Positions 1 through 64,000 of a stretch of DNA of 64,000 bases are shown one piece after another. Under the pieces are notes generated by a model. The model saw only the letters and a program-made list of their open reading frames with translations, did not search any database and was not told the DNA's origin. The stretch is from Nakamurella alba (GTDB taxonomy: Bacteria > Actinomycetota > Actinomycetes > Mycobacteriales > Nakamurellaceae). The DNA lies in NCBI RefSeq assembly GCF_009707545.1, contig NZ_WLYK01000008.1, forward strand, positions 124,001-188,000, written 5' to 3'. How positions within the stretch are numbered: position 1 is the stretch's first letter; every line of letters begins with the position of its first letter. Position numbers and translations under genes: made by a program.

Positions 1-694
1 GCACGGTGCGCCGGCTGCTCTCACCGTCTCGGCGATCATCGCCGGGGTGATCGGGCTGGCCTGCGCCCTGCTGGTCCGGGATCCTCCGCGACCGCCGCGC
101 AAGGACGCCGAGCCGCACCTGACGGCGAACCCCTATCGGGGCAGCAGCATGCTGTGGCGGATCCACGGCGTCTCGGTGCTGCTGGTCATGCCGCAGTTCG
201 TCGCCTGGTCCTTCGCGCTGGTCTGGCTCACCACGGAGCGGGGCTGGTCGACCGCCGCGGCGGGGGTGCTCGTCACCGTGACCCAGGTGCTCGGGGCGAT
301 CGGCCGGCTGGTGGTCGGGGCGTGGTCGGACCGGGTGCGCAGCCGGATGCGGCCGCTGCGGTGGGTGGCGCTCGGCGTCTCGGCCTCGATGCTGCTGCTC
401 GCGGTCACCGACGTCATCGGGACGCCGGTCGCGGTGGTGGTGCTGGTGATCGCCTCGGTGGTCAGCGCCGCACCCAACGGCCTCGCGTTCACCTCGGTTG
501 CCGAGATCGGCGGGCCCTTCTGGGCCGGCCGCGCGCTCGGTGTGCAGAACACCGCCCAGTTCCTGGCCGGCGCCGCGATCGTGCCGGTGGCCGGCGCCCT
601 GATCACCGGGATCGGGTACCCGTGGACCTTCGCGATCGTCGGTCTGGCCGCGCTGCTGGCCGCCCCGCTGGTGCCGAGGCGCGACACCCCCTGA
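1..694 (+). CDS. MFS transporter, C-terminal part (5' end outside window)
   Basis: The frame is open from base 2 to a TGA at 692-694, so about 230 residues of the C-terminal half are visible and the start lies upstream of the window. Several hydrophobic helices alternate with short basic loops. One loop after a helix, GRLVVGAWSDRVRSRMRP, has the G-x-x-x-D-R-x-x-R pattern of the conserved major-facilitator cytoplasmic loop. The protein ends in a short charged tail (PRRDTP). It should be an inner-membrane secondary transporter, but the substrate cannot be told from this half. It converges on the next gene with a 35-bp gap. Confidence 0.85.
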   Translation, partial: HGAPAALTVSAIIAGVIGLACALLVRDPPRPPRKDAEPHLTANPYRGSSMLWRIHGVSVLLVMPQFVAWSFALVWLTTERGWSTAAAGVLVTVTQVLGAIGRLVVGAWSDRVRSRMRPLRWVALGVSASMLLLAVTDVIGTPVAVVVLVIASVVSAAPNGLAFTSVAEIGGPFWAGRALGVQNTAQFLAGAAIVPVAGALITGIGYPWTFAIVGLAALLAAPLVPRRDTP

Positions 695-729
695 GCCGCA
701 GGCGGTTCACCGCTGAGCCATCGGCGGCG

Positions 730-1614
730 TCACCGCAGTGGCGGCGGCGCGGTGCCCCAGTCGATGACCGAGTCGATGAGCAGCCGCCCGCCGGCGGCCT
801 CCAGCGAGCAGGTTTCCAGGTAGACGAGGTATCCGGCGTCGCCCCCGGTGCTGTTGCCGGCGCCCTGGAGCTGGTAGCCGACGGCCACCCGGAGACTCCC
901 GGCGTAGGTCGGGTCGCCGCTGCCCGCGACGGCGGCCGCCCGCCCGGCACAGGAGGTCAACGCCTCGGCAGAGGGCGCGACCGGCGCCGGCCGGTCGCCG
1001 GCCACCCGCACCATCCTGGCCGAGAGGAACTCTCCCGCATGGGGTTCCGTGCACCCGGTGACACCGGACGGTGCGCCGGAGAAGCGGTAGCACCAGCGCA
1101 GCACAGCGGGCCGCCGCTCGGTGCGGCCCAGCGACAGCATCGATCCCTGGTACTCGCCGATCGGCCGGTGGCCGATCAGCGGCCGCACCAGGCAGGCGGT
1201 CCAGGACCAGCCCGGGATCATCTCGCCCGCCGGGCCGGACACCAGCGTGCTCGTCCAGGACAGCGGCGGGGGAGTCCATCCACTGGTGCCCCGGTCGACG
1301 GCCTCGCTGATCTGTCGCTGCACCCCGACGAACTCGGCGGCGGCCGCCTGGCAGACGGAGTAGGGGTCGCCCTCCGGGGTGGTGCCGGTGGCAGCGGACC
1401 AGGCCAGCACGACGTCCGCCGAGTGCGGCTCCGAGCAGGCGACGAGGACGACCCGGCCGGGATGCTGCTGCACGCAGGCACCGGGTGGTGGTGGCGGCGG
1501 CACCGGCCCGCGGACCGCGTCGCCGCCCCGCCCCGGACCGAGGTAGAGGGCGCTGACCAGCATGCCGACCACGGTCAGGCCGACCAGCCACCATCCCGCA
1601 ACCCTGCGGTCCAT
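730..1614 (-). CDS. Septum-formation-type membrane-anchored protein
   Basis: The product has 294 residues. A single N-terminal transmembrane helix (about residues 8-26, after a short basic MDRR start) anchors a secreted domain with a Pro-rich linker. The extracellular part contains two repeats of a Cys-x-EPH signature: VACSEPHSADV near residue 60 and VTGCTEPHAGEF near 190. Further cysteines are spaced as in the actinobacterial 'septum formation' family, which is known only from association with cell division and often occurs as kinase-linked or stand-alone exported proteins. The role here is inferred from the family. It is a single gene between convergent MFS and co-directional udgB. Confidence 0.6.
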   Translation of the reverse strand: MDRRVAGWWLVGLTVVGMLVSALYLGPGRGGDAVRGPVPPPPPPGACVQQHPGRVVLVACSEPHSADVVLAWSAATGTTPEGDPYSVCQAAAAEFVGVQRQISEAVDRGTSGWTPPPLSWTSTLVSGPAGEMIPGWSWTACLVRPLIGHRPIGEYQGSMLSLGRTERRPAVLRWCYRFSGAPSGVTGCTEPHAGEFLSARMVRVAGDRPAPVAPSAEALTSCAGRAAAVAGSGDPTYAGSLRVAVGYQLQGAGNSTGGDAGYLVYLETCSLEAAGGRLLIDSVIDWGTAPPPLR

Positions 1615-1660
1615 CGCCCGATCCTAGAACTGCGAGGACCGCCGCGACAGTGCCGGAACG

Positions 1661-2326
1661 CTACCGGAGCAGCGCGCGGACCTGCGTGAACACCTCGTCG
1701 AGCATGGCCGGGGTGAGCCGTCCGGTGAAGGTGTTCTGCTGGCTGACGTGGTAGCTGCCGACCAGGTGCACCGGGCTGCCGGTCGGGGAGCGCAGCTCGG
1801 TGACGGCGCCGTGGCCGAAGACCGGGCGTGGGCGGGGCACCTGCCAACCGAGCGACTGCAGGGTGGTCGCCGTGGTGGTCCAACCGAAGGCGCCGAGGGT
1901 GACGATCACCTGCAGTCGCGGGCCGAGGACCCGGAGCTCCTCGACCAGGTACGGGCGGCAGTGGTCGCGCTCCGACGGCAACGGCCTGTTGTCCGGTGGT
2001 GCGCAGTGCACCGGCGCGGTGATGCGCAGGTCGTCCAACTGCATGCCGTCGTCGGCGGACACGGAGGCCGCCTGCGAGGCGAACCCGGCGCGGTGCAGCG
2101 CCGCGAACAGCACGTCGCCGCTGCGGTCACCGGTGAACATCCGGCCGGTCCGGTTGGCGCCGTGCGCGGCCGGGGCCAGCCCGACCACCAGCACCCGGGC
2201 ATCGGCGGGGCCGAAGCCGGGAACCGCACGACCCCAGTAGGTCTGGTCCCGATAGGCGGCGCGGCGTTCGCCGGCCACCTGCTCCCGCCAGGCGACCAGC
2301 CGCGGGCAGCGCCGGCAGCCGGTCAC
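1661..2326 (-). CDS. udgB: Type-5 uracil-DNA glycosylase (UdgB)
   Basis: The product has 221 residues. Family-5 UDGs excise uracil, and some other deaminated bases, from DNA. An N-terminal Cys pair (GCRRCPRLVAWRE), with more cysteines downstream (HCAPP, DHCRPYL), gives the four-Cys iron-sulfur pattern of the family. The active-site segment GLAPAAHGANRTGRMFTGD and the late SYHVSQQNT segment also match. Known UdgB proteins are usually longer at the N-terminus. The reading frame stays open upstream of the GTG used here and encodes ALARLDAR, which resembles family sequence, so the true start may lie further upstream and overlap the acyl-CoA dehydrogenase end. Confidence 0.88.
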   Translation of the reverse strand: MTGCRRCPRLVAWREQVAGERRAAYRDQTYWGRAVPGFGPADARVLVVGLAPAAHGANRTGRMFTGDRSGDVLFAALHRAGFASQAASVSADDGMQLDDLRITAPVHCAPPDNRPLPSERDHCRPYLVEELRVLGPRLQVIVTLGAFGWTTTATTLQSLGWQVPRPRPVFGHGAVTELRSPTGSPVHLVGSYHVSQQNTFTGRLTPAMLDEVFTQVRALLR

Positions 2327-2379
2327 CCTGGCGTCCAGTCGCGCCAGGGCAACCGCGGGATCCCTCGTCGGGCGTCCGC

Positions 2380-4230
2380 TCAGAACGCGCCTTCCGGGAT
2401 CTCCATCAGCGAGCCGTCGGCCGCCTCGATCGTGGCGCGGCGGGTGCTCAGCTCCGGCAGCATGTTGCGCGAGAACCAGTGTGCGACAGCCAGTTTGCCG
2501 GTGTAGAAGGGGATGTCCTTCTCGCTCACGCCGCCGTCGAGGGCGGCCTGGGCGACGGTCGCCTGGCGCAGCAGCAGATAGCCGATCAGTACGTCACCGG
2601 CGCTCATCAGCAGGGTGACCGCGTGCTCGCCGATCTTGTACAGCGAGGCCGGGTCCTGCATGGCGGCCATCGCGTAGCCACCGAGGGTGGTGACCATGCC
2701 CTGCAGGTCGGTCAGCGCGGTCTGCAGTGCGGCCAGTTCCTCCTTGAGCCGGCTGCCATCGGTGACCTGGGTCTTCAGGAAACCGGCGATCTCGGCGGCG
2801 ACGACGCCGAGCGCCTGCCCACCGTCCTTGACGATCTTGCGGAAGAAGAAGTCCTGGGCCTGGATCGCCGTGGTGCCCTCGTACAGGGTGTCGATCTTGG
2901 CGTCCCGGATGTACTGCTCGATCGGGTAGTCCTGGGTGTAGCCGGACCCGCCGAAGGTCTGCAGCGACAGCGCGAGGTTCTCGTAGGCGCGCTCCGAGCC
3001 GACACCCTTGACGATCGGCAGCAGCAGGTCGTTGACCTTCTTCGTCAGCGCGAGATCGATGCCCTCGCCGGGATCCCCGGACGCGATGCGGTCCTGCCAG
3101 CTGCCCGTGTACAGGTAGGTGGCGCGCAGTCCCTCGGCATAGGCCTTCTGCCGCATGAGGATCCGCCGTACGTCCGGGTGGTGGATGATCGTCACCCGCG
3201 GCGCGCTCTTGTCCGTGGACCGGGTCAGGTCGGCGCCCTGCACCCGCTCCTTCGCGTACTCGAGGGCGTGCAGGTAGCCGGTGGACAGGGTGGCGATGGC
3301 CTTGGTGCCCACCATCATCCGGGCGTACTCGATGATGTGGAACATCTGCGCGATGCCGTCGTGCACCTCGCCGACCAGGTGGCCGACGGCCGGGGTGCCG
3401 TGCAGTCCGAACGACAGCTCGCAGGTGGACGAGACCTTCAGGCCCATCTTGTGTTCCACGCCGGTGACGAACACGCCGTTGCGCTCGCCGAGCTCGCCGG
3501 TCTCGCCGTCGAAGTGGAACTTCGGCACCACGAACAGGCTCAGACCCTTGGTGCCGGAACGGCTCTCGACCCCGGGGCCCTCGGGGCGGGCGAGCACCAG
3601 GTGCACGATGTTCTCGGTCATGTCCTGGTCGCCGGAGGTGATGAACCGCTTGACACCTTCCAGGCGCCAGCTGCCGTCCTCCTGCAGCACGGCCTTGGTG
3701 CGGCCGGCGCCGACGTCGGACCCGGCGTCCGGCTCGGTGAGCACCATGGTGGAGCCCCAGAGCTTCTCGATCATGATCTGTGCCCAGCGCTGCTGCTCCG
3801 GGGTGCCCAGCGCGTGCAGCACCTGGGCGAAGTTCGGGCCGGCGGCGTACATGAAGACCGCCGGGTTGGCGCCGAGGATCAGCTCCGCGGCGGCCCAGCG
3901 CAGCGACGGCGGGGCGCCGTAACCACCGAGCGCGACCGGCAGCTCGAGACGCCACCAGTCGCCGTCCATCACCGCGGCGAAGGACTTCTTGAACGACTCG
4001 GGCACGGTGACCGAGTGGGTCTGCGGGTCGAAGACGGGCGGGTGGCGGTCGGCGTCGGCGAAGCTCTCCGCGATCGGCCCGGAGGCCACCTTCTCCAACT
4101 CGGACAGCACGCCGCGCGCGGTGTCCGGGTCCATCTCCTCGAAGGGAGCGGTGCCCATCCGGGCTCCGGCGCCGAAGACCTCGAACAGGTTGAACTCGAG
4201 ATCGCGCAGGTTCGAACGGTAGTGACCCAT
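2380..4230 (-). CDS. FadE5-like acyl-CoA dehydrogenase
   Basis: The product has 616 residues and is a long-type acyl-CoA dehydrogenase with the extra C-terminal domain seen in mycobacterial FadE5. It would make the first, FAD-dependent step of beta-oxidation, passing electrons to ETF. Visible motifs are [13 protein letters not shown] (FAD/substrate loop), [10 protein letters not shown], and [29 protein letters not shown], which carries the catalytic Glu of YEGT. The frame is open 93 bases further upstream, but the ATG at 4230 follows a good GAAGGAG site 7 bases away and begins MGHYRSN, so I start there. It is divergent from the polymerase gene. EtfD, its likely electron outlet, is encoded 8 kb away. 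Confidence 0.93.
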
Positions 4231-4276
4231 GACGTGTGCTCCTTCGGACGGGGACGGCGGCCCGGCCGGCGGCAAG

Positions 4277-4315
4277 TTACCCACCGGTAGACCCAGGTTA
4301 TTACTCGTCGGTAAC
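4277..4315. promoter_or_regulatory. Tandem operator-like boxes in the fadE/polymerase divergent promoter
   Basis: Two copies of TTACYCRYCGGTA start 24 bases apart: TTACCCACCGGTAGA at 4277 and TTACTCGTCGGTAAC at 4301. The second is an imperfect palindrome (TTACTCG/TCGGTAA). They sit 45-90 bases upstream of the FadE5-like start codon, inside a 175-bp divergent gap. Such boxes are typical of TetR-family lipid regulators, but no regulator gene is adjacent, so the binding protein is unknown. Confidence 0.5.
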
Positions 4316-4405
4316 TTCGGCAACGTCCCTGGTCGGGTGATACGCGACCGTGACCCTCGCCGGGATCAGACCGGAGCTGTCGGTGGCATCGGCGAGGATG
4401 GGCCG

Positions 4406-6085
4406 GTGTTGTGCGCGCTCGCTCCCTCCGGTGCCGGCTGGGTGGCGCGGGCCCTGGACGATGCCGGCACGCCGACGGGGCCGGTGACCGTTCTTCCCGA
4501 CCGGGCGGCGCTGCAGGAGTTCGCCGCGTCGACCGCCCCGGGTGTCCGCTGGCTGTGGGACGCGACGACGTCGGTCTACCCGCCACTGTTGGCCGCCGGG
4601 ATCCGGGTGGACCGGGTGCACGACGTCACCCTGACCGAGCGGATCCTGCTGGGCCGGGAGTCGCGGCACGCCGAACCCTCCGCTGCCGCGGCGGTGTACG
4701 CGCGTCGGCACGGATTGCCGGTGCCCGACGATCCGGTCGCAGAGGTGGCACCGGCGGTCGAACCGGGCCTGTTCATGGCCGAGCCGTCCGCGCCGTCGCG
4801 TCCGGAAGCCGACTGGGATCCGCTCGACGTGCTGGCCGAGGCGTTCCGGAGTCAGGCAGAACGCTCGGCCGGGGAGAATGCACTGCGACTGCTGATCGCC
4901 GCCGAGTCGGCGTCGGCGCTGGCGGCGGCGGAGATGGGCGCGGCCGGACTGCCGTTACGGGCATCGGTGCACGACCGGCAGCTGACGGACCTGCTGGGTG
5001 CCCGGCCGCCGGCCGGGGTGCGGCCGCCGAAGCTCGCGCAGTTGGCCGCCGGCATCACGGAGGCGTTCGGCTACCCGGTGAACCCGGACTCGGCGGTGGA
5101 CCTGCGATCGGCCTTCCAGCGGGCGGGTTTCGACATCTCGACCACCCGGTCATGGGTGATCAAGGATCTCGACCACCCCGCGGTGCCGGAGGTGCTCGAG
5201 TACAAGGAGCTCTCCCGGCTCTTCACCGCCAACGGCTGGAACTGGCTCGACGAGTGGGTGCGCGGGGATCGCTTCCACGCCGAGTACCTGCCGGGCGGCG
5301 TGGTCACCGGCCGTTGGGCGGCCCGTGGCGGTGGCGGCCTGCAGATCCCGAAGTTGGCCCGGCGGGCGGTACTGGCCGAACCTGGTCACGTGTTCGTCGC
5401 CGCCGATGCTGCACAGCTGGAACCCCGTGTGCTGGCAGCGATCTCCGGCGACCCCGCGCTCCTCGCGGTGTCCGCCGACGAGGATCTCTACACGGCGCTG
5501 GCCGACGACGGGTTCGGCGGCGACCGCGCGCACGCCAAGGTTGCGATGCTCGGCGCGATGTACGGGGCGACCACCGGCGAGTCGGGCCGGCTGCTGCCGG
5601 TGCTGCGCAGGCGGTACCCGGTCGCGATGGCCACGGTGGAGCAGGCCGCCCACCGCGGCGAGCAGGGCGGGGTGGTCCGTTCGGTGCTGGGGCGCACCAG
5701 CCCGCCGCCGAGCGCCTCCTGGCGGGCGACCGTGCTGGCCGGGTCGCTGCCGGACGCCGGGCGGGGTGAGCAGGCCCGGGCCCGTGAGGTGGCGCGGGCC
5801 TGGGGGCGGTTCACCCGGAACTTCGTGGTGCAGGGCTCGGCCGCCGATTGGGCCGCGGTATGGCTGTCCGGCGTGCGCCGGGAGATCGCCGCGGTACCCG
5901 GTGCGGAGCTGGTGTTCTTCCAGCACGACGAGCTGCTGGTGCACGTCCCGGCCGGGTCGGCGGACGTGGTGGCCGAGCTGGTGGTCGGCGCGGCCGACGA
6001 GGCGAAGCGGTTGGTCTTCCCCGGGTCGCCGGTGTCCACCCCGGTCCGGCCGGTCGTCGTGGAGTGCTACGCCGACGCGAAATGA
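4406..6085 (+). CDS. PolA-like DNA polymerase (annotated in relatives as 3'-5' exonuclease/polymerase)
   Basis: About 559 residues from a GTG with an upstream GAGGATGG. Homologues begin close to this point; the longer open frame to 4229 crosses the divergent promoter and is disfavoured. The C-terminal half is a family-A polymerase palm and fingers. Motif A is DAAQLEPRVLAAISGD, where E. coli Pol I has DYSQIELR. Motif B is the segment around HAKVAMLGAMYG, and motif C is QHDELLVH. The N-terminal half resembles a degenerate DnaQ-like exonuclease fold without clear catalytic acidic residues. This is a short second polymerase found in actinobacteria alongside true PolA. Its job is probably repair, which is inference. 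Confidence 0.82.
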   Translation: MLCALAPSGAGWVARALDDAGTPTGPVTVLPDRAALQEFAASTAPGVRWLWDATTSVYPPLLAAGIRVDRVHDVTLTERILLGRESRHAEPSAAAAVYARRHGLPVPDDPVAEVAPAVEPGLFMAEPSAPSRPEADWDPLDVLAEAFRSQAERSAGENALRLLIAAESASALAAAEMGAAGLPLRASVHDRQLTDLLGARPPAGVRPPKLAQLAAGITEAFGYPVNPDSAVDLRSAFQRAGFDISTTRSWVIKDLDHPAVPEVLEYKELSRLFTANGWNWLDEWVRGDRFHAEYLPGGVVTGRWAARGGGGLQIPKLARRAVLAEPGHVFVAADAAQLEPRVLAAISGDPALLAVSADEDLYTALADDGFGGDRAHAKVAMLGAMYGATTGESGRLLPVLRRRYPVAMATVEQAAHRGEQGGVVRSVLGRTSPPPSASWRATVLAGSLPDAGRGEQARAREVARAWGRFTRNFVVQGSAADWAAVWLSGVRREIAAVPGAELVFFQHDELLVHVPAGSADVVAELVVGAADEAKRLVFPGSPVSTPVRPVVVECYADAK

Positions 6086-6107
6086 CCCGGTGCGGCAGGC
6101 TGTGACG

Positions 6108-6551
6108 ATGCCGACGCTGCCGATCGAGATCTGCCGGGAACGGTTCGCCGACGCCCAGGTCGCCCGGCTCGCGACGGTCCGACCCGATGGGACACCGCAC
6201 CAGGTCCCGGTGACGTTCGCCCTGCCGCGACCGGATCTGATCGTCTACGCGATCGACCACAAGCCCAAGTCCACGACCCACCTGCGCCGGCTGGACAACA
6301 TCCGGGCGCAGCCGGCCTCCAGCTTCCTGGTGGACGTCTACGACGACGACTGGTCCCGGCTCTGGTGGGTGCGCGTCGATGGCCGGTCCGAGGTGCTGCC
6401 GGACGGTGCGCTGCGGACTGCATCGATCGACGCGCTGTCCGTGAAGTACCGGCAGTACCGCGAGGTGGTGCCGGACGGTGTGGTGGTCGGTACCCGGATC
6501 ACGGGATGGAGCGGCTGGGCGTTCTCGGCACCGACCGGCTCAGGCGGGTAG
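6108..6551 (+). CDS. PPOX-class F420-dependent oxidoreductase-like protein
   Basis: About 147 residues. It has the split-barrel flavin/F420-binding fold of the pyridoxamine-oxidase superfamily: ARLATVRPDGTPHQVPVTF near residue 18, KPKSTTHLRRLDNIRAQP as the phosphate-contact strand, and a C-terminal GWSGWAF. This matches the actinobacterial F420-type subgroup; the substrate is unknown. Three in-frame starts are possible (GTG 6090, GTG 6102, ATG 6108) and none has a strong ribosome site. Its 3' end overlaps the convergent DUF402 gene by 12 bases. Confidence 0.75.
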   Translation: MPTLPIEICRERFADAQVARLATVRPDGTPHQVPVTFALPRPDLIVYAIDHKPKSTTHLRRLDNIRAQPASSFLVDVYDDDWSRLWWVRVDGRSEVLPDGALRTASIDALSVKYRQYREVVPDGVVVGTRITGWSGWAFSAPTGSGG

Positions 6552-7181
6552 TTCCCCGCCGAGTTCGACGTCCGTCGGGAGCTGCGGCAGTGGCCAGTCC
6601 GGATCCGGCCGGAAGTCGAGATGGCTGCCGTCGAAGGGGAACTCGTTGCGCTGTGCCTGTTCGATCCGGCGCCGGCCCTCGAGCCGCAGGGCCGCCAGCT
6701 GTGGCCCGTCGAGCCGGCCGACGGCCACCGCGGCCGCCGCCTCGTCCTCGTCCTTCCACTGCGCGGTCCGGTCCGGCAGCACCAGGACGTCCAGGATGCC
6801 GTCGGCCCGGTCGACCGTGGTGGCGGTCCGCCCGTGCGGTTCTTCGAGATTGACGTACCAGCCGAGGAATTCGCTGTCGGCATCCCAGAACCACCACACC
6901 GAGCTGGGCACGCCCTCCTCGATCAGTCGGAGAGTGCTGGTGCCGCGCCAGATGTCGCGGGTACGGCGGCGTGGGACGGCGAACCGCTGGGCGAGCGGCA
7001 CCTCCCGCAGGCCGCGCCCGTCCGCCGCGGCGCCGGTGATCATCGGTGTGCCGGGCGGGTTCCAGCCGAGCAGCGACGAGCCGTCGTCGGCGACCACCCG
7101 GAGCGGGATCATGCTGCGCCAACTGCGGTCGGCACGGACGAACCGCAGTTGGACGGTGCTGCCGACGGGCCAGGGCTCCAC
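6540..7181 (-). CDS. DUF402 domain protein
   Basis: The product has 213 residues. The middle of the protein carries the DUF402 pattern: IEEGVPSSVWWFWDADSEFLGWYVNLEEP, then a D-G-I-L-D-V-L-V stretch and KDEDE. This fold includes Staphylococcus Ntdp nucleotide phosphatases and FAU-1-like RNA-binding proteins. The acidic cluster (DEDE near residue 143) would be consistent with metal binding, but function is not proven for this branch. No signal peptide or membrane helix is visible. It is soluble and encoded alone, tail-to-tail with the PPOX gene. Confidence 0.7.
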   Translation of the reverse strand: MEPWPVGSTVQLRFVRADRSWRSMIPLRVVADDGSSLLGWNPPGTPMITGAAADGRGLREVPLAQRFAVPRRRTRDIWRGTSTLRLIEEGVPSSVWWFWDADSEFLGWYVNLEEPHGRTATTVDRADGILDVLVLPDRTAQWKDEDEAAAAVAVGRLDGPQLAALRLEGRRRIEQAQRNEFPFDGSHLDFRPDPDWPLPQLPTDVELGGELPA

Positions 7182-7202
7182 GCCTGCGGACGCTACCTGC
7201 AG

Positions 7203-8117
7203 TCAGCGGGCGATCGTCCGCCGGTGCACCTGCTGCGCCGTCCAGGTCCGGAAGTCGACCGGGGCGCGGCCGAGCAGTGCGGTGGTGCGCTGCAGTTCCT
7301 TCGCGCTGGTGCCGGCCGAGACCTTGGACAGCAGCCGGTAGGAGTTCCGCCAGTCCTGCCCCTTCTTGCCGCCGGCCAGCCGGCGGTCTGCGGCCTGGGC
7401 CCAGGCCTGCGGGTCGTTACCGGTGTAGGTCACCGGATGTCCGAGTGCCTCCGACCAGATCGCCGCGGACTGCTCGCCGGTCAGCGACTCGGGACCACAG
7501 ATGTTCACCGTGCCCGTCATGGCCGCCGGATCGAGCAGTGCGCGGGCCGCGACCGCGCCGATGTCGGACGCGGCGATCCGGTTGACCCGCTTGAGCGGGG
7601 TCGGGAAGGTACCGGCCGCGATGTCCTCGACGAAGGTCAGGTCGTTGTCCATGAAGTTGGACGGGGAGATGAGAACGGCGTCCGGGCAGCTCTTCTCGAT
7701 CATCGTTCCGATGGCGAGCTTGGGCCGGTACGGCTTCATGATGACCTTGAAGAACTGCATCATCAGCTTCCCGCCGAGAGTCCTGGTGGACACGTGCACA
7801 CCGGCGAACACGATGCGGACACCCTGCCGACGGGTCTCGTCGACGAACAGCTGCGCCATCTCCACCTCGGCGTCCTCGTGCGGGGAGACGTAGAACGCGG
7901 CGTCGACCCCGGTCAGCGCCCGCCGCACGGCCTCGCGATCGGTCAGGTCGCCGACCACTGCCTCGACCCCCACCGGTGCGGCGAACGGTCGCCGGGTGAG
8001 CACCCGGATCTGCAGACCGGGGGTGTTGCTGTCGAGCAGCGCCTGCAGCACGGCGCCGCCCATCGTGCCGGTGGCGCCGGTGACCAGGATGCGGCGCGGG
8101 TTCGTGGTGATGTCCAT
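7203..8117 (-). CDS. NmrA-like NAD(P)-binding protein
   Basis: About 304 residues from the ATG at 8117; the same frame is open much further upstream, but only as an antisense shadow of the arginase-like gene. It is an atypical short-chain dehydrogenase. The Rossmann motif ILVTGATGTMGG lies at the N-terminus, and EAVVGDLTDREAVRRAL is typical of the NmrA/isoflavone-reductase group. The usual Tyr-x-x-x-Lys catalytic pair is not evident, as in NmrA regulators that sense NAD(P). Substrate unknown. It lies downstream of the arginase-like gene on the same strand with a 53-bp gap. Confidence 0.8.
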   Translation of the reverse strand: MDITTNPRRILVTGATGTMGGAVLQALLDSNTPGLQIRVLTRRPFAAPVGVEAVVGDLTDREAVRRALTGVDAAFYVSPHEDAEVEMAQLFVDETRRQGVRIVFAGVHVSTRTLGGKLMMQFFKVIMKPYRPKLAIGTMIEKSCPDAVLISPSNFMDNDLTFVEDIAAGTFPTPLKRVNRIAASDIGAVAARALLDPAAMTGTVNICGPESLTGEQSAAIWSEALGHPVTYTGNDPQAWAQAADRRLAGGKKGQDWRNSYRLLSKVSAGTSAKELQRTTALLGRAPVDFRTWTAQQVHRRTIAR

Positions 8118-8170
8118 GCCACCAGCGTCGCCCGGCCCCCTTGTCGCGCCCTTGGCGCGGACTTGCCGGG

Positions 8171-8995
8171 TCAGGTCAGCAGCGGCGAGACCGCGTTTGC
8201 GATCCGGCGGGCTGCTGCGGCAGTGGCAGCGTCGTCCCCGGGGGCCGCCTCGAACTCGCCGACCTCGACGCCGACGACCTCGAGCGTCGCGAGAGCGGTG
8301 AGTGCGTCGTGCAGGTCGTCGAGAGTCAACCCGCCGGGCACGCCATAGTCGGTCGGGACGATGCCGGGATCCAGGACGTCGCAGTCGATGTGGACGTACA
8401 CGGGACATCCGGCGCAGGCCGCGAGCAGTCGCTCGGTGAACGCCGGACCGGGCGCTACGAGCAACGGCGCGCCGGTGTCGATACGGGCCTGCTCCGGCGG
8501 ATCGATGTCCCGGGTGCCGGCCAGGATGCTGTTGCCGGGTGCGAGTCCGGCGCCGAAGCCGGAGACCCACCAGCCGAGCGGACCGCTCAGCGCCAGGCCG
8601 CCCAGGTACCCGGTGGTCGAGGTCTCCGGGGTGTTGATGTCCGCGTGCGCGTCGAACCAGATGACCACCGCGTCCGGCCGGTGCCGGGCCACCACCGGCA
8701 GCGTGGCCAGCGCGACGGCGCACCTGCTGAGGGCGATCACCGGCCGCGACCCGGCGGTCATCACCTCGTCGAGCTGCGCCTGCATCGCAGCGAGATCGGT
8801 GGCAGCGGAGGCGAGTTCCACCTCCCACCCGGTGCCGAGCGCGGGTCGCGGGACGCCGACGGCCGCCAGCGGGACACCCAGGCGATCGGCCAGTTCGCGG
8901 GCGAGCACCGGCGAGCCCTGCATCGCTCGGTCGTTGTGATCGCCCGCCCGGCCGGCGAAGTGCAGCAATGTCGTCGCAGTCGTCACCCGCACCAT
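8171..8995 (-). CDS. Arginase-fold protein with an altered first metal motif
   Basis: About 274 residues from ATG 8995, or from GTG 8986, which has GGCAGG upstream. Ureohydrolase motifs 2 and 3 are intact: VIWFDAHADINTPET (Asp115, His117, Asp119) and HIDCDVLDPG (Asp204, Asp206). A Glu near residue 244-247 is also present. The first motif, normally GGDHS, reads ALSRCAV, so the metal-binding His is replaced by Cys92 and the preceding Asp by Arg. Related 'arginase family proteins' with GGDC exist, so this is a known tendency taken further. Metal content and substrate (arginine, agmatine or formimidoyl compounds) cannot be assigned. Confidence 0.75.
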   Translation of the reverse strand: MVRVTTATTLLHFAGRAGDHNDRAMQGSPVLARELADRLGVPLAAVGVPRPALGTGWEVELASAATDLAAMQAQLDEVMTAGSRPVIALSRCAVALATLPVVARHRPDAVVIWFDAHADINTPETSTTGYLGGLALSGPLGWWVSGFGAGLAPGNSILAGTRDIDPPEQARIDTGAPLLVAPGPAFTERLLAACAGCPVYVHIDCDVLDPGIVPTDYGVPGGLTLDDLHDALTALATLEVVGVEVGEFEAAPGDDAATAAAARRIANAVSPLLT

Positions 8996-9067
8996 CCTGC
9001 CGTGCATCCCGGGAACGGCAAGGTCAGCAGAGGTGTCGCGGCTCAGGCCTGCGGGCACCGGAGACCC

Positions 9068-9559
9068 ATGAAGAGCACGGAGTTGAAGGACGAGCTGACC
9101 GCGGCCGCCGAGCTCCTCGACGCCACCTCGGCCGCGCATCTGGCCTATACCGTCGGCGACGGCAGTCCGCGGGTCGTGCCGGTCGGCTACTTCTGGACCG
9201 GCACCGAGTTCGTCGTCTCCACCGCCGACACCGCCCCGAAAGTCGCGGTGCTGCGGCGGCATCCCGAGGTCGCGCTCGCCATCGACTCCGGTGACTCACC
9301 CGGTGCCGCCCGCGCACTGTCGGTGCGCGGCACCGCGGCGGTCGAGATCGTCGACGGCATCGTCCCGGAGTACCTTGCGGCAGCGCGGAAGTCGATGGAT
9401 GCCGATGCGGCAGCCGAGTTCGAGACCAACGTGCGCGGGATGTACGACCGGATGGCCCGGATCGCGATCACCCCGACCTGGGCGCGGTTCTACGACTACG
9501 GCGCCGGACGGCTCCCCGGCTTCCTCGCCGAGCTCGCGGAGAAGTCCGGCCGGGACTGA
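9068..9559 (+). CDS. Pyridoxamine 5'-phosphate oxidase-family protein
   Basis: 163 residues from ATG. It has the split-barrel flavin-binding pattern HLAYTVGDGSPRVVPVGYFWTG followed by TADTAPKVAVLRRHPEVALAID and a strand LSVRGTAAVEIV. The C-terminal WARFYDYG resembles small FMN/F420/heme-binding PPOX proteins. The cofactor cannot be settled. It is divergently transcribed from the arginase-like gene (72-bp gap) and ends 2 bases before the convergent lipoprotein gene, so the two transcripts probably run into one another. Confidence 0.75.
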   Translation: MKSTELKDELTAAAELLDATSAAHLAYTVGDGSPRVVPVGYFWTGTEFVVSTADTAPKVAVLRRHPEVALAIDSGDSPGAARALSVRGTAAVEIVDGIVPEYLAAARKSMDADAAAEFETNVRGMYDRMARIAITPTWARFYDYGAGRLPGFLAELAEKSGRD

Positions 9560-9561
9560 CG

Positions 9562-10443
9562 TCAGCCCGGCCGGATCTGCGAGGGGTCCGGCAGTCGGAT
9601 GTCGAACGGGACGTCGAAGTCGTCGAGCGTCCACTCCATGGCAATCGCGACCCCGTCGTTGTCGACGGTGTGCGCGTAGCGCACGACGTGGAACTGATCG
9701 TCGATCCACAGTTCGGCAGGAATCTCGGTGACGCCCTGATCGAGCAGTTGTGAGAATCCTTTGGCCAGTTCCGGGTTGCGAGCGGCGAGTGCGGAGTCGG
9801 GCACTGCGGTGAGGTCGAGGGTCATCGAGTAGCCGACGACGGGGATGGCGTTGATGGCCTCCTTGTCGCCCGGCTGGATGTCCCGGGCGAGGAGGAGGAC
9901 AGCCGGCGAGAAGCCCACTGATTCCCACGATGCGCCGATGCAGATCAGAACGGCCCGGTACACGGGATCGGTGGTGTCCGAAGGGATCTCGTGGAACGGG
10001 CCTTCCAGTTCGTCGACCGAAATGACCGCCGAGGCCTCGGTCGCGATGATCCGGCGCGGGTCCTGGTACCGATCGATGACCAGCTCCGCCGCTGTGATCC
10101 CGCCATCTGTCAGCTCTGCCCGGAACGTCTGTCCGAAGCGGGCCGGGTTCCCCTCGATGTCGACCGTTTGGACCGCGGAGAAGGAGCTGAGCTCGTCCAT
10201 GCTCGCCAGGATCCGGTCCAGCAACGCGGCGGCTGCGGGATCGGGGAGAGGAGCCGATGACACGTCCGGCCGGGAGCTCGTGTCCGGGCCCGACGTCGCA
10301 GGGCCGGGCGCCAGGGCGTCTGTGACGGTGTTCGCGCCACCCTGCACCGATGCACTGCCGGGAGTACCGGCAATCGGTGTGGTGGTGCACGCGGCGGCCG
10401 CGAGCAGAACGATTCCGGCCAACGCCGTTCGAACCGACTTCAC
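9562..10443 (-). CDS. LppX/LprG-like secreted lipoprotein
   Basis: 293 residues from GTG 10443. The N-terminus KSVRTALAGIVLLAAAAC is a lipoprotein signal with the lipidated Cys at about 19. A Thr/Pro/Ser-rich linker to about residue 70 follows, and then a globular domain (FSAVQTVDIEGNP, GFSPAVLLLARDIQPGDKEA, AELWIDDQFHVVRYAH). The alternating-strand pattern and the 'AELWIDDQFHVVR' strand resemble the mycobacterial LprG/LppX lipid-carrier fold. A role in lipid handling is inferred from the family. It lies just downstream of the tRNA gene on the same strand. Confidence 0.65.
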   Translation of the reverse strand: MKSVRTALAGIVLLAAAACTTTPIAGTPGSASVQGGANTVTDALAPGPATSGPDTSSRPDVSSAPLPDPAAAALLDRILASMDELSSFSAVQTVDIEGNPARFGQTFRAELTDGGITAAELVIDRYQDPRRIIATEASAVISVDELEGPFHEIPSDTTDPVYRAVLICIGASWESVGFSPAVLLLARDIQPGDKEAINAIPVVGYSMTLDLTAVPDSALAARNPELAKGFSQLLDQGVTEIPAELWIDDQFHVVRYAHTVDNDGVAIAMEWTLDDFDVPFDIRLPDPSQIRPG

Positions 10444-10494
10444 GAGATCCCCACCCCTGGGCGTCGACCCCGCAACGCCTGTTCCTGCCGACCG

Positions 10495-10568
10495 TGGAGC
10501 GGGTGACGAGAATCGAACTCGCGCTATCAGCTTGGGAAGCTGAAGTTCTGCCACTGAACTACACCCGC
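10495..10568 (-). tRNA. tRNA-Gly(CCC), CCA encoded
   Basis: Read on the minus strand, the acceptor arm GCGGGTG (10568-10562) pairs with CACCCGC. The D-arm contains TAGTTCAGTGGCAGAA. The anticodon stem TCAGC/GCTGA encloses the loop TTCCCAA, giving anticodon CCC. The T-arm GCGAGTTCGATTCTCGT is canonical. The discriminator T is followed by CCA in the genome (10497-10495). There is no variable-arm expansion. A conventional cloverleaf is complete. Confidence 0.96.
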
Positions 10569-10641
10569 ACGCTGCCGGAGCAGCGACGGCCAGTATACGG
10601 GCCTGGAAGGTCAGGTCCAGCCGGGCAGATAGGCTCCCGGG

Positions 10642-11223
10642 ATGCTGCTCTCCGACGGGGACCTGCGGGCCGAGATCGAATCCGGTGCGCTCGTGCTGGA
10701 TCCCTACGACCCGACGCTGGTGCAGCCGGCCAGCATCGACGTGCGCCTGGACCGCTGGTTCCGGGTCTTCAACAACTCGAAGTACACGCACATCGACCCG
10801 GCCCTGCAGCAGGACGAGCTGACCGAGCTGGTCGAGGTCGCGCAGGGCGATGCGTTCGTGCTGCACCCGGGCGAGTTCGTGCTCGGCTCGACGTTCGAGC
10901 AGGTGACGCTGCCGGACACCCTGGCCGGACGGCTGGAGGGCAAGTCCTCGCTCGGTCGCCTCGGCCTGCTCACGCACTCGACCGCGGGTTTCATCGATCC
11001 CGGGTTCACCGGACACATCACTCTCGAGCTGTCGAACGCGGCGAACCTGCCGATCACCCTCTGGCCGGGGATGAAGGTCGGCCAGCTCTGCCTGTTCCGC
11101 CTGACCTCCGCGTCCACCCACCCGTACGGCTCGGTCGAGTACGGCTCCCGCTACCAGGGACAGCGCGGCCCGACCCCCTCCCGCTCCTACCTCAACTTCC
11201 GCCGGGACGACACCAGCCGCTGA
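10642..11223 (+). CDS. dcd: dCTP deaminase (likely bifunctional dCTP deaminase/dUTPase)
   Basis: 193 residues, the full family length. It converts dCTP to dUTP, and in actinobacteria on to dUMP. Visible signatures are [19 protein letters not shown] at the start, [10 protein letters not shown], the active-site stretch [25 protein letters not shown], and a C-terminal [19 protein letters not shown] typical of the mycobacterial bifunctional enzyme. A cytosolic trimer is expected. It is transcribed divergently from tRNA-Gly with a short gap. Together with UdgB in this window it belongs to uracil avoidance and repair. Confidence 0.95.
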
Positions 11224-11259
11224 ACCACTGCGCTCTCCGGAGGCCGGCCGAACGTCGGA

Positions 11260-11640
11260 TCAGGCCTTGCGCGAGGACAGGATGCAGAACTCGTTGCCGA
11301 AGGGATCGGCCAGCACCACCCAGCTGACGTCGCCCTGACCGACATCGACCCGGGTCGCACCCATCCCGATCGCCCGCTCCACCTCGGCGTCCTGGTCGTC
11401 CGGGCGCAGGTCGACGTGGATCCGGTTCTTGATCGACTTCGCCTCCGGCACCCGCACGAACAGCCAGCCCTCGGTGTCGTCACCCGGCGTGTGGATCCAG
11501 ACCTCCTCCGGGCCGAGCGGGTCGGCCAGGTCCTCCGCGGACGGTTCGACGAACTGCCAGCGCATCACCTCGGCCCACCACCGCGCCACGACCACCGGAT
11601 CGTTCGCGTCGATGGACCACTGCTCGATCGTCATCCCCAT
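11260..11640 (-). CDS. VOC-family (glyoxalase-like) protein
   Basis: About 126 residues. It has one vicinal-oxygen-chelate pattern: MTIEQWSIDANDPVVVARWWAEVM at the N-terminus, KSIKNRIHVDLRPDDQDAEVERAIGMGAT in the middle and SWVVLADPFGNEFCIL at the end. This arrangement is that of small actinobacterial VOC proteins annotated as glyoxalases; no substrate can be named. Starts GTG 11646, ATG 11640 and ATG 11634 are all possible. I take 11640 because AGGGTG lies just upstream. It converges with dcd. Confidence 0.75.
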   Translation of the reverse strand: MGMTIEQWSIDANDPVVVARWWAEVMRWQFVEPSAEDLADPLGPEEVWIHTPGDDTEGWLFVRVPEAKSIKNRIHVDLRPDDQDAEVERAIGMGATRVDVGQGDVSWVVLADPFGNEFCILSSRKA

Positions 11641-11736
11641 ACCCACACCCTAAGCAGGGAACAGGTGCGACGTGTGCGTGCTCACATGGCCCCCGGCACC
11701 CTCGGGATAGGTGGATGCGCGCCCGCCGTGTCAAGG

Positions 11737-11750
11737 TGAACGGTGAGTAA
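11737..11750 (+). promoter_or_regulatory. Operator-like box upstream of etfD
   Basis: TGAACGGTGAGTAA lies about 80 bases before the EtfD start. Its reverse complement begins TTACTCACCG, which fits the first ten bases of the TTACYCRYCG boxes in front of the FadE5-like gene at 4277 and 4301. The match fails on the other half-site. Shared control of dehydrogenase and electron acceptor would make sense, but this is inference from a short match. Confidence 0.3.
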
Positions 11751-11830
11751 CAGCTCCCGGATCGCACCGCCGCGCGGTCCCCGGGTGGCTCGATGACCCG
11801 GCGCTGTGCCATCGGGAAGGAACGTCCGTC

Positions 11831-14107
11831 GTGAGTGTCGTGCAGTGGGTGACCGGGCCGGTCGCCGCCGTTTTCATCGTGGTCGGTTTCGGGTTGTTGG
11901 GGCGTGCCGGCTGGCAGATCTACAAGACGATGCGGCTGGGTCAGCCGGATCCGCACCGGGCCGGTCCGATCGGCAAGCGGTTGGGCACGCTGGTCAAGGA
12001 GTTCCTGGGTCATACCCGGATGCTGAAGTGGGGCATCGTCGGCGCGGCCCACTGGTTCGTGATGGTCGGCTTCGGCGCCCTGGTGCTCACCCTGGTGGAG
12101 GCGGTCGGGGAGACCTTCGACCCGGCGTTCGAGATCCCGTGGCTGGGGCATCAGGCCTGGTACGGGCTGTTCGTGGAGTTCATCGGACTGACCACGGTGC
12201 TGGGTATCGGCACGCTGATCGCGATCCGGCAGCTGAACCTGCCGGGCCGGATGGGCGGCCGCCGGTCTCGGTTCGAGGGGTCGAACATCCGGCAGGCCTA
12301 TTTCGTCGAGTCGGTCATCTTCGTGATCGGTCTGTGCATCTTCTTCATCCGCGGGTTCAAGGCGGCGAACGGTCTGCTGCCGTACCCGACGTGGGCGGCG
12401 CCGATCTCGGTCGGGCTGGGATCGATCCTGCCTGCGTCGCTGGCCGCGGTGAGCATCGTCGCGCTGCTCAAGGTCATCGTGTCGATGGTGTGGGCGATCG
12501 TGATCTCCCGGTCGCTGACCATGGGTGTGGCCTGGCACCGGTTCCTGGCGTTCTTCAACATCTACTTCAAGCGGGAGGACTCCGGCCGCACCGCGTTGGG
12601 TGCGCTGCGGCCGATGATGTCGAACGGTGAGGTGCTCAACCTGGAGGAGGCCGACCCGGAGGTCGACGTGTTCGGCGCCGGCAAGGTCGAGGACTTCTCG
12701 TGGAAGGGTTGGCTGGATTTCTCCACCTGCACCGAGTGCGGGCGGTGCCAGTCGCAGTGCCCGGCGTGGAACACCGCGAAGCCGTTGTCGCCGAAGCTGG
12801 TCATCCTCTCGCTGCGCGATCACGCGCACGCGAAGGCGCCTTACCTGGCCGCCGGGGGTGGGCTGAACTCCGACGGGGACGAGAAACTCACGGACGAGGC
12901 CCGTGCCCGGCTGGCGCACGAGAACCCGCTGGCCCTGCTGGAGGCGGCCCGGCCGCTGATCGGCGGCGCGGAGGCCGCGGAGGGCCCGAACGGTGAGATC
13001 CTCGGTGGTGTCATCGATCCCGAGGTGCTGTGGGACTGCACGACCTGTGGTGCGTGTGTGGAGCAGTGCCCGGTGGACATCGAGCACGTGGACCACATCG
13101 TGGACATGCGCCGCTACCAGGTGATGATCGAGTCCGAGTTCCCGTCCGAGCTGGCCGGGTTGTTCAAGAACCTGGAGAACAAGGGCAACCCGTGGGGGCA
13201 GAACCAGTCCGGCCGGATGGACTGGGCCAAGGACCTGGACTTCGAGGTCCCGGTGGTCGAGGACGTCATCGACCCGGACCACGAGTACCTGTTCTGGGTG
13301 GGCTGCGCCGGTGCATTCGACGACCGGGCCCGCCGCACCACCCGCGCGGTGGCCGAGCTGCTGCACATGGCGGCCGTCGGGTTCGCCGTGTTGGGCGAGG
13401 GCGAGACCTGCACCGGTGACCCGGCCCGCCGGTCGGGCAACGAGTTCCTGTTCCAGATGATGGCGCAGGAGACCGTGGAGACGATCAACACCGCGTTCGG
13501 CGACCGGGTCCGCAAGAAGATCGTGGTGACCTGCCCGCACTGCTTCAACACCCTGTCCAACGAGTACCCGGACATGGGCGGCGCCTACGAAGTGGTGCAC
13601 CACACCCAGCTGCTGAACAAGCTGGTCCGGGAGAAGCGCCTGGTGCGCAAGAAGGTGCCCACCGGTGCCGCGCTGCCCGACCACATCACCGGCGACAGCA
13701 CCGCTCCGGCGGCTGGGTCGGCGGCGAAGGATCCGGGCACGGTCACCTACCACGACCCGTGCTACCTGGGCCGGCACAACAAGGTCTACTCCCCGCCGCG
13801 GGAGCTCATCGGAGCCACCGGCGCCACCCTGGCCGAGATGCCCCGCAACTCCTCCCGCGCCCTGTGCTGCGGCGCCGGCGGCGCCCGCATGTGGATGGAG
13901 GAGAAGATCGGCAAGCGGATCAACCTGGAACGCACCGACGAGGCCCTGTCCACCGGCGCCGAGACCATCGTGACCGGCTGCCCGTTCTGCCGCGTCATGC
14001 TCACCGACGGCCTCACCGCCCGGCAGAACGCCGACGAACCCCAGGGCACCGACGTCGAGGTCATGGACGTCGCCCAACTCCTCCTCGCCGGCGTCAAGGG
14101 CAGCTGA
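11831..14107 (+). CDS. etfD: EtfD-type membrane ETF:menaquinone oxidoreductase (Fe-S protein)
   Basis: 758 residues. The N-terminal third has about six membrane helices of the nitrate-reductase-gamma/HdrE type (to about residue 240). Two 4Fe-4S ferredoxin motifs follow: CTECGRCQSQCP near residue 300 and CTTCGACVEQCP near 402, the latter with a trailing Cys-Pro. Two CCG-type heterodisulfide-reductase domains come next (GCAGAFDD, TCPHCFNTLSNEYP, HDPCYLGRHN, CCGAGGARMW, GCPFC). This is the architecture of mycobacterial EtfD, which takes electrons from EtfBA during fatty-acid oxidation. It therefore serves the many acyl-CoA dehydrogenases in this window. It is monocistronic and followed by a strong palindrome. 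Confidence 0.9.
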   Translation: MSVVQWVTGPVAAVFIVVGFGLLGRAGWQIYKTMRLGQPDPHRAGPIGKRLGTLVKEFLGHTRMLKWGIVGAAHWFVMVGFGALVLTLVEAVGETFDPAFEIPWLGHQAWYGLFVEFIGLTTVLGIGTLIAIRQLNLPGRMGGRRSRFEGSNIRQAYFVESVIFVIGLCIFFIRGFKAANGLLPYPTWAAPISVGLGSILPASLAAVSIVALLKVIVSMVWAIVISRSLTMGVAWHRFLAFFNIYFKREDSGRTALGALRPMMSNGEVLNLEEADPEVDVFGAGKVEDFSWKGWLDFSTCTECGRCQSQCPAWNTAKPLSPKLVILSLRDHAHAKAPYLAAGGGLNSDGDEKLTDEARARLAHENPLALLEAARPLIGGAEAAEGPNGEILGGVIDPEVLWDCTTCGACVEQCPVDIEHVDHIVDMRRYQVMIESEFPSELAGLFKNLENKGNPWGQNQSGRMDWAKDLDFEVPVVEDVIDPDHEYLFWVGCAGAFDDRARRTTRAVAELLHMAAVGFAVLGEGETCTGDPARRSGNEFLFQMMAQETVETINTAFGDRVRKKIVVTCPHCFNTLSNEYPDMGGAYEVVHHTQLLNKLVREKRLVRKKVPTGAALPDHITGDSTAPAAGSAAKDPGTVTYHDPCYLGRHNKVYSPPRELIGATGATLAEMPRNSSRALCCGAGGARMWMEEKIGKRINLERTDEALSTGAETIVTGCPFCRVMLTDGLTARQNADEPQGTDVEVMDVAQLLLAGVKGS

Positions 14108-14137
14108 CCCGCGCTACCCCCGCGGCTCCACACCGGA

Positions 14138-14179
14138 GGTCCTGCAACCCGTGAGCTATAGCTCACGGGTTGCAGGACC
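14138..14179. terminator. Perfect 42-bp palindrome after etfD
   Basis: GGTCCTGCAACCCGTGAGC runs into its exact reverse complement about the centre TA|TA at 14158/14159, giving 21 bp per arm with no mismatch and no fixed loop. As RNA it would form a long hairpin with a few bases unpaired at the tip. It lies 31 bases after the etfD stop. There is no T-tract, as is usual for actinobacterial hairpin terminators. A protein-binding palindrome is the alternative. Confidence 0.65.
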
Positions 14180-14577
14180 GTCGTCGTTTCAGGCGCTGGC
14201 AAGAGGGCCGCGACAACGGTGACCAGTTCACTGGAGGCAGGGCGCTCGTGGTTCCGGGGGAGTGGGTGCACCCGATCGGGGAGGTTCATCGGGTGCGGTG
14301 GTGGGTCACCCGGATTCTGCTCCGCAGACCCCGATCGGGCCGGGCAATCCGGTGCGACGCAGACCGGCGGTGTTCGTCACGCGCTCGTGAGCATGACGAT
14401 TTTCCCGGTCGGGTGACACCGGAAGCCCTCCGGGACGGGCCGTAGCGGCCTCCCGCGACTCCAAAGTGTGGTCACCTCGTCACAGGAGGTTGATGCATGT
14501 GGATAACCGTTCCCCGGTAGGTCGAGTGGTTCTACCGTTGGAGGCACAAGAAGCTGACCGACCGCGAGGAACATCCC
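14180..14577. other. Intergenic stretch with no convincing gene
   Basis: About 400 bases between the palindrome and the next secreted-protein gene. The short frames here have no ribosome site and no recognisable product. It presumably carries the promoter of the downstream gene. Only that gene's ribosome site (GAGGAA, 7 bases before the ATG at 14578) is clear, and no confident -35/-10 pair stands out. Confidence 0.5.
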
Positions 14578-14958
14578 ATGCGTCTGCGCCACCTGCTCGG
14601 CGGAACCATCGCCGCCGCCGCTCTCGTCCTGGCCGGCCCGGCCTCGATGGCCTCGGCCGCTCCGGAGCAGGGCAACAACCTCGGCAAGCCGTCGGTCGTC
14701 CTCGGCTGCTCCGCCGAGCTGTCGACCACCACCCCGGCCGCCGGGTCCGTCGTCGCGCTGCGCATCTCGCAGACCATCGGCAGCGGCCTGAACGTCGTCG
14801 AGATCGGTGACGGCACCCGCCGCGTCACCAGCACCGCCAACGGCACCGCGGTCGTCTACTTCCTCGCCGGCCAGGCCGGCCGCACCGCCGACATCACCGT
14901 GACCGCGCGTCAGGGCTCTATCGGCTGGAGCTGCTCCACCGACTTCCGCACCGTCTGA
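14578..14958 (+). CDS. Small secreted protein of unknown function
   Basis: 126 residues. It has a classic Sec signal peptide: basic MRLRH, a hydrophobic core TIAAAALVLAG, and cleavage after ASA near residue 27. The mature protein is about 98 residues and contains just two cysteines (Cys44 in VLGCSAEL and one in GWSCSTDF) that could form a single disulfide joining its ends. The strand-rich, Thr-rich pattern suggests a small beta-sandwich. I do not recognise a family. It is monocistronic, with a good GAGGAA ribosome site and a bidirectional terminator downstream. Confidence 0.75.
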   Translation: MRLRHLLGGTIAAAALVLAGPASMASAAPEQGNNLGKPSVVLGCSAELSTTTPAAGSVVALRISQTIGSGLNVVEIGDGTRRVTSTANGTAVVYFLAGQAGRTADITVTARQGSIGWSCSTDFRTV

Positions 14959-14985
14959 CCGCACCGCGCGACATCGCGCGGCGCA

Positions 14986-15045
14986 GACCGGAACGACACG
15001 GACCGGAACGACACAGCGCAGACCGGGAACGACACAGACCGGGAA
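14986..15045 (+). repeat. Short degenerate tandem repeat GACCGG(G)AACGACAC
   Basis: About four imperfect copies of a 15-20 base unit (GACCGGAACGACACG, then the same with AGCGCA inserted, then GACCGGGAACGACACA, then GACCGGGAAC) lie between a gene end and its terminator. No coding sense is apparent. It probably arose by slippage. Confidence 0.7.
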
Positions 15046-15047
15046 CT

Positions 15048-15081
15048 ACGAAGGCCGGGACCCACGGGTCCCGGCCTTCGT
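15048..15081. terminator. Bidirectional terminator between convergent genes
   Basis: ACGAAGGCCGGGACCC and its exact reverse complement are separated by only two bases, forming a 16-bp GC-rich stem. It sits between the plus-strand small secreted protein and the minus-strand TPM-domain gene and can serve both. No clear T-tract follows on either strand. Confidence 0.8.
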
Positions 15082-15194
15082 GCTGTTCAGGTCGGGGTGC
15101 CGTGCCGTCGGAGGACCGGGCACCTGCCTGGCGACCGTCGTGCCGCACCAGCCCAGGGCCGATCAGGCGTGACCGGCCGGCTCGTCACCTGCAC

Positions 15195-15290
15195 CGTCAG
15201 ATCCCTGCCGCGGTCAGAACCCTGCCGCGGTGAGAACCCTGCCGGGATCGGAACCCCGCCGGGCCAGAACCGGCCGGGTCAGAACCGTCC
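15195..15290. repeat. Imperfect 17-bp tandem repeat at the 3' end of the TPM gene
   Basis: Five to six degenerate units of GTCAGAACCCTGCCGCG run from 15195 into the last codons of the TPM-domain gene (its stop is 15281-15279). Together with the 15-bp repeat and terminator nearby, it fills the 320-base gap 14959-15278. I see no gene in that gap. Confidence 0.6.
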
Positions 15291-17327
15291 GCCCGCACCC
15301 CGGCTGCCTCCGCCGCCCCCACCTCCGCCGAATCCGCCGCCGAATCCGCCACCGCCGCCGAAACCGCCGAACCCCCGGCTGTGCCCGCGATGGCCGCCGC
15401 CGCTGGACAGGATCCCGCCGATGATCCCGCCGAGGATCGCGCCGCCGATGTTGCTGCCGCCGCCCCCGCCGCCGAAACCACCGCCGCCGAAGCCGCCGCC
15501 GAAACCACCGACGTCCTGCTGCGCGAGTTGGATGGCCGCGTCGGCCAGCGCCGTGGCCTGCTTGGCCTCGGCGAGCGCCTGCCGCGGATCGGAACCGGCC
15601 AGACCCTCGGCCGCGGCCAGGTGCCGGTTCGCCTCGGCCAGCCGGGTGCGGGCCTGGCTGCCGACCGCGCCGCGCCGGGTGGTGACGTAGTCGGAGGCGG
15701 TGGCGATCCGCTGCCGCGCGGTGGCCAGCGTCTCCTGCAGCAACTGCGCCGCCCGCTGCTCGTTCTGCTGTGCGCTCCGGGTGTCGGCCAGGATGTCGTC
15801 GAGCGCCTCGTCCGCCTCCTGGATGCGCTGCGTCGCCAGCACCGGATCACGCTGCCCGGCCAGGCCGGCGACCGCGGTCACCGCGAGCTCGACCTGGTCC
15901 AACCGCTGCACCAGCGCCTGCGACTCGGCGCCGGCCGACCCGTGCGTCAGCGCCGATCGGGCCGAGGCCAGCTCCGCCTGCACGGGTGCCAGCCGGCTCT
16001 GCAGCTGGGATGCCGCCGCGGACAGCTCGGCCTCCAGAGAGCCGACGGCATCCAGCAAGGTGGTCGCCTGGGCGAGGGCTTCCTCCGCGTCCCGGGCGGC
16101 CACGGCCGCGTCGTTCGGGCCGGCCTGCGGGTCCCCGCCGGCCGCGGCGGTGTTCGCCGCCGTCGCCTCGGCCAACTCGTCACGGGCGAGTTCCAGCCGG
16201 GCTCCGGCCTCGGTCACGTTGGTCGACACCGTGGAGAGCGCGGTCGGCGCGTAGGTCCCGCTGAGCCGGCCGAGAGCGGCGGTCACGTCCGGCAGGCGAG
16301 CGGCCACCGCGTCGATCCGGCCGGGCAGTTCGGCCAGCACCGTGGGCAGCCGGTTCCGGGTGTCCAGCAGCTCGTCGAACCGCTCGCTCTGCTCGTCCAG
16401 CGCCTCGTCCGCCTTGGTGCAGCGGTCGATGATCTCGGTCATCCAGGCCCGCCGGGTCGCCTCGTCCTCCGGTTCGTCGTCGTCGATCTGCTGGCGCAGC
16501 CGGAACGCCGCGGCCAACGAGTCCCGTGCCTGCTCGAAGGCGCGGCGGAAGTCCACGACGGCCGCGGCGCCGAAGGTCTGCTCGGCCAGTTGCAGCTGCG
16601 CCTCGCTGGTGCGGACCGCGTTGTCGGTGGCGATGAGGATCTGGACGGACCGCTCGGACAGTTGCTCATAGGGCTCCACCGGCACCGGCGGCTCGGCCGG
16701 CGCGCCGCCCGGACCGTCACCGGAGCCGCCTGCCGGAGCTCCACCGGCAGCCGCTGGCTGCGACTTCTTGCGTCGGGCCCGGAGCCAGAGCAGCACGACG
16801 ACGACGACCACGACCGCGATCACCACGAGGACCCAGAGGAACGACGACGCCCCGCCACCGCCGATCTCGGACCGCAGACCGTCCGCGGCCGCCACCACTG
16901 CGCCCGACCAGTCGCTGCCGGACAGGCGGGGCGCCACGTCGTTGGTGCCGATGGTGTCGACCTCATCGGTGGTCAGCGGGAAGGAGTCCCCGACCTCGAT
17001 CCGGTACGCGCGGTCCTCGGTGGCAACGGCGAGCAGGGCGTAGCGGGAACCGAAGTCGGAGTCGGCGAAGGTCTCCGCCGCCCAGTCGGCAGCAGGCGTC
17101 CCATCGAACGAATCGACGAACACCACCCAGAGCTGGACGTTGTCCTCGCTCTGCAGGGAGTCGATGGCGGACTGGGCCGCGGAGGTGTTCCCGCCCAGCG
17201 CGCCGTTCGTGTCGCTGATCCTGTCGTCCAGCCGGAACGGGGGATCCGCGGCCGCAGGACCGATCGCCGCGCCACCGAGCAACACGGCCGCGATCACCGC
17301 GACCGCGATCCTGCTGAGCCTTCGCAT
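15279..17327 (-). CDS. Secreted/membrane TPM-domain protein with long coiled coil and Gly-rich tail
   Basis: 682 residues. A signal peptide (MRRLSRIAVAVIAAVLLGG, cleavage after AAA near 27) leads into a TPM (TLP18.3/Psb32/MOLO-1) domain at about 30-155, with the family strands VQLWVVFVDSFDGTPAADWA and YALLAVATEDRAYRIEVG. A transmembrane helix follows at about 165-183. The cytoplasmic part is a long Ala/Gln/Glu-rich coiled coil to about 620, and the protein ends in a Gly/Phe-rich tail (GGFGGGFGGGG repeats). TPM domains in other organisms have phosphatase or photosystem-repair roles; here the function is unknown, possibly membrane stress. It is divergent from a small acidic protein. Confidence 0.8.
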   Translation of the reverse strand: MRRLSRIAVAVIAAVLLGGAAIGPAAADPPFRLDDRISDTNGALGGNTSAAQSAIDSLQSEDNVQLWVVFVDSFDGTPAADWAAETFADSDFGSRYALLAVATEDRAYRIEVGDSFPLTTDEVDTIGTNDVAPRLSGSDWSGAVVAAADGLRSEIGGGGASSFLWVLVVIAVVVVVVVLLWLRARRKKSQPAAAGGAPAGGSGDGPGGAPAEPPVPVEPYEQLSERSVQILIATDNAVRTSEAQLQLAEQTFGAAAVVDFRRAFEQARDSLAAAFRLRQQIDDDEPEDEATRRAWMTEIIDRCTKADEALDEQSERFDELLDTRNRLPTVLAELPGRIDAVAARLPDVTAALGRLSGTYAPTALSTVSTNVTEAGARLELARDELAEATAANTAAAGGDPQAGPNDAAVAARDAEEALAQATTLLDAVGSLEAELSAAASQLQSRLAPVQAELASARSALTHGSAGAESQALVQRLDQVELAVTAVAGLAGQRDPVLATQRIQEADEALDDILADTRSAQQNEQRAAQLLQETLATARQRIATASDYVTTRRGAVGSQARTRLAEANRHLAAAEGLAGSDPRQALAEAKQATALADAAIQLAQQDVGGFGGGFGGGGFGGGGGGSNIGGAILGGIIGGILSSGGGHRGHSRGFGGFGGGGGFGGGFGGGGGGGGSRGAGGRF

Positions 17328-17353
17328 GCCCGTCCTGCCCCTTCCACGTACTG

Positions 17354-17383
17354 CTCACCACGCCGGCCACTCACCACGCCGGC
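17354..17383. repeat. 14-bp direct repeat in a divergent promoter
   Basis: CTCACCACGCCGGC occurs twice with a 16-base period, 27-56 bases upstream of the TPM gene start and within the divergent gap. Direct spacing of about 1.5 helical turns could suit a regulator, but slippage is equally possible. Confidence 0.4.
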
Positions 17384-17496
17384 TGCCGTGCCACCGAACG
17401 GGCCTCACCCTATCGGGACTGCTCAGGACGGTTGCCGTTACCGTGGGACAGCAGGGGAACACGCTCCAGGAGAACGCACCGCCGAGGAGGGCCGGC

Positions 17497-17922
17497 ATGG
17501 CCGAGCAGACACCGGGCGCACCGGACGACGTCACCGATGCCGAACTGGTCGACGAGACGCCGGCGCCGACGCCGGACCATTCGGACAACTCTGACGACGA
17601 CAGTTCCGAGGACGTCCAGGATGCGGAGCTGGTGGAGCCCGCGGCGATCGTGCCCGCGCCGTTCGTCCCGGGGAGCACGCCCGACCTGACCCTGCCCCCG
17701 CCGCCCGCCTTCGACTACACCGATGCCGGCGTGCCGACGCTGGACTACGTGCGGTCCAAGGTCGAGGGCCGGCTCGGCACCGCGATGGGTGCGGAGGAAC
17801 TGGCCCGGGCGGCGGCGAAGGCCGACGAGGTGGAGAAGGCCCGCGCGGAGCAGGAGGCCGAAAGGGCCCGGCTGGCCGCGGAGAAGCTCGCCGAGATCCG
17901 CCGCTCCCTCGGCCAGGGCTGA
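17497..17922 (+). CDS. Acidic hypothetical protein with C-terminal helix
   Basis: 141 residues from ATG 17497, preceded by GAGGAGGG; the longer open frame has no such site. The N-terminal 70 residues are very acidic and Pro-rich (DDVTDAELVDE, EDVQDAELVEP), clearly disordered. The C-terminal half begins FDYTDAGVPTLDYVRSKVEGRLG and ends in a charged Ala/Glu/Arg helix, probably a coiled coil. The repeated DAELV motif also ends some DnaK-like and PspA-type proteins. I do not recognise the family. Its head-to-head position with the TPM gene suggests a linked role, which is only inference. Confidence 0.65.
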   Translation: MAEQTPGAPDDVTDAELVDETPAPTPDHSDNSDDDSSEDVQDAELVEPAAIVPAPFVPGSTPDLTLPPPPAFDYTDAGVPTLDYVRSKVEGRLGTAMGAEELARAAAKADEVEKARAEQEAERARLAAEKLAEIRRSLGQG

Positions 17923-17950
17923 GCGAGCCGCCGGACCCCGCGCCCCGGGA

Positions 17951-18817
17951 TCAGCCGAGGGTGGACAGCCAGTCCCGCAGCGCCCGGCCGATCTCCGGCC
18001 CGGCGTCCTCGGGCAGGAAATGACCGCCGGGCACCGTCACCTCGGTCTGGTCCGGCCAGCTGCGGCAGTACTCCCGCGGTGCGTCCACGAGCAGCACCCC
18101 GGGATCACCGTTCACGAAAAGCTTCGGGATCGACGACCCGGCCATGAACTCGCCGTTCGCCGTCACGATCTCCGCCACGTCGGCCGGGGACCCGTCGATC
18201 GGGATCTGCCGGGCCCACGTCAGCATCGGGCGCCGGCCCTCACCGGGCTCGAGGTACGGCCGTCGGTACTCGGTCATCGCCTCGTCGTCCAGCGGCACCG
18301 ACGTGGCCACCGCCAGGATCTGCTCGACGAACACGTTGTCCTGCAACACCCGCTGCTCGCCGCGCTCCGAGCGCAGGCTGCCGAAGAAGTCCGGGTCCGG
18401 CGCCGTCGGGGTGCCGGACCGGTGCGGCGCCACCATCGTCTCCAGGTAGCCGATCCCGCGGATCCGTTCCGGACGCCGCCGGGCCAGGTCCATCGCCAGC
18501 ACCCCGCCCCAGTCGTGGCCCACCACCACGAAGGGCGCATCGCCGAGAACGGCGTCGACGAAGGCGTCCAGGAACTCCCGGTGGTGCACGAACCGGTACC
18601 GCTCGTCCCCGGTCTCCGGCAGCTTGTCCGATCCGCCCATGCCGATCAGATCCGGTGCGACGCAACGGAACCCGGCGCCGACCTCGGGAATGACCGCACG
18701 CCACAGGTAGGACGACGTCGGGTTGCCGTGCAGCAGCAGCACCGCCGGGCCGTCGCCGGCGAAGCGGTACGCCATCCGCCGCCCCATGACGGTCACGGTC
18801 TCCGGGGCGGCGGTCAC
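17951..18817 (-). CDS. Haloalkane dehalogenase-like alpha/beta hydrolase
   Basis: 288 residues. It has all the marks of subfamily-II haloalkane dehalogenases. The oxyanion/halide loop is LLHGNPTSSYLWR with the halide-binding Asn. The nucleophile elbow VVGHDWGG has Asp followed by the halide-binding Trp. The acid sits in YLETMVAP (Glu), the catalytic His in PGGHFLPED, and the cap segment is RRPMLTWARQIPIDG. It would hydrolyse a carbon-halogen bond to an alcohol and halide in the cytoplasm, with no cofactor. The physiological substrate is unknown. It lies 4 bases from the GH15 gene on the same strand, so the two may be cotranscribed. Confidence 0.88.
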   Translation of the reverse strand: MTAAPETVTVMGRRMAYRFAGDGPAVLLLHGNPTSSYLWRAVIPEVGAGFRCVAPDLIGMGGSDKLPETGDERYRFVHHREFLDAFVDAVLGDAPFVVVGHDWGGVLAMDLARRRPERIRGIGYLETMVAPHRSGTPTAPDPDFFGSLRSERGEQRVLQDNVFVEQILAVATSVPLDDEAMTEYRRPYLEPGEGRRPMLTWARQIPIDGSPADVAEIVTANGEFMAGSSIPKLFVNGDPGVLLVDAPREYCRSWPDQTEVTVPGGHFLPEDAGPEIGRALRDWLSTLG

Positions 18818-18821
18818 GGCG

Positions 18822-20789
18822 TCAGGCCTGGCGGTTCGCCGGGGTGAAACCGAAGGCGGGGGAGGACTCCTCGGCCCTGATCACGTGGGTCACCGCGTTG
18901 ATCAGGGCGAGGTGGGTGAACGCCTGCGGGAAGTTCCCCAGGTGCCGCCCGGTGGTCGGGTCGAGCTCCTCGGCGTACAGGCCCAGCGAGGACGCGTGCG
19001 AGAGCAGGCGCTCGCACAGGGCTTTCGCCCGGGCCAGCTCGCCGATCTCGACCAGCGCCGACACCAGCCAGAACGAGCAGATGGTGAACGTGCCCTCCTC
19101 GCCGGACAGCCCGTCGTCGGTCTCGTCGACCCGGTAGCGCAGCACCATCCCGTCGTGCGTCAGCTCGTCGGCGATCGCCAGCACGGTGGCCCGGATCCGC
19201 GGGTCGTCCGGCGGCAGGAAGCGCAGCAGCGGCGCCAGCAGCAGCGAGGCGTCGAGGGCGTCGCTGCCGTACCGCTGGACCAGCACGCCGCGCTCGTCGA
19301 CGCCGTTCGCGCAGATGTCGGCGTGGATCTCGTCGGCGATGGCTTGCCACTTGTCGGCCGTCGACTGCGAGTCGTGCAGCCGGGCCAGCCGGACGCCGCG
19401 GTCCATCGCCACCCAGCACATGATCTTCGACGAGACGAAGTGCTGCGGCTCGCCGCGCACCTCCCACATCCCGCAGTCGGGCGCCCGCCAGTGCGCCGCG
19501 GCCTGCTCGACCTGCGCCTTGACGATCGGCCACAGCTCCTCCGGCAGCTGGTCACGGGACCGGGCGTGCAGGTAGATGGAGTCGAGCAGGGCGCCCCAGA
19601 CATCGTGCTGCCGCTGGTTGTAGGCGCCGTTGCCGATCCGCACCGGCGAGGCCCCGTCGTAGCCGGTCAGGTGGTCGAGCGTGGACTCGACCAGTTCCCG
19701 CTCGCCGCCGATGCCGTACATGATCTGCAGGTCGTTCGGGTTGTCCACGCAGACGTCGTGGATGAAGAAGAAGAAGTCGTTCGCCTCGCGGTCGAAGCCG
19801 AGGGTGTATAGGCCCCACAGCGCGAAGGTCGAGTCGCGGATCCAGGAGTAGCGGTAGTCCCAGTTCCGTTCGCCCTGAGGCGTTTCCGGCAGCGACGTGG
19901 TCGCCGCGGCGAGCAGGGCGCCGGTCGGCGAGTAGCTGAGCCCCTTCAGTGCCAGCGCGGAGGACTGCAGGTAGGTGCGCCAGGGGTGGTCGGGGAAGCT
20001 GCCCTTGGTCAGCCACTCCCGCCAGTACTCGCCGGTGCGCCACATCTGGTCCTCGGCCTCGGCCTGGGTCTGCGGGGCCGGGAGCTCGGAGAAGGACAGT
20101 GCGACGAAGTGCGAGTCGCCGAGCTTCATCCGGGTGCGGGCCGTAGCGGCCCGCCCTTCTACCCCGATGCGCAGCGAGGAGGTCAGCTTGAGCGGCGGCT
20201 GTCCGTCCGCGGTCGCGCTGACCACGTTGTAGCTGCCGTTGTCGTACTTCCAGGTGGCGCCCTTGCGGCCGTAGTCGAACACCGGCTCGCAGGTCATGTT
20301 CAGGTCGACGGTGCCGTAGATGCACTTGATGGTCCGCAGCAGCACGTGCGCGGCGTCGAAGTCGTTGGGCGCCCGCCGGTGTGTCTTGGACCGCTCGGTG
20401 ACGTTGTGCCAAGGCCCCATGATCAGCGCGTCCCGGACGATCAGCCAGCCGGTCGGCGTCTGCCAGGTGGTCTCCAGCACCAGGGTGCCCGGCAGGTAGC
20501 GGCGCGCGGCCGGCACGTTCACCCCGTACGGCCCGACCCGGAACGACCCGCCGGACCGGTCCAGCAGCGAGGTGAAGACGCTCGGCGAGTCCGGCCGCGG
20601 CAGGCAGAACCACTCGACCGCGCCGGACGGGGCGATCAGGCAGTTGGTCTCGCAGTCGGACAGGAACGCGTAGTCGGCGATGTGCGGGAAGCTGCCGCTC
20701 GAGGGGTGGCCGGCCGTTCCCGGGGCGGTGTCCAGCCCCAACGGGCCGGTGTGGGCCGATGCGGCGGGCGGCGTGCTGGTCTCGGTCAC
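18822..20789 (-). CDS. GH15 glycoside hydrolase (glucoamylase/trehalase-like)
   Basis: 655 residues, cytoplasmic, with no signal peptide. The N-terminal beta-sandwich (IADYAFLSDCETNCLIAPSG, EWFCLPRPDSPSVF) is followed by the (alpha/alpha)6 barrel with NWDYRYSWIRDSTFALWGLY. It also has the acid-bearing GMWEVRGEPQHFVSSKIMCWVA and the base-bearing GEEGTFTICSFWLV. This layout matches the actinobacterial GH15 enzymes that act as trehalase or glucoamylase. Which sugar it cleaves is not settled by sequence; trehalose turnover is the likelier reading. It is divergent from the DUF1697 gene. Confidence 0.88.
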   Translation of the reverse strand: MTETSTPPAASAHTGPLGLDTAPGTAGHPSSGSFPHIADYAFLSDCETNCLIAPSGAVEWFCLPRPDSPSVFTSLLDRSGGSFRVGPYGVNVPAARRYLPGTLVLETTWQTPTGWLIVRDALIMGPWHNVTERSKTHRRAPNDFDAAHVLLRTIKCIYGTVDLNMTCEPVFDYGRKGATWKYDNGSYNVVSATADGQPPLKLTSSLRIGVEGRAATARTRMKLGDSHFVALSFSELPAPQTQAEAEDQMWRTGEYWREWLTKGSFPDHPWRTYLQSSALALKGLSYSPTGALLAAATTSLPETPQGERNWDYRYSWIRDSTFALWGLYTLGFDREANDFFFFIHDVCVDNPNDLQIMYGIGGERELVESTLDHLTGYDGASPVRIGNGAYNQRQHDVWGALLDSIYLHARSRDQLPEELWPIVKAQVEQAAAHWRAPDCGMWEVRGEPQHFVSSKIMCWVAMDRGVRLARLHDSQSTADKWQAIADEIHADICANGVDERGVLVQRYGSDALDASLLLAPLLRFLPPDDPRIRATVLAIADELTHDGMVLRYRVDETDDGLSGEEGTFTICSFWLVSALVEIGELARAKALCERLLSHASSLGLYAEELDPTTGRHLGNFPQAFTHLALINAVTHVIRAEESSPAFGFTPANRQA

Positions 20790-20854
20790 CCCTCCATTGT
20801 GGCCCTCGCGGATCCGGTCTGTGCAGCGCCCGCGGGATGTGCAACTGTGACGCC

Positions 20855-21418
20855 GTGACCAGGTATGTCGCCCTGCTGCGCGGGATCAACGTCGGGAAGA
20901 ACAACCGGCTGCCGATGGCGGACCTGCGGGCCGCCCTGGAATCCATCGGGGGGACGGGCGTCGGCACCTACCTGCAGAGCGGCAACGCCGTGCTCGATCA
21001 TCCCGACTCCACCGACAAGGTGGCCGCGGCCCTGCGGAAGGCCGTGCACGAGGGCTCCGGGATCGACGTCCCCATCCTCGTCCGCACCGCCGACTGGCTC
21101 GAGAAGGCGCTGCGCGACGACCCTTTCGGGACGAAGGCGACCAACCCGAAGACCTACCTGCTCGCCTTCCTGTCCGAGACCCCTTCGGCCGCAGCGAAGA
21201 AGAAGCTCGCCGACGCGGTGGCCGCGCGGCAGGCCAAGGGCGGCAAGGACTCCGGCGACGAGTACGAATTGGACCGGGACCGCGGTTACCTCTGGTGCCC
21301 GGTCAACGTGCACGAGTCGCTGTTCGCCTCGCTGGACTGGGACAAGCTGCTCGGCGTGCAGGTGACCATGCGCAACTGGGACACCGCGAACCGGCTGCTG
21401 GCCCTCGCGCGGGGCTGA
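20855..21418 (+). CDS. DUF1697 family protein
   Basis: 187 residues from GTG 20855. The N-terminus TRYVALLRGINVGKNNRLPMADLR and the following TYLQSGNAVL are the defining motifs of DUF1697, a small alpha/beta family common in soil bacteria with no demonstrated role. The C-terminal QVTMRNWDTANRLLALA is also typical. It is soluble. It starts 65 bases from the divergent GH15 gene and converges on the AIM24 gene with a 20-bp gap. Confidence 0.85.
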   Translation: MTRYVALLRGINVGKNNRLPMADLRAALESIGGTGVGTYLQSGNAVLDHPDSTDKVAAALRKAVHEGSGIDVPILVRTADWLEKALRDDPFGTKATNPKTYLLAFLSETPSAAAKKKLADAVAARQAKGGKDSGDEYELDRDRGYLWCPVNVHESLFASLDWDKLLGVQVTMRNWDTANRLLALARG

Positions 21419-21438
21419 TCCGACAGCGGCTCCGGATG

Positions 21439-22143
21439 TCAGCCGAAGAGGCCGGAGCGCGGGTTGTTGCCCGGCGCGGGGGAACGGGCCCAGTCCGAGA
21501 AGGATTCCGGGTTCCGGGTCTGCAGCAGCACCCGGCCCGGCCCGACGAAGTCGAACACGAAACCCTCGCCCGATTTCATCGACTGGATCGACCGGCCCTC
21601 GACGGCCCGCCGCATGTTGAAGTTCATCCCCAGGTCGTAGGCCACGACGTGGCCGGTGTCGATGGTGACCGGCTGGCCCGGGGCCAGGTCGAAGACGTCG
21701 ATCGCGCCGTAGCAGGACACCAGCGCCTGGCCCTGGCCGTTGGCCCGGATCCCGAACCCGCCCTCGCCGCCGAACAGGTTCGACATGCCGCCGAACTGCG
21801 TGTCGATGGTGACGCCCTCGGCATTGGCGATCCAGTTGCCGCGGGAGAGGAAGAACGGCCGGTTCGGCTGGATGTCGATCGAGGCGATGTCGCCGGGCAG
21901 CACCCCGGCCATGTCCACCCAGCCGCCCTCCGCCGGCGCGGTGAAGGTGTTGACGAAGAAGGACTCCCCACCCAGCACCGACCGGCGCAGGCCGGCCATG
22001 ATCCCGCCCTCGGACTTGGAGTGGAGCTGCACGCCGCCGCTGTGCGCGATCATCGCGCCGCGCTCCACCCGCACGCTCTCGCCGGGCGCCAGGAAGGCGC
22101 GGGCGACGGTGAACGACGGCGCGTGGCGGAGCTGGATCTGCAT
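21439..22143 (-). CDS. AIM24 family protein
   Basis: 234 residues from ATG 22143 (MQIQLRHAPSFTVARAFLAPGESV). The family's Gly-rich beta-helical pattern is clear: RGAMIAHSGGVQLHSKSEGG, GGESFFVNTFTAPAEGG, LPGDIASIDI and SGEGFVFDFVGPGRVLLQTRN. Bacterial AIM24/TspB-like proteins have no proven function; the yeast namesake affects inner-mitochondrial-membrane organisation. It ends in a Pro/Asn-rich tail with no membrane helix. It is divergent from a small membrane protein. Confidence 0.85.
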   Translation of the reverse strand: MQIQLRHAPSFTVARAFLAPGESVRVERGAMIAHSGGVQLHSKSEGGIMAGLRRSVLGGESFFVNTFTAPAEGGWVDMAGVLPGDIASIDIQPNRPFFLSRGNWIANAEGVTIDTQFGGMSNLFGGEGGFGIRANGQGQALVSCYGAIDVFDLAPGQPVTIDTGHVVAYDLGMNFNMRRAVEGRSIQSMKSGEGFVFDFVGPGRVLLQTRNPESFSDWARSPAPGNNPRSGLFG

Positions 22144-22214
22144 GGGGATCACCGTAGCGAGCCCGCCGTCGGCGCGAGGCACCTACGGTGACACCGGCAC
22201 CGAACAGCCGGTGC

Positions 22215-22240
22215 TGAGCCACCCTGAGCCACCCTGAGCC
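22215..22240. repeat. 10-bp tandem repeat TGAGCCACCC
   Basis: About 2.6 perfect copies in the divergent gap, 33-58 bases before the start at 22273. Probably slippage; no other feature fits. Confidence 0.6.
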
Positions 22241-22272
22241 TGCCGAGTCCCGAGACAGAGGAGTCCGCGCGC

Positions 22273-22833
22273 ATGAGCACCCCCGAGCCCACCCCCGCAT
22301 CCCAGGCCGACGTCGTCGCCCTGCGCCGGGACCTCGGCCGGCTGGAGCAACAGCTCCGCGCCCAGCAGACGATGCTGCTCCGGGTGCTGGTCGGGGTCAT
22401 CGACCTGGCACTGGTGCTCGGCCTGTTCGTGCCGTACCTGATGGCCGACATCGAGAGCTCGAAGAAGGACAACTCGTTCGGGGTGGTGTCCGCCGGGTTC
22501 GACGCGGTGGGCTACGACGACGGCTTCTCGGTCGCGCTGGGTGTCGGTCACCTTGGCCTGGCGCTGACTGTCGTGGTCGCGATCCTCGCGATGGTCCAGG
22601 TCTGGGGCCGCAGCGGCAGTCGGGCCGGGCTGCGGACCCTGCAGACCACCGCCGTGCTGATGATCATCGGCACCGCGGTCTGCTGGCTGCTGATGTTCGT
22701 CGCGATGGGCCGGGCGGACGCGCCCTTCGGCTGGGGTGTCGTCTGGCTGAGTGCGGGCGTGCTGGGAGTGTCCGTGATGGCTTTCTCGCAGGCCGCCCGC
22801 GACCTCTGGATCGCCCCCGACCAGCGCTTCTGA
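22273..22833 (+). CDS. Small integral membrane protein of unknown function
   Basis: 186 residues. A hydrophilic N-terminus with a short amphipathic coil (ALRRDLGRLEQQLRAQQ) is followed by four hydrophobic segments, at about 35-58, 85-108, 120-143 and 148-170. The segment between helices 1 and 2 (ESSKKDNSFGVVSAGFDAVGYDD) would lie outside. The protein ends in a short polar tail. No conserved domain is recognised. It is preceded by GACAGAGGAGTCCGCGCGC, which supplies a GGAG ribosome site. It lies upstream of dnaK, but a promoter-rich 273-base gap separates them. Confidence 0.7.
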   Translation: MSTPEPTPASQADVVALRRDLGRLEQQLRAQQTMLLRVLVGVIDLALVLGLFVPYLMADIESSKKDNSFGVVSAGFDAVGYDDGFSVALGVGHLGLALTVVVAILAMVQVWGRSGSRAGLRTLQTTAVLMIIGTAVCWLLMFVAMGRADAPFGWGVVWLSAGVLGVSVMAFSQAARDLWIAPDQRF

Positions 22834-22905
22834 CCTGCTCGACCCGCCGCTGCTCCCGATCTCCATCCGGCCGCACTCACCCGACCGGGTGGTTCTGCTG
22901 CGCCG

Positions 22906-22931
22906 GGAACAATCCATCCTCGCCACCGGTT
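22906..22931 (+). promoter_or_regulatory. SigH/SigR-like promoter upstream of dnaK
   Basis: GGAACA, 17 bases, then GTT, preceded by G. This fits the actinobacterial SigH/SigR consensus (GGGAAYA, 16-17 bases, CGTT) except for the base before GTT. Known dnaK operons in mycobacteria have such a promoter in addition to a housekeeping one. It lies about 170 bases before the start codon and upstream of both HAIR boxes. Confidence 0.55.
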
Positions 22932-22946
22932 GGACGAATCAGCAAA

Positions 22947-22967
22947 CCTGAGTCGACCCGACTCAAG
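22947..22967. promoter_or_regulatory. HAIR operator 1 (HspR)
   Basis: CCTGAGT, 7 bases, ACTCAAG. It differs at one position from the HspR-associated inverted repeat CTTGAGT-N7-ACTCAAG. It sits just upstream of the TTGACA box of dnaK. The cognate repressor HspR is encoded at the end of the same operon, so autoregulation is expected. Confidence 0.9.
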
Positions 22968-22972
22968 CCGGA

Positions 22973-23001
22973 TTGACAGGGTGCCGGGGCATCGGCATCC
23001 T
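22973..23001 (+). promoter_or_regulatory. Housekeeping-type promoter of dnaK
   Basis: A perfect TTGACA at 22973-22978 is followed after 17 bases by CATCCT, a weak -10. It lies between the two HAIR boxes, so HspR bound at either would block RNA polymerase. Initiation near 23007 is predicted, leaving a leader of about 100 bases. Confidence 0.6.
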
Positions 23002-23009
23002 GGAGTCGA

Positions 23010-23030
23010 CTTGAGCCCGGGGCGCTCAAG
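23010..23030. promoter_or_regulatory. HAIR operator 2 (HspR)
   Basis: CTTGAGC, 7 bases, GCTCAAG: a perfect inverted repeat matching the HAIR consensus except for the innermost base pair of each arm. It overlaps the predicted start region of dnaK, about 75 bases before the ATG. Confidence 0.88.
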
Positions 23031-23106
23031 TGCGAACCGGACAGTTGAAACCCCGATTCGTGTCGCCATCCCGACGGCACGAGCCATTTGCAAGCAGGAG
23101 GAACGC

Positions 23107-24938
<1,832 letters not shown>

Positions 24939-24942
<4 letters not shown>

Positions 24943-25613
24943 CGGCAGGCATGTCTCATCCGGAGAACCACGCCGACGAGCCGCGCGTGGTGGTGAACGA
25001 CAAGCGGCGGATCGACCCGGAGACCGGGGGTCTGCGGACCCCCGGCGCGGTCCCGCCCGGGACGAACCCGGCGGACCCGGCCCAGGCCGGTCAGCCGATC
25101 ACCGCGACGGTGCTCGACAACCCGGAACTGACCGCGGATCTCGAGGCTGCGAAGCAGGAGGCCGCCGAGCGCACCGCCGACCTGCAGCGGGTGTCCGCCG
25201 AGTACGCGAACTACCGCAAGCGGGTGGACCGCGACCGTGAGGTGGTCGCCCAGGCGGCGAAGGCCCGGGTGCTCACCGAGCTGCTGCCGGTGCTGGACGA
25301 CGTCGACCGTGCCGCTGCGCACGGCGACGTGACCGGCGCCTTCAAGGCGACGGCCGACAAGCTGGCCGAGACCCTGCAGCGCCTGGGCCTGACCGGCTTC
25401 GGCGCCAAGGGCGACCTGTTCGACCCGGCGCAGCACGAGGCGGTGCACTTCGCCACCTCCGCCGACGTCACCGAGCAGACGGTGACCGAGGTGCTGCGCA
25501 CCGGCTACCTGGTGGGCGACAAGCTGGTCCGCCCGGCGGTCGTCGTCGTCACCGGCCCCGATCCGGACGCCGTCCCCGCGGAGTCCGCGGCCGGCGATCC
25601 GGCGGGGGAGTGA
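24939..25613 (+). CDS. grpE: Nucleotide exchange factor GrpE
   Basis: 224 residues if it starts at GTG 24939, which overlaps the dnaK stop by 4 bases; ATG 24951 is the alternative. The N-terminal 70 residues are disordered and Pro-rich. The GrpE core follows: [47 protein letters not shown] and [16 protein letters not shown]. It releases ADP from DnaK. Translational coupling to dnaK is likely. It is followed by a strong hairpin before dnaJ. Confidence 0.97.
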
Positions 25614-25637
25614 CACCCACGCCGACACAGGAACCAC

Positions 25638-25673
25638 AGCTGGTCCCGGCCCTCCACCGGGCCGGGACCGGCT
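25638..25673 (+). terminator. Hairpin between grpE and dnaJ
   Basis: GGTCCCGGCCC and its reverse complement enclose the loop TCCACC. The stem extends by AGCT/GGCT with one G-U pair, to about 15 bp. There is no T-tract. In a canonical four-gene operon this could be a partial terminator or an mRNA processing point lowering dnaJ-hspR relative to dnaK-grpE. Confidence 0.6.
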
Positions 25674-25707
25674 GCCATGATGGGACTTTCGGAAGGGAGG
25701 TTCGCGG

Positions 25708-26892
25708 ATGAGTGCCAAGGACTACTACGAGAAGGACTACTACGCCGCTCTCGGGGTCGGGAAGACCGCGACCGCCGCCGAGATCAAGAAGGCGTACCGG
25801 AAGCTCGCCCGCGACCTGCACCCGGACAAGAACCCCGGCGACAAGAAGGCCGAGGAGAAGTTCAAGGACGTCTCCGAGGCGTACGACGTGCTGTCCGACG
25901 ACACCAAACGCAAGGAGTACGACGAGGCCAGGGCGCTGGCCGCGTCCGGCGCCTTCCGCGGCTTCGGCGGTGGTCAGACACCCGGTGGCGCAGGCGGTTT
26001 CGATCTGGGTGACCTGTTCCGCAACGGCGGCGCCCAGCAGGGCGGTGCCGGCGGGCTCGGTGATCTCTTCGGGGGCCTGTTCAACCGCGGCGGCGGTGCC
26101 GCCGGCGGCCGGGCCACCCGCGCCCGGCGCGGGCAGGACCACGAGACCGAGGTGACGCTGGCCTTCGCGGACTCCGTCCGTGGGGTCACCGTCCCGCTGC
26201 GCATCTCCGACCGCGCCACCTGCGGCACCTGTCACGGCACCGGCGCCCGCCCGGGCACCGCACCGCGCGAGTGCCCGGTCTGCCAGGGCACCGGCCTGAC
26301 CACCCGCAACCAGGGGTCGTTCGCGTTCTCCGAGCCGTGCGCCAACTGTGGTGGCAGTGGCTCGCTGATCGACGACCCGTGCCCCACCTGCCACGGCGAG
26401 CGCACCGTGCTGGAGACCCGCACGTTGACCACCCGCATCCCGGCCGGGGTGTCGGACGGCCAGCGGATCCGGTTGGCCGGCAAGGGCGGCGTCGGCAGCA
26501 ACGGCGGCCCGAACGGTGATCTCTTCGTCGTTGTGCACGTGGCCGCGCACGAGCTGTTCGGCCGGTCCGGGGACAACCTGACGCTCACCGTGCCGGTCAG
26601 CTACCCGGAACTTGTCCTGGGTGCCGATCTCGCGGTCCCGACGCTGGACGGCACGGTCACCCTGCGGGTGCCCGCCGGCACCGCCTCCGGGCGCAAGCTC
26701 AGGGTGAAGGGCGCCGGTGTGCAACGCAAGGACCGCACCGGTGATCTGATCGTCACCGTGGAGGTCGCTGTGCCGCAACGGATCCCGGAGGACGCGAAGG
26801 TGCTGCTGCAGCAGTTCGCCGATCTGGTCGACACCGACCCGCGGCCGGGCATCACCCGCGCCGTCGAGACGCGGACGGAGGCGGCGTCATGA
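25708..26892 (+). CDS. dnaJ: Co-chaperone DnaJ (Hsp40)
   Basis: 394 residues, with an upstream GGAAGGGAGG. The J domain (about 8-75) has the HPD motif within [21 protein letters not shown] Gly/Phe-rich linker (GFRGFGGG and following) leads to four Cys-x2-Cys-x-Gly-x-Gly zinc repeats ([32 protein letters not shown]). The C-terminal peptide-binding domains close with [15 protein letters not shown]. It delivers substrates to DnaK. The stop codon overlaps the hspR start (ATGA), so hspR translation is coupled to it. Confidence 0.98.
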
Positions 26893-27371
26893 GCCCCCGC
26901 CCCGGTCCGCCGGGCGGCGACCAGCAGCGCCCCGGCTTCGAGATGGACGCACCGCTGTTCGTCATCTCGGTGGCCGCGCAGCTGGCCGGCATGCATGCGC
27001 AGACCCTCCGGTCCTACGACCGCGAGGGCCTGGTCTCGCCCGGCCGTACCTCCGGCGGCGGCCGCCGCTACTCCCAGCGGGACATCGAGCTGCTCCGTGA
27101 GGTGCAGCGACTGTCCCAGGAGGAGGGTGTCAACCGTGCCGGCATCCGCCGGGTCATCGAGCTGGAGGCACAGGCGGACGCGCTGCGCGCCCGGGCGGCC
27201 GAGCTCGCCACCGAGGTGCGGGAGCTGCAGGCCGAACTGGCCCAGGCCCGCGCCGACGCGGCCAACGCCGCCGCGAACGCCATCGCCGGACTGCGCCGTG
27301 ACGTGGTGCCGTGGCGCCGGCCCGGCACCGCGATGGTGACCTGGCAGGCCGCGCCGCGCCGCCGCGACTGA
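26889..27371 (+). CDS. hspR: Heat-shock repressor HspR (MerR family)
   Basis: 160 residues. The MerR-type winged helix spans about 22-95 ([53 protein letters not shown] in shorter pieces of the family pattern). A long Ala/Glu coiled coil follows ([18 protein letters not shown]) for dimerisation. HspR binds HAIR inverted repeats with DnaK as co-repressor. Three HAIR boxes occur in this window: two at dnaK and one at clpB, 9 kb away. The basic tail [19 protein letters not shown] is typical of actinobacterial members. Confidence 0.96.
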
Positions 27372-27385
27372 CCGACCGCACGGGA

Positions 27386-27417
27386 AAGCCCCGGAACCGC
27401 AACCGGTTCCGGGGCTT
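27386..27417. terminator. Bidirectional terminator between hspR and the convergent secreted-protein gene
   Basis: AAGCCCCGGAACCG and its exact reverse complement enclose the loop CAAC, a 14-bp stem located 14 bases after the hspR stop and 15 bases before the stop of the minus-strand neighbour. CGTCGTTC follows on the plus strand, without a true T-tract. Confidence 0.85.
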
Positions 27418-27432
27418 CGTCGTTCCCGAGGG

Positions 27433-28299
27433 TCAGCAGGTGACCGTCAGGTGGAAGGGCGCGTCGTTGAGGTCGGGTGCGCCGTCGGAGCCGAGGGTCC
27501 AGAGGTACACCGTCACCGTGCCGCCGCTCGGGTTGCCGAGGCTGGCGAACTGACCCAGCGAGCGGGTCTCGACCTGCGGGGAGCACGAGGTCACCGGGGC
27601 GTCGAAGGTGACCTTGTAGGCACCGGAGCTCGCCGTGTGCTGGATCGAGACCACCCGGGACGTCCCGTGGGACAGCACGCCCGCGGCGCTCACCGACGCC
27701 TGCATCTGCGGGGCCCAGTACCCGGCGACGTCGAGCACCAGATCGGTCGGGCCACCGTAGTTCCGCACGGTCAGGTGCGCGGCGGAACCGGGGCGCAGGG
27801 TCAGCACCACGCCGGTGCCGTTGGTCTCCCGGTACTGCAGCTGGGTCGCTGCCGGCTCGGGGCTGCCGGCCGGCCAGGCCCGGGCGAAGCCGACCGCGGC
27901 GGGATCGACGGCGGTCATAGTGGCCGCCACCGCGGTGGCGTTCTCCGGGATGCCGCAGCCACCCTGCCGCCCGCCCTGCGAGACGATGCCGAACGAGCCG
28001 GACACGTAGTAGTTGCGGCTGACCTGGGAGCCGAGAGGCCCGAAGGCGGAACGGGTGTCGACCACCCGGCACGGGGTGATCGGCACGTAGACCTGGTCGG
28101 ACCGGGCCGGTGCGGCCAGCACACCCGGCTCGGCGAGCAGAGGTGCGGCCGCGGCCGACCGGGCGTCGGGCGTCGCCGCCGGGTCGGGCGTGGTCGCGGC
28201 GGCGGGGACGGCCAGAGCGAGTGCGGTACCGGCCAGCGCGGCGGTGACCAGCGCAGTGACTGCGGCAGGAAGGCGGAACGGGGACATCATGGGCTCCAT
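27433..28299 (-). CDS. Secreted four-cysteine PCR-VDTR protein 1
   Basis: 288 residues, or 284 if translation starts at ATG 28287, which has GGAG placed 6 bases upstream. A signal peptide (hydrophobic AVTALVTAALAGTALALAVPAAA) is followed by an Ala/Pro linker. The module that defines the local family comes next: VYVPITPCRVVDTR, RNYYVSGSFGIVSQGGRQGGCGIP, MTAVDPAAVGFARAWP and VRNYGGPTDLVLDVAGYW. The C-terminal domain (AYKVTFDAPVTSC and following) ends in an invariant final Cys (HLTVTC). The four cysteines probably form two disulfides, one per domain. Related modules occur on actinobacterial cell-surface proteins; ligand unknown. It is the most divergent of the five paralogues. Confidence 0.8.
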   Translation of the reverse strand: MEPMMSPFRLPAAVTALVTAALAGTALALAVPAAATTPDPAATPDARSAAAAPLLAEPGVLAAPARSDQVYVPITPCRVVDTRSAFGPLGSQVSRNYYVSGSFGIVSQGGRQGGCGIPENATAVAATMTAVDPAAVGFARAWPAGSPEPAATQLQYRETNGTGVVLTLRPGSAAHLTVRNYGGPTDLVLDVAGYWAPQMQASVSAAGVLSHGTSRVVSIQHTASSGAYKVTFDAPVTSCSPQVETRSLGQFASLGNPSGGTVTVYLWTLGSDGAPDLNDAPFHLTVTC

Positions 28300-28434
28300 C
28301 GGATCTCGGGTCGGGGGTTGCTGTGGTGGACCCAGTCAACGGCGGACCCCCCTCCCGGATCAGAGCAACCGACTGCCCTGCCCGGGTGAATCCGCCCTGA
28401 CCGCGGTGAGATCCGGTCAGGTCCGCCCGGCACG

Positions 28435-28472
28435 CCGGAAGGCCCGGACGCGACTGCGTCCGGGCTTTCCGG
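28435..28472 (-). terminator. Terminator hairpin after secreted protein 2
   Basis: CCGGAAGGCCCGGACGC and GCGTCCGGGCTTTCCGG pair over 17 positions with one G-T, enclosing the loop GACT. It lies 49-86 bases beyond the stop of the minus-strand gene ending at 28521 and isolates it from the next paralogue. Confidence 0.75.
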
Positions 28473-28520
28473 GTGGAGCTGTCGGTGCTGGTGTGCTGGT
28501 GCTGGTGCGGTGCTCGGGGG

Positions 28521-29336
28521 TCAGCAGTCGACGGTGAGGTACACGTACTGGTCGGTCGCGGCGCCCGCGGCGTTCCAGACGTACACCCGCACGGCGTTGA
28601 CACTGGTCGGGGCGAAGGTGCTGGTGGAGGCGTACAGGCTGGTCACGTACGGGGAGGCCACCGCGGTGCAGTACCGGACGTTGCGGTCGAACTCGATGTC
28701 GTAGACGCCGGTGCCGACCTTCGTCGAGGAGATCGCCCGCGACGAGCCGGAGTACAGCGCACCGGAACCGCTGACCATCGCGGCCATCGGCTTGACGTAG
28801 TAGCCGTTGACGTCGATCACCAGGTCGGTGGGTCCGCCGTAGTTCTTCACCTTCAGGCTCTGCGCGCTGTCCGGGTCGATGGTCAGCGTCAGCCCGGAGC
28901 CGTTGGAGTGGGTGGAGTAGTTGAGGACGGTGGCCCCCGGCTCGCTCTCGTCGGCCGGCCAGGCCCGGACGAAGCCGCCCGCCTGCGGATCGACGGCGGT
29001 GATCACCGCCGCGATCGCCACGGCGCCGACGGGAACGCCGCAGCCGCCGGACTTCCCGCCCTGCGGGGCGAAGCCGAAGGTGCCGCCGACGTAGTACTGC
29101 CGGGTCACCTCGGACCCGTAGGGCGTGCCGTTCGTCCCGGTACCGGTCCGGGTGTCGACGATCCGGCAGGGGGAGACGGGCACGTACTTGGCCTCCGGCG
29201 AGGTCGGCTGATAGGTCGGTGCGGCGAGTGCCGCGCCGGCCCCGGCCACGCCGGCGGCGGAGGCACCGGTCGCGGCAAGTCCGAGGACCGCCCCGACGAG
29301 GAGGGGTAGTGCGAGAAGACGGGTCAGGACTCTCAT
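28521..29336 (-). CDS. Secreted four-cysteine PCR-VDTR protein 2
   Basis: 271 residues from ATG 29336, with AGGGAA 6 bases upstream. The signal peptide is cleaved after ASA near residue 27. Module 1 (about 50-182) contains YVPVSPCRIVDTR, YYVGGTFGFAPQGGKSGGCG, VITAVDPQAGGFVRAWP and VKNYGGPTDLVIDVNGYYV. Domain 2 (about 190-271) contains GVYDIEFDRNVRYC and ends in TVDC. The cysteines are 57, 99, 223 and 271. Domain 2 resembles the 'YxVTFDRDVSxC' C-terminal domains found after collagen-like or surface modules in other exported bacterial proteins. Function unknown. It has its own terminator, so it is probably transcribed singly. Confidence 0.82.
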   Translation of the reverse strand: MRVLTRLLALPLLVGAVLGLAATGASAAGVAGAGAALAAPTYQPTSPEAKYVPVSPCRIVDTRTGTGTNGTPYGSEVTRQYYVGGTFGFAPQGGKSGGCGVPVGAVAIAAVITAVDPQAGGFVRAWPADESEPGATVLNYSTHSNGSGLTLTIDPDSAQSLKVKNYGGPTDLVIDVNGYYVKPMAAMVSGSGALYSGSSRAISSTKVGTGVYDIEFDRNVRYCTAVASPYVTSLYASTSTFAPTSVNAVRVYVWNAAGAATDQYVYLTVDC

Positions 29337-29684
29337 CGGAGTTCCCTTCTGTTCCCGGCGTCGGGTCGGACACCGGACGAGATCTGATGGATGGCAGAAC
29401 ATGTCAGCCCTGGAACGAGGGATGACGCTCGGCCCGTCGGCCTCCGCGGAATGCGGATCGGAAGTTGCGGTCCGGGCGGGTGCACCTCGTTCGAACCGTG
29501 CAGCCAAGACGTACGGGTGCCGTCGAGGTTCTGTCGGATCCGGGTGTGCCGGGGCAATGCACCCGATCGGACGAACGTGATTACCCGGGCACGGCAAAAA
29601 CCCGGCCGGACAACGGAATCCGAGGAATCCGTTGCCCGGCCGGGTGGAACCGTGGGCCTGCCCGAACGTCAGGGTTTCACGACG
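29337..29684. other. Intergenic region with promoter and terminator only
   Basis: 348 bases between secreted proteins 2 and 3. The upstream side (29600-29645) is the terminator of protein 3. The rest should hold the promoter of protein 2. The short frames in it are composition artefacts without ribosome sites. Confidence 0.6.
29600..29645 (-). terminator. Terminator hairpin after secreted protein 3
   Basis: ACCCGGCCGGACAACGGAAT pairs with AATCCGTTGCCCGGCCGGGT over 20 positions with two mismatches, around the loop CCGAGG. Read on the minus strand, it follows the stop at 29685 by about 40 bases and ends in a run of T (from plus-strand GCAAAAA), a genuine intrinsic terminator. Confidence 0.85.
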
Positions 29685-30533
29685 TCAGCAGTTCACGTTG
29701 ATGTTGAAGTAGTAGTCCGTCGGGGCCCCGGCGCTGTCGAACGTGTACACGTAGGTGTACGTGCCGGAGGTGTAGGCGGTCGCGTACTTCGCCGAGTAGT
29801 CCGCTGTGGCCTGGACCGAGCAGTAGGTCACGTCGCGGTCCCACTGCAGCGTGTAGGTGCCGGCCGCCGTCCTGGTCGAGCTGAGCAGCCGTCCGGACTG
29901 ATCGCTGATGGTGCCGTTGTACAGGATGTACGCCTCCATCTGCGGGATGTAGTAGCCGGTGACGTCGATGACCACGTCGGTCGGCCCCGCATAGTTCTTG
30001 ACGGTGAGGTGCTGCGCGGCGCCGGGTCGGATGGGCACCGTCGCGCCGGTGCCCATGCTGAAGGTGCCGTAGCTCAGCAGGGTCGCCGAGGGCTCCGTGC
30101 CGCCGGTGGCCCAGGCCCGGATGAAACCGACGCTCGACGGATCCACTGCGGTGATGGTGGCCGTCACGGCCTTGGCGCCGGTCGGGATCCCGCAGCCGCC
30201 GGACTTGCCGCCCTGCGGCGCGAACCCGAAGGTGCCGGCCACGTAGTAGGCCCGGGTGGTACCGCTGCCGAACGGCGACCCGCTGCGGGTGTCGACCACC
30301 CGACAGGGCTCGACGGGGACGTACAGGTTCTCCAGGTTCGGCGGTGTCGCTTGGGTGCCACCCTGGTCCCGGACCGGCTCGCCCTTCGCGGCCGCGACGA
30401 CCGCTGCCGGCGAGGCTGCTGCTTCCGGGGGCGGCGCGGAACCGGCCGCCGACCCCGGTCCGACCATGGTGCCGAGGGTGATGCACGCCGCCGCCGTCGT
30501 CGCTGCCAGCGCGGTGGTCATCCACTTCTTCAT
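29685..30533 (-). CDS. Secreted four-cysteine PCR-VDTR protein 3
   Basis: 282 residues from ATG 30533. The signal peptide (KKWMTTALAATTAAACITLGTMVG) is followed by an Ala/Pro-rich linker and then LYVPVEPCRVVDTR, YYVAGTFGFAPQGGKSGGCGIP, TITAVDPSSVGFIRAWA and VKNYAGPTDVVIDVTGYY. Domain 2 has GTYTLQWDRDVTYC, is very rich in Tyr and Thr (TAYTSGTYTYVYTF), and ends NINVNC. The same four mature cysteines as its paralogues are present. The Tyr-rich sheet suggests a surface or carbohydrate contact. It is followed by a T-tract terminator. Confidence 0.82.
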   Translation of the reverse strand: MKKWMTTALAATTAAACITLGTMVGPGSAAGSAPPPEAAASPAAVVAAAKGEPVRDQGGTQATPPNLENLYVPVEPCRVVDTRSGSPFGSGTTRAYYVAGTFGFAPQGGKSGGCGIPTGAKAVTATITAVDPSSVGFIRAWATGGTEPSATLLSYGTFSMGTGATVPIRPGAAQHLTVKNYAGPTDVVIDVTGYYIPQMEAYILYNGTISDQSGRLLSSTRTAAGTYTLQWDRDVTYCSVQATADYSAKYATAYTSGTYTYVYTFDSAGAPTDYYFNINVNC

Positions 30534-30637
30534 GACTGCTGGTACCTCTCTGCCGAGCCGCCCGCGAGCGGCTGCGTGAACGTCGTGTGGTCGACCGGAG
30601 GTGCTGCGGGGCCGCCAGATACTCGCCGGGGCAGATG

Positions 30638-31477
30638 TCAGCAGGTGACCGTGACGAGGAACCGGCCGTCGGTGAGGGTGTTGATGCCGTTGACGATCCG
30701 CCAGACGTAGATGTCGAAGGTGCTGCCGGAGACGGTCCCGACCGAGGTGTAGTACGAGAACACGGTCGACTGGGCCTGGATCGCGCAGGCGGTGATGTTC
30801 GTGTCGACGGTGATCCGGTAGGTGCCGGTGGCGAGCTTGCTGGAGCTGAGGAAGCGGTACGTGCTGTCCAGCAGGATCCCGTTCGGTTCGACCTGCGCCT
30901 GGATCTGCATCTCGTAGTAGCCGTTGACCTCGATCACCAGGTCGGTCGGCCCGGCGTAGTTCTTCACCCGCAGCGCCGGGCCGGAGGTGATGGCGATCGG
31001 CACGGTGGCACCGGTGCCGGTCGAGATCGTGCCGTAGTTCAGCAGTGTCGACGCGGGCTCGGACTGGTTGGTCGGCCACGCGCGCAGGAATCCGCGGTTC
31101 GACGGGTCGACGGCGGTGACGATCGCGGACACCGCCACGGCCGTCGTCGGCACCCCGCAGCCGCCGCTCTTCCCACCCTGCGGGGCGAAGCCGAAAGTGC
31201 CGCCCACGTAGTAGTTCCGGGCGACCTCGCTGCCCAGCGGAGTCGAATTGACGCGGGTGTCCACGATCCGGCACGGGGCCAGCGGCACGAAGACGTGGTC
31301 GGCCTTGGCGGGCAGCGCCCGCACCTGCGGCTCGAACACCGCCGGGGTCACCGTCGCGGCTGGTGCCGCCGCGGTCCGGTCGGATGCCGCGGACGCGGTC
31401 ATGCCCGCGCCCACGATCAGTGCGCAGATCAGCGCGACCAGCAGGGCCGGGGTGGTCAGTGACGGGAACTTCTTCAT
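30638..31477 (-). CDS. Secreted four-cysteine PCR-VDTR protein 4
   Basis: 279 residues. The signal peptide (ALLVALICALIVGAGMTASA) precedes a linker. Module 1 has HVFVPLAPCRIVDTR, YYVGGTFGFAPQGGKSGGCGVP, IVTAVDPSNRGFLRAWP and VKNYAGPTDLVIEVNGYYE. Domain 2 has GTYRITVDTNITAC and a C-terminal FLVTVTC. The arrangement is identical to proteins 1-3 and 5. The middle of module 1 is nearly constant between paralogues while the start of domain 2 and its loops vary, suggesting a fixed scaffold with a variable face. It lies 104 bases upstream of protein 3; no terminator is visible between them. Confidence 0.82.
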   Translation of the reverse strand: MKKFPSLTTPALLVALICALIVGAGMTASAASDRTAAAPAATVTPAVFEPQVRALPAKADHVFVPLAPCRIVDTRVNSTPLGSEVARNYYVGGTFGFAPQGGKSGGCGVPTTAVAVSAIVTAVDPSNRGFLRAWPTNQSEPASTLLNYGTISTGTGATVPIAITSGPALRVKNYAGPTDLVIEVNGYYEMQIQAQVEPNGILLDSTYRFLSSSKLATGTYRITVDTNITACAIQAQSTVFSYYTSVGTVSGSTFDIYVWRIVNGINTLTDGRFLVTVTC

Positions 31478-31705
31478 GGCAGACCTTTCGGGAGCACGGA
31501 AGTCGGGTCACCGCGCGTGCGGGGGACGGGCGGCATCCTTCGGGACGGTGATCGGCCGTCGTGGATACGCGACGGCTTGCCCATCACCCGGACAACCGCG
31601 ATCGTCCGCCGTTCGGCCCTGTCGTCGGCCGCAGCCGTCACGCTCCGTGGGAGCCCGCGAACCGTTGTCGCCGCAACCGGGTGGGTGCTCCCGGAGTGCA
31701 GACCG

Positions 31706-33361
31706 TCAGCCGAACCAGCCCAGCACATCGATGACCACATGGGTGCGGGCACCGGCGGTCTCGAACACGACGGCATCGGGCCGACCGGCCGCCACCGGCA
31801 GCACCAGCCCGGTGCCGGTCGACCCGCCGGCGGGGAAACTCAACACCGTGGCAGTGGCCGAGGTGCCGGTCGGACGGGAGCGGAGGTAGCCCGCGGTGGT
31901 CGGGCCGACCGCGGTCAGCACCACGCTGATCGCCGTCGCTCCCGTCGGGATCGCGCAGCCGCCGCTCCGACCACCCTGCGCGGGGAAGCCGGCGCTGCCG
32001 CCGACCGTCAGCGTCCGCGCCATCCCGGGTACGAGAATGCCTCCGGCCACCCGGGTGTCGACCAGCCGGCACGGTGCCAGCGGATGCAGGCCCACACCGC
32101 CCGCGGGCGGCTGGGTCACCGTCGTGGTCGACACCGCCGTCGAGGTCACCGTCACGGTGGTGGGCGTGGTCGGCTGCGACGCCACCTCCAGCAGATGTGT
32201 CCGCAGCGCCGTCCCGGCCGGTGCCCGGGGCGTGCCGTCGTCGGCGGACAGCAGGGCGAGGGTGCCGACCGAGGTGTCCGGCAGCACCCACCAGGCCCAC
32301 GCCAGGTACCCGACATGGTGCGCATCCGCCCAGTCCATCAACGCTTCCAGGTAGGTGGCGTTCGTCCCGGCATCGGACGTGGTCGCGCCGAACTCCCCGA
32401 TCACCACCGGCACCACCGCCGCCACCGGGGCGATCTCTCCGTTCCAACAGGCGGTGGACGAGCAGCGCTGCCCGCGGTAGGAGTGCAGCGACGCCACCAG
32501 CTGGTCGTCGTCCGGTCGCGCCGCCAGCCACCCGCGCAGGTCGTTCGCGTAGTCCAGCCCGCCCAGCAGGATCGGCTGCTCCGCGCCCGCCGCTCGGACC
32601 GCCGCGACGATCGAGGCCATACCCGCTGCGGTGTAGGTGTTCCCGCTCAACGTGGTGGTGTAGTCGTCCTCCACCATCGGACTGCAACCGCCGGAGGCCC
32701 AGCACGACCAGGTCAGCTGGAAGGTCCACGCATCGGTGCTGTCGTTCCACCGGCTGTACGGCTCGTTGAACGCATCGAACATCACCGACGGGTTCGCGGC
32801 GAAGGCGGCCGCCACCGACGACCACATCGTCACCGACGCCGCGTCCGGCATCGCCCGCTGCCCGGCGACCTGCGGGCCGCCGGTGCGCCGGGAGTGCAGG
32901 TCCAGCACCACGACCAGCCCGGCGTTGTTGAGTGCGGTCACGAACGACTGCACCGCCTGTCGGTACGGCGTCCCGGCATAGGCCGACGGCACTCCGCCGG
33001 TGGCGTTCCAGCAGTCCTGGTTCAGCGGCAGCCGCACGGCGTTCGCACCCCAGGCACCGATCGCCGCCGCGGTCGCGGAGCCGGCACTGCCTTGGGCGGT
33101 GCTCCGCGAGGTGCCCCAGCCCTGCGCGCAGGCGTACTCGAAGCTCGGGTAGTTCACCCCGCGCGGACTCCACGTCGCGCCGGTCCGGGAGTCGACCAGC
33201 ACGTTGCCCTGCACCACGGGGCGCGCCGCCGCGGCCGCGACGGTCGCGGTACCGGGCGCGGGAGCGGGGCGCACCGCCCCGGTCACCGACAACAGGAGGG
33301 CCGTGGTGGCCACCGCGACTCCAAGGACTGCCGTGATGCCGTGTGCCGCAGACGTTTTCAC
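31706..33361 (-). CDS. Secreted GH5 glycoside hydrolase with C-terminal PCR-VDTR module
   Basis: 551 residues. A signal peptide or anchor (about 8-30) precedes a GH5 (cellulase-like) barrel from about 48 to 392. GVNYPSFEYACAQGWG and AVRLPLNQDCW are early strands, Glu200 in FDAFNEP is the acid/base, and Glu323 in VIGEFGA is the nucleophile. A Thr/Val-rich linker (about 397-422) leads to PLAPCRLVDTR and GGRSGGCAIP, the same module found alone in the neighbouring secreted proteins. The second domain with the terminal Cys is absent. It should cleave a beta-glucan or mannan outside the cell; the module may fix it to the envelope or substrate. Confidence 0.87.
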   Translation of the reverse strand: MKTSAAHGITAVLGVAVATTALLLSVTGAVRPAPAPGTATVAAAAARPVVQGNVLVDSRTGATWSPRGVNYPSFEYACAQGWGTSRSTAQGSAGSATAAAIGAWGANAVRLPLNQDCWNATGGVPSAYAGTPYRQAVQSFVTALNNAGLVVVLDLHSRRTGGPQVAGQRAMPDAASVTMWSSVAAAFAANPSVMFDAFNEPYSRWNDSTDAWTFQLTWSCWASGGCSPMVEDDYTTTLSGNTYTAAGMASIVAAVRAAGAEQPILLGGLDYANDLRGWLAARPDDDQLVASLHSYRGQRCSSTACWNGEIAPVAAVVPVVIGEFGATTSDAGTNATYLEALMDWADAHHVGYLAWAWWVLPDTSVGTLALLSADDGTPRAPAGTALRTHLLEVASQPTTPTTVTVTSTAVSTTTVTQPPAGGVGLHPLAPCRLVDTRVAGGILVPGMARTLTVGGSAGFPAQGGRSGGCAIPTGATAISVVLTAVGPTTAGYLRSRPTGTSATATVLSFPAGGSTGTGLVLPVAAGRPDAVVFETAGARTHVVIDVLGWFG

Positions 33362-33493
33362 GCATCACGATGGTACGGGTGCAACCTCGGCCCGGGCGGG
33401 TGGAACTCGGCGACGGGGAGTGACCGACCCGACCCGGACCGTCTGCTCCGTCAGGCCGGTGCGTCAGGCCCGCCCGGTGACGATCACTGCGGG

Positions 33494-35059
33494 TCAGCTG
33501 CGCTGCGGCAGCACCGGCAGTGCGGCGTCCTCCACCCGGTCCCAGGCATCGGCGAAGTCCTCGAGCGTCCCGTGCGCGACGGCCTGCTCGAAGGCATGCA
33601 GCCGGCCGAAGACGAACCCCGCGGTGCCGTCGGTGTCGTGCGCGAGCGAGAGGTCCGCCAGCAACTCGGCGGCCGTCACCGCGTCCTGGTACTCGCCGAG
33701 CACCTCCTGGATCTCCTCCAGTGCGGCGGCGAACAGTTCGGCCGGCTCGCCCAGTGCCCCGGCCACGCATTCGGTCGCGTACCGCAGGGCCCGGGCCCGG
33801 CGGCGCACCACGTGCACCGCCTCCGGGTTCTCCGGGTCCGCCTGTGCCCGGTCGGCCAGTGTGCCGAGTCGTTCCCAGGCCACGGCGATCATCGCCGGCA
33901 GCTCCGACTCGGCGGACTTCGCCGCCCGGGCCGAGAGCACGGGGCCGTCGACCAGGGCGTCCAGCGACCGCAGCATCGCGAAGTAGGCGGCCGAGTGGAG
34001 TCGCACCGACACCTGGGCGAGGGCCGCCGGCATCCGCCGGGCGTACTCCTCCTCCAGCCGCACCCGGGCCGCCCCCGCGTACTCGGCCGGCTCGTCGATC
34101 AGCTGGGTCTCCAGCCGCCCACGCACCACCTCGACATCCCTTGCCGCGCCAAGGATCGCGCTGTGCTCGGCGAGCTCGTCCCGTAGCCGGGCGACGTCGC
34201 TGCCGGCCCCGCACTCCTCGAAGACCCGGCCGAAGACGCCCAGCAGCGACCGCAGCCGCCGGGTCGCCGCCCGGCCGTCGTGCAGCGCCCCCGGCACCTT
34301 CTCGCGGAGTGCCCGGTCGGCGGCGATCAGCACGGCGAGCTGCCGGCGCACGGCCGTCAGCACCGCGGTGCCGGCGCTGCGGTCCTTCTTCCGTGGCGGC
34401 GCGGCCGGCACCACCACCCCGGTGTCGGCCAGGGCGCGGGCGAGTTTCGACGCGGACGACGCCGGCCGGGCACCCTTCTTCGTCAGCATCGTCACGGCCG
34501 CCGCGAGGTGTCCGCGGTCGCCACCGAGCACCTCCGCCTCGAGCTCCCGCCAGCCGGCCGGCTCGCCCTCGTGGCCGGCGGCGTCGATCGCCGTCGCGGT
34601 GACCGTGTCGTCGGCGATCTCGACCAGGGCCGTACCGTCCGCGTCCAGCAGGTGCCGGACGGTGCGGTCGTTGCGGATCCGCGCCACCGGGCGCAGCGGC
34701 AGGCCGCGGGCCGCGCCGGACACCAGGTCGGCCAGGGCCGACGGCACCCTCCGCTCGTCACCGTCCTGCAGGGGCAGCCCGATCTCGGTCCGCGCCCCCT
34801 CCACCGACGGCAGCTTCAGGTGCCACCCGGCATCGGTGCCGCCGGTCCGCCGGCGGAGGGTCAGCTTCGCGGCGAGCAGATGGTGCCCGTCGGTGTCGAA
34901 GTAGACGGCGTCGAGCTCGTGCCGCACCGGGTCGGCGACCGCCACCATCCCGGCATCCCGGACCTTGCCGGTGATCAGATCATCGAGCGACCGTCCGGTG
35001 TCGATCTCCAGTTTGGTCTCGATCTCGAGGTGGCGGGTCGCCCCGACGGTCCTGGCCAT
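33494..35059 (-). CDS. CYTH-CHAD domain protein
   Basis: 521 residues from ATG 35059 (MARTVGATRHLEIETKLEID). The N-terminal CYTH (triphosphate tunnel) domain spans about 9-205. It carries the ExExK signature EIETK and charged tunnel strands such as ELDAVYFDTDGHHLL, KLTLRRRTGG and WHLKLP. The C-terminal CHAD helical domain (about 225-515) has conserved His/Lys/Arg faces (HDGRAATRRLRSLLGVF, HVVRRRARALRYATE) that bind polyphosphate in studied members. It is a cytosolic protein placed among secreted-protein genes. Triphosphatase or polyphosphate-granule binding is inferred from the families. Confidence 0.9.
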   Translation of the reverse strand: MARTVGATRHLEIETKLEIDTGRSLDDLITGKVRDAGMVAVADPVRHELDAVYFDTDGHHLLAAKLTLRRRTGGTDAGWHLKLPSVEGARTEIGLPLQDGDERRVPSALADLVSGAARGLPLRPVARIRNDRTVRHLLDADGTALVEIADDTVTATAIDAAGHEGEPAGWRELEAEVLGGDRGHLAAAVTMLTKKGARPASSASKLARALADTGVVVPAAPPRKKDRSAGTAVLTAVRRQLAVLIAADRALREKVPGALHDGRAATRRLRSLLGVFGRVFEECGAGSDVARLRDELAEHSAILGAARDVEVVRGRLETQLIDEPAEYAGAARVRLEEEYARRMPAALAQVSVRLHSAAYFAMLRSLDALVDGPVLSARAAKSAESELPAMIAVAWERLGTLADRAQADPENPEAVHVVRRRARALRYATECVAGALGEPAELFAAALEEIQEVLGEYQDAVTAAELLADLSLAHDTDGTAGFVFGRLHAFEQAVAHGTLEDFADAWDRVEDAALPVLPQRS

Positions 35060-35104
35060 GCCCCGTTGGTACCCGGTCCCGGCCGCCGACGGCAAGTGCG
35101 CCCG

Positions 35105-35953
35105 TCAGCAGTTCACCGTGATGTAGAAGTACGCGTCCTGGAGGTTGGCGGCGGCGTCGTAGACCTTGACCCGGACCTTGTTCGACGAGCCGAAGTACGT
35201 GTCGGTGATGACGTAGTAGTTCTCGTAGTAGACCGAGGCCACGGCGGAGCAGTACTGCACCTCGCGGTCGAAGGTCACGTCGTACACGCCCTGGCTGACC
35301 CGGACGCCGGCGGTGATCCGGCTGCTGCCGCTGTACGGCGTGCCGGCGTCGCTGATCATCCCGGCCATGGGCTTGACGTAGTAGCCGTTGACGTCGATAA
35401 CGATGTCGGTCGGGCCGCCGTAGTTGCGGATCTTCAGCGCGTAGGCGGACGAGGCGTTGATCGCGACGTTGCCGCCGGTGCCGTTCGAGGCGGTGGCGTA
35501 ATTGAGCAGGCTGGCGTTGGGCTCGGCGATCCCGTTCGGCCAGGCCCGGACGTAGCCGGGAGCGCTGGGATCGACCGCGGTGACCACCGCGGCGATGGAC
35601 GTCGCCCCGACCGGGATGCCGCAGCCGCCGGTCTTCCCGCCCTGCGGGGCGAACCCGGTGGTCCCGCCGACGTAGTACGTCCGCACGTTCGTGGAGGCGA
35701 ACGGGGTGCCGCCGGTCCCGGTGCCGAGCCGGGTGTCCACGATCCGGCACGGCGTGATCGCGACGTAGGAGGCCTCGGCGACGGGCTGCCGGGAGGCCGG
35801 CGGCGGTGCGGCGGCCAGGGCGGAGGGCGACGGCGGACCGCCGGCCGGGGACTCACCGGTACCGGAGGCGACCCCGGTGACGGAGAGCACGGCGACCACG
35901 CCGATGGCGAGTGCGGTGAGACGGGACCATGCGGTGGAACGGGACCTGTTCAC
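35105..35953 (-). CDS. Secreted four-cysteine PCR-VDTR protein 5
   Basis: 282 residues. The signal peptide (RLTALAIGVVAVLSVTGVASG) and an Ala/Pro linker precede SYVAITPCRIVDTR, YYVGGTTGFAPQGGKTGGCGIP, VVTAVDPSAPGYVRAWP and IRNYGGPTDIVIDVNGYYVKPMAGM. Domain 2 (GVYDVTFDREVQYC and following) ends in YITVNC. It is closest to protein 2 in both domains (shared GYYVKPMA and YSGSSR segments), a likely duplication pair despite the 6-kb separation. It lies 45 bases upstream of the CYTH-CHAD gene and might be cotranscribed with it. Confidence 0.82.
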   Translation of the reverse strand: MNRSRSTAWSRLTALAIGVVAVLSVTGVASGTGESPAGGPPSPSALAAAPPPASRQPVAEASYVAITPCRIVDTRLGTGTGGTPFASTNVRTYYVGGTTGFAPQGGKTGGCGIPVGATSIAAVVTAVDPSAPGYVRAWPNGIAEPNASLLNYATASNGTGGNVAINASSAYALKIRNYGGPTDIVIDVNGYYVKPMAGMISDAGTPYSGSSRITAGVRVSQGVYDVTFDREVQYCSAVASVYYENYYVITDTYFGSSNKVRVKVYDAAANLQDAYFYITVNC

Positions 35954-36126
35954 GGCCGGACCTCCTGGAGGAGCGCACCGGTCCCGGTGACCGGTCGCGC
36001 CCGGTCAGCCTGACGCACTGCGAAACGGCAGGTCAGCCCCCGTGCGGTCTGGATCGATCCGGACCTCCTGGTTCGGCTCCGACCAGTTCTGGCCTGATTC
36101 GCCCGAACGAGCAGGGCGACGGCAGA

Positions 36127-36147
36127 CTTGAGTGGAATAGACTCAAC
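36127..36147. promoter_or_regulatory. HAIR operator of clpB (HspR)
   Basis: CTTGAGT, 7 bases, ACTCAAC: one mismatch to the HAIR consensus. It lies about 85-105 bases before the clpB start, overlapping the SigH-like promoter. Together with the boxes at dnaK it places clpB in the HspR regulon. Confidence 0.9.
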
Positions 36148-36158
36148 TTAGCTGCGTT
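36134..36158 (+). promoter_or_regulatory. SigH/SigR-like promoter of clpB
   Basis: GGAATA, 16 bases, GTT (preceded by C), a full match to the core SigH consensus GGAAYA-N16-17-GTT. The -35 element lies inside the spacer of the HAIR box, so repressor and sigma factor would compete for the same DNA. Mycobacterial clpB is likewise known to be under HspR and SigH. Confidence 0.65.
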
Positions 36159-36232
36159 GGAACCGGTATGAGGTGGCCGTGCCGACGCGGTTCGGGCACC
36201 CTCGACATCAGACGAGAAAGATGAAAGCAGGC

Positions 36233-38833
<2,601 letters not shown>

Positions 38834-38918
38834 CCCGGCAGGCCGCCCGTCACCCGGCCGTTCACCCATCCCGCCGGGCCCCGGCGGCGAAGCACCCCGC
38901 GAGGCATGAAAGACGCCC

Positions 38919-38937
38919 GTCCGGGAATCATCCGGAC
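38919..38937 (+). terminator. Weak hairpin after clpB
   Basis: GTCCGG, 7-base loop, CCGGAC: a 6-bp stem 86 bases after the clpB stop and before the lipid methyltransferase gene. No T-tract. A weak candidate only. Confidence 0.35.
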
Positions 38938-38991
38938 AGCAGTGCCGTGTGCGGATGAGCGGTTGCGGACGACGAGCAGAGTGGTGGGTGC

Positions 38992-40281
38992 GTGGTGGGT
39001 GTGACGACAGCGGGACGGTTGGCGGAACTGGTCGGTCGGTTGACCGGCGGTGAGCTCCCGATCGGCCTCCGGGCCTGGGACGGGTCCACCGCCGGTCCGA
39101 CCGTCGGGCCGGTGCTGGTGATCCACTCCCGCCGTGCGCTGCGCCGGCTGCTGTGGAGCCCGGGCGAGCTGGGCCTCGCCGAGGCCTACGTCGCGGGTGA
39201 CGTCGACGTGGAAGGCGATCTGGCCGAAGGGCTCTCGGCCGTCTGGTCGGCCGTGGGCAGCGGCGCGCTGAACAAGCCGAAGGTGGGCGTCGGTGACTGG
39301 CCGCGGCTGGCCGCCGAGGCGCTGCGGCTCGGCGCCGTCGGCCCGCGCCCGCCGGCCCCCGGGCAGGCCTCGCTGCAGGGCCGGTTGCACTCCAAGGACC
39401 GCGACCGGGCGGCGATCGCCCACCACTACGACCTGTCCAACGACTTCTACGAGCTGCTGCTCGACGACTCGATGGCCTACTCCTGCGCCTACTTCACCGA
39501 CGGACCGTCCGGTGACCTGGCCGCGGCGCAGAAGGCGAAGCTGGACCTGGTCTGCCACAAGCTCGGCCTGCACGAGGGCTCCCGGCACCTGGACATCGGT
39601 TGCGGCTGGGGATCGCTGATCTGCCACGCCGCCGCGGAGTACGGCACGGTGTCCACCGGCGTCACGCTGTCCCGCGCGCAGTACGAGTACGTCAGCAAGC
39701 GGGTGGCCGCGGCCGGGCTGGCCGACCGGGTCACCGTGCGGCACGCCGACTACCGCGAGCTGGCCGACGACCCCGCCGTGCGCGGTGCCTTCGACGCGGT
39801 CAGCACCATCGAGATGGGCGAGCACGTCGGAGATGCCGAGTACCCGGCGTTCACGCAGATCCTGCACGACGTGCTGCGGCCCGGCGGCCGCGCGCTGGTG
39901 CAGCAGATGTCGCACGGCGTCAACGCCCCCGGCGGCGGCGCGTTCATCGAGACCTACATCGCGCCCGACATGCACATGAAGTCGCTCGGCACCACCGTCG
40001 ACCTGATCTCCGGGTCCGGCCTGGAGGTGCGCGACGTGCACGCCCTGCGCGAGCACTACGACTGGACCGTCCGGGCCTGGCACCGCACCCTCGAGGACCG
40101 CTGGGACGACGTGGTCGACATGATCGGCGAGGTCGGCGCCCGGGTCTGGCGGCTGTACCTGGTCGGCGGCGCCCTGGCCTTCGCCGAGAACCGGATGGGC
40201 GTCGACCAGATCCTCGCCGTCCGCCCGGGTGAGCACGGGGTCGCCGGGATGCCGGCCTCCCGCAAGGACTACGGATGGTGA
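38992..40281 (+). CDS. Cyclopropane-fatty-acyl-phospholipid synthase-family methyltransferase
   Basis: 429 residues from GTG 38992. The N-terminal lipid-binding part is followed by the SAM-dependent methyltransferase fold: HYDLSNDFYELLLDDSMAYSCAYF, the SAM loop HLDIGCGWGSLICHAA, GVTLSRAQYEYVSKR, and a late FIETYIAPDMHMKSLG. Family enzymes add a methylene or methyl group across an acyl-chain double bond in membrane lipids. In actinobacteria such genes also make 10-methyl branched acids with a partner reductase. Its stop overlaps the start of the DUF1295 gene by 7 bases, so the two proteins probably act in one pathway. Confidence 0.88.
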   Translation: MVGVTTAGRLAELVGRLTGGELPIGLRAWDGSTAGPTVGPVLVIHSRRALRRLLWSPGELGLAEAYVAGDVDVEGDLAEGLSAVWSAVGSGALNKPKVGVGDWPRLAAEALRLGAVGPRPPAPGQASLQGRLHSKDRDRAAIAHHYDLSNDFYELLLDDSMAYSCAYFTDGPSGDLAAAQKAKLDLVCHKLGLHEGSRHLDIGCGWGSLICHAAAEYGTVSTGVTLSRAQYEYVSKRVAAAGLADRVTVRHADYRELADDPAVRGAFDAVSTIEMGEHVGDAEYPAFTQILHDVLRPGGRALVQQMSHGVNAPGGGAFIETYIAPDMHMKSLGTTVDLISGSGLEVRDVHALREHYDWTVRAWHRTLEDRWDDVVDMIGEVGARVWRLYLVGGALAFAENRMGVDQILAVRPGEHGVAGMPASRKDYGW

Positions 40282-41096
40282 GCTGGTCCGCCCTGCTGGT
40301 GGTGCTCGGCGGTTCTCTGGTCGCCGTCGCACTGCTGATGGCGGTGGCCTTCCTGATCGGGAAGGCGACCGGCAAGTACTCGGTGATCGACGCGATCTGG
40401 GGCCCCGGTTTCGTGGTGGTCGCCGCGGCGTCCTTCCTGCTCTCGCTCGGTCACGGTGACACCCTGCAGCGGTTGGCCCTGCTGCTGGCGATCGCGATCT
40501 GGGGGCTGCGGCTGGGCGGCTACATCCTGCTGCGCAACCACGGACTGCCCGAGGACCCGCGCTACACCGAGATGCTCGAAGGCGCCGGGCCGTCCGCCAT
40601 CGTCCGCAAGGTCCAGGTGCCGCAGGGCCTGGCCATGTGGTTCGTCTCGCTGCCGGTGCAGGTCGGCATGGTGCTCGAGAACCCGGGCACGTTCGCCCGG
40701 ATCGTGCTGGTCGTCGGCCTGCTCGCGTGGGCCACCGGGGTCGGCTTCGAGGCGATCGGCGACGCCCAGCTGGCCGCGTTCAAGAAGGACCCGGCCAACA
40801 AGGGCACGGTGATGGACCGCGGCCTGTGGCGGTTCACCCGGCACCCCAACTACTTCGGCGACGCCTGCCAGTGGTGGGGGATCGGCCTGACCGTCGTCTG
40901 GGCCTGGCCCGGCCTGGTCGCCTTCGTCGGCCCGCTCGCGATGACGTACCTGATCGTCGCCAAGACCGGCAAGGCACTCACCGAGAAGCGCATGTCGTCC
41001 TCGAAGCCCGGCTACGCCGAGTACGTCGCGCGGACCTCGGGTTTCCTGCCGCTGCCGCCGAAGAAGGGGCCGGTCACCGCCGGGGAACCCCGATGA
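40275..41096 (+). CDS. DUF1295 membrane protein (steroid-reductase/ICMT-like)
   Basis: 273 residues with about six membrane helices, starting ATG 40275 inside the end of the preceding gene. The C-terminal half has RGLWRFTRHPNYFGDACQWWGIGL, the His-Pro-Asn-Tyr signature shared by steroid 5-alpha-reductases, sterol reductases and isoprenylcysteine methyltransferases; it binds NADPH or SAM. Given the coupling to a cyclopropane-synthase-like methyltransferase, reduction or modification of a membrane lipid acyl chain is plausible. That is inference from position. Confidence 0.82.
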   Translation: MVSWSALLVVLGGSLVAVALLMAVAFLIGKATGKYSVIDAIWGPGFVVVAAASFLLSLGHGDTLQRLALLLAIAIWGLRLGGYILLRNHGLPEDPRYTEMLEGAGPSAIVRKVQVPQGLAMWFVSLPVQVGMVLENPGTFARIVLVVGLLAWATGVGFEAIGDAQLAAFKKDPANKGTVMDRGLWRFTRHPNYFGDACQWWGIGLTVVWAWPGLVAFVGPLAMTYLIVAKTGKALTEKRMSSSKPGYAEYVARTSGFLPLPPKKGPVTAGEPR

Positions 41097-41121
41097 AGAT
41101 TCCCCAGTGGAGGAGCGTCCG

Positions 41122-41577
41122 TTGAAGACCGCGACCACCGGCACCGAGGTGCCCGACTTCGAACTGCCGGACCAGCACGGGACCCCGCGCACGCTGAGCG
41201 GCCTGCTGGCCGACGGCCCGGTGGTGCTGTTCTTCTACCCGGCCGCGATGAGCTCCGGCTGCACCAAGGAGTCCTGCCACTTCCGGGACCTGACGACGGA
41301 GTTCGCCGCCCTCGGCGCGCAACCGGTGGGCATCAGCACCGACACCGTCGACGCCCAGCTGGCCTTCGACAAGGCCAACCGGCTCGGTTACCCGCTGCTC
41401 TCCGACGTCGACGGGAAGGTGGCCGAGTCCCTGGGCGTGCGCCGCAGGTTCCTCACCCCGGTCAAGCGGGCCACCTTCGTCATCGATCCCGACCGCCGTA
41501 TCCGCGCCGTGTTCGCCTCGGAACTCTCCATGACCGCGCATGCGGATCGCGCGTTGGAGACCCTGCGCAGCACCTGA
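41122..41577 (+). CDS. Peroxiredoxin (BCP/PrxQ type)
   Basis: 151 residues starting at TTG 41122, chosen because GGAGGAG lies 6 bases upstream; the GTG at 41107 would place that site inside the gene. The thioredoxin fold carries FFYPAAMSSGCTKESCHFRDL: the first Cys is the peroxidatic Cys, and the second, five residues on, is the resolving Cys typical of BCP. The usual Thr-Pro before it is Ser-Ser. It would reduce peroxides using thioredoxin-like donors. It lies 25 bases after the DUF1295 gene, in the same direction, perhaps protecting the lipid-modifying step. Confidence 0.85.
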   Translation: MKTATTGTEVPDFELPDQHGTPRTLSGLLADGPVVLFFYPAAMSSGCTKESCHFRDLTTEFAALGAQPVGISTDTVDAQLAFDKANRLGYPLLSDVDGKVAESLGVRRRFLTPVKRATFVIDPDRRIRAVFASELSMTAHADRALETLRST

Positions 41578-41594
41578 TCGTGCGGCCGCCGACC

Positions 41595-41612
41595 GTTGGA
41601 GGGAACTCCAAC
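41595..41612. promoter_or_regulatory. GTTGGA-N6-TCCAAC operator-like box upstream of the ABC importer operon
   Basis: A perfect 6-bp inverted repeat with a 6-base spacer (GGGAAC), 103-120 bases before the substrate-binding-protein start. The identical half-sites with the same spacing recur at 56654-56671 before an acyl-CoA ligase. No regulator gene lies beside either box. Confidence 0.55.
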
Positions 41613-41714
41613 GGCGGCACCGGCCGATCTGCGATGTCGCCTGGATCTCATCAAGACTCTTGGGACTGCTCGCCCACACCCTCGCGAGCGCTCACACCCA
41701 AGAAAGAGGTCCTG

Positions 41715-43007
41715 ATGGCACCCCACGACTCGATGATGAGCCGTTCGCCGCTGTCCCGGGGCATCACCCGGCGGAGCTTCGTCGGCTCGATCGGCCTGGT
41801 CGCCTTCGGCGGCCTGCTGACCGCCTGCGGCTCGGACGAGACGCCGTCCGGTGGTACCACGACCGGCGGCGGTGCCAGCTCGGGCAGCGGCGGGGGCGGT
41901 GGCAACATCGTCATCGGCGAGGTGCACGCCACCACCGGGCCGGCCGCATCGACCTACAAGAACTACTTCATCCCGGCCAACATCGCGGTCGCCGAGCTCA
42001 ACGCCGCCGGCGGCATCATGGGCCGGCAGCTCACCGAGAACCTGAAGGACGACGGCGCCGACCCGGCCAAGGAGACCCAGGTCTTCCGCCAGTTCGCCGA
42101 GGAGGGCGTCAACTTCGTCATCGGGCCCAACACCAGCACCACCTGTCTGGCCGCGGTCCCGCTGGCCACCCAGAGCAAGATCCTCAACCTGAACGTGTCG
42201 ACCTCGGACAAGCTGAACGACGTCGCCTCGTACCCGTACTCGTTCCTGATCGGCCCGACCAACACGCCGGCGATGAATGCGATCGTCGACTTCGCGGTCG
42301 CCCAGGGCTGGACCAAGATCGCGCTGCTGCACTCGAACGACACCTTCGGGCAGCAGGCCGTCGACCCGATCACCGCCCGCGCCAAGGAGAAGGGCGCCGA
42401 GCTGGTGTCCGTCGTCGAGCACGCGGTGGACGCCACCGAGATGACCCCGTTCGTCTCCAAGATCCAGGAGGCAGCGCCGGACGTCGTGGTCTGCATCCAG
42501 GCGCTGGTGCCCACCCAGACCGCGATGTTCAACGCGTTCCAGAACCTGGGCTTCGACGTGCCGAAGATCGGCACCACCAGCATCAGCTCGGAGACCCTCC
42601 GGGTCGCGGTGCCGGCCGAGGCCTACGCGAACACCTACGCGGTGTACCTGAAGTCGTTCAGCTACACCGCCACCGAGCAGGTCTCGCAGAAGAACCTGGA
42701 CTACCTGAAGCTGGTCACCGCGCAGGCCGGCAACTTCAACGGCCTCACCACGGCCGGCCTGGTCTACGGCCCGTACGACTTCCTGCACATGCTGAAGATC
42801 GCGGTGGAGAAGGCCGGGTCCACCGACACCGAGGCCGTGGTCAAGGCTCTCGAGGAGATGGACCCCTACGACGGCGTCGCCGGGACCATCAAGTTCACCG
42901 CCGAGTCGCACAACGGCCTGACCGACGACGCACTGGTCGTCTGCAAGGCCGCCTCCGGCGGCGACGCGGCCAAGTCCCAGGGCGGGTTCCTGCTCGAGCG
43001 GGGCTGA
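41715..43007 (+). CDS. Branched-chain-amino-acid-type ABC substrate-binding lipoprotein 1
   Basis: 430 residues from ATG 41715 with GAGG upstream. The N-terminus has a twin-arginine signal (TRRSFVGSIGLVAFGGLLTACGS) ending in a lipobox, so it is likely a Tat-exported lipoprotein. A Gly/Ser linker follows and then a type-I periplasmic-binding fold: IGEVHATTGPAASTYKNYFIPANIAVAELNAAGGIMGR, FVIGPNTSTTCLAAVPLA and KIALLHSNDTFGQQAV. It feeds LivH-LivMG-LivF encoded downstream. The family binds amino acids but also many aromatic and other carboxylates; the acyl-CoA ligase that follows favours a carboxylate. Confidence 0.9.
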   Translation: MAPHDSMMSRSPLSRGITRRSFVGSIGLVAFGGLLTACGSDETPSGGTTTGGGASSGSGGGGGNIVIGEVHATTGPAASTYKNYFIPANIAVAELNAAGGIMGRQLTENLKDDGADPAKETQVFRQFAEEGVNFVIGPNTSTTCLAAVPLATQSKILNLNVSTSDKLNDVASYPYSFLIGPTNTPAMNAIVDFAVAQGWTKIALLHSNDTFGQQAVDPITARAKEKGAELVSVVEHAVDATEMTPFVSKIQEAAPDVVVCIQALVPTQTAMFNAFQNLGFDVPKIGTTSISSETLRVAVPAEAYANTYAVYLKSFSYTATEQVSQKNLDYLKLVTAQAGNFNGLTTAGLVYGPYDFLHMLKIAVEKAGSTDTEAVVKALEEMDPYDGVAGTIKFTAESHNGLTDDALVVCKAASGGDAAKSQGGFLLERG

Positions 43008-43014
43008 GCACATG

Positions 43015-43099
43015 ACACCGGCGGCTGGTGCGGTCATGATCATGATCACGCCCGCCGCCGGGTGTGCCGGTACCGGCCCGCGGCGGGCCTGACCGGCAC
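43015..43099 (+). other. Two hairpins and a CATGAT palindrome between binding protein and ligase genes
   Basis: ACACCGGCGGC (43015) pairs with GCCGCCGGGTGT (43054-43065) with one bulge, enclosing TCATGATCATGATCA. Then GTGCCGGT (43064) pairs with ACCGGCAC (43092). The two stems share bases, so they are alternatives. It may be an attenuator or processing site that lets the binding protein be made in excess. Confidence 0.45.
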
Positions 43100-43136
43100 G
43101 AGCACACCGAAGTGACGACCGAGCGGAGCACGGAAC

Positions 43137-44792
43137 ATGACCCTTGACCTGGGGACGGCGGACACAGCCACGGGGATCGAGCTGGAGGTGCTCGCGGACG
43201 AGAGCTACCGGTCGTTCAACGTGCTGCCGGGGGACTGGCTGCGGCTGCAGACCCGGCGCGCCGCCGGCAACACCGCGTTCGTCCTGGGCGACGGCACCCG
43301 GATGACCTACGCCCAGGTCAACGACCGGGTCAACCAGCTGGTGCACTACCTGCACGAGAAGGGCATCGGCCGCGGCGACCGGGTCGCCACCATGGCCACC
43401 GACGGGCTGCGCCACGTGGAGGTGCTGCTCGCCACCCTCAAGGTCGGTGCCACCTTCATGCCGCTCAACTACCGGCTCAGCCGGCAGGAGGCGGACGTGC
43501 TGCTCGGCAGGGGCCGGCCGGCGTTGCTGTTCCACTCCGGCCGCTACGCCGACCTGCTGGCCGGTGTCGCCGATGCCCACCCGTCGATCGCCGAGGTGGT
43601 GTGCCTGGACGGCCCGGCCGCCGGCGCCCTGGACTACGAGCAGATGATGACCGGCCGCCCCGCGGTCGAGCCGCCGCCGCAGCAGGCGCAGGCCGAGGAC
43701 ATCGCCGTGCTGGCCTTCACCAGCGGCACCACGGGTCTGCCCAAGGGCGTGATGACCTCGTACCGGATGTTCCACGGCATCTGCATCGTGCAGCTGCTGG
43801 AGTGCGAGATGAAGCGCAGCGACGTGTATCTCACGTCCTCGCCGCTGTTCCACTCGGCCGGCTACTTCCAGACGATGATGTGTCTCTACCTCGGCTGCCC
43901 GGTGCTGCTGCTGCCGCAGTTCGACGCGGAGGAGGTGCAGGGCTGGCTGGCCCGGCCGGACGGGCCCACGGCGGTGTTCCTGGTGCCCACCATGCTGCAG
44001 CGGGTGATGTCGGTGCCCGGCGCGCGGGAGGCGAACTACCACCAGCTGCGGATGATCTGCTACGGCGCGGCACCGATGGCGCCGGCCCTGCTGCGCGACG
44101 CCATCGAGATGTTCGGCTGCGACTTCGCGAACAGCTTCGGCGCCGGCACCGAGAACGGCGCCTCCGCCTGGCTCACCCCGGCCGACCACAAGCGCGCCGC
44201 GGCCGGCGAGTGGCACCTGCTCGGGTCCGTCGGTCGCCCCGGCATCGGGAACGAGATGCGCATCTGCGACCCGGATCTGGTCGATGTCCCCACCGGAGTT
44301 GTCGGTGAGATCGTCACCCGGAACAACACCACCATGTCCGGCTACCAGGGCCTGCCGGAGAAGACCCGGCAGTCGCTGCCCGGCGACGGCTGGTTCCGGG
44401 CGGGCGATCTCGGCATGCTGGACGAGGACGGGTTCCTCTGGCTGAACGGCCGGTCCAGCGACATGGTGATCCGCGGCGGCGAGAACATCTACCCGCTGGA
44501 GATCGAGCACGTGATGACCGAGCACCCGGCGGTGTCCGAGGTGGCCGTCGTCGGCGTACCGGACGAGCACTGGGGCGAGCAGGTCCGGGCCTGGGTGGTG
44601 CTGCGCGAGGGGGTACCGGTCACTCCGGCCGAACTGCACGCCTACTGCCTGGAGCACCTCGGCCGTTACAAGGTGCCGGCCGAGTACTGGTTCGTCCCCG
44701 AACTGCCGAAGAACGCCAGCGGCAAGATCCTGAAACGCGAACTGGTGCAGTGGTCCCCGCAGGACGCCGGCGCCGGCGGCGGGTCGGTCTGA
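43137..44792 (+). CDS. AMP-forming acyl-CoA ligase 1
   Basis: 551 residues. It is an ANL-superfamily enzyme: the P-loop is LAFTSGTTGLPKGVM, the adenylate-binding part is NSFGAGTENGAS, and GRSSDMVIRGGENIYPLEIE carries the hinge. The C-terminal Lys lies in NASGKILKREL. It converts a carboxylate to its CoA thioester using ATP. It sits between the binding protein and the permease genes of an ABC importer, so its substrate is probably the imported compound, activated on entry. It is most like ligase 3 at 61413, and less like ligase 2. Confidence 0.9.
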   Translation: MTLDLGTADTATGIELEVLADESYRSFNVLPGDWLRLQTRRAAGNTAFVLGDGTRMTYAQVNDRVNQLVHYLHEKGIGRGDRVATMATDGLRHVEVLLATLKVGATFMPLNYRLSRQEADVLLGRGRPALLFHSGRYADLLAGVADAHPSIAEVVCLDGPAAGALDYEQMMTGRPAVEPPPQQAQAEDIAVLAFTSGTTGLPKGVMTSYRMFHGICIVQLLECEMKRSDVYLTSSPLFHSAGYFQTMMCLYLGCPVLLLPQFDAEEVQGWLARPDGPTAVFLVPTMLQRVMSVPGAREANYHQLRMICYGAAPMAPALLRDAIEMFGCDFANSFGAGTENGASAWLTPADHKRAAAGEWHLLGSVGRPGIGNEMRICDPDLVDVPTGVVGEIVTRNNTTMSGYQGLPEKTRQSLPGDGWFRAGDLGMLDEDGFLWLNGRSSDMVIRGGENIYPLEIEHVMTEHPAVSEVAVVGVPDEHWGEQVRAWVVLREGVPVTPAELHAYCLEHLGRYKVPAEYWFVPELPKNASGKILKRELVQWSPQDAGAGGGSV

Positions 44793-44794
44793 TC

Positions 44795-45667
44795 ATGGAC
44801 GCCGTCTTCTACATGCTCGTCTACGGCGGCCTGTACGGCATGGTCGCGATGAGCTTCAACGTCATGTACCAGCCGACGAACATCTTCAACTTCGCCCAGG
44901 GCTCGGTCGTGGTGATCGGCGCCCTGCTCGCCTCCACACTGCTGGCCGGGCACGTGCCCTGGCTGGTGGCGCTGCTGGCCGGCATGCTGGCCGGCGGGAT
45001 CCTGGCCATGGTCATCGATCTCGTCGCCATCAAACCGGTGCTGCACCGGGACGCGGCCTCGCACTCCTGGCTCATCACCACGCTGGCGGTGTCGCTGATC
45101 CTGGACGACCTGATGGGCAAGATCTGGGGCGGCGAGGCCCGGCTGGTGCCCTACCCCGAGCCGTTCTCCGCGACCTTCGTGGTGCGCTCCGGCGGCGGCG
45201 GGCTGTCCAGCTACAGCTTCGTGCTGATCATCGTGCCGTTCCTGGTGCTCGGCATCCTCACCTGGATCTACCGCACCCGGATGGGCCGCGCCGTGAAGGC
45301 GGTGGCCGAGGAGCGCCCCGGCGCCCTGCTGCGCGGCATCGACCCGGTCTCGCTGACCCGGGCCTCCTGGTTCCTGGGTGGGCTGATCGGTTCCGCCGCC
45401 GGCATCCTCGCCTCACCGGTGATGTTCGCGTCGGTCACCCTCGGGCCGATGCTGCTGATCAAGGGCTTCATGTGCGTGGCGATCGGCGGGGTGGGCAGCA
45501 ACAAGGGTGCCCTCGTCGCCGGCTACATCATCGCGCTGGCCGAGGGTGTGATGGCCGCCCGGGTCAACACCGCACTCGTGCCGGCCGCCACCTTCGCGGT
45601 GCTGCTGGTCGTGCTGCTCATCCGCCCTCGGGGCATCTTCGCCGAACGGGAGGTCAAGCGTGTCTGA
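44795..45667 (+). CDS. ABC importer permease, LivH type
   Basis: 290 residues from ATG 44795, two bases after the ligase stop. It has eight or so membrane helices, with the LivH-family features NIFNFAQGSVVVIGALLA near the N-terminus and RGIDPVSLTRASWFLGG (the EAA-like ATPase contact) in the second half. It forms the channel with LivM. The final codons overlap the start of the LivM-LivG fusion by 8 bases, so assembly in fixed ratio is expected. Confidence 0.92.
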   Translation: MDAVFYMLVYGGLYGMVAMSFNVMYQPTNIFNFAQGSVVVIGALLASTLLAGHVPWLVALLAGMLAGGILAMVIDLVAIKPVLHRDAASHSWLITTLAVSLILDDLMGKIWGGEARLVPYPEPFSATFVVRSGGGGLSSYSFVLIIVPFLVLGILTWIYRTRMGRAVKAVAEERPGALLRGIDPVSLTRASWFLGGLIGSAAGILASPVMFASVTLGPMLLIKGFMCVAIGGVGSNKGALVAGYIIALAEGVMAARVNTALVPAATFAVLLVVLLIRPRGIFAEREVKRV

Positions 45668-47585
45668 GCTGATGGAACGGATCCGGCCCACCAAGGGCGA
45701 CAAGGCATCCCGGTCCGCGGCCCGGCTGGCCTCCGGCCGGCCGCCGCGGCTGCGGGACTCGCTGCAGCGCACCTGGTTCTGGTGGGCACTGCTGGTCGCG
45801 GCCGGGGTGGTCTTCCCGGTGCTGTCCGACAGCACCTACATCTACTTCCTGGCCGGCGGCATCGGCGTCTACTGCCTGGTCGGCGTCGGGATGAACCTGC
45901 TCTACGGTCTGGGCGGCCAGGTCTCGCTGGGCCAGGGTGCGATCGTCGCGGTCGGCTCGTACACCGCCGGGATCGCGCTGGTGCACGGCGAACTCGACAT
46001 GTGGACGGCGCTGGTCATCGCGACCGTCGTCGGCGCGGTCACCGGCATCCTGATGGGCCTGCCCTCGCTGCGGCTGTCCACCTGGTACTTCGCGTTGACC
46101 ACCCTGGCCTTCGGTGAGCTGGTGCTCGGCCTGGTCGAGTACTTCAGCGAGTACACCGGCGGCACCAACGGTCTCGTCGGCATCTTCGTCGACCTGACCT
46201 CCGGCGAGCTGTACTGGGTGATCGTCGCGGCCAACGTGGTCGGCCTGGCGCTGTACTTCACCTTCGTCAACTCGCGTCTCGGCCGTGGGCTCATCGCGAT
46301 CAAGGAGGGCGGTGAGGCGGGCACCGTCTCCGGCGTCCGGACGATCTCCATCAAGGTCATCGTGTTCGCGATCAGCGGCGCCTACGCCGGGGCGGCCGGT
46401 GCGCTGTTCGCCTACGAACAGCAGGTCATCGCGCCGGACCAGTTCACCACCAACTTCTCGATCTTCTTCATCGTCATCATCGTGGCCGGCGGCTACGGCC
46501 GGTGGCTCGGGCCGGTGATCGGTGCGCTGGCGTTCTTCGCGGTGCCCGAGCTGCTCACCGATCTCAACGAGTGGCGGATGGTCATCTACGGCGCCGCGCT
46601 GCTGCTGTTCATGGCGTTCGCGCCGAACGGGATCATGGGCGCCCTGGAAGCGCTCTGGGCCCGGGTCCGCGGCCGCACACCGAAGGACGCCGCCGGGCCC
46701 GGGTCGAGATCCAGTGGTGAGGCCGGGTACGACGAGGACCTCGAGGTGTCCGCGTCGGCGGCCAAGGCGGAACGGCTGGCGTCGCTGCTGCGGTCGGCCG
46801 AGGCGCCCGACGGGAGCACCGACATCGGCCGGCTCACGGTCGACGACGTCGCCGTGTCCTTCGGCGGGGTGAAGGCCCTGCAGGGCGTCTCGATGACCCT
46901 GGACTCGGGGAAGATCTACGGCCTGGTCGGCCCGAACGGTTCCGGCAAGACCACCCTGCTCAACGTGATCACCGGCATCTACAAGCCGTCCACCGGATCG
47001 GTGCACCTGCACGGCGAGCTGCTGACCGGGGTGGCGCCGTCCAAGCTGGCTGCGCTCGGGATCGCCCGGACCTTCCAGACCCCGCGCCTGCTCAAGGATC
47101 TCAGCGTCTGGGAGAACGTGATGCTGGGCGGGTACACCGCCGAGAAGTCCTCCTCGCTGGAGGTGCTGCTGCGGATCGGCCGGGCCCGGAAGGAGTCCCG
47201 CCGGCTGGGTGCCCGGGCCTACGAGCTGCTCGACGTACTGGGGCTGGCCGAGCACGCCGGCACCCGGGCCGGTGACCTGCCGCACGGCCTGCAGCGCATG
47301 CTGGAGATCGCCCGGGCGCTGATGGTGCAGCCGCGCCTGCTGCTGCTGGACGAGCCGGCGGCGGGCCTGTCCGCCGACGAACTGCAGGTGCTCGACCAGC
47401 TGGTGCGCAACCTGGGCGGCGGCGGCGTGACCGTGCTGCTCGTCGAGCACCACATCGGCTGGGTCCGCGAACTCTGCGAACACGTCACCGTGCTGGACCA
47501 GGGCAAGGTCGTCACCGCCGGGGATCCGGAGACGGTGTTCGTCGACCCGCGGGTCCGCGAGACCTACCTGGGAGTGCTCGGATGA
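45660..47585 (+). CDS. Fused ABC permease-ATPase, LivM-LivG
   Basis: 641 residues from GTG 45660. The N-terminal part (about 40-345) is a LivM permease: GMNLLYGLGGQVSLGQGAIVAVGSYT and LPSLRLSTWYFALTTLAFGEL. A charged linker leads to a LivG ATPase (about 390-640) with Walker A VGPNGSGKTTLL, a degenerate signature LPHGLQRMLEIA, Walker B RLLLLDEPAAGL and the Liv-type C-terminal extension. The two are usually separate genes; fusions occur in actinobacteria. Translation is coupled to livF through ATGA. Confidence 0.93.
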   Translation: MSELMERIRPTKGDKASRSAARLASGRPPRLRDSLQRTWFWWALLVAAGVVFPVLSDSTYIYFLAGGIGVYCLVGVGMNLLYGLGGQVSLGQGAIVAVGSYTAGIALVHGELDMWTALVIATVVGAVTGILMGLPSLRLSTWYFALTTLAFGELVLGLVEYFSEYTGGTNGLVGIFVDLTSGELYWVIVAANVVGLALYFTFVNSRLGRGLIAIKEGGEAGTVSGVRTISIKVIVFAISGAYAGAAGALFAYEQQVIAPDQFTTNFSIFFIVIIVAGGYGRWLGPVIGALAFFAVPELLTDLNEWRMVIYGAALLLFMAFAPNGIMGALEALWARVRGRTPKDAAGPGSRSSGEAGYDEDLEVSASAAKAERLASLLRSAEAPDGSTDIGRLTVDDVAVSFGGVKALQGVSMTLDSGKIYGLVGPNGSGKTTLLNVITGIYKPSTGSVHLHGELLTGVAPSKLAALGIARTFQTPRLLKDLSVWENVMLGGYTAEKSSSLEVLLRIGRARKESRRLGARAYELLDVLGLAEHAGTRAGDLPHGLQRMLEIARALMVQPRLLLLDEPAAGLSADELQVLDQLVRNLGGGGVTVLLVEHHIGWVRELCEHVTVLDQGKVVTAGDPETVFVDPRVRETYLGVLG

Positions 47586-48322
47586 GCGTCACCGTGACCA
47601 CCGACACCGTGCTGCAGGTCAAGGATCTCGACGCCGGTTACGGCTCGGTGCCGGTGCTGCGCCAGGTCAGCGTGCAGGTCCGCCGGGGCGAGACGGTCGC
47701 GCTGCTGGGCAGCAACGGCGCCGGCAAATCGACCCTGCTTCGGGCGATCTCCGGGATGATCCCGGTGTTCGGCGGCAGCGTGGAGTTCCAGGGATCGCCG
47801 CTGCGTGGGGTGGCCCCGCAGAAGATCGCCCGGCGCGGGCTCTGCCACGTGCCGGAGGGGCGCCGGCTCTTCGCCAAGCAGACCGTGCAGGACAACCTGC
47901 TGCTCGGCATGTACGGCATCCGGCTGACCCGGGCGGAGGAGCAGGAGCGGATCGACGGCGCGCTGGCGATCTTCCCGGCGCTCACCACCCGGCTCGCCGA
48001 CTACGCCGGGTTCCTGTCCGGCGGCCAGCAGCAGATGCTCGCCGTCGCACTGGCTCTCGTCCGGCAGCCGGACCTGATCATGCTCGACGAACCCTCGCTC
48101 GGCCTGGCCCCGGTCATCATCGACGAGGTCTTCGAGGCGCTGTCGGAGGTCAGCCGCCGCGGCGGCACGGTCCTGCTGGTGGAGCAGCTGGCCACCCGCG
48201 CGCTGCGGCTGGCCGACCGCGCCTACGTCCTCGCCCACGGCCGGATCACCGCCGAGGGATCTGCCGAGGAGCTGCTCGCCGGGGAGACCCTGGCAGCCGC
48301 CTACCTGGGCGATACCCACTGA
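47582..48322 (+). CDS. ABC importer ATPase, LivF type
   Basis: 246 residues. Walker A is LLGSNGAGKSTLL, the Q-loop is followed by GLCHVPEGRRLFAKQTVQDNL, the signature is LSGGQQQMLAVALAL, and Walker B is LIMLDEPSLGLAP. The H-loop position is held by VEQLATRAL (Gln-Leu rather than Asn-His), a common LivF variation. It works with the LivG half of the preceding fusion to drive import. It is the last gene of the transporter set; the next gene starts 60 bases on. Confidence 0.94.
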   Translation: MSVTVTTDTVLQVKDLDAGYGSVPVLRQVSVQVRRGETVALLGSNGAGKSTLLRAISGMIPVFGGSVEFQGSPLRGVAPQKIARRGLCHVPEGRRLFAKQTVQDNLLLGMYGIRLTRAEEQERIDGALAIFPALTTRLADYAGFLSGGQQQMLAVALALVRQPDLIMLDEPSLGLAPVIIDEVFEALSEVSRRGGTVLLVEQLATRALRLADRAYVLAHGRITAEGSAEELLAGETLAAAYLGDTH

Positions 48323-48382
48323 CCCGGGTCGCACCCGACATCACGAACCGCAATCGACACCGCTTGCTACGGAAGGCTCTTC

Positions 48383-49765
48383 ATGCTCACTGGTGAACAG
48401 TACGTCGCGTCCCTGAAGGACGACCGGCAGACCTGGATCGACGGCCGCCGGATCACCGACCTCACCACCGACCCCACCACCCGGATCGCGGTGGACCTGG
48501 TCGCCTCCGGGTACGACACCTTCCACGACGCCACCCCCGGCGCGCGGAACCCGCTGCTCACCCCGCCGCGCGACCGCGAGTCCCTGCGCGAGATCATCGG
48601 CCTGCTGCGCGGTGTCGACATGCTGGCGCACACCACCTTCACCTCGGTGATGACCCTGCTGACGGTGCTGCCGCAGTTGGACGCGGCCTACCCCGAGTAC
48701 GCCGCGCGGGTGCGCAAGCACCTCGACCTGGTGGCGGACCGGGACCTGCGGGTCACCGAGTGCATCACCGACGCGAAGGGCCACCGGTCACTGTCGCCCG
48801 GGAAGCAGGAGGACCAGGACGCCTACGTCCGGGTCGTCGAGCGGCGGCCGGACGGCGTGGTCATCCGCGGTGCCAAGCTGCACATCACCGGCGCCTCCCT
48901 GGCCCACGAGCTGTTCGTCATGCCGACCAAGAAGATGAGCCCGGGCGAGGAGGACTACGCGATCGCCTGTGCCGTGCCGGGCGATGCGCCCGGGGTCAAG
49001 ACGATCAACACCACCTACGCCTTCCGCGGCGAGGACGACCGGCACTACCCGCTGTCGCGGGTGCGCCAGATGCCCGACTGCATGGTCATCTTCGACGACG
49101 TGTTCGTGCCGAACGAGCGGATCTTCCTGGACGGCCAGACCGAGTTCTCGGCGATCTTCGCCCACTCGCTCGGCCTGTGGGAGCGGCTCGGCGGCGTCGC
49201 CGAGATGGCGCACGACGCCGACCTGATGGTCGGTCTGGCGCAGCTGGTGGCGGACGCGAACGGACTCACCCGGGTGGCGCACGTCAAGGAGAAGATCTCC
49301 GAGATGGTCATCTACGCGACGCTGATCCGCGCCGGCCTGGAGGCGGCGATCGCCAACGCGCACACCACCACGGACGGCTTCGTCTACCCGGACGAGCTCT
49401 ACACCAACGCCGCGAAGTACCACGGTGCGGCCGAGTTCACCACTATGGCACGGCATCTCATCGACATCGCCGGTGGCGCGGTACTCACCGCGCCGACCAT
49501 CGGTGACCTGGAACTGCCCGAGCTGGAGGGGCACATCCGGCAGTACATGACCGGCAACCCCGCGGTCCCGGGCGAGGAACGGCTGCGGCTGATGCACGCG
49601 GTCCGGGACATGGTGGCGGACGCCTTCGGTGGCTGGCACTACGTCACCAACGTGCAGTCCGGCGGCGGTCTTTACGCGCAGCGGATCGTCACCCGCAAGC
49701 ACTACCCGATGGCCGAGGCGGTCGAGATGGCCCGGCACGCCGCCGGTCTCGACCCGAAGTCATGA
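48383..49765 (+). CDS. HpaB/AbfD-fold protein lacking the Fe-S cluster ligands
   Basis: 460 residues. Overall layout follows clostridial 4-hydroxybutyryl-CoA dehydratase and 4-hydroxyphenylacetate 3-hydroxylase: TDAKGHRSLSPGKQEDQDAYVRVV, GAKLHITGASLAHE, VIFDDVFVPNERIF and a C-terminal DIAGG. The dehydratase binds a 4Fe-4S cluster through two Cys near residue 99-103 and His292/Cys299. Here the equivalent first segment reads MLAHTTFTSV and the second AHSLGLWERLGGVAE, with no Cys. It is therefore more likely a flavin-dependent oxygenase or a flavin-only CoA-ester enzyme. The stop overlaps the next start (ATGA), which ties it to the dehydrogenase pair. Confidence 0.78.
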   Translation: MLTGEQYVASLKDDRQTWIDGRRITDLTTDPTTRIAVDLVASGYDTFHDATPGARNPLLTPPRDRESLREIIGLLRGVDMLAHTTFTSVMTLLTVLPQLDAAYPEYAARVRKHLDLVADRDLRVTECITDAKGHRSLSPGKQEDQDAYVRVVERRPDGVVIRGAKLHITGASLAHELFVMPTKKMSPGEEDYAIACAVPGDAPGVKTINTTYAFRGEDDRHYPLSRVRQMPDCMVIFDDVFVPNERIFLDGQTEFSAIFAHSLGLWERLGGVAEMAHDADLMVGLAQLVADANGLTRVAHVKEKISEMVIYATLIRAGLEAAIANAHTTTDGFVYPDELYTNAAKYHGAAEFTTMARHLIDIAGGAVLTAPTIGDLELPELEGHIRQYMTGNPAVPGEERLRLMHAVRDMVADAFGGWHYVTNVQSGGGLYAQRIVTRKHYPMAEAVEMARHAAGLDPKS

Positions 49766-50910
49766 CCGGCACGGTGCGGCCCGGGCTCACCGACGAGCAG
49801 GCCGACATCGCCCGCACCACCGAGGAGTACCTGGCCGCGCACTGCACCGAGGCCGACGTCCGGCGGGCGATGGACACCACCCGCGGGTTCGAGGACGGCA
49901 CCTGGGCGCAGCTGTCGGAGATGGGGCTGCCGGGCCTCGCGATCCCGGAGGAGTACGGCGGGGTCGGGCTCGGGCTGACCGAGCTGGGGCTGGTGCTGCA
50001 GGCCACCGGGGCGAGTCTGCTCTGCGCGCCGCTCTACTCGTCGGCGGTGCTGGCGGGCGTGCTGCTCACCGAGCTCGGCAGCGACGAGGCCAAGGCCGAC
50101 CTGCTGCCCGGCATCGCCGACGGCTCGCGGCGGGCGACCGCCGCCTACGGCCCGCACCCCGGGCTGGTGCACGAGGCCACCGACGGCCTGCGGGCCGAGC
50201 GGACGCCGGCCGGCTGGGTCGTCTTCGGCCGGGCCCTGCACGTCATCGACGGCGCCACGGCGGACGACATCCTGCTGGTGGCCGGGTCCGTCGAGGGCCC
50301 CGTGGTGCTGGCGGTGACGGCGGACGCCGACGGCCTGAGCCGGTCCGCCATGCGCACCCTGGACCTCACCCGCCGGCAGGCGGAGCTGGTGCTGGACCGG
50401 GTGGCCGCGCGCGAGGTCGCCGTCGGACCGCACGTCGGACCGGGTGTCGAGCGGGTGCTCGACCTGGCCATGCTGCTGATGGCGGCCGAGCAGGTCGGCG
50501 GCGCCGGGCGCTGCCTGGACACCGCGGTGGCCTACGCCGGGACCCGCAAGCAGTTCGACCGCATCATCGGGTCGTTCCAGGCGGTCAAGCACACCTGCGC
50601 GAACATGCTGATCTCCTACGAGGGAGCACTCGCGGTGATGGCCGACGGGCTGCGGGTGGCCGACCACCTGCCGCCGTCGATGCTGCCGGAGGCGGCGAGC
50701 ATCGCGAAGATCGCCTGCTCCGAGGCGTACTCGGCGATCGCGTCCGACGCGCTGCACGTGCACGGCGGCATCGGCTTCACCTGGGAGCAGGTGAGCCACC
50801 TGTACTTCCGGCGGGCCCGCAGCAGCGAGGTGATGTTCGGCCGTCCCGAGCTGCACCGGGACCGGCTGGTCACCGTCGCCGGACTGGCCCGCCCGGAGGG
50901 TGCCGCATGA
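49762..50910 (+). CDS. Acyl-CoA dehydrogenase subunit A of a pair
   Basis: 382 residues. N-terminal helices (LTDEQADIARTTEEYLAAHC), the middle sheet domain, and the C-terminal helical bundle with YAGTRKQFDRIIGSFQAVKH and HVHGGIGFTWEQVSHLYFRRA. The position of the usual YEGT catalytic Glu reads MFGR, so this base is absent. The same is true of adjacent subunit B (AGGT). Paired actinobacterial dehydrogenases of this type, such as the steroid side-chain FadE/ChsE pairs, form alpha2beta2 heterotetramers with shared active sites. I infer the same here. Translation is coupled on both sides through ATGA. Confidence 0.88.
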   Translation: MTGTVRPGLTDEQADIARTTEEYLAAHCTEADVRRAMDTTRGFEDGTWAQLSEMGLPGLAIPEEYGGVGLGLTELGLVLQATGASLLCAPLYSSAVLAGVLLTELGSDEAKADLLPGIADGSRRATAAYGPHPGLVHEATDGLRAERTPAGWVVFGRALHVIDGATADDILLVAGSVEGPVVLAVTADADGLSRSAMRTLDLTRRQAELVLDRVAAREVAVGPHVGPGVERVLDLAMLLMAAEQVGGAGRCLDTAVAYAGTRKQFDRIIGSFQAVKHTCANMLISYEGALAVMADGLRVADHLPPSMLPEAASIAKIACSEAYSAIASDALHVHGGIGFTWEQVSHLYFRRARSSEVMFGRPELHRDRLVTVAGLARPEGAA

Positions 50911-52106
50911 GCCTGGACACCTTCGCCGCGCAGGTCCGGGAGTTCCTGGACGCGCATGTGGCACCGCTCGAGGTGACGACGGAGAACTGGGGGAGCGGGG
51001 ACGACCGGGTGGCGCTGCTGGAGCAGCCGGACCCGGTGCAGGAGAAGGCCGAACTTGAGGCTGCGACCGCTTGGCGGCAGCAGGTCTTCGACGCCGGCTT
51101 CGGGTGGCTGGCCGGCCCGACGGAGTACGGCGGTGCCGGTCTCACCCCCGAGCACGACGAGCTGTACCGGCTGATCGAGGGCGAGTACCAGGTACCGGGC
51201 CGGGCGTTCTTCGGCATCGCCCGGAACATGTTGGCGCCCGCGGTGCTGGCGCACGGCACCGCGGAGCTCAAGGAGCAGTACCTGCGCCCGCTGTTCCGCG
51301 GGGACATGGTGGCCTGTCAGCTGTTCAGCGAGCCCGGCGCCGGCTCCGACCTGGCCGGGGTGTCCACCCGGGCGGTGCGGGTGGACGGCGGCTGGCTGGT
51401 CAACGGGCAGAAGGTGTGGACCTCCTACGCGCACGTCGCGAAGGTGGGCGAGCTGCTGGCCCGCACGGATCCGGCGGCGCCGAAGCACCACGGCCTGTCG
51501 ATGTTCGTGGTGGACATGAGCACGCCCGGGATCACCGTGCGGCCGCTGCGCCAGATGAACGGCGGCTCGCACTTCAACGAGGTCTTCCTGGACGACGTCT
51601 TCGTCCCCGAGGGCAATCTCATCGGCGAGCCGGGATCCGGGTGGAAGGTGGCCGCGACCACTCTCACCAGCGAGCGCGGCGCCGTCGGGTCCGGCGAGTC
51701 CACCGTCGCCGCACCGTACGTGCAGCGGCTGGACCAGCTGCTGGTGCACCAGGGACTGGCCGCCGACGTGCTGGCCCGGCAGGACCTCGCGAAGGTGTAC
51801 GTGGCCGACCGGGTGATGGCCGCGGTCAACGAGATGTACGGCAAGTCGGCCGGTGCCAAGGGCTCGGTCAGCAAGCTGCTGTTCAGCCGGCAGCTGGAAC
51901 GGGTGGCGGACACCGCAGTGCGCTTCCTCGGCGACGCCGCCACCGGTGACGAGGGCAGCTGGGGCACCTTCTCCTGGACCGACTTCCTGCTGTCCGCACC
52001 GGGTCTGCGCTTCGCCGGCGGTACCGACGAGATCATGCTGAACATCCTCGGCGAGCGGGTGCTGGGGTTGCCGCGGGAGCCGCGACCCGAAGGGAGCCGG
52101 GCATGA
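50907..52106 (+). CDS. Acyl-CoA dehydrogenase subunit B of a pair
   Basis: 399 residues. The FAD/substrate loop LFSEPGAGSDLAGVSTRAV and the strand NGQKVWTSYAHVAKVGELL are typical. The C-terminus AGGTDEIMLNILGERVLGLPRE replaces the YEGTSEI motif. Its N-terminus is diverged and contains an acidic loop (ENWGSGDDRVALLEQPD). Length and ending resemble FadE29-type subunits of mycobacterial steroid degradation, while subunit A resembles FadE28-type. Together they should oxidise a bulky or branched acyl-CoA to the 2-enoyl-CoA. Confidence 0.88.
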   Translation: MSLDTFAAQVREFLDAHVAPLEVTTENWGSGDDRVALLEQPDPVQEKAELEAATAWRQQVFDAGFGWLAGPTEYGGAGLTPEHDELYRLIEGEYQVPGRAFFGIARNMLAPAVLAHGTAELKEQYLRPLFRGDMVACQLFSEPGAGSDLAGVSTRAVRVDGGWLVNGQKVWTSYAHVAKVGELLARTDPAAPKHHGLSMFVVDMSTPGITVRPLRQMNGGSHFNEVFLDDVFVPEGNLIGEPGSGWKVAATTLTSERGAVGSGESTVAAPYVQRLDQLLVHQGLAADVLARQDLAKVYVADRVMAAVNEMYGKSAGAKGSVSKLLFSRQLERVADTAVRFLGDAATGDEGSWGTFSWTDFLLSAPGLRFAGGTDEIMLNILGERVLGLPREPRPEGSRA

Positions 52107-52894
52107 GCGCGGCACCGGTCCGACTCCCGGCACCGGGGACGTCATTGGCCGGGCGCGGTGTGGTGATCACCGGCGGCAACCGTGGCATCGGCCTCGGACT
52201 GGCGCAGGGCTGTGCGCTGGCCGGAGCCCGGGTGGCGATCTGGGGCCGCGACGAGGCCGCCCTGGAATCGGCGACCGGCGTGTTGCGCGGTCTGGGCGGC
52301 GAGGCGGAGATCGTCGGGATCCGTTGCGACGTGGCGGATCAGGCCGCCGTGGTGCGTGCCTTCGCCGAGACCGTTGACCGGCTCGGCACCGTGCACTCGG
52401 TGTTCGCGAACGCCGGTGTGTCCTGCACCTTCCGGCCGTTCCACGAGCAGACCGACGACGAGTGGCGGTCGGTCATGTCGGTCAATGTCGACGGACTGCG
52501 CTGGACGCTGCGCGAGGCCATCGTGCACATGCTGCAGCACCGTGAGGGTGGCGCGCTGGTCGGCGTGGCGTCGATGGCGGCCCGGTTCGGGATGCGGAAC
52601 TACGCCCCGTACGCCACGTCCAAGGCGGCGGTGGTGGCGCTGATGAAGTCCATCGCCGTCGAGTACGCGCGCAAGGGCATCCGGTCGAACTCGGTGCTGC
52701 CCGGGTTCGTCGCCACCGAGATGACCGAGGGCGGGAACGAATCCTTCTACGAGAAGATCACCGCCCGCACGCCGGTGCAGCGCTTCGGCAGTCCGAACGA
52801 CTTCGCCCGGTTGGCAGCCTTTCTCGCCGATCCGGAGCTGTCGTACCACACCGCGGACACGGTGTTCGTGGACGGCGGGTACATGAATGTCTGA
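52103..52894 (+). CDS. SDR-family oxidoreductase 1
   Basis: 263 residues. A classical short-chain dehydrogenase: VVITGGNRGIGLGLAQGCA binds NAD(P), FANAGVSC is the NAG motif, and YAPYATSKAAVVALMKS carries the Tyr-x3-Lys pair with an upstream Ser (GVASMAARFG). NSVLPGFVATEM and a final DGGYMNV are typical. Within the operon it probably acts as the 3-hydroxyacyl-CoA or related alcohol dehydrogenase after hydration. Starts at ATG overlapping the previous stop; its end overlaps the hydratase by 8 bases. Confidence 0.9.
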   Translation: MSAAPVRLPAPGTSLAGRGVVITGGNRGIGLGLAQGCALAGARVAIWGRDEAALESATGVLRGLGGEAEIVGIRCDVADQAAVVRAFAETVDRLGTVHSVFANAGVSCTFRPFHEQTDDEWRSVMSVNVDGLRWTLREAIVHMLQHREGGALVGVASMAARFGMRNYAPYATSKAAVVALMKSIAVEYARKGIRSNSVLPGFVATEMTEGGNESFYEKITARTPVQRFGSPNDFARLAAFLADPELSYHTADTVFVDGGYMNV

Positions 52895-53636
52895 GGTGCT
52901 GCTGGGCCGGCGTGGGCCGGTGCTGGTCATCACCCTCAACCGTCCCGAGGTGCGCAATGCTGTCGACTCCGGCCTCGGCCGAGGGCTGCTGGCCGCGATC
53001 CGGCTGCTCGACACCGACCCGGAGTTGCGGGTCGGGGTGATCACCGGGGCCGGCAAGGGGTTCTGTGCCGGGATGGACCTGCGCGGCTTCCTGGAGCACG
53101 GCGATCCGGACGGCATCGAGGAGGTCATCCGACGGTCGTCCGGCCGGCCGCTGATCGCCGCGGTCGAGGGCTTCGCGATGGCCGCCGGGATGGAGATCGC
53201 ACTCGCCTGCGACCTGATCGTCGCCGGATCCGGTGCGCTGCTGGGCATCCCGGAGGTGAAGGTCGGGTTGTTCGCGGGTGGTGGCGGGGTGTTGCGGCTG
53301 GGGCGGAAGCTGCCCTATGCGGTGGCGATGCGGATGGCGCTCACCGGCGACCCGATCACCGCGGAGGAGGCGCACCGCATGGGCCTGGTCGTCGAGCTGA
53401 CTCCGGCCGGCGGGGCGCTCGAGGCCGCGCTGCGGCTGGCGGACACCATCGCCTCCCGTGCGCCGCTCGGTGTCCAGCACTCCCGCGATCTCCTCGCCCT
53501 CACCACCGATCTCACCGACGCCGAGTTCTGGGAGCGGCAGGAGCCGTTGCTCCAGCAGGTGCTGGGTTCGGCGGATGCGCGGGAGGGTGCCGCGGCCTTC
53601 GTCGACAAGCGATCGGCGGTGTGGTCCGGCCGGTAG
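52887..53636 (+). CDS. Enoyl-CoA hydratase/isomerase 1
   Basis: 249 residues. Crotonase fold: VLVITLNRPEVRNAVDSGLGRGLL, the oxyanion strand TGAGKGFCAGMDLRGFLEHG and VEGFAMAAGMEIALACDLIVAG. The acidic catalytic positions of canonical hydratases are not clearly conserved (the second oxyanion loop reads MAAGMEIALA), so hydration versus isomerisation or ring opening is open. It is the last gene of the overlapping five-gene operon; a 336-base gap follows. Confidence 0.87.
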   Translation: MSEVLLGRRGPVLVITLNRPEVRNAVDSGLGRGLLAAIRLLDTDPELRVGVITGAGKGFCAGMDLRGFLEHGDPDGIEEVIRRSSGRPLIAAVEGFAMAAGMEIALACDLIVAGSGALLGIPEVKVGLFAGGGGVLRLGRKLPYAVAMRMALTGDPITAEEAHRMGLVVELTPAGGALEAALRLADTIASRAPLGVQHSRDLLALTTDLTDAEFWERQEPLLQQVLGSADAREGAAAFVDKRSAVWSGR

Positions 53637-53972
53637 GTGCGGCTGTTGACGGACTCTGGCGGAGTTCCAGCGGAGTGTACGAGCGGGCCCCGGGTTCCTT
53701 CCGCCGTCGCTGTCCCCGGAACGACACCTGCTGTAGCTGTCAGGCCGGTGAGTTTGCAAGACAATGGTTCTCGCTGTCTCTGGCCCCGTGGGGACATCCA
53801 CCCCGACTGCGCACCCGGCCGGCGCCCACCTGTCGGGCTCGCCCGCAGCACCCCCGACCACCGGCCGCCGACCACCCGGCATCGCGAGTTGTGCGGAGGA
53901 CCAAAGGCCGGAAACCGCTGGTCGCGGGGTGGTGACGGAGTTCGTACGGTGGGCCGGACGAGAGGACACGCC
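53637..53972. other. Intergenic region before the UGSC operon
   Basis: 336 bases without a credible gene. It must hold the end of the preceding operon and the promoter of the UGSC set. A GTTGAC resembling a -35 lies at its left end, but no convincing -10 follows. An AGAGGA ribosome site precedes the GTG at 53973. Confidence 0.5.
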
Positions 53973-54521
53973 GTGATCACCACTCTTGACCCGACCTACC
54001 GGCCGGCCACCACCCTGTCGGACTCGCGGACATCGGTCGCCCCGCGTCCACCGTCCTTGTCGGGGAGGACGGTCGGCATCCTGATGAACCGGCTGGCCAA
54101 CTGCGAGGTGTTCTTCGACGCGCTGGCCGACCGGATCCGCGAGCTCACCGACGTCGCGGACGTGTTCATGGTGTGGAAGGACAGCCAGTCCGTGCCACCG
54201 ACACCGGAGCAGTGGGACGCGTTGATGGGCCGGGCGGACGTGGTGGTGACCGGGTTCGGTGGCTGCGGCAGCTGCAGCACCCGGAGCATGCGGGACGCGC
54301 TCGACGTCGAGGACCGCGGCGTCCCTGCCGTGTGCATCGTGCACGAGGCGCTGGTGCCGGCGGTCAGCGTGATCCGGACGATGGCGGGGCTGCCGGACTA
54401 CCGGATGGTGGTCGTCGGCTACCCGCACGGCCCGCTCGCGCCCTGGACCGCCGACGAGGCGCTCACCACCGCGAAAGAGGTGGCGCCACAGGTGATCGAC
54501 GCGCTGGTGGCCGCGCGATGA
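53973..54521 (+). CDS. UGSC-family protein, cysteine form
   Basis: 182 residues from GTG 53973, with AGAGGA upstream. After a variable 30-residue start, GRTVGILMNRLANCEVFFDALADRI leads to VVTGFGGCGSCSTRSMRDAL and then GVPAVCIVHEAL. The C98-G-S-C101 motif occupies the place of the U-G-S-C motif of a selenoprotein family, in which the first residue is selenocysteine; here the codon is TGC. The layout resembles the redox-active 'xGxC' region of glycine/proline reductase B subunits. Function is not established. It is the first gene of three that overlap or abut. Confidence 0.78.
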   Translation: MITTLDPTYRPATTLSDSRTSVAPRPPSLSGRTVGILMNRLANCEVFFDALADRIRELTDVADVFMVWKDSQSVPPTPEQWDALMGRADVVVTGFGGCGSCSTRSMRDALDVEDRGVPAVCIVHEALVPAVSVIRTMAGLPDYRMVVVGYPHGPLAPWTADEALTTAKEVAPQVIDALVAAR

Positions 54522-55501
54522 GCGTGCTGGCCGCCGACCGGGTGGACTTCGACAGCGAGGAGGCGGTCGCCGAGGGCTACGCCGAGCGCGGCTGGACCGA
54601 CGGCCTGCCGATCGTGCCGCCGACGGAGGGGCGGGTGCAGGCGATGCTGGCAGCGGCCGGCCTGGACCCGTCGGAGGTCCTCGGCGCCGTCCCGACCCGC
54701 AAGCTGACGGTCACCGCTGAGGCGGCGGCGATCAACGCGGTGATGGCGGGGTGCCGTCCGGAGTACTTCCCGGTGGTGGTCGCGGCGGTGCGGGCGCACC
54801 TGCACCCGAAGGGCAACTGCCACTCCACGACGGCCACCGTCTCCGGGGCCGCGCAGGTGGTGGTGGTCAACGGCCCGATCACCGGTGAGCTCGGGATCCA
54901 CGGCGGGCAGGCCTGTTTCGGACCGGGATTCCGGGCGAACGCCACCATCGGTCGGGCGCTGCGGCTGGTGATCCGCAACGTCTGCCTGGCTGTGCCCGGC
55001 GGGCTGGACCGGGCGTCGTTCAGCACCCCGATGCGCTACTCGTTCTGCTTCGCCGAGGACGAGACCTCGGGTTGGACCCCGCTGCACGTGCAGCGGGGAC
55101 TGGCCGACGGGGAGTCCGCCGTGACCGTGCTGTCGCTGATGTCGATGCTGCGCGCGTCGTCGTACTCCGAGGACCCGGCGGAACTGGTCGCGACCATCGC
55201 CCGCACGGCGCGGCGCGAGGGCGTCCCGCACGACGAGTTCCTCGGCACCGGAAGGAGCCTGGCGATCGTGGTCGGTCCGGAACACCGCCGCCGGTTCGCC
55301 GACGCCGGCTGGGACAAGCCGACCCTGCAGCAGCGGTTGTGGCCGCTGCTGACCGCTCCGACCACCGGCGCCGAGGACAACACCCTCGACCTGGCCGGGC
55401 CGGACAACATCCTGGTGATCACCGCCGGCGGCCCCGGCATGGCCGAGTCCTGGCTGATCACCCCGCACCTGTCGAACCCGATCACCGAGCGGGTGGTCTG
55501 A
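54518..55501 (+). CDS. Large partner protein of the UGSC system
   Basis: 327 residues from ATG 54518, overlapping the UGSC stop (ATGA). The N-terminus has YAERGWTDGLPIVPPTEGRVQAML. The centre has HPKGNCHSTTATVSGAAQVVVVNGPI, followed by GIHGGQACFGPGFRANATIGRAL and RNVCLAVPGGLDRASFSTP. The C-terminus has ILVITAGGPGMAESWLI. Several cysteines and histidines sit in Gly-rich loops that could bind a metal or a substrate. It is soluble, with no signal peptide. I do not know a biochemical role; tight linkage implies a complex with the UGSC protein. Confidence 0.75.
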   Translation: MSVLAADRVDFDSEEAVAEGYAERGWTDGLPIVPPTEGRVQAMLAAAGLDPSEVLGAVPTRKLTVTAEAAAINAVMAGCRPEYFPVVVAAVRAHLHPKGNCHSTTATVSGAAQVVVVNGPITGELGIHGGQACFGPGFRANATIGRALRLVIRNVCLAVPGGLDRASFSTPMRYSFCFAEDETSGWTPLHVQRGLADGESAVTVLSLMSMLRASSYSEDPAELVATIARTARREGVPHDEFLGTGRSLAIVVGPEHRRRFADAGWDKPTLQQRLWPLLTAPTTGAEDNTLDLAGPDNILVITAGGPGMAESWLITPHLSNPITERVV

Positions 55502-55753
55502 GTGTCCTCGCTGCTGGTGGCGCCGGTGCTGGAGGAACTGAACGGGATCGTCGCGGCCGACGGTGCGGTGCTGCGGCTGGTCACCGCCACGACGGAGAAG
55601 GTCGAGCTGGAACTGGATCTGACCAGCTCGTCGTGCCCGGAGTGTGTGGTGCCCAAGGAGCTGCTGCTCGGCATCCTCACCGACCGCCTCGCCCTGGCCG
55701 CTCCCGACGTCACCTCGGTCGACCTCCACGACCCCCGGGTCGACCCGGCCTGA
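55502..55753 (+). CDS. Small NifU-like CxxC protein
   Basis: 83 residues from GTG 55502, directly abutting the previous stop. The pattern VLEELNGIVAADGAVLRLVTAT, then LDLTSSSCPECVVPKELL with Cys45 and Cys48, looks like a NifU C-terminal-type scaffold domain. In that domain a Cys-x2-Cys pair at a helix start holds a transient Fe-S cluster, or acts as a thiol-disulfide pair. It might load a metal centre on, or reduce, the UGSC protein. The operon ends 26 bases before a convergent SDR gene. Confidence 0.7.
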   Translation: MSSLLVAPVLEELNGIVAADGAVLRLVTATTEKVELELDLTSSSCPECVVPKELLLGILTDRLALAAPDVTSVDLHDPRVDPA

Positions 55754-55779
55754 ATGGCGGGCCGTAGCCGACGCCGCCC

Positions 55780-56601
55780 CTACTTCTTCACCCGGGATGC
55801 GGTGTGCAGCCAGTACTTGTTGCCCAGCAGCCCGGCGGAGACACCACCGTCGAGGGCGATGACCGCGCCGGTGAGGACGGCGGCGTCGGTGTCGCAGAGG
55901 GAGGCGAGGTAGGAACCGACCTCGCGGGCGGTGCGGACGGTGCTGGAGGCCTTGCGCTCGTCGCTGGGCACCACACCGGTGAGGTACTCGGTGATCGCGT
56001 GCCGGGTGCGGCGTCCGGCGTCGCCGTCGGCCACGCTGCCCAGCACGATGGTGTTCACCCGGATCCCCTTGTCCTGGTACTCCACGGCCAGCCCCTGCCC
56101 GAGGTGCACGAGGCCGGCCTTGCTGGCGTTGTAGGCCTGCATCCGGGACAGCGGGGCGACGGCGTTGGTGGAGGCGATGTTGATGATGAGCCCGCTCCCG
56201 GCCTCCAGCATGTGGCCCAGCGCGTAGCGGCTGCAGAAGAAGGCACCCTTGAGGTTGGTGTCGACGATGTCGTCCCACCACTGCTCCTCCGCCAGGTGCG
56301 AGTCGACGATCACCGGGTCCCCGGGGGTGCCGGCATTGTTGATCAGCACGTCGATCCGGCCGCGCAGCCCTGCTGCCCGCTCGACGAAGGCGGCGCAGTC
56401 GCCGACGGAGCGGATGTCGCCGGTGACGAACTCGAACTCGCCGCCGGCTGCGGTGATCTCGGCGGCCAGCGCCTCGCCCGCCGCGGTGGTGCGGCCCATC
56501 CCGCACACCACGGCGCCGCGCTCGGCGAACACCCGCGCCGTCTCCCGGCCGACCCCGGACGTCACCCCGGTGACCGCGACCACCTGACCCTCGATGCCCA
56601 T
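55780..56601 (-). CDS. SDR-family oxidoreductase 2
   Basis: 273 residues from ATG 56601 (MGIEGQVVAVTG). NAD(P) loop VTGVTSGVGRETARVF, LINNAGTPG, Ser in IINIASTNAVA and Tyr-Lys in MQAYNASKAGLVHLGQG. The C-terminal insert around HAITEYLTGVVPSDERKAS and a final tail with KYWLHTASRVKK are longer than in SDR 1. It is the only minus-strand gene between the UGSC operon and ligase 2. Divergent from ligase 2 across the GTTGGA box, so one regulator could serve both. Substrate unknown. Confidence 0.88.
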   Translation of the reverse strand: MGIEGQVVAVTGVTSGVGRETARVFAERGAVVCGMGRTTAAGEALAAEITAAGGEFEFVTGDIRSVGDCAAFVERAAGLRGRIDVLINNAGTPGDPVIVDSHLAEEQWWDDIVDTNLKGAFFCSRYALGHMLEAGSGLIINIASTNAVAPLSRMQAYNASKAGLVHLGQGLAVEYQDKGIRVNTIVLGSVADGDAGRRTRHAITEYLTGVVPSDERKASSTVRTAREVGSYLASLCDTDAAVLTGAVIALDGGVSAGLLGNKYWLHTASRVKK

Positions 56602-56653
56602 GACCTCATCGTGGGTGCGGGCGGGCCTCGACGCAGGGCCGGCCGCGGACGGA

Positions 56654-56671
56654 GTTGGAGGCAGGTCCAAC
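56654..56671. promoter_or_regulatory. Second GTTGGA-N6-TCCAAC box between SDR 2 and ligase 2
   Basis: The same perfect 6-bp half-sites and 6-base spacer (GGCAGG) as at 41595. It lies in the 122-base divergent gap, 53 bases from both start codons, well placed to control both genes. Confidence 0.6.
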
Positions 56672-56723
56672 GGACTGCGTCGCCCGGCGGTCCGGGACGA
56701 GGAAGGGACCTAGGGTCGGACAG

Positions 56724-58247
56724 ATGCAGCGCCCCGACTACGGTCTCGGCCGGTTGATCAGCCGGTCCGCCCGCCTCTACCCGGACCTGCCGTGCCTGGT
56801 CGACGACACCGGCGCCGGGCGCAGTTTTGCCGAGGTGGACGACCGGGTGGCCCGGCTGGCGAACGGGTTGCGCGGGATCGGCATCGGCCGGGCGAGCCGG
56901 GTCGGCGTGCTGTCGATCGACACCCCCGGCTATGTCGAACTGATCCTGGCCTGCTTCGCGGTCGGTGCCACCCTGGTCCCGCTGAACTACCGGCTGACGG
57001 CCGACGAGCTCCGTTACATCGACGAGCGCGCCGCGCTGCACGTGCTGTTCGTCTCCGAGCGCTACCGGGCGATCGCCACCGCCCTGCGGGACGGTGACCC
57101 GCCCCTGCAGATCCTCGACCTGGCCGACGATCTCGAGCAGCTCATCACCGCGGGCGGCCCGGAACGCAGCTGGGCGGACCTGGCCGACGACGACATCCTC
57201 TGCATCATGTTCACCAGCGGAACCACCGGCCGGCCGAAGGGCGTGCTGCAGTCGCACCGGATGCTGAAGTCGGTGTACCTGCAGATGTGGGAGTGCCTGC
57301 CGCGACCCGGCGACGTCCGGTACACCGCCTCGCCGCTCTTCCACGCCGCCGGCTTCTTCGTGCTGCTCGGCCAGATCGCGATGGGCAGCGCATCGATGAT
57401 CGTCGACCAGTTCCGGCCCGAGGTGACCGCCCGTGCCATCGGCTCCGGGCTGCTGACCGGCTGCTTCCTGGTGCCGACGATGATCGCCGCGGTGCTCGAC
57501 CACGCCGCGGAGACCGGCCTGGACATCGGGTCCGACCGGCTGCGCCAATTGCTCTACGGCGGGGCGCCGATGCCGACCGCGCTGCTGCGCCGGGCGCTGG
57601 ACCGGTGGCCGCACTGCGACTTCTGGAACATGTACGGCTCCGGGACCGAGTCCAACAGCCAGACCTATCTGCGGCCCACCGACCACCGCCGGGCGCTGGC
57701 CGGCGAGGAGCACCTGCTGGCCACCGTCGGCCAGGCGGTCACCGGCGTGGACCTGCGGATCGTCGACGACGCCGGCCGGGAGGTACCGGACGGGGTGGTC
57801 GGCCGGATCGCGGCGCGCACCGACGTGGTGATGAGCGGCTACCTGGACGATCCGGAGCGCACCGCGGAGGCGCTGCAGGACGGCTGGTTCTACAGCGGCG
57901 ACCTCGGGTCCTTCGGCCCGAACGGCTATCTCACCCTGGCCGGCCGCGGTCGGGACATGATCATCCGCGGCGGCGAGAACATCTACGTGGCCGAGATCGA
58001 GTCGGTGCTCGCCGCGCAGCCGGGGGTCTCCGATGCCGCGGTGGTCGGCCGGGCGGACGAGCGGTGGGGGCAGGTGCCGGTGGCCTGGGTGGAGGCCACC
58101 GGCGAGCCGGCACCGACCGAGCAGGCACTGCGGCAGCGGTGCCGCGAGGTACTGGCCGCCTACAAGGTGCCGGTCACCATCACGGTGGTGAAGTCGTTGC
58201 CGCGCAACGCCACCGGCAAGGTGGTCAAGGATCTGCTGGTCACCTGA
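56724..58247 (+). CDS. AMP-forming acyl-CoA ligase 2
   Basis: 507 residues from ATG 56724. P-loop MFTSGTTGRPKGVLQSH, NMYGSGTESNSQTYL, hinge GRGRDMIIRGGENIYVAEIE and C-terminal Lys in PRNATGKVVKDLL. It is shorter than ligases 1 and 3 and differs in the pocket region (LFHAAGFFVLLGQIAMGSA), so it likely activates a different acid, perhaps a pathway intermediate. It converges on the MBL gene with only a 6-base gap. Confidence 0.9.
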   Translation: MQRPDYGLGRLISRSARLYPDLPCLVDDTGAGRSFAEVDDRVARLANGLRGIGIGRASRVGVLSIDTPGYVELILACFAVGATLVPLNYRLTADELRYIDERAALHVLFVSERYRAIATALRDGDPPLQILDLADDLEQLITAGGPERSWADLADDDILCIMFTSGTTGRPKGVLQSHRMLKSVYLQMWECLPRPGDVRYTASPLFHAAGFFVLLGQIAMGSASMIVDQFRPEVTARAIGSGLLTGCFLVPTMIAAVLDHAAETGLDIGSDRLRQLLYGGAPMPTALLRRALDRWPHCDFWNMYGSGTESNSQTYLRPTDHRRALAGEEHLLATVGQAVTGVDLRIVDDAGREVPDGVVGRIAARTDVVMSGYLDDPERTAEALQDGWFYSGDLGSFGPNGYLTLAGRGRDMIIRGGENIYVAEIESVLAAQPGVSDAAVVGRADERWGQVPVAWVEATGEPAPTEQALRQRCREVLAAYKVPVTITVVKSLPRNATGKVVKDLLVT

Positions 58248-58253
58248 CAGGTC

Positions 58254-59273
58254 TCAGGCCGGCGAGAAGTGCAGCACCCCGCGGTGCTGGTCCTGCGAGA
58301 TCCGGCCCTGCTGCACGAGAACGTCGAGGTGCGCGCCGGTCTCGCTGATCGCCAGCATCCGGTTGAGCAGGTCCAGCTCGTCGAGCCGGTGGTGCCGGCG
58401 GGTCCAGGTGAGACGGCCGGCGACCGCGGCCCCGGTGTCCGCGCCGTCGGCGACAGCCTCGGCGGTCCGGTCCAGCCGCTCCCGGTGGTGCTCCAGCAGC
58501 TCGTCGACCCGGGTGTGCACGCTGCCGCCGGGCTCCCCGTGGGCCGGCATCATCACCGTGTCCGGCAGCTCGCGCAGCAGTGCCAGCGATCCGAGGAAGT
58601 CGCGCAGCGGGTGCTCGGCCCGCACCCCGTCGAAGGCCAGCGACGGGGTGATCGTCGGCAGCACGTGGTCCCCGGTGAACAGCAGCCCGGTGGCCGGCTC
58701 GTGGAACACCACATGCCCGGAGGTGTGGCCTGGCGTGGCGATCACCGTGATCCGGCGCCGGCCCACCTCGATCACCTGCCCGTCGGCCAGCCAGCTGTCC
58801 GGCGGTTCCCAGACCCGGAACCGGTCCTCGTACGGGTCCGCGCCGCCGGCGGAGATCTCGGTCGCCAGCTCCGGTGCGCCCATCAGCAGCAGGTGCTTGA
58901 TCTGGGAGAAGAGCCCGTCGATGACCGGGGTGGTGGCGATGGTCGAGCCGTCGCGCTCACCCTCGCCCAGCGCGACCGGGATGCCGAACTCCCGGCGCAT
59001 CGCCGTCGCCAGCGTGAAGTGGTCGCTGTGGTGGTGGGTGACCAGGTAGGCCGACACGTCCGCCGGTGTGGCGCCGAGGGTCTCGATGCCCTCCAGCATC
59101 GCGGCGCGGGCGGCCGGCACGTCCCAGCCGCCGTCGATCATCACCAGCTCGTCGCCGTCGCTGATCGCGTACACGTTCACCGCGCGCAGGCCGTCCTGCG
59201 GCATCGGGACGGGGATGCGGTGCACCCCTGGCGCGATCTCGTGCACGCCGGGGTCGGTCCAGTGCTGGGTCAC
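58254..59273 (-). CDS. Metallo-beta-lactamase-fold hydrolase
   Basis: 339 residues from GTG 59273 (MTQHWTDPGVHEIAPGVHRI). The zinc motif THHHSDHF (His-x-His-x-Asp-His) is intact. The next His is in IATPGHTSGHVVFH, the Asp in LFTGDHVLP, and the last His in VMMPAHGEPGG. A C-terminal winged-helix-like extension (RRHHRLDELDLLNRM) is as in the LACTB2-type subgroup. It is likely a thioesterase or ester hydrolase with two zinc ions. Divergent from the kinase gene; a single GTTGGA half-site lies between them. Confidence 0.9.
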   Translation of the reverse strand: MTQHWTDPGVHEIAPGVHRIPVPMPQDGLRAVNVYAISDGDELVMIDGGWDVPAARAAMLEGIETLGATPADVSAYLVTHHHSDHFTLATAMRREFGIPVALGEGERDGSTIATTPVIDGLFSQIKHLLLMGAPELATEISAGGADPYEDRFRVWEPPDSWLADGQVIEVGRRRITVIATPGHTSGHVVFHEPATGLLFTGDHVLPTITPSLAFDGVRAEHPLRDFLGSLALLRELPDTVMMPAHGEPGGSVHTRVDELLEHHRERLDRTAEAVADGADTGAAVAGRLTWTRRHHRLDELDLLNRMLAISETGAHLDVLVQQGRISQDQHRGVLHFSPA

Positions 59274-59396
59274 CGGGCCACTCTCGCGCCCGCCGCACCG
59301 GGCGCCGTACAGCCCGTGCGGCACCGTGTGGAGAGTTGGACAAAGGCCGGTCGCGCGTCGTTCGCCGGGGCCACCCGGCGGTGTGACGATCGCCGC

Positions 59397-60419
59397 ATGC
59401 CGTCCGACGTTGCTGCCGACGAGGCGCTGGGGCACTGGCTCGAGCAGGCCACCGGCGTGCCCGGGCCGTTCCGGCTGCAACGGCTGACCGGCGGCAACTC
59501 GAACGAGACGCTGCTGGTCACCGGCTCCGGGCCGCAGCAGGAATGGATCCTGCGCCGGCCCCCGGTCGCCACCGTCGACGAGGCGGCCCACGACATGTCG
59601 CGCGAGTACCGGGTGCTGTCCGCGGTGCAGGACGCCGACGTGCCGAGCCCCGGGGTGCTCGGTTTGTATGTCGAGCCCGGGAGCGCTCGGACCATGCTGC
59701 TGATGCAGCGGTGCCCCGGCGTGCCGCTGGCGGCCGCGGTCCCGGCGGAGTGGACCGGCCCCGACCTGGTGGCGCAGATCGGCGAGGCGGCAGTCGACGC
59801 CCTGGTGGCGCTGCACGCGGTGGACTGGCGGGCGGCCGGGCTGGAGGAGTTCGGCCGACCGGACGGCTACCTGGAGCGGCAGGTCGGCCGCTGGCGCCGG
59901 CAGTACGAGCAGCACCGGACCCGCGACCTGCCGCTGTTCGACCCCGTCGCCGCATGGCTGGAGCGGCACCGGCCGCCGGACATCGCGCCCGCGCTGCTGC
60001 ACGGCGACTTCCACCTGGACAACGCGCTGTTCGTACCCGGCCCGCCGGTCCGGGTCAGCGCGATCATCGACTGGGAGCTCTCCACGATCGGCGATCCGCT
60101 GGTGGATCTCGGCTTGTTCCTGGCCTTCTGGGGCAACGACCGCCCGTCGGCACCGGCGATGCCGCGGGTGCAGGCCCTGTCCCGGGTGCCCGGTGCGCCG
60201 ACCCGCAAGGACCTGGCCGGCCGGTACGCCGCCGCGAGCGGCCGGTCGGTGGAGCACCTGGACTGGTACCTCACGCTCGCCTTCTTCAAACTCGCGGCGA
60301 TCGTCGAGGGGGCCTACGCCCGTTACACCGCAGGGGATCTCGACTCCCCGTACGCCCGCGACCTGGCCACCGACGTGCCCCGGTTGCTGGAGGAAGCCGC
60401 CGTGTTCGCCGGCCTCTAG
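59397..60419 (+). CDS. Aminoglycoside-phosphotransferase-fold kinase (ACAD10/11, LvaA-like)
   Basis: 340 residues from ATG 59397. N-lobe RLQRLTGGNSNETLLV and ILRRPP. C-lobe LLHGDFHLDNALFV with the catalytic Asp, and SAIIDWELSTIGDPLVDLGLFLAFW with the metal-binding Asp. This subgroup lies near acyl-CoA dehydrogenases: human ACAD10/11 and Pseudomonas LvaA kinases phosphorylate 4-hydroxyacyl-CoAs so the oxygen can be eliminated. Neighbouring ligases, dehydrogenases and hydratases make that role the best guess here, not aminoglycoside resistance. Confidence 0.85.
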   Translation: MPSDVAADEALGHWLEQATGVPGPFRLQRLTGGNSNETLLVTGSGPQQEWILRRPPVATVDEAAHDMSREYRVLSAVQDADVPSPGVLGLYVEPGSARTMLLMQRCPGVPLAAAVPAEWTGPDLVAQIGEAAVDALVALHAVDWRAAGLEEFGRPDGYLERQVGRWRRQYEQHRTRDLPLFDPVAAWLERHRPPDIAPALLHGDFHLDNALFVPGPPVRVSAIIDWELSTIGDPLVDLGLFLAFWGNDRPSAPAMPRVQALSRVPGAPTRKDLAGRYAAASGRSVEHLDWYLTLAFFKLAAIVEGAYARYTAGDLDSPYARDLATDVPRLLEEAAVFAGL

Positions 60420-60504
60420 CGCCCCGACAGCACGTCACCACCGCACCCATCACCACACACCCACCACCGCACACGCCCTGCCGCCCGGACCAGAAGGACA
60501 TCAC

Positions 60505-61413
60505 ATGCCGGACTACGAATTCCTCAGCTACTCGGTCACCGACCGGGTCGCCACCCTGCTGCTGGACCGGCCGGACAAGCTCAACGCCTTCACCCACGCC
60601 ATGGGGGTCGAACTGGTCGACGTGATGGACCGGATCGACGCCGACGACGATGTGCGCGCCGTGGTGGTCACCGGTGCCGGTCGCGCCTTCTGCGCGGGCG
60701 CCGACCTGTCCGACGGCACCGCCATCTTCGAGAACAAGAACCCGGGCGAGTTCCGGATGGAGCGGGACGCCGACTACGGCGGGATCGTCACCCGCCGCTT
60801 CTTCGAGAGCACCAAGCCGCTGATCGCCGCCATCAACGGCCCGGCCGTGGGCATGGGCGCCACCATCACCCTGCCGATGGACATCCGGCTGGCCTCGGAC
60901 ACCGCGAAGATCGGCTTCGTCTTCTCCCGGCGCGGGCTGGTCCCGGAGGCGGCGTCGTCCTTCTTCCTGACCCGGGTGGTCGGCATCAGCCAGGCAGCGG
61001 AGTGGGTGTACTCGGGTCGGGTGTTCGGTGCGGACGAGGCGCTGTCGGCCGGTCTGGTCAAGTCGGTGCACGCGCCGGAGGACCTGCTGCCGCGCGCTTA
61101 CGAGCTCGCGCACGAGCTGATCGACGCGAGTTCCGCTGTCTCGGTGGCGGTCTCGCGCCGGATGCTGTGGCAGATGCTGGCCTTCGGCACCCCCGAGCTG
61201 GCACACGAGCTGGACTCCCGCGGCATCTTCCATCTCGGCCGGGCGGACGACGTGAAGGAGGGCGTGCTGTCCTTCCTGGAGAAGCGGCCGGCCGAGTTCC
61301 CGATGCGGGTGTCGACCGACCTGCCGCAGTACGTCAGGGACTGGCAGCGCCTCGGCAGTACCGAGGCGCTGATCGCCTACGAGCGCTCCCAGCTCGCCCC
61401 TGAAGGCGTGTGA
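60505..61413 (+). CDS. Enoyl-CoA hydratase/isomerase 2
   Basis: 302 residues from ATG 60505; AGAAGGACATCAC precedes it. Crotonase core: VATLLLDRPDKLNAFTHAMGVEL, VTGAGRAFCAGADLSDG, INGPAVGMGATITLPMDIRLASD and FVFSRRGLVPEAASSFFLTRVVG, where the Glu of PEAAS is in the catalytic position. The C-terminal region is extended by about 40 residues over SDR-coupled hydratase 1. A short A/C-rich leader (60420-60504) separates it from the kinase. Its stop overlaps the start of ligase 3, so the two proteins probably act together. Confidence 0.9.
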   Translation: MPDYEFLSYSVTDRVATLLLDRPDKLNAFTHAMGVELVDVMDRIDADDDVRAVVVTGAGRAFCAGADLSDGTAIFENKNPGEFRMERDADYGGIVTRRFFESTKPLIAAINGPAVGMGATITLPMDIRLASDTAKIGFVFSRRGLVPEAASSFFLTRVVGISQAAEWVYSGRVFGADEALSAGLVKSVHAPEDLLPRAYELAHELIDASSAVSVAVSRRMLWQMLAFGTPELAHELDSRGIFHLGRADDVKEGVLSFLEKRPAEFPMRVSTDLPQYVRDWQRLGSTEALIAYERSQLAPEGV

Positions 61414-62996
61414 TGACCGACTTCCTCGACGCCGATCGCGGTCACCTCGCCACCCCGGCGCTGGCCGCCCGGCTGCAGGTGAGTCTCGGTGAGGCACTGC
61501 CGCTCTCGGCCCGTCGGCATCCGGACAAGCGGTGCTTCGTCTTCCCCGACGGTTCGCACCTGACCTTCGCCGAGGTGAACAGCCGGGTGAACCGGCTGGC
61601 CGATGCGCTGTCCGCCGGCGGTGTCGGCAAGGGCGACCGGCTGGCGGTGTTCGCGCTGGACTCGCACCGCTACGTCGAGGTGGTGCTGGCCGCGCTCAAG
61701 CTGGGCGCGGTGTACGTCCCGCTGAACTACCGGCTCACCCGGCCCGAGATCGAGGTGCTGATCGGGCGTTCCGCGCCGGTCATGCTGTTCCACGACGACC
61801 GGTACTCCGAGCTGCTGGCCGGGATGGCGGAGCAGTTCCCGAGCCTGCGCACGGTGGTCGACTTCGAGACCGACTACGAGGACCTGCTGGGCACCGGCCG
61901 CGACGTCGAGCCGCCGGTGGTCTGCACCGACACCGACACCATCGGGCTGGCCTTCACCTCCGGCACCACCGGGCTGCCCAAGGGTGTGGTCCAGTCGCAG
62001 CGGATGATGAAGGCGATCATCCAGGGGCACATCGCCGACTACGACCTGCGGATCGACGACTTCCGCTACGTCGCCGCGCCGACGTTCCACATCACCGGCA
62101 TCTGCGCGCTGCTGGCCGGTGTCTCGTACGGGTTCCCGTCGCTGATCATCCCGCAGTTCAGCGCGAAGGAGCTGGTGCCGATCCTGGCCCGGGACGAACT
62201 GACGGCGATGTTCCTGGTGCCCACCATGATCAGCATGCTCTTCCAGCAGCCGGGCGTGGCGGAGCTGTCGTTCACGAACATGCGGACCATCTACTACGGT
62301 GCCTCGCCGATGTCGCCGACCCTGCTGCGCAAGGCCATGGACATCTTCGGCTGCGGTTTCATCAACGCCTTCGGCGCCGGCACGGAAGCCGGTCTGCAGG
62401 CGGTGATGTCGGTGCAGGAGCACCAGCGGGCGGCGGCCGGGGAGACCGAACTGCTCGGCTCGATCGGCAAGCCCGCCCACGGGGTCGCGCTGCGGCTGGT
62501 GGACGACGAGATGAACGACGTGCCGGACGGCGAGGTGGGCGAGATCGCCACCCGCAGCGACATGTTGATGGACGGGTACCTGGACATGCCGGAGGAGACG
62601 GCACGGGCCTTCCGCGACGGCTGGTTCCGGGCCGGTGACATGGCCTACCGGGCGCCGAACGGGTTCCTCTACCTCTACGGCCGCAAGAAGGACATGATCA
62701 TCCGCGGTGGGGAGAACATCTACCCCAGCGAGATCGAGACGGTGCTCGCCGAGCACCCGGCGATCGTGCAGAGCGCGGTCATCGGTGTGCCGGATGAACA
62801 CTGGGGCGAGATCGTGCGGGCTTTCGTCACCGTCCGCGAGGGCCAGTCGGTGACCGCGGACGAACTGCGCGAGCACTGCAACGGCCGGCTCGGCCGGTAC
62901 AAGGTGCCGGCCGAGTTCCTGGTGGTGGACGCACTTCCCACCAATGCCAGCGGCAAGATCCTCAAGCGCGAACTGCGCACCTGGGACATGTCCTGA
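61413..62996 (+). CDS. AMP-forming acyl-CoA ligase 3
   Basis: 527 residues from ATG 61413, overlapping the hydratase stop by one base (TGATG). P-loop LAFTSGTTGLPKGVVQSQ, NAFGAGTEAGLQAV, hinge GRKKDMIIRGGENIYPSEIE and Lys in NASGKILKREL. It is closely related to ligase 1 across its length (shared VPLNYRL, FLVPTM, DEHWGE and GRYKVPAE segments), suggesting duplication of the ligase with the two importer binding proteins that flank the region. Substrate unknown. Confidence 0.9.
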   Translation: MTDFLDADRGHLATPALAARLQVSLGEALPLSARRHPDKRCFVFPDGSHLTFAEVNSRVNRLADALSAGGVGKGDRLAVFALDSHRYVEVVLAALKLGAVYVPLNYRLTRPEIEVLIGRSAPVMLFHDDRYSELLAGMAEQFPSLRTVVDFETDYEDLLGTGRDVEPPVVCTDTDTIGLAFTSGTTGLPKGVVQSQRMMKAIIQGHIADYDLRIDDFRYVAAPTFHITGICALLAGVSYGFPSLIIPQFSAKELVPILARDELTAMFLVPTMISMLFQQPGVAELSFTNMRTIYYGASPMSPTLLRKAMDIFGCGFINAFGAGTEAGLQAVMSVQEHQRAAAGETELLGSIGKPAHGVALRLVDDEMNDVPDGEVGEIATRSDMLMDGYLDMPEETARAFRDGWFRAGDMAYRAPNGFLYLYGRKKDMIIRGGENIYPSEIETVLAEHPAIVQSAVIGVPDEHWGEIVRAFVTVREGQSVTADELREHCNGRLGRYKVPAEFLVVDALPTNASGKILKRELRTWDMS

Positions 62997-63067
62997 CCAG
63001 CCGGAACGGCACTTGTGCGGCACCACAAAGCCGGTGTGCCCGGACTTTGACACCCGCAACACCCACG

Positions 63068-63083
63068 CGTGACGCTCGTCACG
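63068..63083. promoter_or_regulatory. Inverted repeat upstream of binding protein 2
   Basis: CGTGACG, CT, CGTCACG: a perfect 7-bp inverted repeat 131-146 bases before the start of the second ABC binding protein. Operator or weak terminator of ligase 3 (72 bases after its stop); a T-run (GTTTC) follows. Confidence 0.45.
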
Positions 63084-63213
63084 TTTCTACGACGGCCTGA
63101 CCGCCCGGCCGGGGACCCCGGAACCCTTCGCGGAGTTCCCGACCAGCACCACCCACCACCAGCGCCCACCCGGGCGGTGGTCGCCACGACACCGGAAGAG
63201 GTGCCAGCAGCAC

Positions 63214-64000
63214 ATGAGGACTTCGAGGCGTTTCCGTTCCGGCACAGCAGGTCTGGCGGCTGCCGCCCTGCTGCTCGCCGCGTGCGGGTCGGACCCGGCA
63301 CCCGGTGCCGGCACCAGCAGCACCGCCGCTGCGTCCCCGGCCGCCACCAGCACCGCGGCGCCGGCGAGCAGTGGCGGCACCAGCACCTCGGCGGCCACCG
63401 GTGGCGGCTCGGCGACCGGATCGGCCCCGGAATCGGTGGTCCCGTCCGTCGCCAGTGGTGACCCGATCAAGATCGGCGCGATGGCGCCGATGAACGGCGC
63501 CGCGGCGTACCCGCAGTCGGGTTTCGGCATCGACGCCGGCGTCTGGTACGTCAACAACGTGCTCGGCGGCGTGCAGGGCCGGCCGCTCGAGGTCGACCTG
63601 TGCGCCGGTGACGGCACCCCGGAAACCGCGGTCAACTGCGCCAACGGGTTCGTCACCAACAACTACCCGGTGGTGGTCGACGCCTACGACCTGTCCATGG
63701 GCGGCGCGCAGCCGATCCTGGTCGGCGCCGAGATCCCCGTGGTGGGCATGCTCTCCGGCGCGAACATCATGGACGAGACCCCGTACCCGCTGGGCTTCTA
63801 CTTCTCCGGCCCGGGCGCGGTCAGCGCGGTCGGCTCGATGACCATCCTGCAGAAGCTGGGCAAGAAGAACGCCTCGCTGGCACTCACCGACGCGCCCGCC
63901 ACCCACACCTACGTGGACACGCTGATCACCCCGATCTCGCAGAAGCTCGGGCTCAACGTCGGTGTCCAGTACATCGACACCAAGAACGTCAACTACACGG
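63214..64000 (+). CDS. ABC substrate-binding lipoprotein 2 (cut by window end)
   Basis: 262 residues are visible from ATG 63214; the frame is open at the window edge. Signal RTSRRFRSGTAGLAAAALLLAACGS is a lipoprotein leader with the lipidated Cys near residue 25. A long Ala/Ser/Thr-rich linker (to about 80) follows, then the LivK-like fold: IKIGAMAPMNGAAAYPQSGFGIDAGVWYVNNVLGGVQGR and VEVDLCAGDGTPETAVNCANGF. It differs much from binding protein 1 and probably belongs to a second importer beyond the window. It shares with it the family type and the association with acyl-CoA ligases. Confidence 0.88.
   Translation, partial: MRTSRRFRSGTAGLAAAALLLAACGSDPAPGAGTSSTAAASPAATSTAAPASSGGTSTSAATGGGSATGSAPESVVPSVASGDPIKIGAMAPMNGAAAYPQSGFGIDAGVWYVNNVLGGVQGRPLEVDLCAGDGTPETAVNCANGFVTNNYPVVVDAYDLSMGGAQPILVGAEIPVVGMLSGANIMDETPYPLGFYFSGPGAVSAVGSMTILQKLGKKNASLALTDAPATHTYVDTLITPISQKLGLNVGVQYIDTKNVNYT

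What the first reader, a model, noticed from the sequence alone, without database searches (positions are those of the whole stretch)
53973..55753. UGSC trio in cysteine form: a possible redox system of unknown function
Three genes abut or overlap: a UGSC-family protein whose motif reads Cys98-Gly-Ser-Cys101 (codon TGC), a 327-residue conserved partner, and an 83-residue NifU-like protein with Cys-Pro-Glu-Cys. The family is known from a selenocysteine form (U-G-S-C); that comes from prior knowledge, not from this sequence. The CxxC chemistry, a cluster-scaffold-like helper and a location inside a CoA-linked catabolic region suggest a reductase complex acting on a pathway intermediate. No enzymatic role is established that I know of.
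Basis: partly seen in the sequence, partly recalled or inferred. Interest (0 to 1): 0.78.

Follow-up and report, generated by a model that had tools for sequence, protein, structure and literature searches.

The report
Selenoprotein-family reductase trio, cysteine form
Three abutting genes encode a cysteine version of a widespread selenium-protein family of unknown function, the partner protein that almost always sits beside that family, and a small protein resembling iron-sulphur carriers, which likely work together as a reducing enzyme; the core pair recurs across many bacterial phyla and in archaea, so the family's job can now be tested.

Summary
In detail: a UGSC gene (Cys98-Gly-Ser-Cys101), a 327-aa partner without Pfam or NCBIfam family, and an 83-aa NifU-like gene (CPEC) abut or overlap. 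The core pair is real and wide: among 346 genomes of the phylum, 26 have UGSC, 27 the partner, 26 both, and 35 of 38 UGSC copies lie within 1 kb of a partner. In 81 loci from about ten phyla, 65 of 80 UGSC copies carry TGA (Sec) at Cys98. Each pairing of the three proteins occurs fused somewhere; the NifU-like gene is optional (21 of 81 loci). Best reading: the C-terminal half of UGSC is a distant relative of the Sec domain of glycine/proline reductases (GrdB/PrdB), and the trio is predicted to be a thiol/selenol reductase acting on a partner-bound substrate. The homology is moderate (hhalign probability 75-78%), the partner does not resemble the pyruvoyl subunit, and the substrate is unknown. 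Against a universal redox role, Vibrio and Sporomusa relatives appear to lack both cysteines. The CoA-linked setting is not general, though CoA transferases cluster near some copies. Nothing was tested at the bench.

The parts
53973..54521 (+). UGSC-family protein, cysteine form, 182 aa
   Evidence: PF24696 167 bits; N39, C98, C101, D108, G116 invariant and G31, K69, G99, S100, E113, P118, P154 at 90% or more in 29 divergent members
54264..54275 (+). CGSC motif (Cys98, Cys101), the Sec/Cys site
   Evidence: TGC codons read directly; TGA at the first of these codons in 65 of 80 copies
54518..55501 (+). partner protein, 327 aa, no Pfam or NCBIfam family
   Evidence: 7997 of the 7999 candidates scored are homologues
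54752..54754 (+). partner Cys79, conserved in 96% of 87 copies
   Evidence: numbered 77 there
55046..55048 (+). partner Cys177, conserved in 98% of 87 copies
   Evidence: numbered 175 there
55502..55753 (+). Nfu/NifU-like protein, 83 aa
   Evidence: E 0.058 to PF01106 itself; 4 of 10 copies scanned pass the cut-off
55634..55645 (+). CPEC motif (Cys45, Cys48)
   Evidence: read directly; a CxxC is present in all 23 copies found, the window's included

Best explanation
The three genes encode a UGSC-family protein in cysteine form, the partner that almost always accompanies it, and an Nfu-like protein, which are predicted to form one thiol/selenol reductase that likely works like the selenocysteine subunit of glycine or proline reductase. 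Shown by sequence: the conserved pairing, the Sec/Cys exchange at residue 98, the fusions, and a profile match of the UGSC C-terminal half to the Sec domain of GrdB/PrdB with Cys98 on the Sec and, in the PrdB-like proteins, Cys101 on the next Cys. Inferred: the partner binds the substrate; the Cys98 (or Sec) thiolate at the start of a helix attacks an activated carbon-heteroatom bond; Cys101 resolves the adduct to a disulphide or selenylsulphide; thioredoxin/thioredoxin reductase, or in this operon the Nfu-type CxxC protein, restores the reduced state. The substrate is unknown, most likely a small organic acid or acid derivative.
For: Pairing: of 346 phylum genomes 26 have UGSC over cut-off, 27 the partner, 26 both; 35 of 38 UGSC and 35 of 40 partner copies lie within 1 kb of each other on one strand. 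In 81 loci (80 fetched with the partner, plus the window's), 82 of 87 partner copies have a same-strand UGSC, 80 within 1 kb. Sec: 65 of 80 UGSC copies carry TGA at the site; RNA after the TGA folds more stably than shuffles (mean z -1.54, 64 copies) unlike Cys forms (-0.08, 14 copies); tRNA-Sec at 66 bits or more in 22 of 25 genomes, none over cut-off in the window's genome. Fusions: partner-Nfu, UGSC-Nfu in Arthrobacter, UGSC-partner in Variovorax boronicumulans. GrdB/PrdB Sec domain: hhalign E 2.4e-5, probability 75%; score 37.7 against at most 18.2 for 40 shuffles and 27.5 for the best of 39 control families; with the GrdB/PrdB profile, 17 of the top 20 non-self hits among 10,781 frames are UGSC. 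Reductant: thioredoxin-reductase-like genes in 12 of 139 loci, 11 within 4 kb; Arthrobacter reads trxB-trxA-partner-UGSC/Nfu. Published model of PrdB: PMC3091704, passages.
Against: PF07355 matches none of 29 UGSC members, and the reverse profile search is weak (best E 0.14, 4 of the top 20). In the GrdB sequences read (L091, L072) the residue at the Cys101 position is Ser or Gly. The partner shows no relation to GrdE (small alignment of three), so no pyruvoyl group is expected. Fused proteins in Vibrio europaeus and Sporomusa termitida have, by eye, a UGSC-like N-terminal domain with Met and Ser where the cysteines stand (the profile does not detect it), so part of the family cannot work this way. 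Haladaptatus (L195) has a partner and no UGSC within 6 kb, and G183 has partners only. Thioredoxin reductase is near only 11 of 139 loci (one-sided p 0.011, chosen after seeing the loci, uncorrected); none of the 7 window neighbours scanned is a thioredoxin system protein. The predicted fold matches many alpha/beta proteins.
Confidence: 0.45

Rival explanations
1. A general thiol-disulphide or peroxide-handling oxidoreductase without a dedicated carbon substrate.
For: CxxC/UxxC motif at a helix start; the 2008 GOS survey assumed a thioredoxin-like fold (PMC2398784, passages); trxB or trxB-trxA neighbours in some loci.
Against: The near-constant 327-aa partner with its own conserved core and neighbours such as CoA transferases and tricarboxylate-binding proteins point to a substrate; 6 of the 8 Foldseek matches at E 0.001 or better are flavodoxin-like proteins.
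Confidence: 0.2
2. An Fe-S or sulphur/selenium handling module: the Nfu-type protein delivers a cluster to the partner (Cys79, Cys177) and UGSC is its thiol donor.
For: Nfu-type domain beside or fused to partner and UGSC; two partner cysteines conserved in 96 and 98% of 87 copies.
Against: The Nfu-type gene was found in only 21 of 81 loci, whereas UGSC and partner stay together without it.
Confidence: 0.15
3. A lyase, dehydratase or isomerase in which the UGSC domain is mainly structural or binds the substrate.
For: Fused relatives without the motif cysteines beside aconitase X in Vibrio and Sporomusa; faint fold resemblance of the partner to class I fumarase and cyanuric acid hydrolase.
Confidence: 0.15

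Closest known systems
UGSC family (PF24696 / NF041046)
   Same: Pfam score, motif, length, conserved residues
   Different: Cysteine for selenocysteine; below NCBI's equivalog cut-off; Nfu-type gene attached
GrdB/PrdB selenoproteins of glycine and D-proline reductase (PF07355, TIGR04483)
   Same: Distant profile similarity over the Sec domain, with Sec on Cys98 and, in PrdB-like proteins, the next Cys on Cys101; works as a Sec/Cys subunit beside a second subunit; thioredoxin-reductase-like genes near some copies
   Different: Only the Sec half is matched; no PF07355 match; partner unrelated to GrdE; many carriers come from habitats that are probably oxic (inferred from record titles)
Nfu/NifU C-terminal domain (PF01106)
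   Same: Length, CxxC; some homologous copies pass the cut-off
   Different: The window copy is below cut-off; genetically tied to UGSC and partner

Membership tests
UGSC family PF24696 | Pfam score over cut-off | tested here: met
   167 bits against 25
UGSC family PF24696 | (U/C)GSC motif | tested here: met
   Cys98-Gly-Ser-Cys101
NF041046 equivalog | score over 125 bits | tested here: not met
   93.3 bits
UGSC as thioredoxin-fold protein (2008 proposal) | thioredoxin fold | tested here: inconclusive
   model pLDDT 89.7, flavodoxin-like matches lead
GrdB family PF07355 | Pfam match | tested here: not met
   none of 29 UGSC members at E up to 5
GrdB family PF07355 | homologous Sec domain | tested here: inconclusive
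   hhalign probability 75-78%, above all controls run; reverse search weak
Glycine/proline reductase complex | pyruvoyl proprotein subunit (PF09338) | tested here: not met
   partner profile against three GrdE sequences E 0.53
Glycine/proline reductase complex | reductive C-N cleavage | not testable with these tools
   needs an enzyme assay
Nfu/NifU PF01106 | Pfam score over cut-off | tested here: inconclusive
   window copy 14 bits, cut-off 27; 4 of 10 copies over it, best 36.4 bits

The most novel reading that the evidence does not exclude
The UGSC-partner pair is a large, unrecognised class of Sec/Cys reductases that carries GrdB/PrdB-type nucleophilic reductive cleavage out of anaerobic amino-acid fermentation into organisms of oxic habitats, using a new substrate-binding subunit in place of the pyruvoyl protein and thioredoxin or an Nfu-type protein as electron donor.
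Probability: 0.38. Interest if true: 0.82.

Novelty: new variant of a known kind. Interest (0 to 1): 0.62.

Why it matters
UGSC was among the most abundant selenoproteins in the Global Ocean Sampling data (PMC2398784), and a 2026 review counts it among families whose functions remain largely uncharacterised (PMC13188914). A near-constant partner, an optional Fe-S-type helper, fusions that tie all three together and a probable link to the glycine/proline reductase Sec domain turn an orphan into a testable enzyme complex, with natural Cys forms that can be made in ordinary hosts.

Tried and rejected
Thioredoxin-fold reading: no chain described as thioredoxin appears among the 50 Foldseek rows or 50 VIA rows listed for the UGSC model; this is absence from a capped list, not proof. 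Partner as class I fumarase or GrdE: profile comparisons negative (E 0.24 and 0.53, small alignments of six and three sequences). Partner against Pfam and NCBIfam with 34 diverse members: only scattered single weak hits. PDB sequence searches with UGSC, partner and PrdB-like profiles: nothing significant (best E 0.032, an artificial protein). One substrate pathway from neighbours: luciferase-like and amidohydrolase genes are nearly as common in far genes of the same loci as beside the pair (6 near against 4 far, and 4 against 3, of 120 each; the sets are 120 of 165 near and 120 of 331 far representatives). CoA transferase III (5) and TctC (4) are commoner near, as neither is among the 25 far families shown; by position CoA transferase hits lie within 4 kb in 17 of 20 loci and TctC in 7 of 7 (post hoc p 0.007 and 0.018). 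Viral contigs: no relative. PrdB-like genes (L092-L110): no conserved neighbour in 3.4-kb loci. Phosphosulfolactate synthase as a conserved neighbour: a sequence search found it in only 2 of 139 loci. Literature: the searches gave no description of the partner; one search was mostly noise. The GOS paper reports a UGSC fusion to an 'Unknown_1' domain, whose figure I could not see, so it may be this partner or the Nfu-type domain.

Full report
What is there. Three genes on the + strand abut: UGSC (53973-54521), partner (54518-55501) and NifU-like (55502-55753). The UGSC motif is Cys98-Gly-Ser-Cys101 with TGC codons. Pfam gives UGSC at 167 bits; the partner has no family; the third protein is below the NifU cut-off. 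Seven neighbours scanned are two acyl-CoA dehydrogenases, an SDR, an enoyl-CoA hydratase, an opposing SDR, an acyl-CoA ligase and an APH-type protein. The genome is a 6.05-Mb assembly with one UGSC gene.

Is the association real? In one draw of 346 genomes of the phylum searched twice, 26 have UGSC over the cut-off, 27 have the partner, and 26 have both; the exception, G183, has partners only. Two further UGSC matches below the cut-off (G196, G271) were dropped. By position, 35 of 38 UGSC matches (fragments included) and 35 of 40 partner matches lie within 1 kb of each other on the same strand. With the window's own locus they hold 87 partner copies: 82 have a same-strand UGSC in the locus, 80 within 1 kb; the five without are L048, L049, L065, L068 (one of two copies) and L076, some near contig ends or masked stretches. 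Record titles include Acidimicrobiia, Myxococcota, Deltaproteobacteria, Chloroflexi, Planctomycetota, Alpha- and Betaproteobacteria, NC10, Tectomicrobia and Binatota. Among plasmids, 24 records match the partner; in the 19 I fetched, 16 have a UGSC profile match beside it, Haladaptatus (L195) has none, and Vibrio and Sporomusa have only the degenerate domain described below. They add haloarchaea, Arthrobacter, Variovorax, Roseovarius and Paracoccus. The gene is patchy near home: 7 of 61 genomes of the close-relative draw, the window's own included, have UGSC.

Selenocysteine and cysteine forms. Of 80 UGSC copies, 65 carry TGA at the site (63 UGSC, one UGAC, one USSC), 14 carry Cys and one is masked. 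The 42 bases after the TGA fold more stably than dinucleotide shuffles in 64 TGA copies (mean z -1.54; one copy on the other strand was left out) but not in 14 Cys copies (-0.08); the copies are related, so the rank-test p of 4e-6 is too small. tRNA-Sec at 66 bits or more is found in 22 of 25 genomes searched; not over the cut-off in the window's genome or in the Cys-form genome of L013, and only at 47 bits in that of L068 (5 of 14 control genomes also pass the curated cut-off of 47, so only the high scores count). Cys forms also occur in genomes with a strong tRNA-Sec (Dactylosporangium L064 and L066; G379 of the window's own genus). One relative, G398, has TAG at the site in both UGSC copies and a tRNA-Sec with a CTA anticodon. 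UAG-decoded UGSC genes in Geodermatophilaceae are already reported (PMC5330540, passages).

The third gene. A profile seeded from the window and fusions finds 23 copies in 21 of 81 loci, the window's included; 21 lie within 100 bases of partner or UGSC and two at 881 bases; six are on the opposite strand. Of ten copies scanned, four pass the NifU cut-off. It is fused to the partner in P0192, P0198 and P0237 and P0232, one of them named from Acidimicrobiales; a search from that domain for longer proteins returned three proteins, the query included, all partner fusions. It is fused to UGSC in Arthrobacter sp. ERGS1:01. UGSC is fused to the partner in Variovorax boronicumulans, with motif CGAC. 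The three proteins are thus linked in every pairing, which is strong evidence of joint action.

Mechanism. For PrdB, the published model is Sec attack on the alpha-carbon, a selenoether, cleavage by a PrdB cysteine to a mixed selenide-sulphide, and re-reduction; [quoted passage not shown] The same chemistry fits UGSC: Sec/Cys98 attacks, Cys101 resolves. The partner would hold the substrate; it keeps Cys79, Cys177 and an N-A-T-I-G-R-A block across phyla. Its model is only fair (pLDDT 80) and matches no known fold clearly. Thioredoxin-reductase-like genes occur in 12 of 139 loci, 11 of them within 4 kb of the pair, in Actinobacteria, Alpha- and Betaproteobacteria, Chloroflexi and haloarchaea; 56% would be expected within 4 kb by chance (one-sided p 0.011, post hoc). 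Arthrobacter carries trxB-trxA-partner-UGSC/Nfu in a row. In the window the Nfu-type CxxC protein may play the donor or cluster role; this is inference.

What speaks against it. In Vibrio europaeus and Sporomusa termitida the partner carries an N-terminal domain that by eye is UGSC-like but has Met and Ser in place of the two cysteines, beside aconitase X genes; the UGSC profile does not detect it. These relatives cannot use thiol chemistry at that site. The partner is not GrdE- or fumarase-like. Neighbouring pathways differ by clade, with modest clustering of CoA transferase III and TctC genes near the pair, so the substrate cannot be read from context.

Novelty. A 2026 review lists UGSC among selenoproteins whose functions remain largely uncharacterised (PMC13188914, passages); the 2008 survey counts it among the most abundant GOS selenoproteins and mentions a fusion to an unnamed domain (PMC2398784, passages). 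Passages of PMC9312934 and PMC7539508 add no function. My searches found no description of the partner or of a GrdB/PrdB link.

Noticed in passing
L129 2073-2573 +, L130 1793-2149 -, L138: Two UGSC genes with TAG at the Sec site, beside partners, in a genome whose tRNA-Sec has anticodon CTA (ARAGORN labels it tRNA-Pyl); agrees with published UAG-Sec in Geodermatophilaceae.
   Followed up: yes
L125, L134 (G411 C9:37688-38437): The tRNA-Sec gene lies about 155 bases from a UGSC gene on the same strand.
   Followed up: no
L124 1492-1989 and L131 2446-2943 (G379): A genome of the window's own genus has a UGSC gene with an extended motif, Cys-Ala-Gly-Cys-Cys-Ser-Cys, and a tRNA-Sec.
   Followed up: no
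L145 6344-8029, L146 6320-8044: Long partner proteins with a UGSC-like N-terminal domain (by eye) that has Met and Ser in place of the motif cysteines, next to aconitase X plus DUF126, in Vibrio europaeus and Sporomusa termitida plasmids.
   Followed up: partly
L142, L150, L194, L198: Haloarchaeal plasmids carry two different partner copies flanking one Cys-form UGSC gene.
   Followed up: no
L072 5437-7440: A GrdB-like gene with an in-frame TGA lies about 3 kb upstream of the partner-UGSC pair in a Tectomicrobia genome that also has three GrdE-like genes.
   Followed up: partly
L092-L110: Short PrdB-like proteins whose GrdB match ends at an in-frame TGA occur in many genomes that carry UGSC (PF07355 match in 20 of 25 genomes searched, some of them full-length GrdB).
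   Followed up: partly
L069 11020-11871, L144 4713-5501, L141 3907-4374: Phosphosulfolactate-synthase-like genes near the pair in a betaproteobacterium, Arthrobacter and Natrinema (the last by annotation only).
   Followed up: partly
L147 11332-13107: A selB gene lies about 3.5 kb from a TGA-form UGSC-partner pair on a Paracoccus ferrooxidans plasmid.
   Followed up: no
L013, L020: Records titled Bifidobacterium breve carry loci laid out like the Candidatus Microthrix locus L014; the titles look wrong.
   Followed up: no
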